From IMG/VR virus record IMGVR_UViG_3300025087_000114, positions 1 through 47,489 of that record: a DNA stretch of 47,489 nt. The stretch is one strand, 5' to 3'. This document shows positions 1 through 47,489 of this stretch, piece after piece (position 1 is the first letter of the stretch; each line of letters opens with the position of its first letter). Source of the DNA: a virus. The translations under genes and the position numbers were made by a program. The notes beneath the pieces are model-generated. The model ran no database searches, was not told the DNA's origin, and saw nothing but the letters and a program-made list of their open reading frames with translations.

Positions 1-125
1 TGCTGTATCATCTAATATCTGCTATTGGAGTGGATGATTTTACACCGGAGCAGATTGCCAGGGCAAATACATTCCATAGAGTTGGCGAATTACGTAAGCT
101 ATCTTACGATAAAGGAGAAAAGTAA
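1..125 (+). CDS. Pentapeptide-repeat protein, C-terminal part (gene wraps round from 47393)
   Basis: The frame is open from base 3 to a TAA at 123-125 and gives about 40 residues with no start codon. If the window end is joined to its start, this is the continuation of the gene that opens at 47393: 97 bases there plus 125 here make exactly 74 codons. The junction codon becomes TTG, completing the motif ANFERADL. The protein ends KLSYDKGEK, the same nine residues that end the gene just upstream (47232-47393). TAA overlaps the next ATG (TAATG). The joined product is a short protein of unknown role. Confidence 0.75.
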   Translation, partial: LYHLISAIGVDDFTPEQIARANTFHRVGELRKLSYDKGEK

Positions 126-127
126 TG
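95..127 (+). repeat. 33-bp direct repeat, copy 1
   Basis: Bases 95-127 are identical to 47363-47395. Each copy covers the last codons of one gene, the ribosome site AAAGGAGAAAAG and the TAATG start of the next. In this copy the flanking bases extend it into a perfect hairpin, CGTAAG-CTAT-CTTACG (93-108). In a circular genome the two copies bracket the pentapeptide-repeat gene. Confidence 0.9.
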
Positions 128-415
128 CTAGAACAACTATTAAGGTCAGGTAAGGGGTCAATGTCTAAAGCACAACAGAGACAGCAACAGAAAAACAAAA
201 GGGGCAAAAAATGGGGCTTTCACAGGGTAAGGATGAATGTAATACCTGTCGTCTGTGCAGTATGTGGAGAGACGAGAGTCTTTAGCTCAAAAGAAGCATA
301 TCGTAAAGGGGGGAATTGGTGTGTCCACCAGAAGCTCTATCCCCGGCCAAAATATTCAAGGTACTCTTTTGACATGGGGAGTTTCCCCAAACCCCAACTC
401 ATTAAGGTAAGATAA
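125..415 (+). CDS. Small basic protein with CxxC pair
   Basis: A 96-residue lysine/arginine-rich protein with a Gln/Lys-rich start and one CAVCGE pair near residue 44, followed by a later Cys-Val-His, so possibly a single zinc-binding site. The ATG at 125 overlaps the preceding TAA and lies a good distance after AAAGGAGAAA; an internal ATG at 161 is a less likely start. First of a long run of tiny plus-strand genes. No family recognised. Confidence 0.6.
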   Translation: MLEQLLRSGKGSMSKAQQRQQQKNKRGKKWGFHRVRMNVIPVVCAVCGETRVFSSKEAYRKGGNWCVHQKLYPRPKYSRYSFDMGSFPKPQLIKVR

Positions 416-519
416 TATTTTTCTTAATTGTGTCAGGCATCTATTTCTTTTTATCAGATAGGCGGACTTAGCCCTATTTTAGCAGTAGTTTATTATGGGG
501 CAACATTAAAGGAGAAATT

Positions 520-660
520 ATGAAAGAAGCAGCAGAGCTTTTTGTTAAAGAATGGGGAATATACATGGTGTTTCACTGTGATATGTGCCCAGTTTGTGGT
601 CAATATATGGGCATGGTTACATGGTCCTATCAAGAATTTGACAAATTAATGGAGGATTAA
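520..660 (+). CDS. 46-residue protein with CxxxCPxCG motif
   Basis: Starts at ATG 520 after AAAGGAGAAATT, a strong ribosome site, and stops TAA at 658-660, directly abutting the next ATG. The product has CDMCPVCGQ in its middle, a zinc-ribbon type cysteine cluster, with an aromatic-rich surrounding. Probably a small metal-binding phage protein of unknown role. Confidence 0.55.
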   Translation: MKEAAELFVKEWGIYMVFHCDMCPVCGQYMGMVTWSYQEFDKLMED

Positions 661-897
661 ATGAGGAAAGATAATATAAACAAATTAGAGATAGCAGCTA
701 ACTTGCTAAAGGTAGTTTTAATGAGCATCCCCCCTAAACAGTTTTGCGATATGAGAATAGAAGGACGTTGTAAAAATTGTGATCCAATATGTAAAGCTTC
801 CAATGGTATAAATTCAGCTTTGTTCTGGGTTGAAGATACGAAAGAGTCTTTAGAAGAAGAAGTTGATCTATTTAAGAATTACAAACACGGGTTATGA
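661..897 (+). CDS. 78-residue cysteine-containing hypothetical protein
   Basis: Abuts the previous stop and overlaps the recombinase start by 4 bp (ATGA), so it is translated within the same operon. It contains CKNCDPIC (about residues 37-44), a probable metal-binding cluster, and an acidic C-terminus. The N-terminal stretch looks helical. No homologous family recognised. Confidence 0.55.
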   Translation: MRKDNINKLEIAANLLKVVLMSIPPKQFCDMRIEGRCKNCDPICKASNGINSALFWVEDTKESLEEEVDLFKNYKHGL

Positions 898-1379
898 AGG
901 TTTACGGATACATAAGGGTATCAACAGACCGACAGGACTATGAGAACCAGCAATATCTAATTGCTGGAGAGACAAGTGAACCTGTTGAATATTTCATGGA
1001 GACAGTATCAGGGAAAGTAAGCTGGAAACAACGTAGACTTGCTATTCTGATTGATACCCTTAACCCTGATGACATTTTGATCGTGGCTGAATTATCACGG
1101 CTTGGTAGGTCATTACTTGAGGTGATGGAGTTACTTTCTGTCCTTGTGAGAAAGAGAGTTAGAGTCCATTCGATAAGAGAAAAACTTTGGTTAGCAGATG
1201 ATATACAGAGTAAAGTGATTGCTTTTGCTTTTAGCTTGGGAGCTGAAATTGAGAGACAGTTGATATCGCAGAGGACAAAGGAGGCGTTAAGATACAAAAA
1301 AAGTCTTGGTAAATTACCTACTAGGGGGAAAGACAAAACCAAAAGAACAAGAAGATGCAAAAATGAAAGTAACTATTAA
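894..1379 (+). CDS. Small serine recombinase (resolvase/invertase catalytic domain)
   Basis: The product has the serine-recombinase catalytic core: YIRVST with the nucleophile Ser10 and Arg8, then SRLGRS with Arg69 and Arg72, then IERQLISQRTKEAL on the long E-helix. The family makes site-specific double-strand exchanges through a Ser-DNA link. At 161 residues it ends in a lysine/arginine tail just after the E-helix, so the usual C-terminal helix-turn-helix DNA-binding domain (full length about 185) seems missing; the next gene starts inside its 3' end. It could act in resolution of phage DNA, inversion or lysogeny. It is not an integron integrase, which is a tyrosine recombinase. Confidence 0.88.
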   Translation: MKVYGYIRVSTDRQDYENQQYLIAGETSEPVEYFMETVSGKVSWKQRRLAILIDTLNPDDILIVAELSRLGRSLLEVMELLSVLVRKRVRVHSIREKLWLADDIQSKVIAFAFSLGAEIERQLISQRTKEALRYKKSLGKLPTRGKDKTKRTRRCKNESNY

Positions 1380-1644
1380 AAGAAAACAATACGGCAGATG
1401 GGAGGTGAAGGATCAGTTTGAAGGGGCTCTTACTAAACAACTTCTTAGGTTTTATATTGATACAGACACCGCTTTAGAAATCCGAACAGAGAAAGGGGGC
1501 ATGTACCTATGCGGCAAAGAGAGATATGCTTTAGGGATGAGAGAGAAGGGGCGTCTTGCTATGTTGTTTGAAGAGGTTATTCCCCTTTTAGACTATCCAG
1601 AACATTTAGAAAGAGTAATTAACTTATTTGGAGAGATAAAATGA
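1363..1644 (+). CDS. 93-residue hypothetical protein
   Basis: ATG 1363 lies 17 bp before the recombinase stop; an earlier ATG at 1306 is in frame but lacks a better ribosome site. The protein is basic at the N-terminus and ends with a hydrophobic/acidic helix. It overlaps the following HTH gene by 4 bp (ATGA), so the three genes look translationally coupled. No recognisable domain. Confidence 0.6.
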   Translation: MKVTIKRKQYGRWEVKDQFEGALTKQLLRFYIDTDTALEIRTEKGGMYLCGKERYALGMREKGRLAMLFEEVIPLLDYPEHLERVINLFGEIK

Positions 1645-2141
1645 GAGGGGGGAATGATAGTTATATAGATGAAAGCAGATCATGGGTATTCAGGCTGTGG
1701 ACCGTCCATGAATGTTGCAAGATTCTAAGGATTAGCAGGATAGAGTTTTATCGTTTAAAGAAGAAAGGGTTATTTGTCCCGATGCACAGGAGAATAGGTT
1801 TTAATGGGGGAGAAACCTACTATACAGATAGACAATTGTTGGAAGGAATTATTTATCTTCATCCCGACATTGCATCTATCCAAATAGACTATTTAGGAAA
1901 ACAGATCACTGAGGTACCTAATGAAGCCGTCTTTAAAGAAAGAAGAAAACGTAAAAAAACGAAGAGGACGAAAAAGGAAAGAAATTATAGTAAGGGATGT
2001 AACGGAGACAGTGGAAGTAGCCCCAGGGGTGTACGAAGAAGCGGAACCGTCTACAAAGAAGTTACCGGAGCTTATACCCCACGGAATATCTCCAGTAGAA
2101 TATGTGGAAATGAAACAAAAGGCATTGATCGACAGAATTGA
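1641..2141 (+). CDS. MerR/excisionase-like HTH protein with an overlapping basic tail
   Basis: Residues about 18-70 read as a winged-helix MerR or excisionase type domain: WTVHECCKILRISRIEFYRL, then a glycine-rich wing and TYYTDRQLLEGI. Such proteins bind promoters or att sites. From 1921 to 2141 the frame runs out of phase through the start of the next gene, giving a Lys/Arg-rich, low-complexity tail. The tail may be real or may only reflect the absence of a stop in this frame. Position next to a serine recombinase fits an excisionase or directionality role, but this is inference. Confidence 0.6.
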   Translation: MRGGNDSYIDESRSWVFRLWTVHECCKILRISRIEFYRLKKKGLFVPMHRRIGFNGGETYYTDRQLLEGIIYLHPDIASIQIDYLGKQITEVPNEAVFKERRKRKKTKRTKKERNYSKGCNGDSGSSPRGVRRSGTVYKEVTGAYTPRNISSRICGNETKGIDRQN

Positions 2142-2304
2142 CACTTTGGGAGTCTCAGGAAAGCCAGAAGATGCGGTAAAATTAAAAGCAAATGCAATCC
2201 TATTAAATAAGATCATGCCGGATTTGACCAAAAACGAAGTCAAGATTACGGTGAGCCCGTACGAGAGGATTAAACGGGCGCTGGAAGAGGAAGAGTATGA
2301 ATGA
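1921..2304 (+). CDS. 127-residue basic/acidic hypothetical protein, possibly small-terminase-like
   Basis: Preceded by TGAGGT at good spacing and followed by a 4-8 bp coupled gene start. The N-terminus is a run of Lys/Arg, the middle is acidic, and residues 75-127 contain a helical region with LKANAILLNKIMPDL and SPYERIKRALEEEE. This C-terminal pattern recalls small DNA-packaging or terminase-associated proteins, but no diagnostic motif is present. The large terminase is far away on the other strand, which weakens that idea. Confidence 0.55.
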   Translation: MKPSLKKEENVKKRRGRKRKEIIVRDVTETVEVAPGVYEEAEPSTKKLPELIPHGISPVEYVEMKQKALIDRIDTLGVSGKPEDAVKLKANAILLNKIMPDLTKNEVKITVSPYERIKRALEEEEYE

Positions 2305-2452
2305 TTATAACTGCGAATGTCAGAGATGTGGCTGGCAATGGACCTCCAAAACGTTTGGTAAGCCTAGAGCTTGTCCGTTCTGCAAAAGTTATCATTGGTC
2401 TGAAATAAAAGAATCACCTCCTATTATAAAGGAGTTGTCTAATGCCTCATAA
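2297..2452 (+). CDS. 51-residue zinc-ribbon protein
   Basis: Overlaps the previous stop (ATGAATGA). The product carries CECQRCGW and, about 17 residues later, CPFCKS: two CxxC-type knuckles, the pattern of a rubredoxin-like or zinc-ribbon fold. It probably binds a metal ion and may bind nucleic acid. No specific family is recognised. Confidence 0.6.
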   Translation: MNDYNCECQRCGWQWTSKTFGKPRACPFCKSYHWSEIKESPPIIKELSNAS

Positions 2453-2609
2453 CTGCAAAAAAGACGGGCATAAAATGATCTATGAAGCAGAAGATGAAGC
2501 TTATACCTGTTATCAATGTGTTATTTGTGGAAAAAGAGAAAGGGTAAAACATGCTTATTGGAAAAATAGATCATTATATGAAGAGCCAAATAAAACCTTC
2601 TCCTTGTAA
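2442..2609 (+). CDS. 55-residue small cysteine-pair protein
   Basis: ATG 2442 follows TAAAGGAGTTGTCTA and overlaps the previous stop. The product has CYQCVICGKRE, a CxxCxxCG cluster typical of small zinc-binding phage proteins, plus His/Cys near the N-terminus. Its last 59 bp overlap the nuclease gene start in another frame. Either protein could be translated from one message; the overlap lowers confidence in the exact end. Confidence 0.5.
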   Translation: MPHNCKKDGHKMIYEAEDEAYTCYQCVICGKRERVKHAYWKNRSLYEEPNKTFSL

Positions 2610-3423
2610 CACTAACAGAGCATCGGAAATCGGGCATGAATGTTTGAGATATCTTGTTTTTTGTCGGACAAAGGGTAACGAAAGGTCTTTACACTCTGTT
2701 GAATCAGAGTACATCTTTAGGGAAGGGAGAGAGCAAGAGAAGAGCGTTCTACGGCTCTTAGGGGATGCTGATATCGAAGTTATCGAACAGCAACGAGCAT
2801 TCGATTGGAAAGAATATCTTATCACAGGTCATATTGATGGTAAAGTCCTTCATGAGGGAGAACTGTTTCCTCTTGAAATCAAATCAATGGCATCTTGGAT
2901 ATTCGATAAAACTTCTACCCTAGAAGATATGCTCAATAGTAAGTATTACTGGGTCCGAAAGTATCCAGCACAACTCACACTGTATATGCTGATGGACGAA
3001 AAGGAAAGGGGGTTGTTTCTACTAAAAAATAAAACTACAGGTAGGCTAAAAGAAATAATTATGGAGCTGGACTACTCCTATGGGGAGGGCCTAATCCAAA
3101 AAGCAGAACAGATAAACAAATCTATTTTTGATAAAGTAATCCCAGAGCCTATAAAGTGGTGCGATACTTGCGAAAAATGCGGTTTCCGGCATATCTGCAT
3201 ACAAGAAATCTTGCGAGAATCTATCGAATTTATAGCCGATCCAGATACAGAAGAAAAGATAGATGGATGGTTTGAACTGAAGCAATGGCATCTTAAATGG
3301 CAAGAACTTGATGAATGGAGGAAAGAGCATTTTAAAAATGTTGAAAAAATCGTAGTGGGCTCTTACCTTATAACGGGCAAAAAAACAGCAAAAGGGTGGA
3401 TGAATAAAATCTCTAAAATTTAA
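2551..3423 (+). CDS. Cas4/RecB-like PD-(D/E)XK exonuclease
   Basis: A 290-residue nuclease of the RecB/Cas4 group. The core reads GHIDG (Asp96), LEIKS (Glu109, Lys111) and QLTLYM (141-146), which are motifs II, III and IV. Cysteines at 204, 207, 210 and 216 plus an N-terminal cysteine (19, 31 or 38) match the iron-sulfur cluster arrangement of Cas4 and AddB. The family degrades DNA ends; in phages it pairs with an annealing protein for recombination, and a candidate partner lies at 4911-5840. The start at 2551 follows AGAGAAAGGG; ATG 2578 is an alternative. Confidence 0.85.
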   Translation: MLIGKIDHYMKSQIKPSPCNTNRASEIGHECLRYLVFCRTKGNERSLHSVESEYIFREGREQEKSVLRLLGDADIEVIEQQRAFDWKEYLITGHIDGKVLHEGELFPLEIKSMASWIFDKTSTLEDMLNSKYYWVRKYPAQLTLYMLMDEKERGLFLLKNKTTGRLKEIIMELDYSYGEGLIQKAEQINKSIFDKVIPEPIKWCDTCEKCGFRHICIQEILRESIEFIADPDTEEKIDGWFELKQWHLKWQELDEWRKEHFKNVEKIVVGSYLITGKKTAKGWMNKISKI

Positions 3424-3435
3424 AGGAGGTAACAT

Positions 3436-3600
3436 ATGGAAGAAGTTGATAGGTATGGTAGTATAATCTGGTATTCAAAGACTTGTTGTAACTGTAAACA
3501 CCGTCTCCTTGGGCCAGAAAAAGAACCATGCAATATTTGCATACAGTCGAAGAAAGGTGAAAAACCCTTCACAAAATGGGAGAAAGACTACAATGGATGA
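3436..3600 (+). CDS. 54-residue zinc-knuckle protein
   Basis: Begins after the perfect ribosome site AAAGGAGGT. The product has CCNCKH and CNIC, two cysteine pairs about 12 residues apart, so a likely zinc ribbon. Its TGA overlaps the ATG of the next gene (ATGGATGA). Function unknown. Confidence 0.6.
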   Translation: MEEVDRYGSIIWYSKTCCNCKHRLLGPEKEPCNICIQSKKGEKPFTKWEKDYNG

Positions 3601-3736
3601 AAAATTATCAGGAAAGACGGGGGAAGACATCCTTAGCCTTCTGTCTGAAAGAATTTTCACCACAAAAGAATCTATCCTTCTTTTAAAAGTTGTTACCCTG
3701 TATCTTGAACTTAAACTAATTCGTGGAGAAAACTAA
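3593..3736 (+). CDS. 47-residue helical hypothetical protein
   Basis: The start at ATG 3593 is preferred over 3509 because it follows GGGAGAAAG and overlaps the preceding stop; the upstream extension is only the preceding gene read out of frame. The product is predicted mostly helical (ILSLLSERIF, LLLKVVTLYLELKL). TAATG couples it to the ParB-like gene. Confidence 0.5.
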   Translation: MDEKLSGKTGEDILSLLSERIFTTKESILLLKVVTLYLELKLIRGEN

Positions 3737-4530
3737 TGAGCAACATTAAAGAGCTTAGTGTAGGCAGGACCGATTTATATATGCTTAAACCTGAAACTAT
3801 CCAAATTAAGGACGATCTGAATATCAGGATAGACACTCCAGAACTCCAAGAACATATCAGACAATTAGCAACCTCTATTGCATCTATCGGGGTTAAACAG
3901 CCTTTAACCGTTTATATGGAAAACGATATCCCTATTTTGACAGACGGTTTTTGCAGGCTGTCAGCAATTAAGCTAGCGAATAATATGGGAGCCGAAATTG
4001 TCTCAGTACCAGTAAGGCTTGAAGCTAAGTATGCAAATGATGCCGACAAGACCGAAAGTTTGTTAACTAGGAATAGTGGCAAACCTTTGACCCTTCTTGA
4101 ACAAGCGGGCGTTGTAAAAAAACTCCTTGCTTATGGTAAGGTAGAAGAGTCAATAGCAGGAAATACGGGTTATAGTATATCCCACATTAAAAATCTAATC
4201 CTTCTCTCTTCAGCCACAACGTCAGTCAGAGAAATGGTTGTTAATAATCTTGTCTCAGCGTCTAATGCCATAGAATCAATTCGGAAGTTTGGGGCTAAAG
4301 CTGATGAAGCTCTGATTGAAGCCGTTAAAATTGTTGAGTCTGGAGGGAAGAAAAAAATTACACAAAAACAGCTAAATACAAAAAAACGTCTCAGTTGGAA
4401 AGACTATGGGCCGAAATGTAGGGATATGCTTCATCTAATTTTATTCTCGGCAGAGACAAAGGAAGTCCGCGAAGCCAATTTCAAAGAGGCGAAAGTTCTC
4501 CTAACTGAAATCGAAAGTCTGGGAAAATAA
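3736..4530 (+). CDS. ParB/Srx-like protein
   Basis: A 264-residue protein with the ParB N-terminal fold: IKDDLNIR..., SIGVKQPLTVY (49-60) and LTDGFCRLSAIKLA (68-81), where DGFCR takes the place of the family DGHRR loop. The middle contains a helix-turn-helix-like part with NTGYSISHIKNLILLSS, as in ParB. Phage ParB-like proteins act in partition, in transcription control or as nucleases. No ParA ATPase is visible nearby, so a regulatory or nuclease role is as likely as partition. Coupled at both ends by TAATG. Confidence 0.8.
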   Translation: MSNIKELSVGRTDLYMLKPETIQIKDDLNIRIDTPELQEHIRQLATSIASIGVKQPLTVYMENDIPILTDGFCRLSAIKLANNMGAEIVSVPVRLEAKYANDADKTESLLTRNSGKPLTLLEQAGVVKKLLAYGKVEESIAGNTGYSISHIKNLILLSSATTSVREMVVNNLVSASNAIESIRKFGAKADEALIEAVKIVESGGKKKITQKQLNTKKRLSWKDYGPKCRDMLHLILFSAETKEVREANFKEAKVLLTEIESLGK

Positions 4531-4709
4531 TGGGCTGTTATAATGAGGGGTACCCCTCAAACAGAGATTTATATACTCATGAACTTCATCTTTGTAGTAC
4601 TTGTGCTCATTCTAGCGAGTCTTTTAACAACAGTACTTCAGACTGTTATAACTGTTTAGGGAGCAAATTAAGGAAAACAGCAGGTAACTGCAATTGGAGG
4701 AAGAAATGA
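4530..4709 (+). CDS. 59-residue cysteine-rich protein
   Basis: Starts in a TAATG overlap with the ParB-like gene. It has LCSTCAH and DCYNC, two CxxC pairs spaced about 15 residues, plus one cysteine at each end. A zinc-ribbon fold is likely. The last codons contain the ribosome site of the next gene. Confidence 0.55.
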   Translation: MGCYNEGYPSNRDLYTHELHLCSTCAHSSESFNNSTSDCYNCLGSKLRKTAGNCNWRKK

Positions 4710-4918
4710 AACCCACCACAGAAGCATTATCCTCTTTAGTTATTAGATATCTAGAGCTTGAAAACCAATGTAATTATTTTAAAACAGCCTTGATAGCAAC
4801 GGAAAATAAACTATTAAAAGTAGAGGCAGATCACAAAGAAGAAATGACAATTTTTAACAAAAAAAATATACAGAAGTTTGCACCAAACTTGTTCACAAAA
4901 AGGGTGAGAAATGAATGA
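4706..4918 (+). CDS. 70-residue coiled-coil protein
   Basis: ATG 4706 sits 5 bp after GGAGG and overlaps the TGA of the previous gene (ATGA), so it is chosen over 4694. The sequence has heptad-like spacing of Leu/Ile through residues 8-50 and charged Lys/Glu between them. It may be a small oligomeric accessory protein of the recombination genes that surround it. No family recognised. Confidence 0.55.
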   Translation: MKPTTEALSSLVIRYLELENQCNYFKTALIATENKLLKVEADHKEEMTIFNKKNIQKFAPNLFTKRVRNE

Positions 4919-5840
4919 AATAGAAATAATATCAGATGAGAACCTTCCTATATTAGGCAACGAAGGACTTCTAGCATTAGCAGAACGGGCCGAGAAACAG
5001 ATTGAAGCAATAAAGAAGATAAAATCAATCGTACTAAAAGTTACAAACCCTACTGATTGGATAGATCAGAACGGAAAACCATATCTCCAAGCTTCAGGAG
5101 GTGAGAAGGTAGCAAGAATATTTGGTATATCATGGAGGATGGATGAACCAACAATTGAATGTGAGCCAGATGGACACTTTGCTTATACTTACAAAGGATA
5201 TTTTACTCTTGGTGGTGTCACAATTGAAGCTATTGGAACTCGTAGTTCCAAGGATGGCTTTTTCAAAAAATATGGAAGCGACACCAATGGAGAGAAAATT
5301 ACTTTGCCACCGTCTGAAATCGACAAAGGAGACGTTAAAAAATCTGCGTTCACGAACCTTATCGGTAACGGAATAACAAGGCTTTTAGGAATAAGAAATT
5401 TAACCTGGGATGAAGTAACAGCGGGGGGGATAGACAAGGCTAAGACAGCTAAGGTTTCTTACAGAGAGAAATCAAACCAGGATGTTGTCTCTCAGTTCTC
5501 CCCTGAAAGACAAGATTACCATAAGAGAATAGAAGCAGCCCTTATAACTCTGTATGGTGATGACAAAACAGCAAAGGACAATAAGCTAATTGAATTAACA
5601 ACATGGACTAAAAATCCTGGGACGCCTCAAGCAGAAGTTATGGCTGGAGGTACGGACTACAGATGCTATAGGAATGACAGGACCGTAGCCATTCTCTGTT
5701 CAAAACTGGAGAAACTTGTAGCTAAATCTTCTAAAGAAATAACAATACCCGAAAGATGCTCAGAATGTGACGCTGAAGGGGGAGAACATGATAAAACTTG
5801 CCAGTATTTTACGAAGAAGGAGAATAATAAAAAGAAATGA
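4911..5840 (+). CDS. Probable phage recombination (ssDNA-annealing type) protein with C-terminal zinc motif
   Basis: A 309-residue protein. The first 60 residues are helical; the core has GGEKVARIFGISW (about 64-76), a beta-rich stretch, then KSAFTNLIGNGITRLLGIRN, a pattern I associate with phage annealing/recombination-type proteins. The C-terminus has CSECDAEGGEHDKTC, a likely zinc finger. The position after a RecB/Cas4-like exonuclease fits the usual exonuclease plus annealing-protein pair. The assignment to a specific annealing family is inference. Confidence 0.6.
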   Translation: MNEIEIISDENLPILGNEGLLALAERAEKQIEAIKKIKSIVLKVTNPTDWIDQNGKPYLQASGGEKVARIFGISWRMDEPTIECEPDGHFAYTYKGYFTLGGVTIEAIGTRSSKDGFFKKYGSDTNGEKITLPPSEIDKGDVKKSAFTNLIGNGITRLLGIRNLTWDEVTAGGIDKAKTAKVSYREKSNQDVVSQFSPERQDYHKRIEAALITLYGDDKTAKDNKLIELTTWTKNPGTPQAEVMAGGTDYRCYRNDRTVAILCSKLEKLVAKSSKEITIPERCSECDAEGGEHDKTCQYFTKKENNKKK

Positions 5841-5968
5841 CATTCTTTCTCTGTAAGATATGCGGTAAAAGGAAGCCCGTAGAAGGGCGCAAAAGTTTAA
5901 CGAGGGGGAGGTTAGCTCAGAAAGGATGGGCCTGTAAGGAATGTTCAGGGGAAGGTCAGCGTGTTTAA
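5837..5968 (+). CDS. 43-residue zinc-ribbon protein
   Basis: ATGA overlap with the previous stop. The product contains CKICGK near residue 6 and CKEC near residue 33, separated by a basic stretch: a compact treble-clef or zinc-ribbon pattern. Function unknown. Confidence 0.6.
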   Translation: MTFFLCKICGKRKPVEGRKSLTRGRLAQKGWACKECSGEGQRV

Positions 5969-6134
5969 CTTTACCTTAGAGGGTACGACAAAAGAGAATC
6001 TGGAAATAAGAATGAAAGATTTTCTCTCTGCCTTCCCACGATCTGAATTTCAAACAACCTTCCAACAGCCTGTTAAGATTACCAATGGGACTTGGTTAGT
6101 ATACGGGTATAGATCAAGGAGAGGGGATGACTAA
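5961..6134 (+). CDS. 57-residue hypothetical protein (GTG start)
   Basis: The GTG at 5961 follows AGGGGAAGG at good spacing and overlaps the zinc-ribbon gene by 8 bp. The stop overlaps the next gene by 8 bp. The product is mixed alpha/beta with no motif that I recognise. Confidence 0.5.
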   Translation: MFNFTLEGTTKENLEIRMKDFLSAFPRSEFQTTFQQPVKITNGTWLVYGYRSRRGDD

Positions 6135-6447
6135 AAAGACATTAACACAACAATCTAAAGAGTACTTGGAGAGACAAGGGTATACTGTTGATATTGTCGA
6201 AAGGCAAATCCCCCACTCTTTCATAAAGAAAGACCTATTTGGGATGTTTGATTTGATTGCTTTAAAAGGTTCCATTACTTATGGTATCCAGGTAACATCA
6301 AAAAGCAATATGTCTAAGAGGGTGAAGAAGATATCCGGGGAGCCGAGAGTAAATCAGGTTAGAGATGCTAACTGGACAATCTTGGTACACGGATGGGAAC
6401 AGAACAAAAAAGGGATATATACTCTAAGAGAGGTGGATCTCTCATGA
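6127..6447 (+). CDS. VRR-NUC/Holliday-junction resolvase-like nuclease
   Basis: A 106-residue protein with a compact PD-(D/E)XK core: Glu25 in VERQ, Asp42 in FGMFDLIAL and Gln55-Ser58-Lys59 in GIQVTSKSN. The size, the order of motifs and the following basic helix match small phage resolvase-like or VRR-type nucleases that cut branched DNA. It lies at the end of the recombination genes, which fits resolving recombination intermediates before packaging. Confidence 0.7.
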   Translation: MTKKTLTQQSKEYLERQGYTVDIVERQIPHSFIKKDLFGMFDLIALKGSITYGIQVTSKSNMSKRVKKISGEPRVNQVRDANWTILVHGWEQNKKGIYTLREVDLS

Positions 6448-6602
6448 GAAGAGAAGAAATAAAAATCATGGTATCTCATTGGGTTGATGGATCAGCACTT
6501 TTTAAGATTAAAGTTGACGATGAACCAGTTGCCGCAGGGGTAATTCCATCCACGTTAGATTATAAAGAAACATTAAGAAGAATTCTAAAGGAGATTCTAT
6601 GA
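6444..6602 (+). CDS. 52-residue hypothetical protein
   Basis: ATG 6444 overlaps the nuclease TGA (ATGA) and follows AAGAGAGGTGG. The product is small and mixed alpha/beta, ending in a helix with KETLRRILKEIL. Overlaps the next membrane protein start by 4 bp. No family recognised. Confidence 0.5.
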   Translation: MRREEIKIMVSHWVDGSALFKIKVDDEPVAAGVIPSTLDYKETLRRILKEIL

Positions 6603-6784
6603 AAAAAATAATTTTTGGGACCACAATAGGGCTTGGTACCTCCCTGTTAACCGCTGCGGTTATCAGTCTAGCTCTAGGACTAACCAATTTCCAATCAGGT
6701 ATCATTGCTTTTGTCTTTGCTTATGGAGGGATAGGACTAGGTTTCACAATCGGGTATATCTTGGAAAATATCCGGAGACATTAA
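6599..6784 (+). CDS. Two-helix membrane protein
   Basis: A 61-residue protein with two hydrophobic segments, about residues 4-26 and 33-54, joined by a short NFQSG turn and ended by a basic tail NIRRH. Such hairpin proteins in phages can be holins or superinfection factors. Its location in the early arm, away from the lysozyme, argues against being the main holin. Confidence 0.6.
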   Translation: MKKIIFGTTIGLGTSLLTAAVISLALGLTNFQSGIIAFVFAYGGIGLGFTIGYILENIRRH

Positions 6785-6785
6785 G

Positions 6786-6968
6786 ATGGACTGTGTCTCT
6801 ATGTGGTCCTTATGCCCTAATTATAAACCAAAACCAGATAAGCAATGCCTGTATTACGAATGGGCCAACAAGTGTGTCAGGGAAGAGAAGAAGGGATATT
6901 GCAAGAAGTGTAAACACTACTTCATCGTAAAGGAAGGACAGGAAGTTTGTCCAATAGGATGCAAATGA
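6786..6968 (+). CDS. 60-residue cysteine-rich protein
   Basis: Eight cysteines, including CKKCKHYF and CPIGC at the C-terminal half, and single cysteines in the N-terminal half. The spacing suggests one or two zinc sites. Starts 1 bp after the membrane-protein stop. Unknown function. Confidence 0.55.
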   Translation: MDCVSMWSLCPNYKPKPDKQCLYYEWANKCVREEKKGYCKKCKHYFIVKEGQEVCPIGCK

Positions 6969-7066
6969 GAAATATTGAGAAGATGAGTGATGAAGATTTT
7001 ATGGAATGGCTGATCGAGACCGCTTGGTACTTGGCCTTCTATCCTACCAGACATTCTGAAAAATAG
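6965..7066 (+). CDS. 33-residue peptide gene, last of the plus-strand operon
   Basis: ATG 6965 overlaps the previous TGA (ATGA) and the frame ends TAG at 7064-7066, just ahead of the terminator. The peptide has an acidic helix (MSDEDFMEWLIETAW). Small, so coding status rests mainly on the coupled start. Confidence 0.4.
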   Translation: MRNIEKMSDEDFMEWLIETAWYLAFYPTRHSEK

Positions 7067-7073
7067 TTACTAT

Positions 7074-7115
7074 AAAAGCCCCTTTCCTTTTTACAGGATT
7101 GGGGCTTTTCTTTTT
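7074..7115. terminator. Bidirectional intrinsic terminator between convergent operons
   Basis: A 9-bp perfect stem AAAAGCCCC (7074-7082) with GGGGCTTTT (7101-7109), followed on the plus strand by CTTTTT and on the minus strand by a TTTTAT tract. It lies exactly between the last plus-strand gene and the last minus-strand gene, so it can end both transcripts. Confidence 0.9.
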
Positions 7116-7302
7116 ACTTCAGTATGTATGTTCCTAAGACCGTTGTGAGGGCAGTTATAACAGATATGAGAGTTGTGATAGCAATGGCAGTCAGATTATC
7201 TAACTTCTTTTTCACCTCATCCATTAGCTCCTTACCCTCCCTAAATCTATCCTCTATTACCTTATGTTTCAGATTGCAGACCTCTTTATCATATCCATCC
7301 AT
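7114..7302 (-). CDS. XhlA-like membrane-anchored protein
   Basis: The ATG at 7302 is chosen because it follows TTGGAGAGAAC; a longer frame starts upstream at 7371 without support. The 62-residue product has a charged helical N-terminus with a KEVCNLKHKVIEDRF coiled-coil-like stretch and one C-terminal transmembrane segment (about 42-61). This is the layout of XhlA/haemolysin-type phage proteins that help holins. It is the last gene of the minus operon. Confidence 0.6.
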   Translation of the reverse strand: MDGYDKEVCNLKHKVIEDRFREGKELMDEVKKKLDNLTAIAITTLISVITALTTVLGTYILK

Positions 7303-7483
7303 GTTCTCTCCAAGATAAGATACACTCGTAAAATTTTTCTCTTCTTTGTTCTGGGATGTTGGATAGATCATTAAGGGTCAAAAGTTTGGTCAACTTACTT
7401 GGTGAATTTTTATGAAACGGTTCCAATATGTCAAGCATCCTTAATCTTACCAAGCAAGGTATTTTAAAACAGGCAGTATCCAT
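7289..7483 (-). CDS. 64-residue hypothetical protein
   Basis: Starts at ATG 7483 after AAAGGGGAATAAA and 1 bp beyond the stop of the frameshifted gene upstream; its end overlaps the XhlA-like gene by 14 bp. The product is basic and helical. No family recognised. Confidence 0.5.
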   Translation of the reverse strand: MDTACFKIPCLVRLRMLDILEPFHKNSPSKLTKLLTLNDLSNIPEQRREKFYECILSWREHGWI

Positions 7484-7484
7484 T

Positions 7485-7680
7485 TTATTCCCCTTTCTTA
7501 CGAACCACAGGAATGCAAGCTTCCCCTTGCTGCTTTAATAGCAAAGCCATATCTTTCCTGGAGATGAAGCATTCACCGTTTATCCCCCATAAGTGTGAAG
7601 AACCTTGCCTCCTCTCCGATCCTGACAGAATAAAAATCTATAGCAAATCTACTCCCTTCTCTAACTATTATTTTTGTCAT
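7485..7680 (-). pseudogene. Small gene broken by a one-base frameshift at a G run
   Basis: From ATG 7680 (after AAGGGAAG) the frame gives 30 residues ending EEARFFTL, then reaches a premature TGA. In the next frame the protein continues WGINGECFISRKDMALLLKQ and on to a TAA 1 bp before the next gene. The total of 196 bases equals 65 codons plus one base. The switch falls at the GGGGG run (CCCCC on the plus strand, near 7590). It is either a sequencing indel, a true mutation or a slippery site; removing one G gives a smooth 64-residue protein that fits the operon spacing. Confidence 0.55.
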
Positions 7681-7783
7681 CGTCTGCTTCCCTTTCGCAA
7701 CGTCCACAGAGTAAGCACATAATTTCAGCTTCTTCTTCGTCACAAACCTTTTGGCCTGTATGTCTACAAACGAAACACGACAT
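7661..7783 (-). CDS. 40-residue zinc-ribbon protein
   Basis: The ATG at 7783 follows AAAAGGAGAGAAGTAA, so the ribosome site lies inside the end of the large gene before it. The product has CFVC and CLLCGRC, i.e. CxxC plus CxxCxxC, and an acidic tail. A likely metal-binding protein that overlaps the next gene by 20 bp. Confidence 0.55.
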   Translation of the reverse strand: MSCFVCRHTGQKVCDEEEAEIMCLLCGRCEREADDDKNNS

Positions 7784-10700
7784 TTACTTCTCTCCTTTTA
7801 AGTAAGGTAACAACCTTTCCCTGTATTCATCCCGATCAGCTTTTGCACCAGTAGAGAAGAAGTTAAGGACTTTCTTTCTCATGAGCGGAGCTAATATTTG
7901 TTTCTCTTGTGGTGTAGCAGCATCAAAGACTTTCTCTATCTCTTTAAGCTGTTGAGGTAATCTTAAATGTTCAAAAGACCTTTGGATTGCTGGTTTATTG
8001 CGGTCCTGCATAAGGTTGATAGCTTGTCTAGGTGTTATCTCCCCCTTCACAACAGCCTGTCTTACTTGTTCTGGTAAACCTGTAGGCTGTTCTTGTACGG
8101 CATCCCTTAACTTTCTCATAAGGTTCCGTTTTGCTCTCGTTTCAAAAGTTTCATCAGCCAGAGGAATATTACCAGCAGAAGCTTTAGCGGCTATCTTCTC
8201 AGCATTACTCCTTTCTACATAAGAATTTATCCCGATAGATTGCAGGGCCGATTTCATAACGCTCTCTCCAAGAGTGTCATTAGAATCTTTCATAAAGCCC
8301 TGGATAGGGATAGGGACACCAGACTTAAGAAAATCAAACACCTCAAGTTCAGGGGTTCTCCTCCTACCTTGAGCATCCTTGCCTGTAGCCCACTCAACCA
8401 TAGGTCTAGTGGTAGCAGGGTTCAAACGGAAATAAGTAAACCCTCTAGGATCAGAAAACAAGTGAGCCAAGTCTCCAGGGATGGTACGTAAGGCGTATTC
8501 CTTCTTGTCGTAGACCACGGAGAAGGGTTTATCCATTTTGAAATCACCATCATTCAGCATGGCATTCATAATCCTTGCCCCTACATACAGTTCAGCAGTA
8601 CCACGGATCAAAGCTGCAAGTTGTTCTTTACCTGTCGGAGTAAGGGATTGAGCGACAAAATTAACCCTAGCTTCTAGGAAGTCAGGGGCCAAGAATAAGA
8701 CCCTTAAAGAATCCTGGAAGGTTTTATTCCTGCCTAACCACTTATAATTCAATTCACCAAAGGCGGCATTAGCTTGATGAGCGGTAAGTTCTGCTATTTG
8801 ATCTTCATTTAAATTAGGATACCTTCTTGTGTTTCTCTCATAAGCCTCCTTAAACATAGTTACTTTTACTCTAGGAATATAGTCCTGGAAAAGGTACTCT
8901 TGATATTTCTGCATAAGGGGGCCAATTCCAGGCAATCTATTTACAAGGCCACTATGCCCACCGACACCTTCTGAAAATTCAGCCAGTGCGCTATGATCTG
9001 TTATCATAAGGCCATTCTTTACACCTCTCACAGTGACAGGATCAACTAAGTCTATAGGAGCCACCTTGAAAGGGTTGACATTGTGAAATACTGCATGGGT
9101 TCCCACTTGTACCTGATGAAACCCCGACAAGGTAAGAAGGGTTCTTTTAAATTCTCCCATCCCTTTCATAGCAGACCTACCTATAGGATTTTTCGCTATG
9201 GCCGAGGGGGTAAAGAGATTAGATATTTTAAAGTAACCCTTACCAGTAAACCTCTCAGCAAAGGTAGCCTCTATTTCAGGATGAAGTAAAAGATGACCCT
9301 CTACAAAGATAGGGTTCCCATCTATATCCTTATCTACCCATTTATATTTTCTGAAAGCAGGATGGTTAGGGGGTTCCCTATAATCCCACGCATCTTCTGG
9401 TTTAATTCTTGGCTTAATTAAATATGCTTCTGGGACTTCAGCATCCCTTGGTAGTTGAATACTTCTCCCAGAGACAGTAGCGAGAGGTCTACCATCAGTA
9501 GCTTCCCCTGTAGTTAATTCTTTAATAAAAGCTCTTGTAGCTAAAGCTTCTTTAAAGGACATATCATAGGCCACTACCCCATAGGCTAAATCGTTGTTAT
9601 ATCTTACACCCCTTATTTCTCCTTCAAATGAGTTAGCATAGAACCTTTTTTTCGCGTAATTTGGATCAGCTTTTAAAAGGCCAGCGTTCATTTCAGAATA
9701 GATTTTTCTTGCTAATTGTTCGGACTTCATACTTCCTTTTACGACAATATTTTTAACATAATTCTCTACTCCATCTTCAAGAATACCAGCTTCAATATTC
9801 TTTTCCAGCATACTATCAAAATAGTTTCTATTATTTTGTGCAAAAATCTTCTGTTCGGGAGTCAATTCTAGTGCTTTTTTATACATAGGGATAACATCTG
9901 TATGCCCAGCCCCTTCTAAGGCTGTTATCCTTTCCCTCAAGACAGCTTCATCCCCACCAGCCTCAAGATATTTTTTCATTGCTTCACGATCTAGGATATT
10001 AGGGATTGTTTTCTTTATATCTTTAGCATATTTTACCCCTGCATCTTGGAACAATAACCTTTCATATAGATAATCGCCAAAAATATTTTTAAACTTTGCG
10101 TCTACAGGTGGCCTTGTATAAGCATCCCATAAACCAGCAGCACCAGCCTTGATATTGTCAAGACCAGCATCTAAAGTATTTTTATATTCCCTCCCCTTAC
10201 CAGCGATATCTATTGCGGTTTTAAATCTTTCTGAAGCAGGGGTTCGCGGGAGAGAAGATAACGTAGTTCTAAGTTGTTCTATATCAACAGGAGTTTCTAT
10301 ACTTCCAGCGGTTCTAGCACCAGGGCCAACAGGTAAAGGTTGTTCGATTTTTACCCTCTTAGCTTCTATCTCCGCATCCCATTGCCAAGATTTTTGTTTC
10401 CCTTTTAAAAGATTTATAGCTGTATCTGCATGTTCAGATGTAAGCCCTATACCCTGTTCTGTTCTTATCTGTCTACCAGATAAAGGAGCCAGTTCTTCAG
10501 GAGGCAGGTCATCTATAGTAATAAACTTTTTAACCTTCTTACCGTGAGACTTGAGCCATTCTGCATATTCAGCACCCCTAACGGAGTTCTCTAAAGAACC
10601 CGTTAAGCCGATAACCCTATTAGGACGGACACCTGAATTAGTGAGAAGTTCTTCAAAACTTGTAGTAGTATGACCTAATCTCCAGGTAGAACCGACAAGC

Positions 10701-11500
10701 AGTTTAGCTTTAGGATCAGCATCAAGAATCTTATTCAGGTTAGCTACAAGGTCAGGTTCAAGTTCTGCCTTACCTGTATTAGCTATTCTGTTTAAGACAT
10801 TATCCATATCTATGCCAATCACATGCTCATACTCTTTCGGTTTTAACCCCTGTTTAATTTCAGGCATTTTCCTTTTGCCAGGAGAAAGAGATTCAAGTAT
10901 GTCAAGAGTCTCAGCATCCAGCGCGGGACCAGTTGCTTTAGTAACATTAACTTTTGGAGGTTTAGTTTCAGGAGGGATAACAGCGGGTTCTGGTTTAGGG
11001 ACAGGTTTTTTACCCATCTTCTTAATGGCTTTTGCAGCGGGTATAAGTATAGGGAGGGATTGCCAAATAGATTCAGCAGTAGCAGCAGCCATAGGATGAC
11101 CTGATTTCTCAATCTTTTCCCCTACAGCATGTCCAGGCATATTGTAATATTCTAGAATTTTACCTGGAAGATCAGAAATTTTCTGGCTAGTTTCGGAAGT
11201 AGGTTCAGGGATGATCCTTTTTTCAATAGCCCCTGTAATACCTTCAAGAGTCTTTTGTGCTTCTCCTATATCTCCTGTAGTGATAAGCCTAGCAAGACCA
11301 GCAAGGCCACCTACAGAAGCAGCACCCATCCCCCCTAACATCTTGGCAGTTCCAATGCCTATGCCTTCTGCTACATTCTCAAATTTCTTACGAGGAGAAG
11401 AGTGTTTAGCCCCTATTTTCCTAACCGCAGCACTTATTTGTTCTGGGGTAGAATCATCAGGGGCTTCTATGTATCCGATACCTTCTATTTTTACTTTCAT
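7784..11500 (-). CDS. Very large internal virion (ejection) protein with an embedded HAD domain
   Basis: A 1238-residue protein. The N-terminus GIGYIEAPDDSTPEQI is the kind that opens large internal virion proteins of short-tailed phages. A Gly/Ala-rich helix (about 44-72) could insert into membrane. Residues about 226-367 form a HAD-type phosphatase fold: IDMDNVLNR (Asp231, Asp233), then STWR (271-274) and IDDLPP (Asp330, Asp331). The rest is long and helical without known catalytic motifs. Late position downstream of the tail genes supports packaging into the virion and ejection into the host. The HAD part may act on nucleotides or RNA ends during entry; this is inference. Confidence 0.7.
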   Translation of the reverse strand: MKVKIEGIGYIEAPDDSTPEQISAAVRKIGAKHSSPRKKFENVAEGIGIGTAKMLGGMGAASVGGLAGLARLITTGDIGEAQKTLEGITGAIEKRIIPEPTSETSQKISDLPGKILEYYNMPGHAVGEKIEKSGHPMAAATAESIWQSLPILIPAAKAIKKMGKKPVPKPEPAVIPPETKPPKVNVTKATGPALDAETLDILESLSPGKRKMPEIKQGLKPKEYEHVIGIDMDNVLNRIANTGKAELEPDLVANLNKILDADPKAKLLVGSTWRLGHTTTSFEELLTNSGVRPNRVIGLTGSLENSVRGAEYAEWLKSHGKKVKKFITIDDLPPEELAPLSGRQIRTEQGIGLTSEHADTAINLLKGKQKSWQWDAEIEAKRVKIEQPLPVGPGARTAGSIETPVDIEQLRTTLSSLPRTPASERFKTAIDIAGKGREYKNTLDAGLDNIKAGAAGLWDAYTRPPVDAKFKNIFGDYLYERLLFQDAGVKYAKDIKKTIPNILDREAMKKYLEAGGDEAVLRERITALEGAGHTDVIPMYKKALELTPEQKIFAQNNRNYFDSMLEKNIEAGILEDGVENYVKNIVVKGSMKSEQLARKIYSEMNAGLLKADPNYAKKRFYANSFEGEIRGVRYNNDLAYGVVAYDMSFKEALATRAFIKELTTGEATDGRPLATVSGRSIQLPRDAEVPEAYLIKPRIKPEDAWDYREPPNHPAFRKYKWVDKDIDGNPIFVEGHLLLHPEIEATFAERFTGKGYFKISNLFTPSAIAKNPIGRSAMKGMGEFKRTLLTLSGFHQVQVGTHAVFHNVNPFKVAPIDLVDPVTVRGVKNGLMITDHSALAEFSEGVGGHSGLVNRLPGIGPLMQKYQEYLFQDYIPRVKVTMFKEAYERNTRRYPNLNEDQIAELTAHQANAAFGELNYKWLGRNKTFQDSLRVLFLAPDFLEARVNFVAQSLTPTGKEQLAALIRGTAELYVGARIMNAMLNDGDFKMDKPFSVVYDKKEYALRTIPGDLAHLFSDPRGFTYFRLNPATTRPMVEWATGKDAQGRRRTPELEVFDFLKSGVPIPIQGFMKDSNDTLGESVMKSALQSIGINSYVERSNAEKIAAKASAGNIPLADETFETRAKRNLMRKLRDAVQEQPTGLPEQVRQAVVKGEITPRQAINLMQDRNKPAIQRSFEHLRLPQQLKEIEKVFDAATPQEKQILAPLMRKKVLNFFSTGAKADRDEYRERLLPYLKGEK

Positions 11501-12486
11501 TACTCATACCTGAGAAGATTACCATTTATATCATAGACAGGAATTTTACCCGACTGTTGCCCACCGCCCATAAGCATTTGTAACTGAGTTTCTTCTTTAC
11601 TTGGTTTAGATAAACTCCATCCTGGAGGAGGTTCATACTCTGATTCAGAAGAGACAGGGACCATCTTGGTTTTACCACCAGGGCCATAGATAACCGTGAG
11701 TTTTGATTTTTCTTTTGAGAGTCTTTTATCAAGTCTCCCCTCAAGGCCAGCCTGAGATTTATATAATCTTTTTTCCGCAGCAGCATCACGTTTTGCTTGT
11801 CTTTCATCAGCTTTAGTTTCTCTTATCGTCTGTCTCTCGTCAGCCGCACGTTCTCTTTCGGTTTCAAGTTCAAGTCTTGCTTTTTCTCTTTTCTCTTCCA
11901 TCGTAAGGGCATGTTTCTCTTTACGATCTTCAAGCATCATACTCTTTAGTTGACTTTCTCTATCCTTGAGATATTGCCTATACCTCATAAAAGATTCTTG
12001 ACGATATTTTTTAAGAGGTTCACCACCGATAAGTTTCTTAGGGTCTATCCCCATCTCAGTAGCAACTTCCCCTGAAAAATCTTCATACTTCTTAGAGGGT
12101 CCAAGTAAACTCTCTTCCTGAGTCATAGAGGGAGGAGTAGCAGACTGAGAAGTAGGGGGGAGAAAAGAAGGAGGAGCTTCTTCTTGACCTCCACCAATGG
12201 AACTTAATATAGATGCTATAGGATTAAATGTTTTCGGGTCTACTGGTCCCATAGTATTTATTGTAGGAGAAGGAGAAGGTTTTGCTTGTTGAGGTTGACC
12301 TAAAGCAGGCATTTCTATCCCAAGTTTCTTAGCTGCATTTTGCATAGAGGTATAGGCTTCAGGTGAACCTGTTTGATTAAACAGATTAGATAGAACATTC
12401 AGTTCTTCCATACCCGCTTGACGCTCTCTCTGTTGGCCCTGAAGAACCATACCAATAATACCCATTGCAAGATCAGCAATACTCAT
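11500..12486 (-). CDS. Internal virion-type protein, coiled-coil rich
   Basis: A 328-residue protein. The first 35 residues are hydrophobic and helical (MSIADLAMGIIGMVLQGQQ), the middle is Pro/Ser-rich and disordered, and residues about 180-275 are a dense Lys/Glu/Arg coiled coil. Overlaps the large internal protein gene by 1 bp. Position and composition suggest a virion core or ejection component. No catalytic motif. Confidence 0.55.
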   Translation of the reverse strand: MSIADLAMGIIGMVLQGQQRERQAGMEELNVLSNLFNQTGSPEAYTSMQNAAKKLGIEMPALGQPQQAKPSPSPTINTMGPVDPKTFNPIASILSSIGGGQEEAPPSFLPPTSQSATPPSMTQEESLLGPSKKYEDFSGEVATEMGIDPKKLIGGEPLKKYRQESFMRYRQYLKDRESQLKSMMLEDRKEKHALTMEEKREKARLELETERERAADERQTIRETKADERQAKRDAAAEKRLYKSQAGLEGRLDKRLSKEKSKLTVIYGPGGKTKMVPVSSESEYEPPPGWSLSKPSKEETQLQMLMGGGQQSGKIPVYDINGNLLRYE

Positions 12487-12488
12487 AA

Positions 12489-12722
12489 TTATTTACCGCC
12501 GTAATTTTTAAAGAAACTCTGAATGAAATTATTTACTGTATCGTCTTGGCTTGAAGAATCACTCATGCCTGTCATACTTGTAGTGGATGTAGGTTGTAAC
12601 ATTGTTGTTTGCTGTTGTTTAGGTTGTAGCATATTCTGCATAAGCCCTGCATTTGCTGTAGAAGAGTTACCTTGTTTCCGGTTCATAATCATAGAAAGAA
12701 TCATAGAGATAAGTTGTCCCAT
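12489..12722 (-). CDS. 77-residue Gln/Ser/Thr-rich hypothetical protein
   Basis: A short protein with a hydrophobic N-terminal helix (MGQLISMILSMIM) and a Gln/Thr/Ser-rich middle. It lies 2 bp from both neighbours in a virion-protein operon, so it may be a minor virion protein. Its start resembles that of the next gene (short hydrophobic amphipathic N-terminus), which may mark a shared localisation role. Confidence 0.5.
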   Translation of the reverse strand: MGQLISMILSMIMNRKQGNSSTANAGLMQNMLQPKQQQTTMLQPTSTTSMTGMSDSSSQDDTVNNFIQSFFKNYGGK

Positions 12723-12723
12723 A

Positions 12724-13212
12724 TTACATCACTGTTAACATTTTATAGAGATTGTTTAACGAACCAGTAAGTATCGCCTGTGTATTATCTGTCGTTTGTT
12801 TAACAGAAGCAGGAGAACCGCCACCCATAGTATTTAGAGTTTGAGAAGGGCTTATACCGTAAAGTTGCATAATGGTCTGGAGTTCAGGGAGATTCCCTTT
12901 TGTCAGATTTTCTCCAGCTTGATATATATTCCTAACCATTCTAGGATCACCAGCATTTATACCCATTTGGCCTGCCGTCTCTTTCATTTGGCCTATGGTG
13001 TTAGCATAGTTCTTTTGGCCTATAGTTGTGCTACCACCAGCCGCTTGTTGAAGTAGTTGATTGAGCATAGGGGTTAAGTCACCTAAACCCTCCATACCTG
13101 TCTTATAATACTGTGTAAGATAAGGAGCAAGCTCTTTCAAAATACTTGCCTGTATCTTCTGTGTTTCAGAAGGGACAGTTACTTGCTTTGTATCAGCATC
13201 ATATAATCCCAT
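12724..13212 (-). CDS. Minor virion-type protein
   Basis: A 162-residue protein with Gln/Gly-rich helices and a GGGSPAS turn, typical of phage internal head or tail components of this operon position. No enzyme motif. The gene follows the 151-residue gene by 3 bp. Confidence 0.5.
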   Translation of the reverse strand: MGLYDADTKQVTVPSETQKIQASILKELAPYLTQYYKTGMEGLGDLTPMLNQLLQQAAGGSTTIGQKNYANTIGQMKETAGQMGINAGDPRMVRNIYQAGENLTKGNLPELQTIMQLYGISPSQTLNTMGGGSPASVKQTTDNTQAILTGSLNNLYKMLTVM

Positions 13213-13215
13213 AAG

Positions 13216-13671
13216 TCACCCCTTTAGAGGTTTCATATACAAACGCCATGCACTATGATTAACCTCTTTCATATGGCTATACCCACCTGTTATATTTGCA
13301 ACCAATGAAACTGTTGACAGGCAAAAATCTTTCAACACATGGGCATACATCTTTGGTACTTCATCGTTTACAGTATATAAATTATTTGATTCTTCCCAGG
13401 CAGAAAAAAACAAAGCGTGGTTTGAAACCAGAGCTTGAACATTTTGCAAGAAGAATTTATTTTGATAGCATTCTATCAGCAGCCACCTAAAAACTGATAG
13501 TAACTTTTCATTGTCTATGTAATGGTCCCTATCATAAAGATCATCTATAAGTCTTAGGGCTTCTGAAAGTCTTACCAGATATTCTAAGGCATCTCCATTC
13601 CCATTGGCAGCAAGCTCTAAAAGTTTGTTGGACATTTCTCTTCTTGACTCTCTTTCCTCAAGACTAGACAT
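13216..13671 (-). CDS. 151-residue hypothetical protein
   Basis: ATG 13671 overlaps the short gene before it. The product is helical with several aromatic residues and a Gly-Gly-Tyr turn at about 128-130. No known family; the position among tail and internal virion genes suggests a structural or assembly role. Confidence 0.5.
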   Translation of the reverse strand: MSSLEERESRREMSNKLLELAANGNGDALEYLVRLSEALRLIDDLYDRDHYIDNEKLLSVFRWLLIECYQNKFFLQNVQALVSNHALFFSAWEESNNLYTVNDEVPKMYAHVLKDFCLSTVSLVANITGGYSHMKEVNHSAWRLYMKPLKG

Positions 13672-13771
13672 TGGTGTCCTCTTTCTTATCTTTCCTGTGC
13701 CACCAACTCATATGTGCGCTATAAGGAAATGGTCTGAAATAATCCCAAAAAGTCTTTCTTTTTTCCTTCAT
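13664..13771 (-). CDS. 35-residue basic peptide gene
   Basis: ATG 13771 follows AGAAAGGAATATG and the frame stops 3 bp after the next gene's start. The peptide is Lys/Arg/Trp-rich (WDYFRPFPYSAHMSWW in the middle). Coding status rests on the overlapping stop-start and ribosome site. Confidence 0.4.
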   Translation of the reverse strand: MKEKRKTFWDYFRPFPYSAHMSWWHRKDKKEDTNV

Positions 13772-13787
13772 TTTATCATATTCCTTT

Positions 13788-14687
13788 CTATTTTACTAGC
13801 TCGGTTTTTGATCCTAAAGAGTCTACTTCATAATGAAAATGAACACCAACAGCAAATGGATCATTAGCTGGATCAGTGGTATCTGATGAAACTCTTGTTA
13901 GTTTAGCCCATATAACCGTAAGAGGACCGGCACTTGTCAAGGTTTGCATGGGGAAATCTGAATACATATGTGTATTAATTGGTGTATTTGGAGAGACAGT
14001 TACATCAACAAATGAGCTAACTATTGTTTGCATGGGAGAACTTGCTAAAGCATAGCTTGTTTCTAGTTGCCAAGCAACCCCCTTATCTCCTGAAACATCA
14101 GTCATCGAAATCCAATGTAAATGCCAATGAGCATTGCCTCCTACCCTCCCCTCATGAGGGTATTCCTGAGGGTCAAAAGTGTTTGAATCTCCTATAGCAT
14201 AGGTATAACCATTTAAACTACTTAAAAGAACACCTAAAGAAGGGTTCCCCGCACCGACAGCTTTTGGAATACTTTGAATAAAAAAAACATCTTTCCATAC
14301 TGTTGCGTTCCCCTCTAATGTTAAAGTCCCATCCGAAGTGAATCTTATTTTATTAGCAGATTCTCCAAAAGTAGCCCCACCAGCATTAAGAGTTTTAGCC
14401 CCAAGATCAACATTATTTACTGCACCAGAATAAGGGACCAAGTTTGATGTGGTAATAGAAGTATCCCTAATAACAATGCTGGAAGTCCCATTGAAGATAG
14501 TACCATTTATCTTAGGGCTACTTGTAAGAATATTAGCTGAGTTAGCAAGAGAGACAGTCCCAGAAAAATTCATATTGTTTTCTTTCTTGTATATATCAAG
14601 AAGGACAAAATTTATCCTTTCGATGATCTGGTTTATCTCTTCAGGAGTAGCCTCTTTAATATATTGAATTTGGTAAGGTGTATACAT
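13788..14687 (-). CDS. Tail fibre/receptor-binding-type protein
   Basis: A 299-residue, beta-rich protein. A short helical N-terminus (residues 1-38) is followed by Ser/Thr/Asn-rich repeats (GTVSLANSANILTSS) and a C-terminal half with EGRVGGNAHWHLHW and GVHFHYEVDSLG, which are patterns I associate with trimeric phage tail/adhesin domains. It starts 1 bp from the large tail gene stop, so it probably sits at the tail tip. Identification is by pattern, not catalytic motif. Confidence 0.55.
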   Translation of the reverse strand: MYTPYQIQYIKEATPEEINQIIERINFVLLDIYKKENNMNFSGTVSLANSANILTSSPKINGTIFNGTSSIVIRDTSITTSNLVPYSGAVNNVDLGAKTLNAGGATFGESANKIRFTSDGTLTLEGNATVWKDVFFIQSIPKAVGAGNPSLGVLLSSLNGYTYAIGDSNTFDPQEYPHEGRVGGNAHWHLHWISMTDVSGDKGVAWQLETSYALASSPMQTIVSSFVDVTVSPNTPINTHMYSDFPMQTLTSAGPLTVIWAKLTRVSSDTTDPANDPFAVGVHFHYEVDSLGSKTELVK

Positions 14688-17125
14688 TATCTTACGGATT
14701 CCTTTTTACCAAATATATCTAGTTGTAATATACTTATCCTGCCAGTTCCGCTAAGACCTATTGAAATAAACCCGGCGTCATCAGCAGCAGTTACGTCTAT
14801 TTTCCCTAAAGAATACCCAGTTGTGGCTGATACTGTTTCAGCCGTACCAGCTACAAAATCATAATATGGTGTGGCTGTTATGGTTCTACCTGAGCCGTCT
14901 TCGCTTTTAGTATAAAGGAAAGCCTCCCTTAAAGCAACCGTAGGGACAGGTAACCCGTTATCTTTTGTCCTTATAGCCCAAGGAATACTAACCCCAAAAT
15001 CAGTGTCACTAGTAAAAAACTCACAAATCTGACCTTCATTGTTTCCATAGAATAATCTATACCCATCATTGCCACCACCCCATACGTCCCAACAATTAAC
15101 TTGGATATTTGGAAAGATAGTCCATTCATTCCTTGCATTATCATAGCAGAGAACTGTGTTATTTGTACTGTTACTCCCATTAGAAAGAGCCAGTAGATAG
15201 AAGCCCTTGTAATAAACACCAGCCGCATTCTGTAAATAGGTTCTAGGGATATCTTTTAAGAAAGTGTTTATCCTAGAATCATTAAGACTTATGTTTGATA
15301 CTCTTAGATTATATTTGATTATCCCTTCATCTGACAGCCAGAAAGCTTCAGAAGGTCCAACAGCTAAACTTTTTGGAGCAAGGCACCCATAAGTAGGATG
15401 TATGTTATTAGTATTTATTCCGTCAAACATCCATAAAGAACTGCTTTTGAGAAAGAATTGTAAGCTTGTAAGTTCAAACATGCCCGTTAATTCAGACCCA
15501 TCATTAGGACTTATTTCAAATACATTGTCAAGAGGTACATAGTAAGGGGAATAAGGTTGAGAAAATCTTATCCTACTACTATGAGAACCGTCATCTTCTT
15601 CTATATTTAAATAGTAAGTTCTTTGATTGCTGGCAGCATAAACATATTTAGCTTTAGGTGGTACATCCCTTGTTTCATCCAAGACTTCTGTGACAGCATC
15701 TATAGGCACGTCATCTATAAATGTTGCTGTCGTATTGTCAACGATTGTTGCAACGTGCCTCATTGTATCTTCTAATACAGCACGTCTATAAATCTTTCTA
15801 CCAGTGACCCCCAGGTTTGTAGGGGCTATAGGGATTTGGGAAAGAGCGGCAATGTGATTGTCAATACTAAAGGACGAAGTTACTGCACCGGAAATAGTTG
15901 TGCTTGTATTAATGGTACTCGACAGTAAGATACCGGAAGTTTGAAAGCAAGGATTGCTTTCAATTTGTATCCCTCCAGGTCCAGGCTTATAAAAAGTAGC
16001 TTTATAAAAATATTCTCCTTCGGGGATATTTCCGATAATTTTGTCCGTAGAGACAGAAACCCATTTTTTTACTTGTTCAAGCGTAACCCCAGGGACAGAG
16101 AAAGTGTGTTCTCCTGTTTGTGGGTTATAATATGGGGTGGGTTTAGGAGTAAAATAAATATTCCCACCACTTATGGCTTGTGCTTTGAGGAGAGGAGGAG
16201 TTTTAATCATCCTAAGACTGTCAATATTAACAGTCGCGTTCAACCCAGAAGTAGGGAATATTTTTACCTGAGCTACCGCATTTGTCCATGTAAAGTTACT
16301 ATTGTTTGTGAACAAAGATTTAGGGACTGTATGAATAGTAGCAAAGCTATTATTGCTACAAAATGTCCATGAAGATAAATTCGTTATAATACATTCTGAG
16401 TACAACCCACTTGTTGTACCACTTGCTTGTACAAATCTCAGCAGTATACTAGAAATGTTTCCTTTTTTTTCTGTAATTGTAAAGAATTGAATTAAGTCAT
16501 TAGCATCACTAGATGCATTAGTGGCAAAATTATTTAGGTCAAATATTGTATTGTTTGTAAAGGTAGCTTCCCCGCTGGGAGCAGAAAAGAGCAAAGAGGC
16601 TTCCCCACGATCTATGTGCAAATAGGTTTTGTCAGCAGAAATACTTGCAAGCGCACCTGATATAGCCCATCCAGCAGTGCTTTCAAAATTCCCTAAAAAT
16701 TTTACAAACGCAGGGGAAGAAAGGCCAGCATTATCCACGCTCGATCCATTGAATAGTTTCACTACGTTTGAATAATTAGTGAAATAAATATAATCGTTGT
16801 AAGCTGTGACAGAGATATGCCCACTTGCCAGAAGTTCACACGAGACGTTGACAAAGGTTCCAGCCGTATAAGAAATGTAAACCCTGCCACCGGCAAAAGC
16901 AGCAGTATAAGAAGTTCCATCTTTTTTGTAATATTTTTTTATTGCATCTATAGGGTAAGGGAGTGTAGCGGTTAAGACAGTCCCTTTCCTTACTGTAGCA
17001 CACCCTTCATCAAACAAGAAGTTGTCAGACTGTTGGCATTCTTCTGGATTAATCAAGTGAGACTTAGAAAGGTTCAACCCCTTAGAGAAATTGGTTGAAA
17101 TTATTTTTTCTAATACTTTGTTCAT
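14687..17125 (-). CDS. Large tail protein (beta-propeller-like tail tube/nozzle)
   Basis: An 812-residue, beta-rich protein with an opening NPEECQQSDNFLFDEGCATV, seen in tail tube/nozzle proteins of short-tailed phages. The rest shows repeated YFTN, FTITEK and WTIFPNI type strands suggesting a propeller. It overlaps the 213-residue adaptor-like gene by 4 bp; the pair resembles T7 gp12 (nozzle) after gp11 (adaptor). Probable function is the tail channel between portal adaptor and receptor-binding proteins. Confidence 0.6.
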   Translation of the reverse strand: MNKVLEKIISTNFSKGLNLSKSHLINPEECQQSDNFLFDEGCATVRKGTVLTATLPYPIDAIKKYYKKDGTSYTAAFAGGRVYISYTAGTFVNVSCELLASGHISVTAYNDYIYFTNYSNVVKLFNGSSVDNAGLSSPAFVKFLGNFESTAGWAISGALASISADKTYLHIDRGEASLLFSAPSGEATFTNNTIFDLNNFATNASSDANDLIQFFTITEKKGNISSILLRFVQASGTTSGLYSECIITNLSSWTFCSNNSFATIHTVPKSLFTNNSNFTWTNAVAQVKIFPTSGLNATVNIDSLRMIKTPPLLKAQAISGGNIYFTPKPTPYYNPQTGEHTFSVPGVTLEQVKKWVSVSTDKIIGNIPEGEYFYKATFYKPGPGGIQIESNPCFQTSGILLSSTINTSTTISGAVTSSFSIDNHIAALSQIPIAPTNLGVTGRKIYRRAVLEDTMRHVATIVDNTTATFIDDVPIDAVTEVLDETRDVPPKAKYVYAASNQRTYYLNIEEDDGSHSSRIRFSQPYSPYYVPLDNVFEISPNDGSELTGMFELTSLQFFLKSSSLWMFDGINTNNIHPTYGCLAPKSLAVGPSEAFWLSDEGIIKYNLRVSNISLNDSRINTFLKDIPRTYLQNAAGVYYKGFYLLALSNGSNSTNNTVLCYDNARNEWTIFPNIQVNCWDVWGGGNDGYRLFYGNNEGQICEFFTSDTDFGVSIPWAIRTKDNGLPVPTVALREAFLYTKSEDGSGRTITATPYYDFVAGTAETVSATTGYSLGKIDVTAADDAGFISIGLSGTGRISILQLDIFGKKESVR

Positions 17126-17763
17126 CGTCTTGTATACTCTTCAGAAGGTCGCATATCTTTGGATTCTTCAAACAGATCGTTATATATACCCCGAAGTCTT
17201 TGGACTTCCTTATCATACCTTCCGATATAAATTATATATTTCTCGTCACTATCTCTTAACATACACTCGGCTACAGTCCAATAAACAGCAGCCATATAAC
17301 ATTTTTCTGTCAGTTCGTTTGTCGTTGTATCAGAAGATAAAGAAGTAGGAAAGTTGATATAAGGGATATTTATTACCCCTGATGTTGAAGGAGGATAAAT
17401 ACCAACCGTTGTTTGAGTCTCCATAAAATAATTTTCAGGTACAGAAGGGGGAGCCGTCAAGATTTGATCCCTGCCAATTATTTTTTGATCTTTCTGTTTT
17501 AAAATCCTGGTGCCTACACTATCTTTAAACACCATGTCTTTTGATCTATCAACTTTAATGAAGTCCACAGGAGTAGAAACCTTCCAGACGCCGGACCCTA
17601 CTATAGAAGAGGCTACAGTCCTAGGAAACTCTATATCTTCAGCTATTCTCCTGAAAGAGTCTACTCCAATTATTGAATGTAGTTCTGATGAAGTAAAGAA
17701 TTTAGTTTCATTCTTCAAGAAGAATACAACTTTATTAAAAATATGTTTCCTATCTATAGCCAT
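17122..17763 (-). CDS. Head-tail adaptor / tail tubular protein A-like
   Basis: A 213-residue protein with helical ends and a central beta region, the shape of T7 gp11-type adaptors that sit below the portal. It contains YMAAVYWTVAECMLR (about 157-171) and a C-terminal helix with YDKEVQRLRGIY. It overlaps the large tail gene by 4 bp. No catalytic motif, assignment from context and length. Confidence 0.5.
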   Translation of the reverse strand: MAIDRKHIFNKVVFFLKNETKFFTSSELHSIIGVDSFRRIAEDIEFPRTVASSIVGSGVWKVSTPVDFIKVDRSKDMVFKDSVGTRILKQKDQKIIGRDQILTAPPSVPENYFMETQTTVGIYPPSTSGVINIPYINFPTSLSSDTTTNELTEKCYMAAVYWTVAECMLRDSDEKYIIYIGRYDKEVQRLRGIYNDLFEESKDMRPSEEYTRR

Positions 17764-17772
17764 TTTAACCTC

Positions 17773-19803
17773 TCACTCAACTTCAAACCAACCGCTCAAG
17801 TATAAACCAGCCGCAGCTTCTATATCTAAAGCAGTAGCCCCTGTATTAGTAGCAGCTTCATAAAAGGATATATAAGCTTTATTATTTTCAAATTCAGGCA
17901 TCAAAATTTTATTAGTGTCGAAAGTAACCCCTACCAAATAGGTTATATTCGCAGCCGTGGGGATACCGTCATTTTTTACAGTAAAAGGTAAAGATATTCT
18001 AAGGGTCCCTGTACCGGTATGGGCCGACCATATTAAGACTAGTTTCACAAAAACAAGGTTGCCAACCTTTTGATATTTTCCTGATTGGGTAGTATATGTG
18101 CCTGTGCCGCTTGAAGTCCCACCTGTAGCAACAGGGGTAAAATCGGTGAAAGAAGAATCAGATTGATCTGACTCAAAAGAGTTAGTAAGAGTAGCAGAAA
18201 AAGTATTACCAGAATAATTATTTGTTGTTGGTGTATATGTATGGGACGATGTATGAATAGCCCTTGTCTGAGAAGCCCCTTTAATGAAACGATTGTCTTT
18301 TATTGACACGTAAGATGAATCTGTTGTGACCCCACTTCCAAAAAATGTAATCCCATTCAAACCAGTAGCAGATGGGGTTATCGTATTATTATAAATATCC
18401 AAAAAATCTACTGAAGCCACCTGGATAGCCCCTACTGCATTGCCGCAGACAGACAATGTGTTATGATGGTATTTAACGTTTTTAGCGGAGAGAGTTGCAG
18501 TTGTCGCTTTGCCGATTTCTGTTATAGAAGTGCCAGCCGCTACATTGCCTGTAACTTCTATCCCATTAACAAAATATAAGGCTAATGGTTCTACTGGAGA
18601 CGTAGATTTGTTGTCCCTTACTGTGATTCCCATAAGAGGGACTGTTGCCAAATCCTCTATAGTTGAGATTAATATGTCAGCAGCCGAATAAGTGTTGTCT
18701 GAATCATATGTGTTCCCTTCAATAGTGACACCATGGAGAGGGTTAGTTAAAACAGAACTATTAGTATAAACTACAGTGCCATATCCCCCACCACAATTAG
18801 AGAATCTATTGTTTACCACCTTAATATTCTTGATTACATGGAATGCATTGTTGTTTGGTTCAAAGTCGATAGCCCCTGGCATACCTGTTTTTGTACTGTT
18901 ACGGAATGTGTTATTCTGGATGGTGATCCCAGTGCCGTCTATTACTGATATGCCGTTGCGGTTGTCTTTGTTCACACCATCGAAAATGCAGTTTTGAACT
19001 TTAACATTGGAATTGTGGCGTTCAGTGGCCGCAGTCGGGCTACTGCCTAGATAAAGCCCATCACCTCTATAGCCCAAAAATTTTACCCTATCAAATAATA
19101 CATTATTAACGCCTGAAAAAGAGACAAGATGCTCATATTGGGAAAACCCCTTAGAGGCTACTTGGCCATCCAAGGTCAAGTCAAAGACAGAAATATCATC
19201 TACTTTAGCCGAAGAAGATCCAGAATCTACAAAGAACACACCATAGCTTGCGCCCGTATTTGTCCCCTGTTTTATAATAGTCTTGTCTATCCCCTGCCCT
19301 TTTATAATTGTGCCAGCAGGGATACTAATAGTGTCCAATAAATATGTTGTAGCATCGGGGAGAATGAGTTTAGAAGAAGCAAAAGATAAAGCCCATGCGG
19401 CTGTAATATTTGTGGTCCCAGGTGAGGTATTTTCACCAAACCAATCAGGGACAGCTTTTCTTAAATTTGTCACCGAACCAGTACCAAAAAATATTTGGTA
19501 AGGTCCTGCATCTAATACCCCTGGGATATCAAGAACCCCTGAATTGTTAAAACCGCCGCCTTTAACGACATGAATAGGTAGAGAAACATCAATAGACAAA
19601 CTATCAACAACCCAGATAGTGTCTATTAACAAACCTTTATTATTAGTTGTCGCAGCAGTAATAGCAGTAGTTAAAGAAGGGTAAGACGCCGCCGAAATTT
19701 CCCCCCCATCAAGAGGCCCAATAAAGACAGAATCACCTGTAGCTCCATAAGAACCGCATGAAGTGAGAAACAATAGGGATAGGGTTATAAGAAACATTCT
19801 CAT
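17773..19803 (-). CDS. Beta-helix tailspike-like protein with a lipoprotein signal
   Basis: A 676-residue protein. Residues 1-16 form a lipoprotein signal with a lipobox LTSC (Cys16) after a hydrophobic segment. Residues about 30-130 look like a tailspike head; 150-500 hold repeats of the right-handed beta-helix kind (NNVLFDRVKF, ITIQNNTF, VVNNRF, IEGNTYD), as in polysaccharide-degrading spikes. The C-terminal 110 residues are a beta domain. Catalytic residues cannot be assigned by eye. A secreted lipoprotein signal on a phage spike is unusual. Confidence 0.7.
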   Translation of the reverse strand: MRMFLITLSLLFLTSCGSYGATGDSVFIGPLDGGEISAASYPSLTTAITAATTNNKGLLIDTIWVVDSLSIDVSLPIHVVKGGGFNNSGVLDIPGVLDAGPYQIFFGTGSVTNLRKAVPDWFGENTSPGTTNITAAWALSFASSKLILPDATTYLLDTISIPAGTIIKGQGIDKTIIKQGTNTGASYGVFFVDSGSSSAKVDDISVFDLTLDGQVASKGFSQYEHLVSFSGVNNVLFDRVKFLGYRGDGLYLGSSPTAATERHNSNVKVQNCIFDGVNKDNRNGISVIDGTGITIQNNTFRNSTKTGMPGAIDFEPNNNAFHVIKNIKVVNNRFSNCGGGYGTVVYTNSSVLTNPLHGVTIEGNTYDSDNTYSAADILISTIEDLATVPLMGITVRDNKSTSPVEPLALYFVNGIEVTGNVAAGTSITEIGKATTATLSAKNVKYHHNTLSVCGNAVGAIQVASVDFLDIYNNTITPSATGLNGITFFGSGVTTDSSYVSIKDNRFIKGASQTRAIHTSSHTYTPTTNNYSGNTFSATLTNSFESDQSDSSFTDFTPVATGGTSSGTGTYTTQSGKYQKVGNLVFVKLVLIWSAHTGTGTLRISLPFTVKNDGIPTAANITYLVGVTFDTNKILMPEFENNKAYISFYEAATNTGATALDIEAAAGLYLSGWFEVE

Positions 19804-19805
19804 TA

Positions 19806-20285
19806 TTATACCTCTTTGAAATAAAGTTTTGCTACACCATCTAAAGGGTCAACAAGGACATGAAGCATCTGGTATGTACCTAAAGTTATGTCCAAAAGAA
19901 AAGGGAATTTCTTACCGTAAACCCCTTCCTTTATATATAATTTTCCCCCATCCATAACAAGTTGGTATATTTGGTTTGCAGAATAATCACCGATCATATA
20001 TACTGGAGGTTGTATATCTATATCCTCAACCATAATAGCCTTTAAAACAAGGGCATTACTATATAATTGATAATAGCTATCATTGGTTTTATCATAAAAT
20101 AAAGGGAGGTTAGGATCAAAGACAGAAGTCCTTTTGAAGAATTTATAATCACTTTGGTCTACATCGTGATCGTAACAAACCCGTAGACCAGCAGAGTTTA
20201 AAGTAGTATCGGTTATCCGATAAGTAAACCCGCAAAGATCGCAATCGTAATATCGTATTCCTTTTATAGCATGATCCCTTGACAT
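19806..20285 (-). CDS. 159-residue protein with N-terminal zinc motif
   Basis: Starts CDLCGFTYR then a Cys-Tyr-Asp-His (residues 14-43), so an N-terminal zinc site is likely; the rest is beta-rich. It lies 2 bp upstream of the spike gene, so may be a spike or tail accessory. The only ribosome-like sequence (GGAGGGAGGGG) lies upstream of a hairpin (see 20293-20331), so translation may depend on folding. Confidence 0.5.
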   Translation of the reverse strand: MSRDHAIKGIRYYDCDLCGFTYRITDTTLNSAGLRVCYDHDVDQSDYKFFKRTSVFDPNLPLFYDKTNDSYYQLYSNALVLKAIMVEDIDIQPPVYMIGDYSANQIYQLVMDGGKLYIKEGVYGKKFPFLLDITLGTYQMLHVLVDPLDGVAKLYFKEV

Positions 20286-20292
20286 AATAAAA

Positions 20293-20331
20293 ATAGGGGG
20301 CCACCACGATTCCGCAATGTATACCCCCTAT
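20293..20331 (-). promoter_or_regulatory. Hairpin between ribosome site and start codon, also terminator-like
   Basis: On the minus strand GGAGGGAGGGG is followed directly by ATAGGGGG, a 23-base loop, then CCCCCTAT, then TTTTATT and the ATG at 20285. The 8-bp stem is perfect and the following T-rich run resembles an intrinsic terminator. If the stem folds in the message, the ribosome site comes about 7 bases from the ATG. The element could end part of the transcript and also set translation of the next gene. Confidence 0.6.
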
Positions 20332-20354
20332 CCCCTCCCTCCTGATAGTTACTA

Positions 20355-20561
20355 TTATTTAGTAACAGTGGCAGTACTATTAGGTTTTGTCCCTACTGAG
20401 ACAGGCAGGGCCGTATTTGTTTTTGTTGTCGGTGTTTGTTCAGAATCGGTTTTTATAGCAGGTTTATTATCATTGCCGTTTGAAATATTACAGGATAAAT
20501 TTATTGTAGTACAGCCAACAAAGAGAAGGCTAAGAGGGATTAAGAGTAGAAGTTTTTTCAT
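20355..20561 (-). CDS. Small lipoprotein, possible outer spanin
   Basis: A 68-residue protein with a lipoprotein signal MKKLLLLIPLSLLFVGC (Cys17) and a Thr/Pro/Asn-rich mature part of about 50 residues. It overlaps the holin-like gene by 32 bp, a classic nested arrangement of phage spanins. An inner-membrane spanin partner is not obvious, so a superinfection-exclusion lipoprotein is the main alternative. Confidence 0.6.
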   Translation of the reverse strand: MKKLLLLIPLSLLFVGCTTINLSCNISNGNDNKPAIKTDSEQTPTTKTNTALPVSVGTKPNSTATVTK

Positions 20562-20709
20562 TTGTGATTCCTTTTGTGCTAAGATTTAACAGAGCAAAAA
20601 ACCCTGTTATCACCGCACCAACATAATCCCACTTGTCAGCATATACAGCACATAAAGCAAGTATAAAGATGCCAGCCGCGACAAAAATATGCTTGGTGTT
20701 TGTTCTCAT
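20530..20709 (-). CDS. Holin-like two-segment membrane protein
   Basis: ATG 20709 is taken because it follows AGGGG and avoids a long upstream extension. The 59-residue product has two hydrophobic segments (about 8-25 and 29-45) with a short acidic/basic linker, the layout of class II holins. It lies between the lysozyme and the lipoprotein, as expected for a lysis gene. Confidence 0.6.
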   Translation of the reverse strand: MRTNTKHIFVAAGIFILALCAVYADKWDYVGAVITGFFALLNLSTKGITNEKTSTLNPS

Positions 20710-20719
20710 TTTAAAACCC

Positions 20720-21184
20720 CTATGAAAGAAATAATTCAATTTCTCTTTCCCTTCTGTCAGCCAAGGCTTGTACGTGTTTGCTTTTAGAGAAATGCCATCT
20801 CCTAAACTCATTTGGTGTGTCGATAAAATTATTTGAGTTTATTTTTTTAAGCAAAGTAGAAGTTTCAAAAGCAGTGGTTCCAATATTAAAAACTAGGGAG
20901 ACCAAAGCATCAAATTGTTCTTGATCTATTAAGACTGAAACAGATTCATTTATTGAATTTTCCGCTGTTCTTATATCCTGCCTCAAAAGGTTGTGGCATT
21001 CTTGTTCCGTTATACCATTAGAATAGTCAACCAAGGAATCTATAATGAATATCTTACCAGTTTTAATTTCAGGCTTAGTTAATTTATGGCCTATCCCTAT
21101 GGTAGGATACCCGCTTGAATCTTTGTAGACTTTAAGTTTTTTCCCTTCTTCATATTCCAAAAATGATATACCCTCATTACTCAT
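20720..21184 (-). CDS. Lysozyme (GH24, T4-type endolysin)
   Basis: From ATG 21184 the product has Glu13, Asp22 and Thr28 with the exact spacing of the T4 lysozyme triad (Glu11-Asp20-Thr26), within YEEGKKLKVYKDSSG and PTIGIGH. The C-terminus has RREREIELFL, matching the family's final helix. Length 154 fits. It degrades peptidoglycan at lysis. A TTG start at 21193 with better ribosome spacing is possible and would overlap the previous gene. No signal peptide, so it needs a holin. Confidence 0.92.
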   Translation of the reverse strand: MSNEGISFLEYEEGKKLKVYKDSSGYPTIGIGHKLTKPEIKTGKIFIIDSLVDYSNGITEQECHNLLRQDIRTAENSINESVSVLIDQEQFDALVSLVFNIGTTAFETSTLLKKINSNNFIDTPNEFRRWHFSKSKHVQALADRREREIELFLS

Positions 21185-21186
21185 TC

Positions 21187-22230
21187 TCACCAATTTTTAC
21201 CCTCTAAAACAGATTCATAAAGCTTAAGATAATTAGTTGCCATATTTTCTCTTGAAAAAAACTCAGCTCTTTCTCTGCAATCTTCCGATTTTATAGTATC
21301 TATTATACCATCTTTTAAGTAGATAGGCAACTCTTGAATGTTTTTAGCTACAAATCCTGTAACTCCATGCTCTACCAATTCTGGGATAGCACCTGAAGCA
21401 GTAGCAACGACAGGGCAACCGCAAGCCATTGCTTCGACCACTGTGAGGCCGAATGGCTCTTCCCACCCTGGAGTACAAGGGAGAATGTAACATCTGGACT
21501 TAGAGAAGAAATCAACTGTTTTCTCTCTACTAACACCACCCCAGTATCGTATCTTACCATAATCACTACAATTTTTCATAAGTTGCATAACATAGTTTTG
21601 ATCTTCTACCATTTGGTCATCGCCAACAAGATCGCCTTCAAGCCCTAAAAGTTTAAGGAGATCAACAAAAACATGTGCACCCTTAAAAGGGGTCATACGA
21701 GCCAGAAATAAGAACCTGCCATTACTTACGTGTTCTTTGTATTTGTATTTGTCCAGATCAATCCCGTTATAGACAAACTTAGCAGCGACGTTCAGACCCT
21801 TAGAAATACTGCCTGCATGGTGCTGGCTTATCCCCACCATGTTCGGATGCTCTACTGGAGGGGGCGAATCATAGGGAAGCATCCCATGTAAAGTAGATAG
21901 CACGTTCAGCCTGGGGTTATCCCTTTTTAACAAATAGATTGGTTTAGTCCATTGATGGCAATGGATTACCATATCTTTATTATCTTCAGACATAAGCCAA
22001 GGAGCATATTTCTGGAAAGCATCAGCCTCCCATTGCCTAGCATCAGAAGAGCAAGGACCACAATCAATAAGGTTTACACCTTTTACTTCTGATCCTGTAG
22101 GAGCTACCATATACACTTCATGCCCCATATCTGTGAGACATTCGCCAAGATCGGCAACAACCTGTTCAAGCCCCCCGTAGCCCAAAGGAGGTACACGCAA
22201 AACCCCACTACTCAGCAAACATATTCTCAT
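21187..22230 (-). CDS. GT4-family glycosyltransferase (first)
   Basis: A 347-residue GT-B enzyme. N-terminal PPLGYGGLEQVVADLGECL and GHEVYMVAP form the acceptor domain; EPFGLTVVEAMACGCPVV (about 263-280) is the GT4 donor-binding signature. It transfers a sugar from a nucleotide-sugar to a glycan or protein. The gene starts 3 bp from the stop of the second GT4, in the sugar/surface-modification cluster. Acceptor cannot be told from sequence. Confidence 0.85.
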   Translation of the reverse strand: MRICLLSSGVLRVPPLGYGGLEQVVADLGECLTDMGHEVYMVAPTGSEVKGVNLIDCGPCSSDARQWEADAFQKYAPWLMSEDNKDMVIHCHQWTKPIYLLKRDNPRLNVLSTLHGMLPYDSPPPVEHPNMVGISQHHAGSISKGLNVAAKFVYNGIDLDKYKYKEHVSNGRFLFLARMTPFKGAHVFVDLLKLLGLEGDLVGDDQMVEDQNYVMQLMKNCSDYGKIRYWGGVSREKTVDFFSKSRCYILPCTPGWEEPFGLTVVEAMACGCPVVATASGAIPELVEHGVTGFVAKNIQELPIYLKDGIIDTIKSEDCRERAEFFSRENMATNYLKLYESVLEGKNW

Positions 22231-22233
22231 GGT

Positions 22234-23307
22234 TCACCATCCCTTCCCTTCTATCACTTGCTGATACAATTTTTCGTATTCAAGAGAAGCATTCCTCCAT
22301 GAAAACTTTTCCGCCTGAGTTCTGGCATGTTTCCGCAAATTAAAACCAGCATGAAATCTGCTTGAGTTATTGTACCTGGGCAAGACCTTTTGAATAGTTG
22401 TAACAAACTCGTTTTTGCTGTTACAGATAAACCCAGAGTTACCATCAGAGACGAGTTCTGGCATAGCTCCATTAGGTGTTGTTATGACAGGGCAACCACA
22501 GGCCATTGCTTCGGCAACGACAAGACCGAAGCATTCAAAGTACTGGACAGGGTAAAGGAAAGCATATGCCTTACGGTAAAGTTCTCTTTTTCTTTCATGA
22601 TGCGTTGAGTCAAGAAGAAGTTCTTCATAAGTTACATTTTTTATTTGAGAAATACGATCAATATATTTTCTCCCGTATTCTGCATGATCCGCAAATTGCG
22701 TACTTCCAGCTACCTTTAATTCAAAACCCAAAAATTCTGCTAGGTCTAACGCTAGATCAAGTCCTTTGTCAGGATGGAAACGGGCAATCCACAGAAACCA
22801 TTCTTCCCTTCCATTATTCTTATTTTCACCCTCGGTATAAAATTCTGTGTCGATACCCCAATAAATCATTTCAGTATTCAAGCCAAAAGACCTAGCATCT
22901 TCTTGCCACGCCTTAGACCCTGTAATTACATTAAAAGGAGGCCTAGGCATGTTATAGCATCTGCCGTTTATAGTATTAATTATTTCCCGCTTGCCATATA
23001 AATACCGAAGTCTTTCCGCGACAATATGATCCAAACTACAGTCATGGACAACATCACACGCCATGAATAAATCATGATAAGTTTTTTCAATCCCAACTTC
23101 AATGCCATAATCAATTGATCCTTTTTCCGTGTTTGGGATAACATGTAAAAACCCGTTAGGTGGTGTTAGGCTTCCTTTAGGGGCAAAGAGATGAACTTCA
23201 TGTCCTATCTCTCCTAACGTCTTAGCCAACCCCCAAAAGTAAGATTCACCACCATATGCTAAAGGAGGGCATGTATTTGTGTATGGTGATATAATTGCTA
23301 TCTTCAT
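22234..23307 (-). CDS. GT4-family glycosyltransferase (second)
   Basis: A 357-residue GT-B enzyme related to its neighbour. It has PPLAYGGESYFWGLAKTLGE, RFHPDKGLDLALDLAEF and FGLVVAEAMACGCPVITT with the GT4 donor-binding glutamate. The ATG overlaps the carbamoyltransferase stop by 4 bp. Two GT4s in tandem imply sequential addition of at least two sugars. Confidence 0.85.
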   Translation of the reverse strand: MKIAIISPYTNTCPPLAYGGESYFWGLAKTLGEIGHEVHLFAPKGSLTPPNGFLHVIPNTEKGSIDYGIEVGIEKTYHDLFMACDVVHDCSLDHIVAERLRYLYGKREIINTINGRCYNMPRPPFNVITGSKAWQEDARSFGLNTEMIYWGIDTEFYTEGENKNNGREEWFLWIARFHPDKGLDLALDLAEFLGFELKVAGSTQFADHAEYGRKYIDRISQIKNVTYEELLLDSTHHERKRELYRKAYAFLYPVQYFECFGLVVAEAMACGCPVITTPNGAMPELVSDGNSGFICNSKNEFVTTIQKVLPRYNNSSRFHAGFNLRKHARTQAEKFSWRNASLEYEKLYQQVIEGKGW

Positions 23308-24770
23308 GCTATCACCAATACATCAATGCGATTAGTTTCTAATGCCCATTTAGCTTCATTTTCACAAAAAATAATAGGTTCTTCATGAGTATTAAAAGAA
23401 GTGTTTATTAATACTGGAATCCCTGTTAAATTATAAAAAGCTCTGACTATCTGATAATAAAAAGGATTAGTTTTATAACTTATGACTTGTGGTCTTACTG
23501 TGCCGTCTACATGAACAACAGCAGGTATTTTATTTTTCCATTCCTCTTTAACCCTCCAACAAGAAGTCATAAAAGGGGCATTATCTTTCCCTACATCATA
23601 ATCCTCTAAGATATCATTAGCAAATTCTTCAAGGACAACAGGGGCAAAAGGCATAAACTCCGTCCTATTGAGCCGTTGGTTCAATGTTTTATTTATGTTA
23701 GCATCCCTTGGATCGGCAAGGATTGTTCTGTTACCTAATGCTCTAGGACCAAACTCCATAGCCCCTTGAAAGAGTCCAACTATTTTGCCATCCTGAATCC
23801 ATTTAGCAATTTCATCAGGGTTCTCCCATGCCCTTTCTTTAGGCAATCCTAAATACATATGCTCTTGTCTCTTGACAGGGATAGGATCAAAAGCACACAA
23901 AGCAGCACCGATAGACAGCCCATCGTCAAGCATGGGAGGTGCTACATAAAATTTGTCTACCAGTTGGCTTATTTTCATGTTAGCTAACACATTGGCAAAA
24001 CAGCCACCAGAAACAGCAACCTTATCATTGCGATTTGTGTTATTACAAAGCCATTCTAAAAGGATTTTCTCAAAAGTGAATTGGCAAGAAGCAGCCATAT
24101 CTTCTCTTGTTATTGGTATACTACTGGCTACTAATTCGTTAATCCTTTTAAAGATTATATTTTCTTCTCTTTTACCAATAGACCTTATCTTTCCACCTAC
24201 AACACAGAATAAATTATTAAACCAACCCCTATTTTTCCCAGAAGCAGCAAGTCCCATTACCTTGCCTTCATGCCTATTCGGGGTAAACCCTAAAGCTTCT
24301 GTGACATAATAATACAGCATCCCAAAAGCTTCATCTTCGTCTTTTCTGAGACTTTCAACCCTTGTGATCTTACCACCTTTGCAATGATTTATGGACCCGA
24401 AATAATCTTCGCCACCACCGTCAAGCGTAAATACTTTACATTCATCCCATCCAGACCATGCATAAGCCAAAGCTGCATGGGCTTCATGGTGAGGGACTAA
24501 GGTAGCATTAGGGTAAAGTTCAAGAACCTTGTTGGTATCTTGTGCATGGGTTCTCCCAGAATGGAGGTTAGGGGTAGCAATCATAACTCTATCAAAATCC
24601 CATGGTGAACAGCCAAGTTCTTTACAGATATACATTATTGATCTAGCTGGTATACCTCCTTGTTTTTTGTTACCTGTTAGCCTTTCCTCCTCCAAAGCAA
24701 TAACAACTTTACCGTCTTCCAAAACAGCGGCAGAAGAATCATGACCACAATAAAGACCTAAAACCCTCAT
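23304..24770 (-). CDS. NodU/CmcH-type carbamoyltransferase
   Basis: A 488-residue enzyme. The N-terminal half (1-300) has MRVLGLYCGHDSSAAVLEDG and HHEAHAALAYAWSG plus TLDGGGEDYF, the ASKHA-like carbamoyl-adenylate part; the C-terminal half has GPRALGNRTILADPR and FAPVVLEEF, as in TobZ/CmcH. The family moves carbamoyl from carbamoyl phosphate onto a hydroxyl of a sugar or antibiotic, or in some phages onto modified DNA bases. The start follows GAGGAAC. No base-modifying synthase is present, and GT4 neighbours favour sugar carbamoylation. Confidence 0.9.
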   Translation of the reverse strand: MRVLGLYCGHDSSAAVLEDGKVVIALEEERLTGNKKQGGIPARSIMYICKELGCSPWDFDRVMIATPNLHSGRTHAQDTNKVLELYPNATLVPHHEAHAALAYAWSGWDECKVFTLDGGGEDYFGSINHCKGGKITRVESLRKDEDEAFGMLYYYVTEALGFTPNRHEGKVMGLAASGKNRGWFNNLFCVVGGKIRSIGKREENIIFKRINELVASSIPITREDMAASCQFTFEKILLEWLCNNTNRNDKVAVSGGCFANVLANMKISQLVDKFYVAPPMLDDGLSIGAALCAFDPIPVKRQEHMYLGLPKERAWENPDEIAKWIQDGKIVGLFQGAMEFGPRALGNRTILADPRDANINKTLNQRLNRTEFMPFAPVVLEEFANDILEDYDVGKDNAPFMTSCWRVKEEWKNKIPAVVHVDGTVRPQVISYKTNPFYYQIVRAFYNLTGIPVLINTSFNTHEEPIIFCENEAKWALETNRIDVLVIA

Positions 24771-24805
24771 TTAGGTTCCTCGCTTTCCTCTTTTGTTTTT
24801 TCTAT

Positions 24806-24910
24806 TTAACCACATTCTATACAGAGTATATCACCGTCTATCTCAGTCCAGTCGTCTGCATAGCAAGCAAGCATCCCACACTTGTCACAGTGAACAGCCA
24901 TTGTCCTCAT
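24806..24910 (-). CDS. 34-residue zinc-ribbon protein
   Basis: ATG 24910 overlaps the methyltransferase stop by 4 bp (ATGA) after AAAGGAAAG. The product has CDKCGMLAC and CIEC, a compact four-cysteine zinc-ribbon. It lies between the methyltransferase and carbamoyltransferase genes and may bind or carry a metal for the cluster; function unknown. Confidence 0.55.
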   Translation of the reverse strand: MRTMAVHCDKCGMLACYADDWTEIDGDILCIECG

Positions 24911-25518
24911 TTACTTTCCTTTCTTTGAGCAACTAAAAGCCAATTATAAGTTGGCCTACCTTCATGATATCCTTCAAGGAATTTTGAAAAGATAATTACA
25001 TCAAGATTAGCATCTTGGATAATTTTCTCAAGTCCTTCCTGTGTGAATTGTTGGATATGAGGATGGTGAGATAGCCCTTCATCAGGAGTGATAGAAACTA
25101 TTTTATCCTTATGAGACGGGAGACTTTGAAAATAGTCCCAGAGATTATCAAACCCCATTGCCTTTAAGCCGTCATCATACATTTCCGCTTTTGCTATATC
25201 AAGATTGGGTCCTTCTTGAGGGAGTCTCCATTCTTCATAGATAGTAGCAACCAGCCTTTTTGCCACCCTAGCAGCTTCAAACAGGACTTTAGCGGGATCA
25301 GGACAATGCTCAAGCATATCACCTAGGATAGCTGTATCAAAGGTTTGATCTTCAAAAGGCAGATTGTGTGCGTCAGCCTGGACAAAGTTTGGATGGTTGT
25401 ATACATCCAAATCAACGTGGGTAGCCCTTCCCCCAAAACCACATGGGTCTTCTCCACAACCGATATTAACTATTTTCCCAACTGCAAACATTTGCTGAAA
25501 TTCAAGCCTTTTGCTCAT
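24907..25518 (-). CDS. SAM-dependent methyltransferase (class I)
   Basis: A 203-residue protein with VNIGCGEDP (motif I, about 17-25), VDLDV (acidic residue after beta2), ADAHNLPFEDQTFDTAILGD and LEHCPDPAKVLFEAARV, the Methyltransf_11 pattern. The catalytic fold is a Rossmann class I type. The substrate is unknown; in this block it is likely a sugar or lipid-linked glycan. It lies in the operon between two small cysteine-rich genes. Confidence 0.8.
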   Translation of the reverse strand: MSKRLEFQQMFAVGKIVNIGCGEDPCGFGGRATHVDLDVYNHPNFVQADAHNLPFEDQTFDTAILGDMLEHCPDPAKVLFEAARVAKRLVATIYEEWRLPQEGPNLDIAKAEMYDDGLKAMGFDNLWDYFQSLPSHKDKIVSITPDEGLSHHPHIQQFTQEGLEKIIQDANLDVIIFSKFLEGYHEGRPTYNWLLVAQRKESK

Positions 25519-25627
25519 CTTCTTTTGTTCCTTCCTTAAGAGGTAATGGGCATTCTTTCACAGCAGCACATTTAATAGCACTACCAGCACCAGGGCAACC
25601 AGCTTTGATGCAATCTTGAAATGTCAT
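25502..25627 (-). CDS. 41-residue four-cysteine peptide
   Basis: ATG 25627 overlaps the radical SAM stop by 4 bp (ATGA) after GGAGATTT; the stop lies inside the methyltransferase start. The peptide has CIKAGCPG and, further on, CAAVKECP, i.e. two CxxxxC pairs, then a charged tail. It could be a metal or iron-sulfur protein or, much less surely, a peptide substrate of the neighbouring enzymes. Confidence 0.5.
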   Translation of the reverse strand: MTFQDCIKAGCPGAGSAIKCAAVKECPLPLKEGTKEDEQKA

Positions 25628-26808
25628 TTTTTAAATCTCCTTTCAAGATAATCTCTTGCTTCCACAATCTCTTGTTTGGTTAAGGATGAAGTCCATACCA
25701 TTGATTGGTATAAACCTATTTTACCCTTATAAAACATATTTGTCAAATCTAGTTCATTCCAATCAATGTCAAATTTATTTTTATGTTCGTAAATATAAGA
25801 GCCTTTGAATGGCTGGAAGATGGTAAAATCTATATCATCCAGATTTAATTCCGATACAAGAGAAGCTGTTTCGCTTATCGTCTCTCTTGATTCAGAAGGC
25901 AACCCGACGATAAAGAATCCTTTTACCCTTATCTCATGCCTATGCAACATCTTTACAGCAGCTTTTATAGTGTCTGTGTTTTCGCCTTTATTTATAAGAG
26001 AAAGAATTTTATCAGAACCAGATTCTATTCCCATCCCTATCTCGACACAACCACTTTGAGCCATTTTTTCTACGAGTTCATCACCTAATTTAAGTAGAAG
26101 ATCAGCCCTTGTAAACCCTCTCCATTTTATCTTTTCCTCTTTAAGGAAAGCAGCAATCTTAGCAAAACGGATAGGATCAGCTATAAAGATATCATCAAAG
26201 AACATAAAAGCATTATACCCGTAAACGTACTTTAATACAAGAAGTTCTCTTATAACATCGGCAGCAGAATTCAAAACAATTTTGCCAGCAGATTTACAGC
26301 AAAATCCACAGCTAAAAGGACAGCCCCTAGAGGTCATAATTGATGTAGCAGGTAGATCATCTATAGTATAGCTATACTTTTTGATATCTATTGCCGATCT
26401 ATCAGGTAGATATTGAGGGACAGGCAAATCACCCGTAAATTCTGCATCGAAGTCTAAGGCTAGAGGTAAGACGTTTTCTCCGTTGCCTATAACTACGGAG
26501 TCAAAGTTGCCACATGAGCCAGGGTCAACGGTAGCATGAGGGCCACCAATAATAACCTTTGCCTTTGGTTCTATCTTCCTTATGTGTTTTAGTGCTGCTA
26601 ATGCTAGGGGGAATTGCGGAGTTGTGGCGCTTATACCATAAAAAGAAAAGCCCCTGGGTATCTCCTCGATGTTCGTATCGTGAACGTAGGACTTGATACC
26701 ATGATGGTTCAAAGCTGTAACTAAGTAGAGAATACCCAAGGGAGGGAATACTTTTTCGTCAATAAGGAAAGGGCTTGGTAAAGACACCAAACAAATGGTT
26801 TTTGACAT
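25624..26808 (-). CDS. B12-binding-type radical SAM enzyme
   Basis: A 394-residue enzyme. Residues 1-140 resemble a B12-binding domain (PPLGILYLVTALNHHG, ISATTPQFPLALAAL, IIGGPHATVDPG). SRGCPFSCGFCCKS (about 160-173) holds the CxxxCxxC cluster motif of radical SAM enzymes, followed by the TIM-barrel pattern with GMGIESGSD and KGFFIVGLPSE. Such enzymes often methylate or rearrange unactivated carbons in natural products and glycans. The classical DxHxxG cobalamin motif was not seen. TAATG coupled to the GT2-like gene. Confidence 0.85.
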   Translation of the reverse strand: MSKTICLVSLPSPFLIDEKVFPPLGILYLVTALNHHGIKSYVHDTNIEEIPRGFSFYGISATTPQFPLALAALKHIRKIEPKAKVIIGGPHATVDPGSCGNFDSVVIGNGENVLPLALDFDAEFTGDLPVPQYLPDRSAIDIKKYSYTIDDLPATSIMTSRGCPFSCGFCCKSAGKIVLNSAADVIRELLVLKYVYGYNAFMFFDDIFIADPIRFAKIAAFLKEEKIKWRGFTRADLLLKLGDELVEKMAQSGCVEIGMGIESGSDKILSLINKGENTDTIKAAVKMLHRHEIRVKGFFIVGLPSESRETISETASLVSELNLDDIDFTIFQPFKGSYIYEHKNKFDIDWNELDLTNMFYKGKIGLYQSMVWTSSLTKQEIVEARDYLERRFKK

Positions 26809-27467
26809 TACAGTTGGAGCCTTTCTCTTTCACCCTTCCAGTTTAATTTACAAAAATCAATATGACCACATTTAACAGCAGTGTCAATATGGATAGGGAT
26901 ATTAAGTTTTTTAACTTTCTCAAAGAAATAAAAATCTTCCGAAACTCCAGAAGGTGATCTACCTTGAGTCCATTCAAAATAAGGTTCTTCCAGCCTGTCA
27001 AAAATTTTAAGATCAATCAGACAACAGCCAGCACCGACCATTATATCAGGGTGAGTTAACAGGGAGTTAGCATCCAAAACTTCAGGGAGAACAGGGGCGT
27101 ACCTACCATCTCCTGATTTAGCCTGTTGAATCCAGACACCAGGGGCGCAATGTTTGCTACCGTAGACACCACAAACAATAGGCAATCGCCAATTATAAAG
27201 TCTAACTAAGCCATCCGTAGGTAAACAAACATCAGAATCAAGGAAAAAGATATGTGACGCACCCATTTTTTTAGCTTGGGTTACTAAGTCACACCTTGCC
27301 CTGTCTATTGGTAAACCACGGTTAGCTATAATAGAAAAAGGTACGGGTGATTGCAAGACCTTAAACTGAACCGCCCATTCAAAAGTAACTATTCCAACGT
27401 GAGGTATGGCAATAACAATTAAATCGTTACTACCAGGGAGATTTTCCCAAGCACCAATACCACTCAT
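26808..27467 (-). CDS. GT2/GT-A type glycosyltransferase
   Basis: A 219-residue protein with FFLDSDVCLP (the DxD metal site, about 74-83), the acceptor-side SEDFYFFEKVKKLNI and AVKCGHIDF near the C-terminus, which is the pattern of short phage GT-A enzymes. The N-terminus NRGLPIDRARCDLV also fits. It begins the modification block (reading along the minus strand) directly after the head genes and is coupled to the radical SAM enzyme. Confidence 0.75.
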   Translation of the reverse strand: MSGIGAWENLPGSNDLIVIAIPHVGIVTFEWAVQFKVLQSPVPFSIIANRGLPIDRARCDLVTQAKKMGASHIFFLDSDVCLPTDGLVRLYNWRLPIVCGVYGSKHCAPGVWIQQAKSGDGRYAPVLPEVLDANSLLTHPDIMVGAGCCLIDLKIFDRLEEPYFEWTQGRSPSGVSEDFYFFEKVKKLNIPIHIDTAVKCGHIDFCKLNWKGERERLQL

Positions 27468-27481
27468 TTTTTTATCCTTTC

Positions 27482-27817
27482 TTATCTCCCGAATGATACC
27501 ACAGCTACTAAACTAGAAGCAGCAGGGGTCCCATCACCAGTGCCCAAAGTTACGTCAAATACATGGCCCGACCAGTTAAGATAAATTTGGTCCTGCCCTG
27601 AGCATAGAGTAGCACCTAACCATTGACCAGCAGCGAAGATAATACTGGAGAGTCTTGTAGAGACAGCAGCAGAAACACCAGAAGTTGTTACCCTTGTAAC
27701 ATCCATTCTAAAGAGGCCATCTATCCCTGAAGCACCTACATAAGATTCATTATATTTTTTGCCTACGGCAAGACCAGAGCCATAAACGCTTATTCCGTCA
27801 TGGTGAGTACATCCCAT
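27482..27817 (-). CDS. Small beta-rich virion protein after the capsid gene
   Basis: ATG 27817 follows AGGAGGTTTGAT; the longer frame from 27877 has no such site. The 111-residue product is Gly/Ser/Val-rich (GISVYGSGLAVGKKY, VTRVTTSGVSAAVSTRL), ending VTLGTGDGTPAASSLVAVVS. This composition and position just after the capsid gene suggest a decoration or minor head protein. Confidence 0.5.
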   Translation of the reverse strand: MGCTHHDGISVYGSGLAVGKKYNESYVGASGIDGLFRMDVTRVTTSGVSAAVSTRLSSIIFAAGQWLGATLCSGQDQIYLNWSGHVFDVTLGTGDGTPAASSLVAVVSFGR

Positions 27818-27868
27818 ATCAAACCTCCTTTCGTACCCATAAAGGGCAGGGAGCAGATTGGACTTACC

Positions 27869-27883
27869 GGGTATCATATACCC
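27869..27883 (-). other. Short hairpin upstream of the small virion gene
   Basis: GGGTAT-CAT-ATACCC, a perfect 6-bp stem with a 3-base loop, lies between the capsid gene stop (27919) and the next start. No T-tract follows, so it may be an attenuator or RNA processing site, not a terminator. Confidence 0.35.
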
Positions 27884-27918
27884 AGCGACAACCTACCCCC
27901 CGCGATCAGAGTCACTTA

Positions 27919-28839
27919 TTAAATATTACCAACTCCGGGAGTGCCAACAATGCCACGCCAACCAGAGAAGCCGACAGAGAAACGCATATATGCTTTAAAC
28001 TTTGCATCCCCTGTATCGAAATCATCATCATTATCAAAGGCCAGTTTTTCACGCCAGAAGAACCTAAGATAATGGTCCTCTTTACCAGAGCACAAAAACC
28101 ATGCGGAATTAGAAGAGAGATAATGACCAACCATATATTTCAAATCTTCATCAGCAAGAGAGTTAATCTCATTGTCGGATGTATGGGGTTTCTTCTCACT
28201 ATTCAAGAGCTCCCTTGCCATCCATTTAAGATGATTATGAACCACAAGAGTTCTTGGCCTAACGAGGATGGGCAGGTCCCTATCATCTGTAGTATTCTCC
28301 ATAAGCTCTATGGCAGATTGGAGGGAAGTTATAGACAAGTCAGCATCAGTGGTGAGGCGGTTAGAATAAGGGCCAGAACCAGCAGCACCAGATACATTAG
28401 GATGAGTCAGAGAACAAAGAGGTTTACCATCAAGACCAAGCTGAGTTGTAGAGAAAGCATAGTTCATAACATTCCATGCCTGGATTTCTTCTGTCTGATG
28501 GGCAGATCTTGACAACGCTTGAGGCATACGCTTAATCACGTTGTACTGGTCATCTTTATACAACTCATGAGTAACCCGAAACCCCAGACCAAAAGGCACA
28601 GGAGTATAAGTTTTAAGCGCACCCTGAATAGGGTCATCATAAGTTATAGGCATACCTTCTGTTTTCTGGACCATCTGACCAAGACCAGTAATTTCGCCGT
28701 CTTGTTCATAAGCCCTTTCAGTTGACATAACATCAAACAGTTCGGTATATTCTTTCGGACGCATTCCATATTTCTCAAAGAAAATTTCATGCAATTCCGG
28801 CTGGAGTAAATTGCTAAAAGCAGACGAGCGACTAGGCAT
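27919..28839 (-). CDS. Major capsid protein (HK97-fold type)
   Basis: A 306-residue protein, by far the best capsid candidate: it follows the scaffold and decoration-like genes and has the gpT-like head subunit pattern, with LFDVMSTERAYEQDGEITGL near the N-terminus, GFRVTHELYKDDQYN and a C-terminal strand FRSVGFSGW-like (FSVGFSGWRGI). Length and the GTYxRxxG-like acidic loops fit. It forms the icosahedral shell. Confidence 0.75.
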   Translation of the reverse strand: MPSRSSAFSNLLQPELHEIFFEKYGMRPKEYTELFDVMSTERAYEQDGEITGLGQMVQKTEGMPITYDDPIQGALKTYTPVPFGLGFRVTHELYKDDQYNVIKRMPQALSRSAHQTEEIQAWNVMNYAFSTTQLGLDGKPLCSLTHPNVSGAAGSGPYSNRLTTDADLSITSLQSAIELMENTTDDRDLPILVRPRTLVVHNHLKWMARELLNSEKKPHTSDNEINSLADEDLKYMVGHYLSSNSAWFLCSGKEDHYLRFFWREKLAFDNDDDFDTGDAKFKAYMRFSVGFSGWRGIVGTPGVGNI

Positions 28840-28850
28840 AACCTACCTCC

Positions 28851-29426
28851 TTATAGAGCCATTGCAGTAGGAGCCGATGTATTCAACACCGCACTATTCT
28901 GCAATTGGCAGGAAGGTTGAAGGACTTGGAAGTACGCTCTTCCATAAAATGAAGGAACTGTGTCTTGTTCATAAAGCCCTACAACCCTAACCATAGCAGT
29001 AGAATAATTCCCTGCCTTTGCTTTATCTACATAAGTTCTACCGCTCAAGCTGGTAAGACCAAACAGCTGCCCGTTGTCCAATGCCGCTGTTTGGGCAGAA
29101 GCAGAAACAGAAGAATGGCCAACATTACCAACAAAGATAACTGATGGAGAAGCAACAAATACACCGCGAACGGAAGACGTTGATCCCAAAGCATTATCAG
29201 CTGCAAAACCTACAATACCATAACCACTTGCATCCGTCCCAGGCTTGGTAAGGCCAATTCTGTTGCCTGTCGAACCAGAAAGGCAAACCATTTCACCAGC
29301 ACGAAACGATTCGGCCCCCAATTCAGGGAAAGACCACAGAGGAACACACCCCCCAACAAGATCAACTCTCGGCATTACACCGATAAGATCAGTTAGAGAA
29401 GAACCAGCACTATTCTTCCTTGACAT
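28851..29426 (-). CDS. Head decoration/stabilisation-type protein
   Basis: A 191-residue, Gly/Ser/Val-rich beta protein (RAGEMVCLSGSTGNRIGL, GYGIVGFAADNALGS). It lies directly before the capsid gene on the minus strand, the usual place for a decoration protein. Begins with a short disordered N-terminus. Confidence 0.55.
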   Translation of the reverse strand: MSRKNSAGSSLTDLIGVMPRVDLVGGCVPLWSFPELGAESFRAGEMVCLSGSTGNRIGLTKPGTDASGYGIVGFAADNALGSTSSVRGVFVASPSVIFVGNVGHSSVSASAQTAALDNGQLFGLTSLSGRTYVDKAKAGNYSTAMVRVVGLYEQDTVPSFYGRAYFQVLQPSCQLQNSAVLNTSAPTAMAL

Positions 29427-29440
29427 AACAAACCTCCTAC

Positions 29441-29806
29441 TTAATACTCAAAAGTCTTAACACCAGCAGCAGCAGCTTCTTCTTTAAACTTGTCAACAGC
29501 CGCAGTGGTTCGTTGTTTCGTCTTCATTTCTTCTTTTTCTATACGGGTTTTGTGGACTTCAAGAGGGATTTTACCAAGGATCAAATCACCATATTCGCTA
29601 CCTTCAATGGTTTCGTACCCTTCAGCCATCCTTACTCTCATGTTTTGTGGACGAATGTTAAGAGCACGATAATGATATTTGTCTGGTCCCGTTTTAAACT
29701 TGTCAAACGGGTCAAACTGTTCATTAGCCAAAGTAGGTTCTTTTACAGGTCCACTTAATTCAATTCTTGCTCCATCCCTTACTTGGAGAGGTACAGCTTT
29801 ATTCAT
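29441..29806 (-). CDS. 121-residue head-associated hypothetical protein
   Basis: ATG 29806 overlaps the scaffold stop (ATGA), so the upstream in-frame ATG at 29821 is not used. Acidic middle (GYETIEGSEYGDLIL) and a helical Lys/Glu-rich C-terminal third. It lies between scaffold and decoration genes. No motif; possibly a head assembly factor. Confidence 0.5.
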   Translation of the reverse strand: MNKAVPLQVRDGARIELSGPVKEPTLANEQFDPFDKFKTGPDKYHYRALNIRPQNMRVRMAEGYETIEGSEYGDLILGKIPLEVHKTRIEKEEMKTKQRTTAAVDKFKEEAAAAGVKTFEY

Positions 29807-30486
29807 CTTTCGCCCCCGCATTTTACTCTTTTCTCAGCGTATTTTTTATATGCTTCTTCTTTTGTAATACCAGGATTAAACCTAATAGCAACCCGTTTTT
29901 CATCATCCGTCAAATTGGTAGGAGTTGTTCCTGATAGGCCCTCTGAAGGAGTAGACCCCTCCAAACCACCAGCAACTTTTTCATGATGTTCGGTTTTAAG
30001 TTTTTCCCGCACCTTACTTTCAAATTCAACAGGATCAAAATACAGTCCTTTAACCATTTTAAAGATTTGGCCTACAATGTTCGGCTGAGTTTTGAGCTTA
30101 GGAAACTGAGTAATAATATTATCTATCTCATTTTCATATTTCAAAAAATCAGGATCGCTTTTAAAGGCTTCTTTTTGGTGGTTATAGGTTGACGTAAAAA
30201 GAGGATCAACAATTTTTCTAACGACTTTTTCTATAGCCTTTGCAGGTTCCTTAAAGAAAAGTTGATCGTCGTCATCTTCATCCTCTCCGGGTTCTTGTCT
30301 GTAAGGGGGTGTTGTTTGCAACTCGGTCAACATCCTCTCTTTTTCCGAAAGTGTCTGAGACTTACGAGTAAATTCGCCTTCCAACTCTTTGTACGCACTC
30401 GCAAGATCATCAGCAGTTTTAAACCTACCTAGAATGAGTTCCTCTGGTTGCTCTGAATTAGAGGCAGGGTTTGCTTCATCGGCCAT
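29803..30486 (-). CDS. Scaffold-like head assembly protein
   Basis: A 227-residue acidic, helical protein with KTADDLASAYKELE near the N-terminus, an acidic Asp/Glu run (GEDEDDDD) and a disordered Thr/Ser/Gly stretch near residue 190. This composition and its place between portal and capsid genes are what scaffold proteins show. It is not a protease: no catalytic Ser/His pattern was seen. Confidence 0.7.
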   Translation of the reverse strand: MADEANPASNSEQPEELILGRFKTADDLASAYKELEGEFTRKSQTLSEKERMLTELQTTPPYRQEPGEDEDDDDQLFFKEPAKAIEKVVRKIVDPLFTSTYNHQKEAFKSDPDFLKYENEIDNIITQFPKLKTQPNIVGQIFKMVKGLYFDPVEFESKVREKLKTEHHEKVAGGLEGSTPSEGLSGTTPTNLTDDEKRVAIRFNPGITKEEAYKKYAEKRVKCGGER

Positions 30487-30721
30487 TTTCTTCCTTCCTT
30501 TCTTCGAATGATTCTATTAATGTTTCTGGGAGTTTAGCCACAACATCATGCAAGATTTCATACCTGGATAAATAATAAGGGTTAATATTCCCGTCCCTTG
30601 CATTTACTATTGAAATAATTAATGCACTATTAGCTAGTCTGTGGACCTCCTCCAGTATAATTTTCCAACCCGCTGACTTCTCCAAATCTCTGAGAACCTG
30701 GATTGTTTCCACTTTGTTCAT
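30476..30721 (-). CDS. 81-residue hypothetical protein between scaffold and portal
   Basis: ATG 30721 is taken; an in-frame TTG at 30736 is weaker. The gene overlaps the portal C-terminus by 92 bp and the scaffold start by 11 bp. The product is helical, with a Cys-free KVETIQVLRDLEKSAG start. The overlap with the portal end leaves two readings of the same DNA. Confidence 0.5.
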   Translation of the reverse strand: MNKVETIQVLRDLEKSAGWKIILEEVHRLANSALIISIVNARDGNINPYYLSRYEILHDVVAKLPETLIESFEERKEENGR

Positions 30722-32546
30722 TGACCAAGTCTCCAATCATCCCTATAAAATTAGTTACTTTATCCCCTTGCCCATATGCTTCTTTTATAACATCAGGCAA
30801 TTCAGGTATATAGTTAGTTACGTCTATCTTCTCAAACGATCTTACCAAATCTTGAGCCATTGTATAATAAGAGCGAATTACCCCGAAAATAAAGCCTCTA
30901 AGTTCTTCCGGCATCTGGATTTGAGGAGCCATAACAGTTGAAATCAGCTGTATCATTTGGCTAAATATCTGTCCTAATTGTTGCAGTAAGAGGAGGTTAG
31001 ATTGCTTTTCAATTTCCTTATTTACGCTCAAAGATGTTGCAGCACAAGAGAAGCCATATTCTTCCCTAAAATTGTCTATATCGACTGGAGGCAAAAGGAC
31101 ATCATCAAAATTACCGTCTCCACCATCTACAGAAAAAAGTTTTTCAGGTCGATATTGTGCGTAGAGCTCAATCACTTGGTACGCCAATTCAGCAAAAGCT
31201 TTACGGGAATTGTTTATGACCAAGTCAAAATGCCTGCCTGATTCTTGAAGCAGAGCAAGCGTGCCAGTTGCAGTAGCTCTACTTTTCATCGTAGAACTTT
31301 CTTTTCCTAGAGTATAGTCTGTAACTTTGGTTCGCCTTTCATGGTAATCTCTAAGCAAAGAATGCAACACAAAATTACTTTGATGAACTTCTCCTAAAGA
31401 AAATTCTTGAAGATCAGTAGGGTCATCAAGCCAAAAAGTCACACCAGGGTAAAGTTCCCCTATATCTCTTTTGGCTCCTTTTCTACCCTTGAAACATTTT
31501 ACATTAGCTATAGTAGCATTGTCAATCGTTTGATTGAAAGTTGTGTTAATAGCTTCTTGCAAGTGTTCACTTTGTTCACAAATTCCTTTACCATAAACCC
31601 TTTTTACCCTTGGTTGATATACATTTTTAATAAAGGGCCTACGACCATGGTTATAGGGAAAATGAATCCACCTAAGATTAACCCCCATATCTTTATGGAG
31701 AGTCATAACTGTAGGTTCCGCGAATCCATCACCGTCTATGTCATAATCAAAATAGACTTCATATAAGGTATATTCTTTTAATTCACCTGGGGAAGTCCTC
31801 TGTGTATTCTCTACTTCATTCTCTTTTGTTTGGACTATGTCAGAGCCAGTATCAGGGTCACTTGTTGATTCGTCTGGGTATTTTACAATTTTGTCTATAT
31901 TTTTATAAATACCCATTGTTTGTTTCATTTTAAGGGTATTTTCATTTGGCCGAATTCTATGAGCTACGAAAGAACAAGTTTGCAAATCAATAGCATTAGT
32001 AGGAAATATTAAATCCTCTATAGAAATTATATCGACTTTTACATCGTCAAACTCTTTAAATTTATCCCTTCCTACTTTTTTCTTTTCATAACACCAGTAC
32101 GGTTTAATGAAGCCAGTACCCATTTTATTTTTTTCAAGCAACCATTGCGCTCCGACTTCATAAAGATCGACAACATTTACCAACACTTGTTCCAAAAATC
32201 TTTCGATTTGAGCACAACTGTCTTTGTTTATGTTTTTCTTTTTGGGCCTAACCTGAATATATGGATGGACACTAAGAAGGGTGTTGACTTCTCTTGAATG
32301 GATAGTTTCTACAGCAATAGCCGAAAGAGGTAAGGAAATATTGCTTGCCCCTTTCCAAGGGAAATCTTTCTTTTCAGGCAAAATTTCTTCGTACTGTTTT
32401 ATCCATTTGATCCAACGCTTTTCAAGACTTGATCTGTCCTGTAGGGCAAGCGTAATTTGATCGGACACCCATTTAATAACGTCTTTCTCTATTTTAGGGT
32501 CAACTTGGACTATAAGAGAATCTGATTTTGCCTGCTGCTTTGCCAT
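30630..32546 (-). CDS. Portal protein
   Basis: A 638-residue protein with EILPEKKDFPWKGASNISLP (about 53-72), the entry motif of many large portal proteins, a central crown with YYTMAQDLVRS and an acidic C-terminus. It is followed by scaffold and capsid genes and preceded by small head genes, as in other tailed phages. It forms the dodecameric DNA channel and the terminase docking site. Confidence 0.85.
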   Translation of the reverse strand: MAKQQAKSDSLIVQVDPKIEKDVIKWVSDQITLALQDRSSLEKRWIKWIKQYEEILPEKKDFPWKGASNISLPLSAIAVETIHSREVNTLLSVHPYIQVRPKKKNINKDSCAQIERFLEQVLVNVVDLYEVGAQWLLEKNKMGTGFIKPYWCYEKKKVGRDKFKEFDDVKVDIISIEDLIFPTNAIDLQTCSFVAHRIRPNENTLKMKQTMGIYKNIDKIVKYPDESTSDPDTGSDIVQTKENEVENTQRTSPGELKEYTLYEVYFDYDIDGDGFAEPTVMTLHKDMGVNLRWIHFPYNHGRRPFIKNVYQPRVKRVYGKGICEQSEHLQEAINTTFNQTIDNATIANVKCFKGRKGAKRDIGELYPGVTFWLDDPTDLQEFSLGEVHQSNFVLHSLLRDYHERRTKVTDYTLGKESSTMKSRATATGTLALLQESGRHFDLVINNSRKAFAELAYQVIELYAQYRPEKLFSVDGGDGNFDDVLLPPVDIDNFREEYGFSCAATSLSVNKEIEKQSNLLLLQQLGQIFSQMIQLISTVMAPQIQMPEELRGFIFGVIRSYYTMAQDLVRSFEKIDVTNYIPELPDVIKEAYGQGDKVTNFIGMIGDLVNEQSGNNPGSQRFGEVSGLENYTGGGPQTS

Positions 32547-32552
32547 TATGCC

Positions 32553-32660
32553 TTACCTGACCCTCATAGTATGTTGCGTCGTCATTTTGACATTGCCTTT
32601 GTTATCTTTACCAGAGCTTTTAGTTTTCTTTGTTGGTTTTTTAGGTGTTTTTTTTGGCAT
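32553..32660 (-). CDS. 35-residue very basic peptide gene
   Basis: ATG 32660 after AGAGGT; the stop lies 6 bp before the portal start. The product is mostly Lys, Thr, Ser (MPKKTPKKPTKKTKSSG). A DNA-binding or charge-neutralising role is possible. Small, so only moderate support. Confidence 0.4.
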   Translation of the reverse strand: MPKKTPKKPTKKTKSSGKDNKGNVKMTTQHTMRVR

Positions 32661-32671
32661 GGCTTACCTCT

Positions 32672-32953
32672 TTAATGAGTGTAGATGTATAAAATTCCGC
32701 TTGGACAACATCGACAAAACATCTTGTCCATCCATTGATCCACTTTATTGATTTGAGATTGGCCTGAAACTTCAACCCTCATTTCGTTATAGACAACACC
32801 AGTAGTATCACCTTTAGAAATAATCAAAGCTGATGTTGAAGTAAGATCAGGTTGCAACCAGTAAAAATACTTAACCTTGACATTGTCGTTTGTGATAATT
32901 GTATTGGTTGTCCCTGATGTGATTATTATAGGATTTGATCCTGTTATTGACAT
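32672..32953 (-). CDS. 93-residue hypothetical virion-associated protein
   Basis: A beta-rich protein of Ser/Thr/Ile/Val, with FCRCCPSG near its end. It lies in the head/connector gene cluster and 11 bp after the basic peptide region. Function unknown. Confidence 0.5.
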   Translation of the reverse strand: MSITGSNPIIITSGTTNTIITNDNVKVKYFYWLQPDLTSTSALIISKGDTTGVVYNEMRVEVSGQSQINKVDQWMDKMFCRCCPSGILYIYTH

Positions 32954-32955
32954 AT

Positions 32956-33138
32956 CTACCCCCTAAGTCTAAACATCCCTCTTAATGTTATCCATCCTTC
33001 CCTAAGAAGATTTACTAAAGAGGGAATAGGAGAGAAAGCCGAACCAATATAACCCCAAGAAGAAATTCTTACCTGAAGCTCCGTTGCCGTGTTAAGCCAG
33101 TAACCATTCGTCGATACAGCTTTAGGATCAATTGCCAT
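32956..33138 (-). CDS. 60-residue hypothetical protein
   Basis: Overlaps the preceding gene by 70 bp in another frame and ends 2 bp before the next. No strong ribosome site. Pattern of Trp/Leu/Arg in the C-terminal part. Either this gene or the end of its neighbour could be the real reading. Confidence 0.35.
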   Translation of the reverse strand: MAIDPKAVSTNGYWLNTATELQVRISSWGYIGSAFSPIPSLVNLLREGWITLRGMFRLRG

Positions 33139-33395
33139 GATGTTTCTTCTTTTATAACTGGAGTTACCTTAACTTCTTCTATAGGTTTTGGGCCGATAAA
33201 CTTTTCTATCTCATTTGTCTTGGCTTGTCGTAGGACTTCATTACAAAAATCATACCATGTGTCAAAATCTCTGCCTGCTTTTTCAAAATCAGAAATAATA
33301 GTAACTATTTCTTGAGAGTTAAGACCATGGCTTTTAAGCCAATCAAATAGCCTAACTTCGTCTCCAGACCATTTAGCTATATAATCCCTAATCAT
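33069..33395 (-). CDS. 108-residue helical hypothetical protein
   Basis: A helical, charged protein (DEVRLFDWLKSHG, VLRQAKTNEIEKFIG). It begins at the stop of the 273-residue gene (1-bp overlap). Its last 23 residues overlap the following gene. Could be a connector accessory or assembly protein. Confidence 0.5.
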   Translation of the reverse strand: MIRDYIAKWSGDEVRLFDWLKSHGLNSQEIVTIISDFEKAGRDFDTWYDFCNEVLRQAKTNEIEKFIGPKPIEEVKVTPVIKEETSWQLILKLYRRMVTGLTRQRSFR

Positions 33396-34216
33396 TACCC
33401 ACCTCTTGTCCGTTTAGTAACGTCTGAGTCATCTGTAAGCTCCCAATATCCAGATATTGTGGTTGCTGAGTCTTTAAGATATAATCTGTTTGGAGTATAT
33501 GTTTTGTCAATCACCAGATTATCCCATGAGAACCATCTTACCAATCTTGCTGTATGAGCTAGAGTTCCAGATATCAAAACGGCTGAGTCAGTAACATCTA
33601 TAGAAGCAACGGCATTCGGGACTGAAGAGATGGCAGTCAAGACCCCGTTAATGCCAGACACATCATTTTTTAGTCCTGAGATAGCAACGAGTATTTTGTT
33701 ATTACCAGAAGCATATACAGCCGTGTCCGTTCTTAATTGGTTTATATTATCGTTTATCCCAGAAACATCGACAGGGCGAGTAAAACCAGATAGGTCAATA
33801 TTTTGTTGGGCTTGTGACGCTGAAAGGTTTGTTAAGGTACAAAGACCAGAAATATCATTTCTTAACCCGCTAACTGCTGTCAAAATTTTGTCATTACCTG
33901 AACAGTCCACTACCAGGGCAGGGCCAGATAAATTATAGCCAAGGATACATTGATCTAAGCAACCAGAGTTAGCAGTTATTTTAACCATCCAGCTATAACA
34001 TGCCATTTCCGTATCACCAGAGAGAGAAGCTATAGTATAGACACCATCACCAGGAATACCCGATATACGAGAACCTAAAGCAGACCAGCCCCCTCCATCA
34101 ACAGAGATACTCCCTGATAGTTGAGCAGGATTATAACCCTTTGCAAAAGTGCCTGATGCAGTAGTAAGAGGGAAAGAAAGCCCCGATAAAGGTGTATTTC
34201 TGAGCCATTGATACAT
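33395..34216 (-). CDS. 273-residue beta-rich structural protein
   Basis: The product is rich in Ser/Gly/Ile/Asn with two similar helical segments (LRNDISGLCTLTN and LKNDVSGINGVLTA) and DSAVLISGTLAHTARL at the C-terminal part. This periodicity resembles short tail-fibre or head-fibre proteins. Both neighbours overlap by 1 bp, so it belongs to one translational unit. No catalytic motif. Confidence 0.5.
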   Translation of the reverse strand: MYQWLRNTPLSGLSFPLTTASGTFAKGYNPAQLSGSISVDGGGWSALGSRISGIPGDGVYTIASLSGDTEMACYSWMVKITANSGCLDQCILGYNLSGPALVVDCSGNDKILTAVSGLRNDISGLCTLTNLSASQAQQNIDLSGFTRPVDVSGINDNINQLRTDTAVYASGNNKILVAISGLKNDVSGINGVLTAISSVPNAVASIDVTDSAVLISGTLAHTARLVRWFSWDNLVIDKTYTPNRLYLKDSATTISGYWELTDDSDVTKRTRGG

Positions 34217-35016
34217 TATAGACCTCTAAAAGAACCGTTCATTTGACCTCTTACAAAGTTTGATCCTTGCCGTGTAAATATCAAACCAGCAGCTATAGCT
34301 TCTTCTAAGGTAATCCATTTAATCTCCGGCTCGTATATCTGCCAGGGATTTGCAGAGAGGGAGGCTATCTCTGATGGAGATAAGGCACGATTGTAGAGTA
34401 AAAACCATTTAATGCTTCCCTTTAAAGCATATGTTGCATTAGCAGTACCAATTCTAAACACCTGATCAGACGGGGTTGCTCCTGTTACAACTCCTGCGTA
34501 TGTATCGTAGTTTCCATTTACAGCGGCAAGTGGAAATGGGTTGCATGTAGCCATTTGTTTGCCATTTAAAAATCCAGTAACACTACCCCCCCCGCTTATT
34601 ACTGCTATTCTTGGTTTGTCTATATCCTCAGCAGCGCCATAACCATTGCCCATATTAAATTCAAACATCCCTGTACCTATTGTAAAAGCTTCTTGCACCA
34701 TTTGAGGTCCATAGGTGAGAGTATCTGTGCTACGTGTACATTCAGTGATAAAGGTAAAATTCACAACTTTTGCAGTGGTATCTAGTATAATATTATCAGT
34801 GGCCGCGCCTGGAAACGAAACCTCGCTATTTTTATATACTACTGCACCATTTAATAAGTTCGTTTTACCGCTGACAAGGTTATAAGCACTAGTCCCTCCA
34901 CCCTCATTAAACGCCCAAGCGCCTACAAGCCCCTGCGTCAGTGGATTACTCCAATCAATTGGTGTACCCATCGGCGGTTTGCTGGTACGAGTAATCCTAA
35001 AGGGGAATAGAGACAT
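34216..35016 (-). CDS. LamG/concanavalin-like lectin-domain protein
   Basis: A 266-residue protein with GLVGAWAFNEGGGTSAYN near the N-terminus and KWFLLYNRALSPSEIASL at the end, which are the standard first and last strands of a LamG/ConA-like sandwich domain. It may bind carbohydrate on the host or hold a head or tail fibre. Its gene sits near the terminase, away from the tail genes. Confidence 0.7.
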   Translation of the reverse strand: MSLFPFRITRTSKPPMGTPIDWSNPLTQGLVGAWAFNEGGGTSAYNLVSGKTNLLNGAVVYKNSEVSFPGAATDNIILDTTAKVVNFTFITECTRSTDTLTYGPQMVQEAFTIGTGMFEFNMGNGYGAAEDIDKPRIAVISGGGSVTGFLNGKQMATCNPFPLAAVNGNYDTYAGVVTGATPSDQVFRIGTANATYALKGSIKWFLLYNRALSPSEIASLSANPWQIYEPEIKWITLEEAIAAGLIFTRQGSNFVRGQMNGSFRGL

Positions 35017-35465
35017 TAAAACTTAACCCCTTGGTAAATGCAAACATCATTTCCGCCAAAAAGGTTTCCTGTTTGATTTTCTACGACTATTCCCCAATGT
35101 GTAGGAAGAATACCCCCGAAAGAAGGAGCTACTTTAAAGACACCCCTACAATTAGAACCACTAGAATTAGCTGATATCCTACCCACCACCCTCAAATTCA
35201 TACTGCTTGTTATTGTGCCATCTATTCCTGATGTGAGGCCATTATAAGATGATCCATAGGTAGCCGTACCATATGAGAATACATCTATATACCCCTGGGA
35301 GGTGTTTACACCACTGCCAGCAGTTGTAATATCTAGCTGGACTAAAGCATCAAAAAATAAATCACCGGTATTATCAATAAAGTTACTTTGTCTTAGTGCT
35401 GTATTACCGAGTCCTGACAAAGAAATTTGTATTGCCTGTGATGGAGAACCATATGTAAGGGCCAT
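35016..35465 (-). CDS. 149-residue beta-rich structural protein
   Basis: The product is Ser/Gly/Thr-rich with NTGDLFFDALVQLDITTAG and LPTHWGIVVENQTGN, patterns seen in short phage virion proteins of unknown role. It is overlapped 1 bp by the lectin gene. Possibly a partner of the lectin-domain protein. Confidence 0.5.
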   Translation of the reverse strand: MALTYGSPSQAIQISLSGLGNTALRQSNFIDNTGDLFFDALVQLDITTAGSGVNTSQGYIDVFSYGTATYGSSYNGLTSGIDGTITSSMNLRVVGRISANSSGSNCRGVFKVAPSFGGILPTHWGIVVENQTGNLFGGNDVCIYQGVKF

Positions 35466-35529
35466 ATCAACCTCTTAAATATATAGTATGTGTCTATAAT
35501 ATTATATTCCTCTTTAAGAGATTTGTCAA

Positions 35530-36867
35530 TCAATAACCTGTTCTTGGGTTCATCTTGCCCATACGCTCACTTTCTCTTCTTTTTGCTTCTTCTTCCTCTT
35601 CTTCTTTTAAAGCTCTTTGAGGGTTATCGTTAGCAATATACTTGAGACAGTCCATTAAATGTGCCTTACCTGATTTTTCATTCTCCCAGGTATACCCCTC
35701 AAATTCCTCTATTGTTTTCTTACAATCCTTAAAGATGAGCAGCTTTGGTTTTTTATTCTCTTCATCACCGAATACAGGTTTAGGAGTAAGCATTTCACTA
35801 ATCTTGAACCAAGCTCCTTCAAACTTATTATTTGCTTCAATACAAGGGATGCCTTCTCTTCTAAATTGCATCTGGACTGAAATGGTTTGCCCTCTTAGTT
35901 TGTCGATCAACTTGGCGTTAGGGTCTATAAGATACCTGGTTACCGGGCATTTCTTCTCAATCTGTATAAGCCTTTTTGCAACTTCTGGGATGGTTAAATC
36001 TGGGTGAAACATTTCATGACAAACATACCATGTTCCGTATTCATCTACTGTCAGCCAGAGTATGCCAACTGGAGTAGAAGGATGAGGGTCAATAGCGCAG
36101 TAGACAGGCCAATGAGTAGGGATTCCAAACGGGTCAATAACATTTCTTTGTCGAGAGAATCTTTTGTAAATAAGACCAGACCACGCGACAAATTCACCAT
36201 CATATTGTTCCGCGAAGACATCTTCCGGTAACTCCTTTTTAGCTCTATCATATTCCTCTTTTGGAAAATATGGATTCTCTATTACCGAAACCCCTATCCG
36301 TGCCCAATAATCTTTGTCACCTTCTACGAATGGTAAATAGAATCTTTTGTATAACCAATTATAACCATGTGGTGTTGTAGGGATTATTACCCTTCCATTC
36401 CTTGACCCTAACCTAGCCCTAAGATAGTTATCATAGGTTTCTTCTTTCAGCCTTGACCCTTCTGAAAGAATCATCCAATCTACCTCCTCCCCCAGTAGTG
36501 AGTCAAGGTTTTGTTCCGATTTGGTAAGGACTTCACTCCCCCAAGGGAATAACAAGGATTGTGGCCCTGGTGTGGTAAAAGATACATTAAGTTCCCTTTT
36601 TGGCTTGAAGCCAAGTTTGTTAATAAGAGCATCATGGATATAACGAAATTCTTTACTTGGCTGATCATAACTCGGACCAACGATCCATCCTCTTGTTCCT
36701 TCTTTAAGTATATCTGTAAGAACGTCTCTTGAACCGCAGAGAGACTTCCCAAACCTGGAACCAGCACCAAGGAATTTGAACCTGTGTTCACTCTCATGAA
36801 ACTCTATTTGGACAGGGGAGGGATTATACTCTATCGTTTTAAATATAGCAGCTTTAACCTTGTCCAT
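35530..36867 (-). CDS. Terminase large subunit
   Basis: From ATG 36867 (after GAGAGAAAA) the product is 445 residues. GAGSRFGKS (34-42) is the Walker A motif, DWMILSEGS is Walker B-like with the catalytic acidic residue, and RNGRVIIPTTPHGYN is the coupling motif. The C-terminal nuclease has the acidic triplet YCAIDPHP, YLIDPN and HLMDCLKY. It packages DNA into the head and cuts it. The small subunit was not found with certainty. Confidence 0.92.
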   Translation of the reverse strand: MDKVKAAIFKTIEYNPSPVQIEFHESEHRFKFLGAGSRFGKSLCGSRDVLTDILKEGTRGWIVGPSYDQPSKEFRYIHDALINKLGFKPKRELNVSFTTPGPQSLLFPWGSEVLTKSEQNLDSLLGEEVDWMILSEGSRLKEETYDNYLRARLGSRNGRVIIPTTPHGYNWLYKRFYLPFVEGDKDYWARIGVSVIENPYFPKEEYDRAKKELPEDVFAEQYDGEFVAWSGLIYKRFSRQRNVIDPFGIPTHWPVYCAIDPHPSTPVGILWLTVDEYGTWYVCHEMFHPDLTIPEVAKRLIQIEKKCPVTRYLIDPNAKLIDKLRGQTISVQMQFRREGIPCIEANNKFEGAWFKISEMLTPKPVFGDEENKKPKLLIFKDCKKTIEEFEGYTWENEKSGKAHLMDCLKYIANDNPQRALKEEEEEEAKRRESERMGKMNPRTGY

Positions 36868-37009
36868 TTGATTTTCTCTCAAACTTCAAAATCTTATGCT
36901 CGTAAAATTTATTCAGCCAGCCACAACAGTCAAAACACAGGGTTTCGACATTTGATTTGAATAAAATGTATAAATCAGAACCAATTCTACCACATACTCT
37001 ACATTTCAT
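36854..37009 (-). CDS. 51-residue zinc-finger protein at the array edge
   Basis: ATG 37009 gives KCRVCGR and LCFDCCGW, a four-cysteine zinc ribbon with a helical tail; it overlaps the terminase start by 14 bp. Its start codon lies only 2 bp from the left end of the cassette array (37012), so its original leader was cut off by the insertion. Confidence 0.5.
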   Translation of the reverse strand: MKCRVCGRIGSDLYILFKSNVETLCFDCCGWLNKFYEHKILKFERKSNGQG

Positions 37010-37011
37010 AG

Positions 37012-37239
37012 TTATTTTGTTTCCAGTAATTCCAACGATGCCGATCTCTTTGCGTCCGGTAACAGCGGGCACCAGTCGGGCGTTTTCGTCCCATAGGATG
37101 CAACGTGCTTTCGCCCTATTTCAGGGTGATTGCACGTAATATCGTACCCGCTGTCACTCTGGCACTGGAAACGCTCAGATGTATGGTGGAGACAACCACC
37201 GCAGGAATATGAAATTGTCACAGATGGTCCGTTTCTCAA
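37012..37239 (-). CDS. Cassette 1: 75-residue cysteine-rich hypothetical protein
   Basis: The longer frame opens with a GTG (37296) inside the attC site, so the TTG at 37239 after GGAGAGACAAA is chosen. The product has SCGGCLHH, FQCQSD, DITCNHP and DWCPLLP, a Cys/His layout seen in small environmental proteins of unknown role. Its TAA (37012-37014) lies in the boundary core GTTATTT, like the other cassette genes. Confidence 0.55.
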   Translation of the reverse strand: MRNGPSVTISYSCGGCLHHTSERFQCQSDSGYDITCNHPEIGRKHVASYGTKTPDWCPLLPDAKRSASLELLETK

Positions 37240-37263
37240 TTTGTCTCTCCGATCACCGCACAA

Positions 37264-37321
37264 AATAACAAGACATTGGAACACGTCTCGTTTCACTCGC
37301 GGTTCAATTTAGTCGTTATGC
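37264..37321 (+). other. attC-like site A
   Basis: AATAAC (37264-37269), spacer AAGAC, arm ATTGGAAC (37275-37282), then arm GTTCAAT (37302-37308), spacer TTAGTC and core GTTATGC (37315-37321). The arms pair except for one extra G in the left arm, the extra-helical base of attC. It lies between cassettes 1 and 2. The RNA-ligase gene stops inside the core. Confidence 0.85.
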
Positions 37322-37900
37322 GCCTTGAAGTGACTTTGGCGTTTCATCCTTCTCGATTGTCTTTTTGAATCCGAGATTTCCGGCAGTGTGAAAAACCACT
37401 ATTCCCTCCGGCCTCATAAATCCCGGTGCCGCCTTGCTGCCGTACGTCCGCAGAAGGTCAAGCTCCAATTCGATTATTTGGGTATTGAACGGCCCCCTGT
37501 ACAGTTCCGGCACGACATGACAGCAGGCAGGGCGGACAGCAGCATCAGCCCACCGGCTAACATTGAAGAGGCTAAAGCGCTTCTCTTTCATCCCATAGCC
37601 TCGCTGAATGCCTTGACCCCACCACTCACCAAAGTGCCGACCGTGGCCGAGTTGCAGCAGCTCTTCTGCGTTAGCCAGACACCACCGCGCAAACCCCGCA
37701 TTGTCGTTGTCAGGGGTGATCCAACGCGTACGGCTCCCGGCGAAGAGGGCAAGGCCATCTTTTTCGTAGATGGCACCGGGGATTGAAAAACCTTCCATCT
37801 CAACGATTGCAACCTGGCCGTTTGTGCCGTCGATCTTCTCGCTAATGATTATTTCGCGGGAAAGTCGCGGCATTTTCGGAAACTCTTGAAACTCCATAAT
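37316..37900 (-). CDS. Cassette 2: RNA ligase-like nucleotidyltransferase
   Basis: ATG 37900 follows AAAGGAGC at 7 bp; a longer frame begins inside attC B. The 194-residue protein has EKIDGTNG (Lys21 as the adenylated residue of motif I), FGEWWG (motif III), PEGIVVF (motif IV) and FKKTIE (motif V). This is the catalytic core of the Rnl2/RNA-ligase family, shorter than the 250-330 residues usual, so a C-terminal domain is lacking. It would seal RNA ends using ATP. TAA lies in the attC A core. Confidence 0.85.
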   Translation of the reverse strand: MMEFQEFPKMPRLSREIIISEKIDGTNGQVAIVEMEGFSIPGAIYEKDGLALFAGSRTRWITPDNDNAGFARWCLANAEELLQLGHGRHFGEWWGQGIQRGYGMKEKRFSLFNVSRWADAAVRPACCHVVPELYRGPFNTQIIELELDLLRTYGSKAAPGFMRPEGIVVFHTAGNLGFKKTIEKDETPKSLQGA

Positions 37901-37923
37901 TTGCTCCTTTGGTGGCAAACGGC

Positions 37924-37986
37924 ATATAACAACCGCTTGCAGAATGATGTCGCTGCGCTCCACATCTGAAGCGGCAGCCGTTATAC
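37924..37986 (+). other. attC-like site B
   Basis: ATATAAC (37924-37930), spacer AA, arm CCGCTTGCAG, loop, arm CTGAAGCGG (37966-37974), spacer CAGCC and core GTTATAC (37980-37986). One extra G in the left arm. The YopX-like gene stops in the core. Confidence 0.85.
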
Positions 37987-38403
37987 ATCTCTAGTTTCAT
38001 CGTAGATGTTGCCGACTACTTCAAACTCTTTTTTCGCGTACACCCATAACTGAATATTCCCATCATCATCGTGGTCACTGGTCTTATTCCTGCACCACCA
38101 GCCCGAATATTTATCCGACCACTCGACGACATGGTGGAGATACCGCCAGACATTCACGTCCAGAAAATGAGGCACAGCCAGAATGTCACCCTCAAAAACA
38201 TCCTTTCCGTTTTTGTCGCTGAGTCCTGTGAATTGCATCGCATCCAGATTGTTCAATTCGTCCAGAGAAACAATCGAATCGTCCGGTCTGCGGAGTATTT
38301 CACCCATGACGATATATTCCCCGAACAGGCTGATCGCGTGAGGTGTATCATGTACCCACTGTTTACGCCCCTTGTCGTATATCCTGAATTTCATTTGTCG
38401 CAT
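37981..38403 (-). CDS. Cassette 3: YopX-family protein
   Basis: A 140-residue protein with MKFRIYDKGRKQWVHDT at the start, LDAMQFTGLSDKNGKDVFEG near residue 56-75, VVEWSDKYSGWW and EVVGNIYD at the end. These are the family signatures of YopX, seen widely in phages and mobile elements; its role is unknown. GGAGGG lies 5 bp before ATG 38403. TAA is inside the attC B core. Confidence 0.85.
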   Translation of the reverse strand: MRQMKFRIYDKGRKQWVHDTPHAISLFGEYIVMGEILRRPDDSIVSLDELNNLDAMQFTGLSDKNGKDVFEGDILAVPHFLDVNVWRYLHHVVEWSDKYSGWWCRNKTSDHDDDGNIQLWVYAKKEFEVVGNIYDETRDV

Positions 38404-38420
38404 ATAAACCCTCCTTCAAT

Positions 38421-38472
38421 GTATAACCATCGCATCCAGCAGAGAATCCTGCTGATGCTTAATCCGTTATGC
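38421..38472 (+). other. attC-like site C
   Basis: GTATAAC, spacer CATC, arm GCATCCAGCAG (38432-38442), loop AGAATC, arm CTGCTGATGC (38449-38458), spacer TTAATCC, core GTTATGC (38466-38472). The left arm has one extra C compared with the right arm. Short loop. Confidence 0.85.
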
Positions 38473-38476
38473 GTAA

Positions 38477-38761
38477 CTACTTCAACCGGCCCCGTGTCCC
38501 GCGCTCATCATTAATTTTCATTTTACGGAGGACAGCCGCTTCGATGTTGATGCCGTGATTTTCTGCCAGGTCGATAGTCCGCAGAATGATGTCGGCCAGT
38601 TCCTCGCCGAAATGGTCAGTCGGTTTTTCACCGCGACACTCGTTCGCCGCCTCACCACACTCGGAAACAACCAGCATCAGACATTCCAGAGGTGTTTTAT
38701 TGTGCCAGCCTTGACTTTCAACCCATTCCCAATTTCTACGCGATAGTTCATTGAGGTGCAT
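38477..38761 (-). CDS. Cassette 4: MazG-like nucleotide pyrophosphohydrolase
   Basis: A 94-residue protein with SECGEAANECRG and FGEELADIILRTIDLAENHG, the EXXE and EEXXD type acidic metal sites of all-alpha NTP pyrophosphatases. The family clears nucleotides and alarmones; phage copies can blunt the stringent response. ATG 38761 follows GGGGGATTAA. The TAG stop lies 5 bp from the attC C core. Confidence 0.85.
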   Translation of the reverse strand: MHLNELSRRNWEWVESQGWHNKTPLECLMLVVSECGEAANECRGEKPTDHFGEELADIILRTIDLAENHGINIEAAVLRKMKINDERGTRGRLK

Positions 38762-38785
38762 TTAATCCCCCGAATTTGAGTTATC

Positions 38786-38837
38786 GGATAACTGATTTGT
38801 TATTTCATGGCACCAGAACGCATAAGATATGTTAGAA
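38786..38837 (+). other. attC-like site D (degenerate)
   Basis: GGATAAC (38786-38792) and GTTAGAA (38831-38837) with only a weak arm pairing (TGTTAT with ATAAGA). The gene stop in the core and the spacing agree with the other sites, but the arms are poor, so the call is tentative. Confidence 0.45.
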
Positions 38838-39497
38838 TGCTAGTAGTTGCTGCTGTTGTGCTTGCTCTATTCTCAAACAAGCCGTTTCAAAGTGGCTTTC
38901 TTCCCGCTCGCAGCCGATGAATTTCAAGCCGAGGTTCATGGCTGCAACGCCGGTTGATCCGCTCCCCATGAAGGGGTCAAAAATAGTTTCAGGTTGTCCC
39001 GCCTGGACGATGCACCATTGCATAACCGTCACCGGCTTTTGCGTGGGGTGGAACCGCTCCTCCGGCTTTGCCTTCTGAAATCCATTCCAGAGGTAGCGGA
39101 GCAGGCGGACGGCCTTGTTAAGGTTCGTCCATGCCATTTCAGCATCAGCAAAATCAGAGCCGCCGTTCTCCTTGTCCCAGATCAGCCAGCACTTTGCAGG
39201 AGGGAGGCTGTAATAGTTCCCGCCGAAAATGACCTGAATCGGAGCGGTTTTTCTGACGGCCTGCATGGTTTCATCGTCAATCGGTGCATCATCCCACTCA
39301 CCAGGCGCGTAATCAGTCGGGCGGCATCCCTTCCATTTCGCTGTAGGCTTTGCCGCTTTCGTGCGTACAGCGGCCTTTCTGCTTTCACCGATCCCATAAG
39401 GGGGGTCAGTGACTACAGCATCAGCCGTGATTTGCGGCAGAATGTCCCGGCAATCGCCAAGGTAAAGTGTTGCATTTCCGATGATTCGCTTTTGCAT
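38832..39497 (-). CDS. Cassette 5: DNA N4/N6 (beta-class) methyltransferase
   Basis: From ATG 39497 (39500 possible) after GAGG, 221 residues. DPPYGIGES (31-39) is the catalytic motif IV, followed near residue 177 by FDPFMGSGST, motif I: the order (IV before I) is the beta class. HPTQKP is motif X-like. It methylates adenine-N6 or cytosine-N4 in DNA. A phage orphan methyltransferase can protect DNA from host restriction. TAA is in the attC D core. Confidence 0.9.
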   Translation of the reverse strand: MQKRIIGNATLYLGDCRDILPQITADAVVTDPPYGIGESRKAAVRTKAAKPTAKWKGCRPTDYAPGEWDDAPIDDETMQAVRKTAPIQVIFGGNYYSLPPAKCWLIWDKENGGSDFADAEMAWTNLNKAVRLLRYLWNGFQKAKPEERFHPTQKPVTVMQWCIVQAGQPETIFDPFMGSGSTGVAAMNLGLKFIGCEREESHFETACLRIEQAQQQQLLAF

Positions 39498-39513
39498 CAT
39501 TTCCTCAATCGCA

Positions 39514-39575
39514 TTCTAACCACCGGGCAGCAGCAGGCCGAAAAGGCCCGGCTGCTGTGCCGGTAGCCGTTATGC
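39514..39575 (+). other. attC-like site E
   Basis: TTCTAAC (39514-39520), spacer CA, GC-rich arm CCGGGCAGCAGC, loop CGAAAAGG-like, arm with GCTGCTGTGCCGG, spacer TAGCC, core GTTATGC (39569-39575). Strong stem, though the extra base is on the right arm by alignment. The 68-residue gene stops in the core. Confidence 0.8.
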
Positions 39576-39776
39576 CCCCAAATACCGAACCACCTTAAAC
39601 CATGTTCGCCGCCAGCCGTCTTTCACGCAGGAATCGTGCTGCATAGAAAAAATGACTATTTGCACGCCTATTTTGTCGCTTTCTCCAATGAAAAAAGCAT
39701 AGTTGAAGATCAGTAATCCAATTTTTGACCGCCGTGGTATCGCTTCGCCGAGATTAGGGTAATATGCAAATTTCAT
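39570..39776 (-). CDS. Cassette 6: 68-residue hypothetical protein
   Basis: ATG 39776 follows GGAGGTAGTC; the longer frame runs back through attC F and is not used. The product is beta-rich and aromatic (IGLLIFNYAFFIG), ending RTWFKVVRYLGA. No family recognised. TAA is in the attC E core. Confidence 0.5.
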   Translation of the reverse strand: MKFAYYPNLGEAIPRRSKIGLLIFNYAFFIGESDKIGVQIVIFSMQHDSCVKDGWRRTWFKVVRYLGA

Positions 39777-39808
39777 CTGACTACCTCCGTGATGAAGAAT
39801 TGAGACGG

Positions 39809-39884
39809 GCATAACAAGCGCATCAGCCTCTTCCTTTTTCATTGTCGCTCCTTTGCCCGGCAGGTCATGCGCGTCCCGTTAGCG
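39809..39884 (+). other. attC-like site F
   Basis: GCATAAC (39809-39815), spacer AA, arm GCGCATCAGCCT (39818-39829), loop of about 30 bases, arm AGGTCATGCGC (39862-39872), spacer GTCCC, core GTTAGCG (39878-39884). Left arm has one extra base. The 85-residue gene stops in the core. Confidence 0.85.
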
Positions 39885-40136
39885 AGACTTGCCAATGAAC
39901 TCTTTACGGATAGCCTCTGCTATATGTTGTGAGGCATAAGCACCAGTACAAGCAGCGTCAGTAAAATATTTCCGGCAAATCTCGATTATCTGTTCTACCA
40001 TAAATTTCTCCGCCCACAAAATGCCAGCGGAACGCCCCGCCGTAAAGGCTACCGAAATATCGCAGGACGGATGGCCGTCAGAGTCTTGATACAGATTTTT
40101 ACGATGCCAGCTATCAAACCATTTATCGAATTGCAT
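39879..40136 (-). CDS. Cassette 7: 85-residue hypothetical protein
   Basis: ATG 40136 follows AGGAGG at about 4 bp. The product has FDKWFDSWHRKNLYQ at the N-terminus and VEQIIEICRKYF in the middle, a small mixed helical protein; the start-like pattern recalls short phage proteins. No function known. TAA lies in the attC F core. Confidence 0.5.
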   Translation of the reverse strand: MQFDKWFDSWHRKNLYQDSDGHPSCDISVAFTAGRSAGILWAEKFMVEQIIEICRKYFTDAACTGAYASQHIAEAIRKEFIGKSR

Positions 40137-40152
40137 ACATCCTCCTAATTCT

Positions 40153-40215
40153 CGCTAACCAGTGGCCGGAAACCGACCGATAAAGCCCGTCGGTTCAGCC
40201 ACAGGCCCGTTTGGT
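40153..40215 (+). other. attC-like site G (array end)
   Basis: CGCTAAC (40153-40159), spacer CA, arm GTGGCCGGAAACCGAC, loop, arm GTCGGTTCAGCCAC (40189-40202), spacer AGGCCC, core GTTTGGT (40209-40215). The left arm has one extra base. The core GTTTGGT departs from the other cores, as expected if its TTTGGT half is phage sequence at the insertion site. Confidence 0.8.
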
Positions 40216-40231
40216 TCGGAAGTTTTCAATT

Positions 40232-41125
40232 TCATCCCTCATAATAAGTTAACGGACATTGGTTGAATTTATCTATAAACTGGAAACTTGGCCTATGGAA
40301 ATAAAATCCATATTGACCTTCAGCTTCACCACCCATCTCCCTGTGCTTGCAGCAATCTATGATACAATCATATTCCCTCTCTAATTTCTCTATTGTTTGG
40401 CCAGAAGGAAGGGAGCGAATGTCAAACCATTGTTGACAAAGTCTCTCTTTCTTTTTATTTCTCCAGATCATAAAGACATTATCGGCTAAGTCTGATATTT
40501 CACCAGCACCACGTATATCGAATTTTCCAGGCTTCTCTTCTTCTGTAGCTCCTTTTCTGGAATGGGCTATAATATTGACATGAACCTTGTGTTCTTGAGC
40601 GAAATTCTGGAAGCTATCTACAAAATTCTTTTGGCCCTTGTAGTCTTCTGGATCAAGACCACACTTCATAAGGCTATCAATAAAGAAATGGTTAACCCCC
40701 TCTTTTTCAAAAGCACGTTTAAAAACCCTCAATAGAGTATCCTTGCTTCCTGTCCCGGTTTTATCGTAAATAAAGATTTTCTTTCCTAGCCACTCAAGGG
40801 CATTTCTTATTTCCAACTGTGAAGGATTAGCTTTGCCAAGCACCTGTCTAACCATCCGGTACAAAATTTTCATACCTGACATTTCAAAAGAAGCTATTAA
40901 CCCTTTATCTCCAAAATTGGTCATATCAAGACAGACCTGAGAAGTAAAAATAGATTTGCCATGTCCGTTATACCCAGACCAAATAGAAACTTCTCCAGGG
41001 TAAACTCTGAATGATAACTTCTCCCAATGGAAAGAGTTACCTATAGGTTCGTTGTTAAGAGGATAGAACCTTTCTGTAACGGTTTCAATAAACTCACAAG
41101 CAGACCTAATAAGATCATCTGACAT
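40232..41125 (-). CDS. DnaB/T7-gp4-type replicative helicase ATPase domain
   Basis: From ATG 41125, 297 residues. GYNGHGKS (51-58) is Walker A, NHFFIDSLMK is Walker B and a Gly/Arg-rich RGAGEISDLAD loop is the sensor/arm region of RecA-like helicases. The size is that of the C-terminal ATPase of DnaB or T7 gp4 without the N-terminal domain or primase. It unwinds DNA at the fork after loading by the initiator gene upstream. Its stop is followed within about 20 bp by the array end. Confidence 0.85.
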   Translation of the reverse strand: MSDDLIRSACEFIETVTERFYPLNNEPIGNSFHWEKLSFRVYPGEVSIWSGYNGHGKSIFTSQVCLDMTNFGDKGLIASFEMSGMKILYRMVRQVLGKANPSQLEIRNALEWLGKKIFIYDKTGTGSKDTLLRVFKRAFEKEGVNHFFIDSLMKCGLDPEDYKGQKNFVDSFQNFAQEHKVHVNIIAHSRKGATEEEKPGKFDIRGAGEISDLADNVFMIWRNKKKERLCQQWFDIRSLPSGQTIEKLEREYDCIIDCCKHREMGGEAEGQYGFYFHRPSFQFIDKFNQCPLTYYEG

Positions 41126-41831
41126 AGCCAAACCCTAAATCTTCTTGAACTTCGTCTAAATATCTTTCCTTATTGAGCCAAGTAGTAGCATAAGGGATAT
41201 ATTCTTTTTCCCTTGCCAAGCAGTTTTTACCTTTCTTCTGGTTTTCGACTGCTTTCATTATAAGGTCTATAGTAAAGTTACTATATTTCTTACGATCCCA
41301 GATTCTCTTAGATTGAGACTTCCCATCGTGTCTAGGATAAATGGTCCAGAATTCCTCAAACCTGTTGTCGATAATTTTTAATGCATCCTCTTTATCTTCA
41401 GGAAAAAGAATTAGGTTTTGAGGTTCGATAGACAATATATCTTTTTGATGGTTAATATGATGGTTATATAGTGGTGCATCACCGTTCACCACCCCCGGTG
41501 CATCACCGTTCACCATAGGTTTGCAACCCATTGATTCTTCTATGGTGAAAATTCTTTCACCACCCCCTACCCTCACGAAATATAAATTAGCCGTATGGAT
41601 CATTTTTTCAGAGAATCTAGGCAATACTTCAACAGCTTTGGCTTTTACTAAATTAGCAATGTTATATTGGACAGCCCTATCAGTTAAATCACATTTTTCT
41701 CCGATAGTTCTAACCCTGGGCCAGCAATAGCCTTCATCATTAGCGAAGTCACAAAGGCAAAGCAATACCATTTTTTGCGTAGTTGTCAACCCTTTTGTAT
41801 TCCATGCTTCAGACATAAGCTTAATTGACAT
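41115..41831 (-). CDS. Replication initiator with wHTH domain
   Basis: From ATG 41831, 238 residues. The N-terminal 90 residues (LTTTQKMVLLCLCDFAND, CWPRVRTIGEKCDLTDRAV) form a winged HTH of the phage replication-initiator kind, and the C-terminus has FEEFWTIYPRHDGKSQSKRIW, the pattern of phage replisome organisers that recruit helicase. It overlaps the helicase gene. The coding sequence holds two 19-bp repeats and a palindrome (see repeat), like an internal origin. Confidence 0.75.
   Translation of the reverse strand: MSIKLMSEAWNTKGLTTTQKMVLLCLCDFANDEGYCWPRVRTIGEKCDLTDRAVQYNIANLVKAKAVEVLPRFSEKMIHTANLYFVRVGGGERIFTIEESMGCKPMVNGDAPGVVNGDAPLYNHHINHQKDILSIEPQNLILFPEDKEDALKIIDNRFEEFWTIYPRHDGKSQSKRIWDRKKYSNFTIDLIMKAVENQKKGKNCLAREKEYIPYATTWLNKERYLDEVQEDLGFGYVR
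41473..41515. repeat. Two 19-bp direct repeats inside the initiator gene
   Basis: GGTGCATCACCGTTCACCA at 41473-41491 and again at 41497-41515, 24 bp apart, so the encoded VNGDAP unit is repeated. Phage initiators such as lambda O bind iterons placed inside their own gene, so these may be origin iterons. Confidence 0.7.
41544..41561. repeat. Perfect 7-bp inverted repeat next to the iteron-like repeats
   Basis: GGTGAAA-ATTC-TTTCACC, 29 bp from the second iteron-like repeat and in the same gene. The sequence shares GGTGAA with them (TTCACC). It may be another binding site or a cruciform. Confidence 0.6.
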
Positions 41832-41833
41832 GA

Positions 41834-42007
41834 TTATTTTTCCAAAGACTTGAGCCAAGACTCAAGGCCAAACCTGATAACATCCGAAAGGGTAACATCA
41901 TTGGCATCAGCAATAACCCAAAGTTTTTCTTTTACATCCAGATTACAGGAAAAGGATGTAATCTCTTGTCTCTTTTTCTCAGGTTTTAATTTACTGAGTA
42001 TTTCCAT
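41834..42007 (-). CDS. 57-residue ribbon-helix-helix-type protein
   Basis: ATG 42007, TAA 41834-41836. The protein has EITSFSCNLDVKEKLWVIAD and TLSDVIRFGLESWL, the strand-helix-helix pattern of Arc/CopG repressors. It probably regulates transcription of nearby genes as a dimer. Its start overlaps the neighbouring gene, and its stop lies 3 bp from the initiator start at 41831. Confidence 0.7.
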   Translation of the reverse strand: MEILSKLKPEKKRQEITSFSCNLDVKEKLWVIADANDVTLSDVIRFGLESWLKSLEK

Positions 42008-42219
42008 ACAGACACCATTTTACCAGGAAGATCAGATTCAAGGGCAAGACAAACCATCCACCTGTCTGAATTAAGCTCCATTGCGTTTATGAATAAACCA
42101 GACAAGGGAAGGTCTTTTTTGTTAATAATTCTCTTGCGGTTTTTTGCAGAGCCAAGTAACATTATATGCTCAATATTATCGTGGGTCAACATCAAATTTA
42201 CTGCTTCTATTCCTGACAT
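41986..42219 (-). CDS. 77-residue hypothetical protein
   Basis: ATG 42219 follows GGGGAGAGCT. Product SGIEAVNLMLTHDNIEHI with a middle basic run (KNRKRIINKKD) and a C-terminus rich in Trp and Val. Its end overlaps the RHH gene by 22 bp. No family recognised. Confidence 0.5.
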   Translation of the reverse strand: MSGIEAVNLMLTHDNIEHIMLLGSAKNRKRIINKKDLPLSGLFINAMELNSDRWMVCLALESDLPGKMVSVWKYSVN

Positions 42220-42530
42220 AGCTCTCCCCATTCCTTTCTGAATTTAGGTAAGAAAACTTGGTACCTTGCAACCTTTCCTGGAGTCTTGTCGGCATTTTTA
42301 TGACAGCCCCTAGCTCCAGAACCACACAAAGGAACCGTATCATAGTCTGAACATTTAATTCCCATCCCTCCTGTATAAATATGGTGAGCTTCTATTCTCC
42401 CAAGTTCATGAGGCCAACCACAGTCTATACAGTCATGCCCCCGAATAAAATTAAGATACTTGTTATTTCTCTCTGTTTTGATCTTCCAATCCCCGAAATA
42501 TTGAGGATTAAATTCTTCTGGAGTTAACAT
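42207..42530 (-). CDS. HNH-type endonuclease/DUF968-like protein
   Basis: From ATG 42530, 107 residues. The core reads HDCIDCGWPHEL, RIEAHHIYTGG, VPLCGSGARGCHKNAD: CxxC, HH and a final Cys-His, which is an HNH/Cys-His nuclease fold of the DUF968/recombination-endonuclease type. It probably cuts DNA in replication or recombination. An in-frame ATG at 42557 gives a longer form. Confidence 0.75.
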   Translation of the reverse strand: MLTPEEFNPQYFGDWKIKTERNNKYLNFIRGHDCIDCGWPHELGRIEAHHIYTGGMGIKCSDYDTVPLCGSGARGCHKNADKTPGKVARYQVFLPKFRKEWGELCQE

Positions 42531-42754
42531 TGAAAAGCTTCTTCTTTTGTTTCGCATTCAAGATGGGTAATAATCCCATCACTATCCTCTAACCTTGCTT
42601 GCTGTTCGAAAACTAACTTACCACAAATTTCGCATTCCCCCACCACTTCTAGCCCATCTACAGAAGCGATTATCTTATCGGGATGAAGGAGATAAAAATG
42701 CTCCAGGCTCAAAAACTCTTCTTCGTGTATTTCTACCCACTCAATTCTAAACAT
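42524..42754 (-). CDS. 76-residue zinc-finger protein
   Basis: Product with acidic N-terminus, then GECEICGKLVFEQQ and ITHLECETK: four potential zinc ligands C-x2-C and H-x2-C. It overlaps both neighbours slightly. Possible DNA or protein binder. Confidence 0.55.
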   Translation of the reverse strand: MFRIEWVEIHEEEFLSLEHFYLLHPDKIIASVDGLEVVGECEICGKLVFEQQARLEDSDGIITHLECETKEEAFQC

Positions 42755-42953
42755 GGTTTTCCTCTACTGTAATTCTTGTAGGGTACATAACTTCTGTACC
42801 GTATTCGATAGATAACAGATCACAATTGACACTCCCAAAAATATACTTACAGTCCAGATTAAGACCAAGGACTTCGTATCCCAGGTTACAAGAGACTCTA
42901 TCTAATCGAGAGTTTAGGCATGGGCAAAAAGTACAGTCTGCTATTTCGCACAT
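42747..42953 (-). CDS. 68-residue cysteine-rich protein
   Basis: Seven cysteines, first five packed in the N-terminal half (MCEIADCTFCPCLNSRLD and SCNLG), later CKYI and NCDLL. A metal-binding function is likely. Overlaps the preceding gene by 13 bp. Confidence 0.5.
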   Translation of the reverse strand: MCEIADCTFCPCLNSRLDRVSCNLGYEVLGLNLDCKYIFGSVNCDLLSIEYGTEVMYPTRITVEENHV

Positions 42954-43192
42954 ATCGTATTATGCTCCTGTTTTAACCGAAGAGTACAAAAAATTTCTTT
43001 ATGAGAAAGTCTCCTAGCCCACCTAGGAGGCTCACCAGCCGCTATACAAGGATGGATATCTGTAAACCGTCCACAGGTTTTAGGGGGGTCGTCTAAAAGT
43101 TTCGGCCTATTTGAATGGGCACATACCTTCTGAAACCCTGCAAACACAAAATAATAACACTCTCCACAGCATGTTTCCTTAGAAAAACACAT
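42941..43192 (-). CDS. 83-residue cysteine-rich protein
   Basis: Ten or so cysteines, with CCGECYYF, KVCAHSN, TCGRF and DIHPC, separated by short loops and a basic C-terminal half. Zinc-dependent fold likely. It overlaps its neighbours at both ends. No known family. Confidence 0.5.
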   Translation of the reverse strand: MCFSKETCCGECYYFVFAGFQKVCAHSNRPKLLDDPPKTCGRFTDIHPCIAAGEPPRWARRLSHKEIFCTLRLKQEHNTICAK

Positions 43193-43544
43193 TTTTTGGA
43201 GTTTCCCCTGTAAGAATGGTATAAATATCTTTCATTTGCCTTGCCGGGAGCCTCAAACCCTCTTTACCTTCCAGGGAGATAGAAATATTTCGCCATGTAG
43301 CCCCTTTCACCAGCCGTCTCTTGATATAAAACAAATTCCTTTCTACTAGGGGCAAGGCTACGGAGTCCTCTACTCTTTTGGTCACTCTTTCATGTTTAGG
43401 GTTTACCTCAGGAATATAGGTTACACATCCTCTAACGATAGGAAGATAAGCCCCACAAATGGGACAGTTCCAAAACTCGTCGAGCTCCCCCTCGTAGATG
43501 TTGAAATCCTCAAACATATTCGCGCCACACTTAAGGCATTTCAT
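43179..43544 (-). CDS. Zinc-ribbon protein with basic C-terminal helix
   Basis: A 121-residue protein that starts MKCLKCGANM, with NCPICGAY about residue 26 as the second knuckle: a classic zinc ribbon. Residues about 70-115 form a basic helical part (YIKRRLVKGATWRNISIS). It probably binds nucleic acid. The start overlaps the next gene by 14 bp. Confidence 0.65.
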   Translation of the reverse strand: MKCLKCGANMFEDFNIYEGELDEFWNCPICGAYLPIVRGCVTYIPEVNPKHERVTKRVEDSVALPLVERNLFYIKRRLVKGATWRNISISLEGKEGLRLPARQMKDIYTILTGETPKNVFF

Positions 43545-43767
43545 TTTTTGTCATCTCCAATTTGAGGTATGAAATCTGGGAATATAAATCATCTATCTCT
43601 TTTTTCAGCATCTCGGTAGCTTTAACTAAGCCCATATCCACTACTACCAGCTTAGAGATACTCTTATGGAATTTCTCAATTTCCCTGTTGTGACAGTTAA
43701 AGTTCTTATCTATAATTCCCACTACCTCTTTTACTACTGCCGAAAGCCTATCCAACTTAACGCACAT
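43531..43767 (-). CDS. 78-residue coiled-coil protein, first gene of the minus operon
   Basis: ATG 43767 after GAAAGGAAAAC. The product is one long helix with leucine/isoleucine heptads, no cysteine pairs except one, so likely a dimer. It is the first gene transcribed from the promoter at 43912-43940. Confidence 0.6.
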   Translation of the reverse strand: MCVKLDRLSAVVKEVVGIIDKNFNCHNREIEKFHKSISKLVVVDMGLVKATEMLKKEIDDLYSQISYLKLEMTKNEMP

Positions 43768-43911
43768 ACTGTTTTCCTTTCATTTAATTTCCTGTTAATA
43801 CCTTAACCAGCCAAGGCTCTTTAACATTGCCCCTATCATACCACAACCCCTTTGCTTCCCCTCTCCCTATCTTTCATTCGCCTCACCACCTCCCTCGGTA
43901 TTGTAAGCTAC

Positions 43912-43940
43912 ATTCTACGCTTCTTAATAAGATAGGTCAA
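43912..43940 (-). promoter_or_regulatory. Sigma-70-type promoter of the minus-strand operon
   Basis: On the minus strand TTGACC (43935-43940 read in reverse), a 17-bp spacer, then TAGAAT (43912-43917). Both boxes differ from consensus by one base. It would start transcription near 43,905 into the first minus gene at 43,767. A cytosine/adenine-rich region between carries no obvious operator. Confidence 0.75.
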
Positions 43941-44125
43941 GCACTTTCCTAATAAGCCCTTTAATAAGACTTTCTCTCTGAAAAATTAAAAAATATGTCA
44001 TTTCTTTATTTAGACTAAAGAGAATAAAGTCTTTGCCCGCGATTCTGGAGACTTTTTTTATTGTTGCTGAAATAAAGTTCGTTTTTGAACAAATTCTATC
44101 TAAGGGAAAGGTATAATATGCTCTC

Positions 44126-44158
44126 GGAGGGGGGAGGGGGGGGAGGGGGGGATGGAGG
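44126..44158 (+). other. G-run block (potential G-quadruplex)
   Basis: Runs of six, eight and seven G separated by single A, flanked by GG pairs. Three long G runs can supply four tracts for an intramolecular quadruplex. It lies in the non-coding region, about 220 bp from the phased repeats. Confidence 0.8.
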
Positions 44159-44376
44159 AATAGGGAACAGTGGAATAACATAACCTATTGTAATTACATG
44201 CATTATTGCCTTAACAAACGGTCGTTTTTATAATCGGTATACAGACAGGTGGGTACGAGTGGTGTATAACTGGTTGAATTGATTGTGTCAATGGTCCGTA
44301 TTACCAGCACCAACTAATAATTAATATTGTTTATTTCCTGAGAGAGTTGTCTTTTGATGAAAGGTCCTTATCCTTT

Positions 44377-44456
44377 TGATACAACCTGACACAAATTGAG
44401 ACAATATGAGTATGTTTGATACAGTTTGAAACACATTAATACAACATGATACATCT
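44377..44456 (+). repeat. Eight 10-bp-phased TGAnACA repeats (iteron or operator array)
   Basis: TGATACA, TGACACA, TGAGACA, TGAGTAT, TGATACA, TGAAACA, TAATACA and TGATACA begin at 44377, 44387, 44397, 44407, 44417, 44427, 44437 and 44447, exactly ten bases apart. This places every copy on one face of the helix. A DnaA-box-like TTATCCATA (44456-44464) follows directly. Either a protein array (partition, repressor or initiator) or an origin. Confidence 0.85.
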
Positions 44457-44974
44457 TATCCATATAAAGACCATGATAGTTACTTTGGTATTCTCTTTAT
44501 AGGATAGTAATTATTGGATGGATCTTTAATGCTACCAGGTAATAGGATTGGTGAAGGTCTTTTGTCCTCTTATGTGATGTGTAGTTGTGTAACCTGTAAA
44601 CCTTTCCGACATGATGACGGTTTTCTTTACAGTCTTAATTCTCACAACCTATTGATTTGTCTATTGTGTAGGATATTCTACTGTCAGGATTCTTTACATC
44701 TCAGTTTTTACGGTTTTTTATTAGTTTTAATCAGTCTATTTTTTCCCGTGATTCTATTGAGTTATATTTTTAATTACGACTTGGCATGGTACGTGTATAT
44801 TATTTAGGTAAGCTCGATAGTTCTTTGACAACTGAAGGCAAGCACTCAAGACGCCGAGTTACAAGCGGGGAGTTAGCTTGCTAGGGTTTATAAGATTATA
44901 CACCACGTTTAATCTCTTTGGTGAAAGGGCTTGAACGTGGTAATGATAGTACAAACCACATTGGAGGTGATGTT

Positions 44975-45181
44975 ATGACAGCTAATATGATGGTACAGGC
45001 AATAGGCAAAAAGGTTGATATCCATGTTGAAAAATGGTTTATACCAATGATTGTGATGGACGTGAAAGTATCTTATGGAACCCCCAGATTACTGGTAAAA
45101 CCTGTCAACGGTGATGGAGAGGCATGGGTCGAATTGTCAAGGGTGAGAATGGTAGATACTAAAGAGATTAAAGTTTATTGA
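44975..45181 (+). CDS. 68-residue hypothetical protein
   Basis: ATG 44975 follows GGAGGTGATGTT, which decides the start over an upstream in-frame start at 44918. The product is beta-rich (GKKVDIHVEKWFIPMIVMDV, RLLVKPVNGDGEAW). First gene of the plus-strand operon in the right arm. No known family. Confidence 0.6.
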   Translation: MTANMMVQAIGKKVDIHVEKWFIPMIVMDVKVSYGTPRLLVKPVNGDGEAWVELSRVRMVDTKEIKVY

Positions 45182-45215
45182 GGTACCTCCCTGACAACGG
45201 AAGGAGGTGAAAGTC

Positions 45216-45479
45216 ATGAAAACATTCAAGGTTAATGAATTCAGAATCAAGGCCAATGAGTTGCTAAAATCTGATATCTCTCAGGATGAAAAGCAGGTAT
45301 TATGCTCAGTGTTAGAGTATCTTCTAATGGCGACAAACAATTATCATGGGTTTGAATATAATTATTGGATGAGTGGAGGGCATCTTGCCTGGGTAGCCGC
45401 TGGAATGCCCGGATTCCCAGAAAAGGAACTCTACATGACCGATGACAAAAAGTACGAATATTGCAGGTATTACTATTAA
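45216..45479 (+). CDS. 87-residue hypothetical protein
   Basis: ATG 45216 follows AAGGAGGTGA, better than the upstream start at 45207. The product is helical in its first half, then aromatic (YHGFEYNYWMSGGHLAWVAAG) and acidic near the end. No function recognised. Confidence 0.55.
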   Translation: MKTFKVNEFRIKANELLKSDISQDEKQVLCSVLEYLLMATNNYHGFEYNYWMSGGHLAWVAAGMPGFPEKELYMTDDKKYEYCRYYY

Positions 45480-45491
45480 GGAGATAGATAG

Positions 45492-45668
45492 ATGGAGTAT
45501 TATATCTGGTTAGATTATGAAAATGAAACCATTACGCCGTACAGAGTAAAAGATGACCTGCTTCAGTATGAATTTGGCGAGGGATGGAACAATTCCCAGT
45601 ATAAGACGCTAAAAGAACTGAAAAGAGAGGCTAGAAGGTCAAAAGCTGTATTACACAAACTACCATAA
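45492..45668 (+). CDS. 58-residue hypothetical protein
   Basis: ATG 45492 after AAGGAGATAGATAG; stops TAA 13 bp before the DUF932 gene. The protein is Tyr/Glu/Lys-rich with YETIT-like strands and a basic C-terminal helix (ELKREARRSKAVL). Unknown function. Confidence 0.5.
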   Translation: MEYYIWLDYENETITPYRVKDDLLQYEFGEGWNNSQYKTLKELKREARRSKAVLHKLP

Positions 45669-45681
45669 AGGAGACAAAATC

Positions 45682-46761
45682 ATGGCACACAATCTTGCGA
45701 ACATTAATGGAAAAGTAGCTTTTTTCGGCACTCAACCAGCTTGGCATAATCTAGGCCAAATAGTTGATAAAGCTCAGAACTGGCAAGAGGCTATGTCACT
45801 TGCACAACTAGATTGGACCGTATCAAAGCACCAATTAATTTCACCCATCAATGGTGAACTTGTTCCGGCCTGGGGTATTTTTCGGGATGATAATCAGGCC
45901 ATGCTAGGGACCGTTGGTAATGTCTATACTGAAATGCAAAACAAGTTTGCTTTTGATTTTATCGACACAATCCTAGAAGCTGAAGGATCAGCACACTATG
46001 TTAGTGCTGGAGCATTAGGCCAAGGCGAACAAATTTGGTGCTTGGCTTCCATTAATGGTCAAACAGACATAACCGGAACGGGCGATTATCACAATCACTA
46101 TTTACTCTTTACCACATCCCATGATGGTAGTAAATCAACGGTTTGCAAGCTTACTACAGTAAGGGTAGTTTGCAACAACACCTTGAATCAGGCTCTCAGA
46201 ATGTCCGGCGAACTGACAAAAGTCAAACACACTAAAACGGGACAGGACAAATTAACGGCAGCGAAAAACCTGGTATCCGGCGCAATTATGGGGATTGATG
46301 CTATAACAGAAAAGCTCCGTGAGCTTAACAAGCGGATGGTGTCTAAAGGTTCTATTACAACAGTTATGAAGCGATTGTTCGGTGATTTTGAAGAGTCTAA
46401 GCGGTCAGAAAACAAGGCTGTTGAGGTATTGAGACTATTTGAAAGTAATGATAATGATATGTTTCCAGAAAACAGGGGGACCGCATACAACCTCCTGAAT
46501 GCAATCACTGAATATACGGACCATTTTTCAGGGGTCCGGCAAACTGAATCACGGCAAGGGATGACAGAACTACAAATGAGGTCCGAGAATGCCATGTTCG
46601 GTAATGGTTCGGACCTAAAAGAAAAAGCTCTTGAAATTATCATGGAATCCACAGCAAACGACAATCGGAAAATGGAGCGGTCATACCAGACCATAATTAA
46701 CAGAACTTCTGAAGGGAAAGAATCTAAATCCCTTCTGGACAGTATCCTTGACAACCAGTAA
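45682..46761 (+). CDS. DUF932 phage/plasmid-like protein
   Basis: A 359-residue protein starting AHNLANINGKVAFFG with QPAWHNLGQIVD and, later, TTVRVVCNNTLNQAL and YLLFTTSHDGSKSTV. These are the marks of the DUF932 family of phage and plasmid proteins, of unknown activity. It follows AAAGGAGACAAAATC. It is the largest gene of the right plus-strand arm and precedes an inverted repeat. Confidence 0.85.
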   Translation: MAHNLANINGKVAFFGTQPAWHNLGQIVDKAQNWQEAMSLAQLDWTVSKHQLISPINGELVPAWGIFRDDNQAMLGTVGNVYTEMQNKFAFDFIDTILEAEGSAHYVSAGALGQGEQIWCLASINGQTDITGTGDYHNHYLLFTTSHDGSKSTVCKLTTVRVVCNNTLNQALRMSGELTKVKHTKTGQDKLTAAKNLVSGAIMGIDAITEKLRELNKRMVSKGSITTVMKRLFGDFEESKRSENKAVEVLRLFESNDNDMFPENRGTAYNLLNAITEYTDHFSGVRQTESRQGMTELQMRSENAMFGNGSDLKEKALEIIMESTANDNRKMERSYQTIINRTSEGKESKSLLDSILDNQ

Positions 46762-46781
46762 TTTAATTAATTTCTACTAGG

Positions 46782-46805
46782 GGCCATAATAGACATATTA
46801 TGGCC
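46782..46805 (+). other. Perfect 10-bp hairpin after the DUF932 gene
   Basis: GGCCATAATA-GACA-TATTATGGCC, a 10-bp perfect stem with a 4-base loop, 20 bp after the stop. It lacks a T-tract on either strand, so a transcript-stabilising or protein-binding element is more likely than an intrinsic terminator. Confidence 0.7.
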
Positions 46806-46843
46806 TCGAAAGAAGTTAACTAAATTGAAAAGAGGTGAATTTT

Positions 46844-46984
46844 ATGAGAGATAAAACTTGTGAGAATTGCAAGAAAGGATTAACAGAAGAAGAGATTAAA
46901 AACAGGAGTTACCTTTGCTTGACCTGTCCGGTCAAAAATCCTTCGAATGCCGAGAGTGCATGGCCTGAAAACAACAAAAAATAG
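46844..46984 (+). CDS. 46-residue cysteine-pair protein
   Basis: Starts after AAGAGGTGAA. Product with CENCKKGLTEEEI and CLTCPV: four cysteines as two CxxC, a small zinc ribbon. Stops TAG in the motif ATAGTTACTAT that also follows 7063 and 20345. Confidence 0.55.
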   Translation: MRDKTCENCKKGLTEEEIKNRSYLCLTCPVKNPSNAESAWPENNKK

Positions 46985-47033
46985 TTACTATTCGAGGAGA
47001 ACTATATTGAAAGATTAAAACCGCGTGATAATT

Positions 47034-47063
47034 TTGTTGTATTATTATTATGATTAGTATATT
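47034..47063 (+). promoter_or_regulatory. Possible sigma-70-type promoter
   Basis: TTGTTG (47034-47039), an 18-bp AT-rich spacer and TATATT (47058-47063), ahead of the gene at 47092. Weak -35 box, so a moderate call. Confidence 0.4.
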
Positions 47064-47091
47064 ATACACAATAACAGAGAGGAGAAAGAGT

Positions 47092-47235
47092 ATGTTCACA
47101 CTGATGGCAGAATATAGGGGAAAAACTTTTAAATTAAAATCTGGTATCCATTCCGAAGATGAGGCTAGGATGATAATGGAGGAATATCAAATAAACTATC
47201 CAGATTATGACTTTTTCATCAGGGGCCATGAATGA
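47092..47235 (+). CDS. 47-residue hypothetical protein
   Basis: ATG 47092 follows GAGGAGAAAGAGT and is chosen over the upstream ATG at 47050. The product, MFTLMAEYRGKTFKLKSG then SEDEARMIMEEYQ, is mixed alpha/beta. Overlaps the next gene by 4 bp. No family recognised. Confidence 0.5.
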   Translation: MFTLMAEYRGKTFKLKSGIHSEDEARMIMEEYQINYPDYDFFIRGHE

Positions 47236-47393
47236 ATATCTATCCAGTGAATGAATATCTTTTTAATGAAATACTCCAAGCTTTGAGTGATACATGGTTC
47301 TGCCCTTATTGTGATGAACCGATAGGGATTATTTCAAGCTTGTACGAGAAGCTAATAGAGTTTAAGCTATCTTACGATAAAGGAGAAAAGTAA
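47232..47393 (+). CDS. 53-residue zinc-pair protein
   Basis: ATG 47232 overlaps the previous TGA by 4 bp. The product has FCPYCDEPIG (CxxC) in its middle and ends KLSYDKGEK, the same ending as the pentapeptide protein. TAATG couples it to the next gene. Confidence 0.5.
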   Translation: MNIYPVNEYLFNEILQALSDTWFCPYCDEPIGIISSLYEKLIEFKLSYDKGEK

Positions 47394-47395
47394 TG
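47363..47395 (+). repeat. 33-bp direct repeat, copy 2
   Basis: Identical to 95-127, covering a gene end, ribosome site and next start. In the circular molecule the two copies flank the 222-bp pentapeptide gene. Confidence 0.9.
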
Positions 47396-47489
47396 AAAAG
47401 AGAATTAATCCAAAAAATGCTCGAACTGCATGAGAAGTGGCTGCGAGGGGAAGCTGATGGTCAGAGAGCCAATTTCGAGAGAGCTGATT
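47393..47489 (+). CDS. Pentapeptide-repeat protein, N-terminal part (continues at base 1)
   Basis: ATG 47393 overlaps TAA (TAATG). The 32 complete codons before the window end encode KRELIQKMLELHEKWLRGEA followed by the pentapeptide motif RANFERAD. The lone last base joins the first two bases of the window to form Leu, giving ANFERADL. The pattern LHEKWLRGE...RANF is typical of the start of phage pentapeptide-repeat proteins. Only about one repeat is present, so the protein may be degenerate. Confidence 0.75.
   Translation, partial: MKRELIQKMLELHEKWLRGEADGQRANFERAD

Follow-up and report, generated by a model that had tools for sequence, protein, structure and literature searches.

An integron-type cassette array without an integrase in a tailed phage, with genes antiparallel to their attC sites

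How a phage comes to carry integron-type gene cassettes when its own genome encodes no integrase is the question raised by one IMG/VR record (IMGVR_UViG_3300025087_000114), which was analysed over its full 47,489 bases and is referred to below as the window. The record belongs to a tailed phage, because it encodes portal, head protease, tail spike and terminase large subunit (TerL) genes. The original prediction had placed seven hairpins of attC layout, each following one gene, in a GC-rich block of the late operon. The block (37012–40216, about 3.2 kb) holds seven leftward genes, one per interval as predicted, and its GC content is indeed raised (50.4% versus 39.2% for the rest of the genome); "late operon" was a loose description of its position, which is actually between genes for a DnaB-like helicase and TerL. 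The GC shift is abrupt at both ends of the block, and a short ORF ending at about 36854 separates TerL from the array. No match to the tyrosine recombinase (PF00589) or integron integrase (TIGR02249) models was found anywhere in the record, whereas a Vibrio prophage control scored 494 bits. Both proposed ends of the array fall on cores, G|TTATTT on the left and G|TTTGGT at 40209 on the right; we infer these exact boundaries from sequence. The sequence AAATAAC at the left boundary is also the end of orf94. The features are collected in the table.

Table. Positions of the cassette genes, attC sites and flanking features in the window
Feature	Coordinates	Strand	Remarks
TerL, left flank	35530..36882	-	
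Left boundary core GTTATTT, proposed G|TTATTT junction of phage and first cassette	37012..37018	+	putative boundary, from sequence
Cassette 1, orf94, Cys-rich	37012..37296	-	stop TAA in core; true start probably further in
attC site 1	37263..37321	+	rank 1 in R1, R2 and R3
Cassette 2, RNA ligase (PF09414)	37316..37897	-	stop TAA inside attC 1 core; own RBS
attC site 2	37924..37986	+	R1, R2, R3, core-plus-stem scan
Cassette 3, YopX family (PF09643)	37981..38403	-	stop TAA in attC 2 core; own RBS
attC site 3	38421..38472	+	R2 (E 0.32), R3 (E 0.006)
Cassette 4, MazG-like pyrophosphohydrolase	38477..38761	-	stop TAG, 4 nt off core
Claimed site 4	38786..38837	+	cores only, unsupported
Cassette 5, N6_N4 DNA methyltransferase	38832..39500	-	stop TAA in TAAC core
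attC site 5	39514..39575	+	core-plus-stem scan; covariance score near noise (9.6 bits on +)
Cassette 6, orf68	39570..39776 (ORF caller: 39570-39842)	-	stop TAA in attC 5 core
attC site 6, 6-bp arm, long loop	39809..39884	+	core-plus-stem scan
Cassette 7, orf85	39879..40136	-	stop TAA in attC 6 core
attC site 7, right end of array	40153..40215	+	core-plus-stem scan; R' G|TTTGGT; putative boundary
DnaB-like helicase, right flank	40232..41131	-	16 bp off array

Three covariance models were applied to the hairpins. R1 was built from 20 bacterial attCs (Vibrio, class 1 and Shewanella integrons) and R2 from the R1 set plus published phage attCs, both without any window sequence; R3 was trained on phage arrays only, with the window left out. 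Over the whole window, R1 returned only two matches at E ≤ 10, sites 1 (19.7 bits) and 2 (19.4 bits), both on the plus strand. The three top matches of an unfiltered R2 search of all 47,489 bases were sites 1, 2 and 3 (25.4, 21.2 and 14.1 bits; E = 6e-4 and 6e-3 for the first two), and R3 ranked sites 1, 3 and 2 highest, again all on the plus strand. With sites 1 and 2 recognised at E ≤ 0.01 by two window-free models, the window holds the at least two model-recognised attCs that define a CALIN. A model-free scan, in which TAACNA, at least 5 bp of stem and CGTT were required, gave exactly four matches on the two strands of the window, sites 2, 5, 6 and 7, all on the plus strand; 500 shuffles of the block gave a mean of 0.03. 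The covariance models did not convincingly detect sites 5–7, where scores were near noise. The right spacers of these three sites are longer and resemble that of the P12002L site apparently used in a published assay. Six sites show both R-box cores (nnnTAAC ... CGTTRnn) and hairpin arms with bulges. Site 4 has the cores without the attC fold; it failed the three covariance models as well as the scan, and was dropped as degenerate or no attC at all. The models recovered the published phage attCs in PH101, MW202573, P12002L and TJE1, and false positives were rare: R3 at E ≤ 0.01 matched one of 50 other phage contigs, and that one had already been flagged. A search of Rfam gave no attC match. Six of the seven claimed sites therefore stand, beyond chance and where they had been placed, sites 5–7 through the core-plus-stem scan only; the covariance search that had been suggested as a check placed sites 1–3 first and lent no convincing support to the others. 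The predicted combination of integron-type cassettes with an absent integrase holds: what this tailed phage carries is a genuine CALIN, a cassette array of integron type that lacks an integrase.

The original prediction had omitted the strand of the genes, and hence the most unusual feature of the block. In the window, attC polarity is plus and all seven genes lie on the minus strand. The plus polarity is based on the models, on a C before GTT, on an A after TAAC and on left-arm bulges at sites 1, 2, 3 and 7; of these, the C and the A (which is at +2 after TAAC) were both found on the plus strand at six of six supported sites. A canonical cassette has its attC 3' of the gene in the same polarity, an arrangement that the window cassettes do not show. 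Here, six of the seven genes terminate on the nnnTAAC core. RBS-like sequence was found at all six gene starts inspected, and the block contains no conspicuous promoter. Like sedentary chromosomal and class 1 integrons, the array has R boxes, L arms, extra-helical bases and one gene per attC; those integrons, in contrast, have intI, attI and an attC 3' of a same-polarity gene, whereas in the window, of the intI, attI and Pc promoter that make a complete integron, intI is absent and attI was not identified, and the gene is reversed.

The same layout was found in other phages. Among 58 attCs of IMG/VR phage arrays, the gene stop fell exactly in the R' core in 30 and in R'' in four, compared with one and ten, respectively, in a small bacterial control of 27 attCs from three integrons (Fisher p = 3e-6, in which cassettes of one array are not independent). 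Counted per phage, antiparallel cassettes predominated in 12 of 15 (binomial p = 0.035; some phages were assigned by gene strand only). For PH101 (four attCs on plus, genes on minus), MW202573 (four attCs on minus, genes on plus), P12002L (attC on plus, genes on minus) and the contigs G064 and G029, reversal was read from gene strand alone and not from the stop-codon test. Parallel cassettes were observed in TJE1 (annotated gene strand), G005 and G096, and G089 was mixed. Bacteroidota, considered as a larger orientation control, gave one strong attC each in two of 148 genomes. R1, trained on bacteria only, agrees with the called polarity in phage arrays. In recombination with IntI1, the called bottom strands of the PH101 and P12002L attCs outperform their top strands (PMC9892861), so that the polarity call agrees with experiment. 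The reversed layout is thus common, but not universal, among the phage arrays examined. The main text of Qi et al. 2023 (PMC9892861) does not appear to mention it and reads PH101 as ordinary and same-direction, whereas here PH101, MW202573 and P12002L are antiparallel, like the window. Gene reversal relative to attC, in the window and in most of the other phage arrays examined, is new here.

Relatives without the array were also compared. In five of them (L003, L004, L008, L019 and L020), the helicase and TerL genes are adjacent, with no or one small gene between, and no attC was found; this is the comparison with array-free phages that had been proposed. Their helicases are 52–56% identical to that of the window, too distant for an empty site to be reconstructed at base level. 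No near-identical relative with an empty site was found, nor a close relative with a different cassette set, so gain or loss was not directly seen; MazG and TerL relatives had no attC.

The original prediction knew of no common equivalent in the late operon of a tailed phage, which proved mistaken. CALINs have been reported in both virulent and temperate phages, 17 in 10,705 genomes (Qi et al. 2023; PMC9892861), and in recombination of phage attCs with attI1, five of six tested sites were positive (PMC9892861). About ten further IMG/VR phage contigs were found here: among 74 contigs encoding the RNA ligase, ten had attC matches at E ≤ 0.05, amounting to about 9–10 arrays, since one contig (G056) is doubtful and not confirmed by R3. 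The largest attC count, 20, was in G087. Among contigs with methylase relatives, two of 45 had attC. A blastn search of phage records with known attCs recovered the published cases and a P1 record bearing an integron, and no new clear phage array. The window array resembles the CALINs of TJE1, PH101, P12002L and MW202573 in being an attC cluster without intI in a tailed phage with methyltransferase cargo; it differs from published phage CALINs in its six supported sites, in its cargo of RNA ligase, YopX, MazG-like and methylase genes, and in that absence of the array has been mapped in relatives.

The cargo recurs among these arrays. The stop of the RNA ligase gene lies next to an attC in the window, G087, G101 and G096, and N6_N4 methylases are found repeatedly, in the window, G087, TJE1, P12002L, G005 and G096. 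Further G087 genes encode a Mom-type modification protein and a C5 methylase, and a Lar-like restriction alleviation protein is encoded in G066. For one G087 gene, the TJE1 array contains a relative at 62%. Relatives of the window methylase were found at 46 IMG/VR loci, compared with one distant match in 84,980 bacterial and archaeal genomes (pattern-based search); this sole match, in a Lutibacter MAG, had no attC there. A Vibrio integron methylase was considered as the same cassette and rejected (29% identity over 68 residues). No solved structure matched the window RNA ligase in sequence, orf94 had no Pfam or PHROG match, and tblastn gave no phage match for orf85. An attC core of about 50 nt was 98–100% identical at three places, two in G089 and one in G094, with unrelated flanks on both sides and divergence starting at the R boxes, indicating that one attC can join different genes. 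Relatives of the array neighbours in G087 and G066, sought for cassette turnover, returned only the same contigs. The presence of such arrays in IMG/VR contigs sharing the RNA ligase, and the recurrence of their cargo, are new here. By its family names, the cargo of RNA ligase, DNA methylases, Mom and Lar suggests a possible role in counter-defence.

We propose, with a probability of roughly 0.7 for the account as a whole, a cassette array in a recombinase-less phage, with entry at GTT, a host IntI acting in trans and cargo serving counter-defence. The first cassette would have entered at a GTT (attG-like) target, the attG consensus being GWT, and further cassettes would have joined later at attC sites, the integron integrase being supplied in trans by the host and acting on phage DNA. 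Entry at a GTT target would account for the odd right R' box, as we propose that the R' of site 7 (G|TTTGGT) is a hybrid of an attC G and phage DNA. Insertion of cassettes at attG has been described (Loot et al. 2024), and both ends of the window array, as placed from sequence, resemble such G|TT junctions outside attI. Each cassette consists of a gene with its own RBS and an antiparallel attC whose R' core (TAAC) provides the stop codon, and would probably be expressed as part of the leftward phage operon. The array is probably retained because the genes read from this operon would help the phage to counter host defences, restriction and tRNA-cutting systems among them. A possible reason for the reversal lies in replication: were it to follow transcription, the strand that recombines would fall on the lagging-strand template, a placement that raised excision in V. 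cholerae.

Alternatively, illegitimate or homologous recombination could have brought in a fragment of a host chromosomal array in one piece, as a passenger that the phage did not build. This route was proposed by Qi et al. for phage CALINs, and temperate Vibrio phages bear such fragments (PMC9892861); the GC difference and the absent integrase also fit it. However, the cargo is of phage type, as the distribution of methylase relatives indicates, both block ends lie on cores, and host cassettes are mostly parallel whereas those of the window are antiparallel. We consider whole capture unlikely. It is less likely still that the reversal is an artefact, in which near-symmetrical phage attCs were called on the wrong strand and the cassettes are ordinary. 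R1 calls one strand almost throughout and is correct in Vibrio, Shewanella and class 1 arrays, and both the C and A positions at the six supported sites and the IntI1 assays of PH101 and P12002L point to the called strand, although the bulges are ambiguous at sites 5 and 6 and a core stop codon followed by a hairpin is also the look of an ordinary parallel cassette.

It is very improbable that the hairpins only look like attC and act instead as transcription terminators or as stem-loops for RNA processing. They do follow each gene on the transcribed strand, and one terminator-like match overlaps site 1, but such matches are not above shuffles (4 versus 6.5), the TAAC and CGTT cores are conserved in a single polarity, three sites are top-ranked by bacterial attC models, and IntI1 recombines similar phage sites (PMC9892861). 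Hardly credible at all is an assembly chimera of phage and integron contigs, which the sharp GC change at both ends might suggest: a contig of 11,909 bases (3300009285_001023), perhaps not an independent assembly, is 100% identical over the array and both flanks, and similar arrays recur in other phages.

Beyond the trans-acting host integrase that we favour for the window, phages may possess an integron cassette pool of their own, with reversed genes and counter-defence cargo, exchanged between unrelated phages, as cassettes or as bare attCs, through an integrase in trans; we put this forward tentatively, at somewhat less than even odds. If it were true, cassettes captured from the pool by a bacterial integron would be backwards and silent. 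Because the genes joined to one attC differ from phage to phage, phage arrays would also touch on the long-open question of the origin of cassettes. Bacterial integrons have been described as anti-phage defence libraries (Science and Nature Microbiology, 2025); the window array is like these in that a cassette pool serves phage–host conflict, and unlike them in that a phage carries it, with cargo that appears suited to counter-defence. Integrons have been seen as bacterial devices, and lately as anti-phage stores; phage arrays, with their apparent counter-defence cargo and a reversed layout that recurs in unrelated phages, suggest that both sides use the cassette pool.

An attC core of about 50 nt was found to be 98-100% identical at three places in two phage contigs, twice in G089 and once in G094, with unrelated flanks on either side and with divergence at the R boxes. 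A further phage contig, G087 (IMGVR_UViG_3300031949_000035; 61.5 kb), carries 20 attC sites split over two arrays. Its cassettes are for the most part reversed (gene antiparallel to attC polarity), and their cargo comprises Mom, C5 and N6 methylases, an RNA ligase and a RyR-domain protein. In contig G066, a tyrosine recombinase, which scores under the integron-integrase cut-off, is encoded approximately 1.8 kb away from an array of seven attCs.

Coordinates of attC features and of the recombinase gene
Feature	Position	Contig
Shared attC core copy	L163:12672-12728	G089
Shared attC core copy	L162:2955-3011	G089
Shared attC core copy	L166:9019-9075	G094
attC arrays	30.2-35.8 kb and 46.8-52.4 kb	G087
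Tyrosine recombinase gene	12351-12782	G066 (IMGVR_UViG_3300020171_000156)

Among the structural genes of the window, region 21187-24770 holds two glycosyltransferase genes and a Nol-like carbamoyltransferase gene. In the array-less relative L003, an intein-like insertion (first residues CFTEDLEV, last residues FMTGN) splits TerL (L003:165-2552). Since different, mutually unrelated small ORFs lie upstream of TerL among relatives (window 36854-37072; L004, L005 and L008), the slot before TerL may be a variable site.
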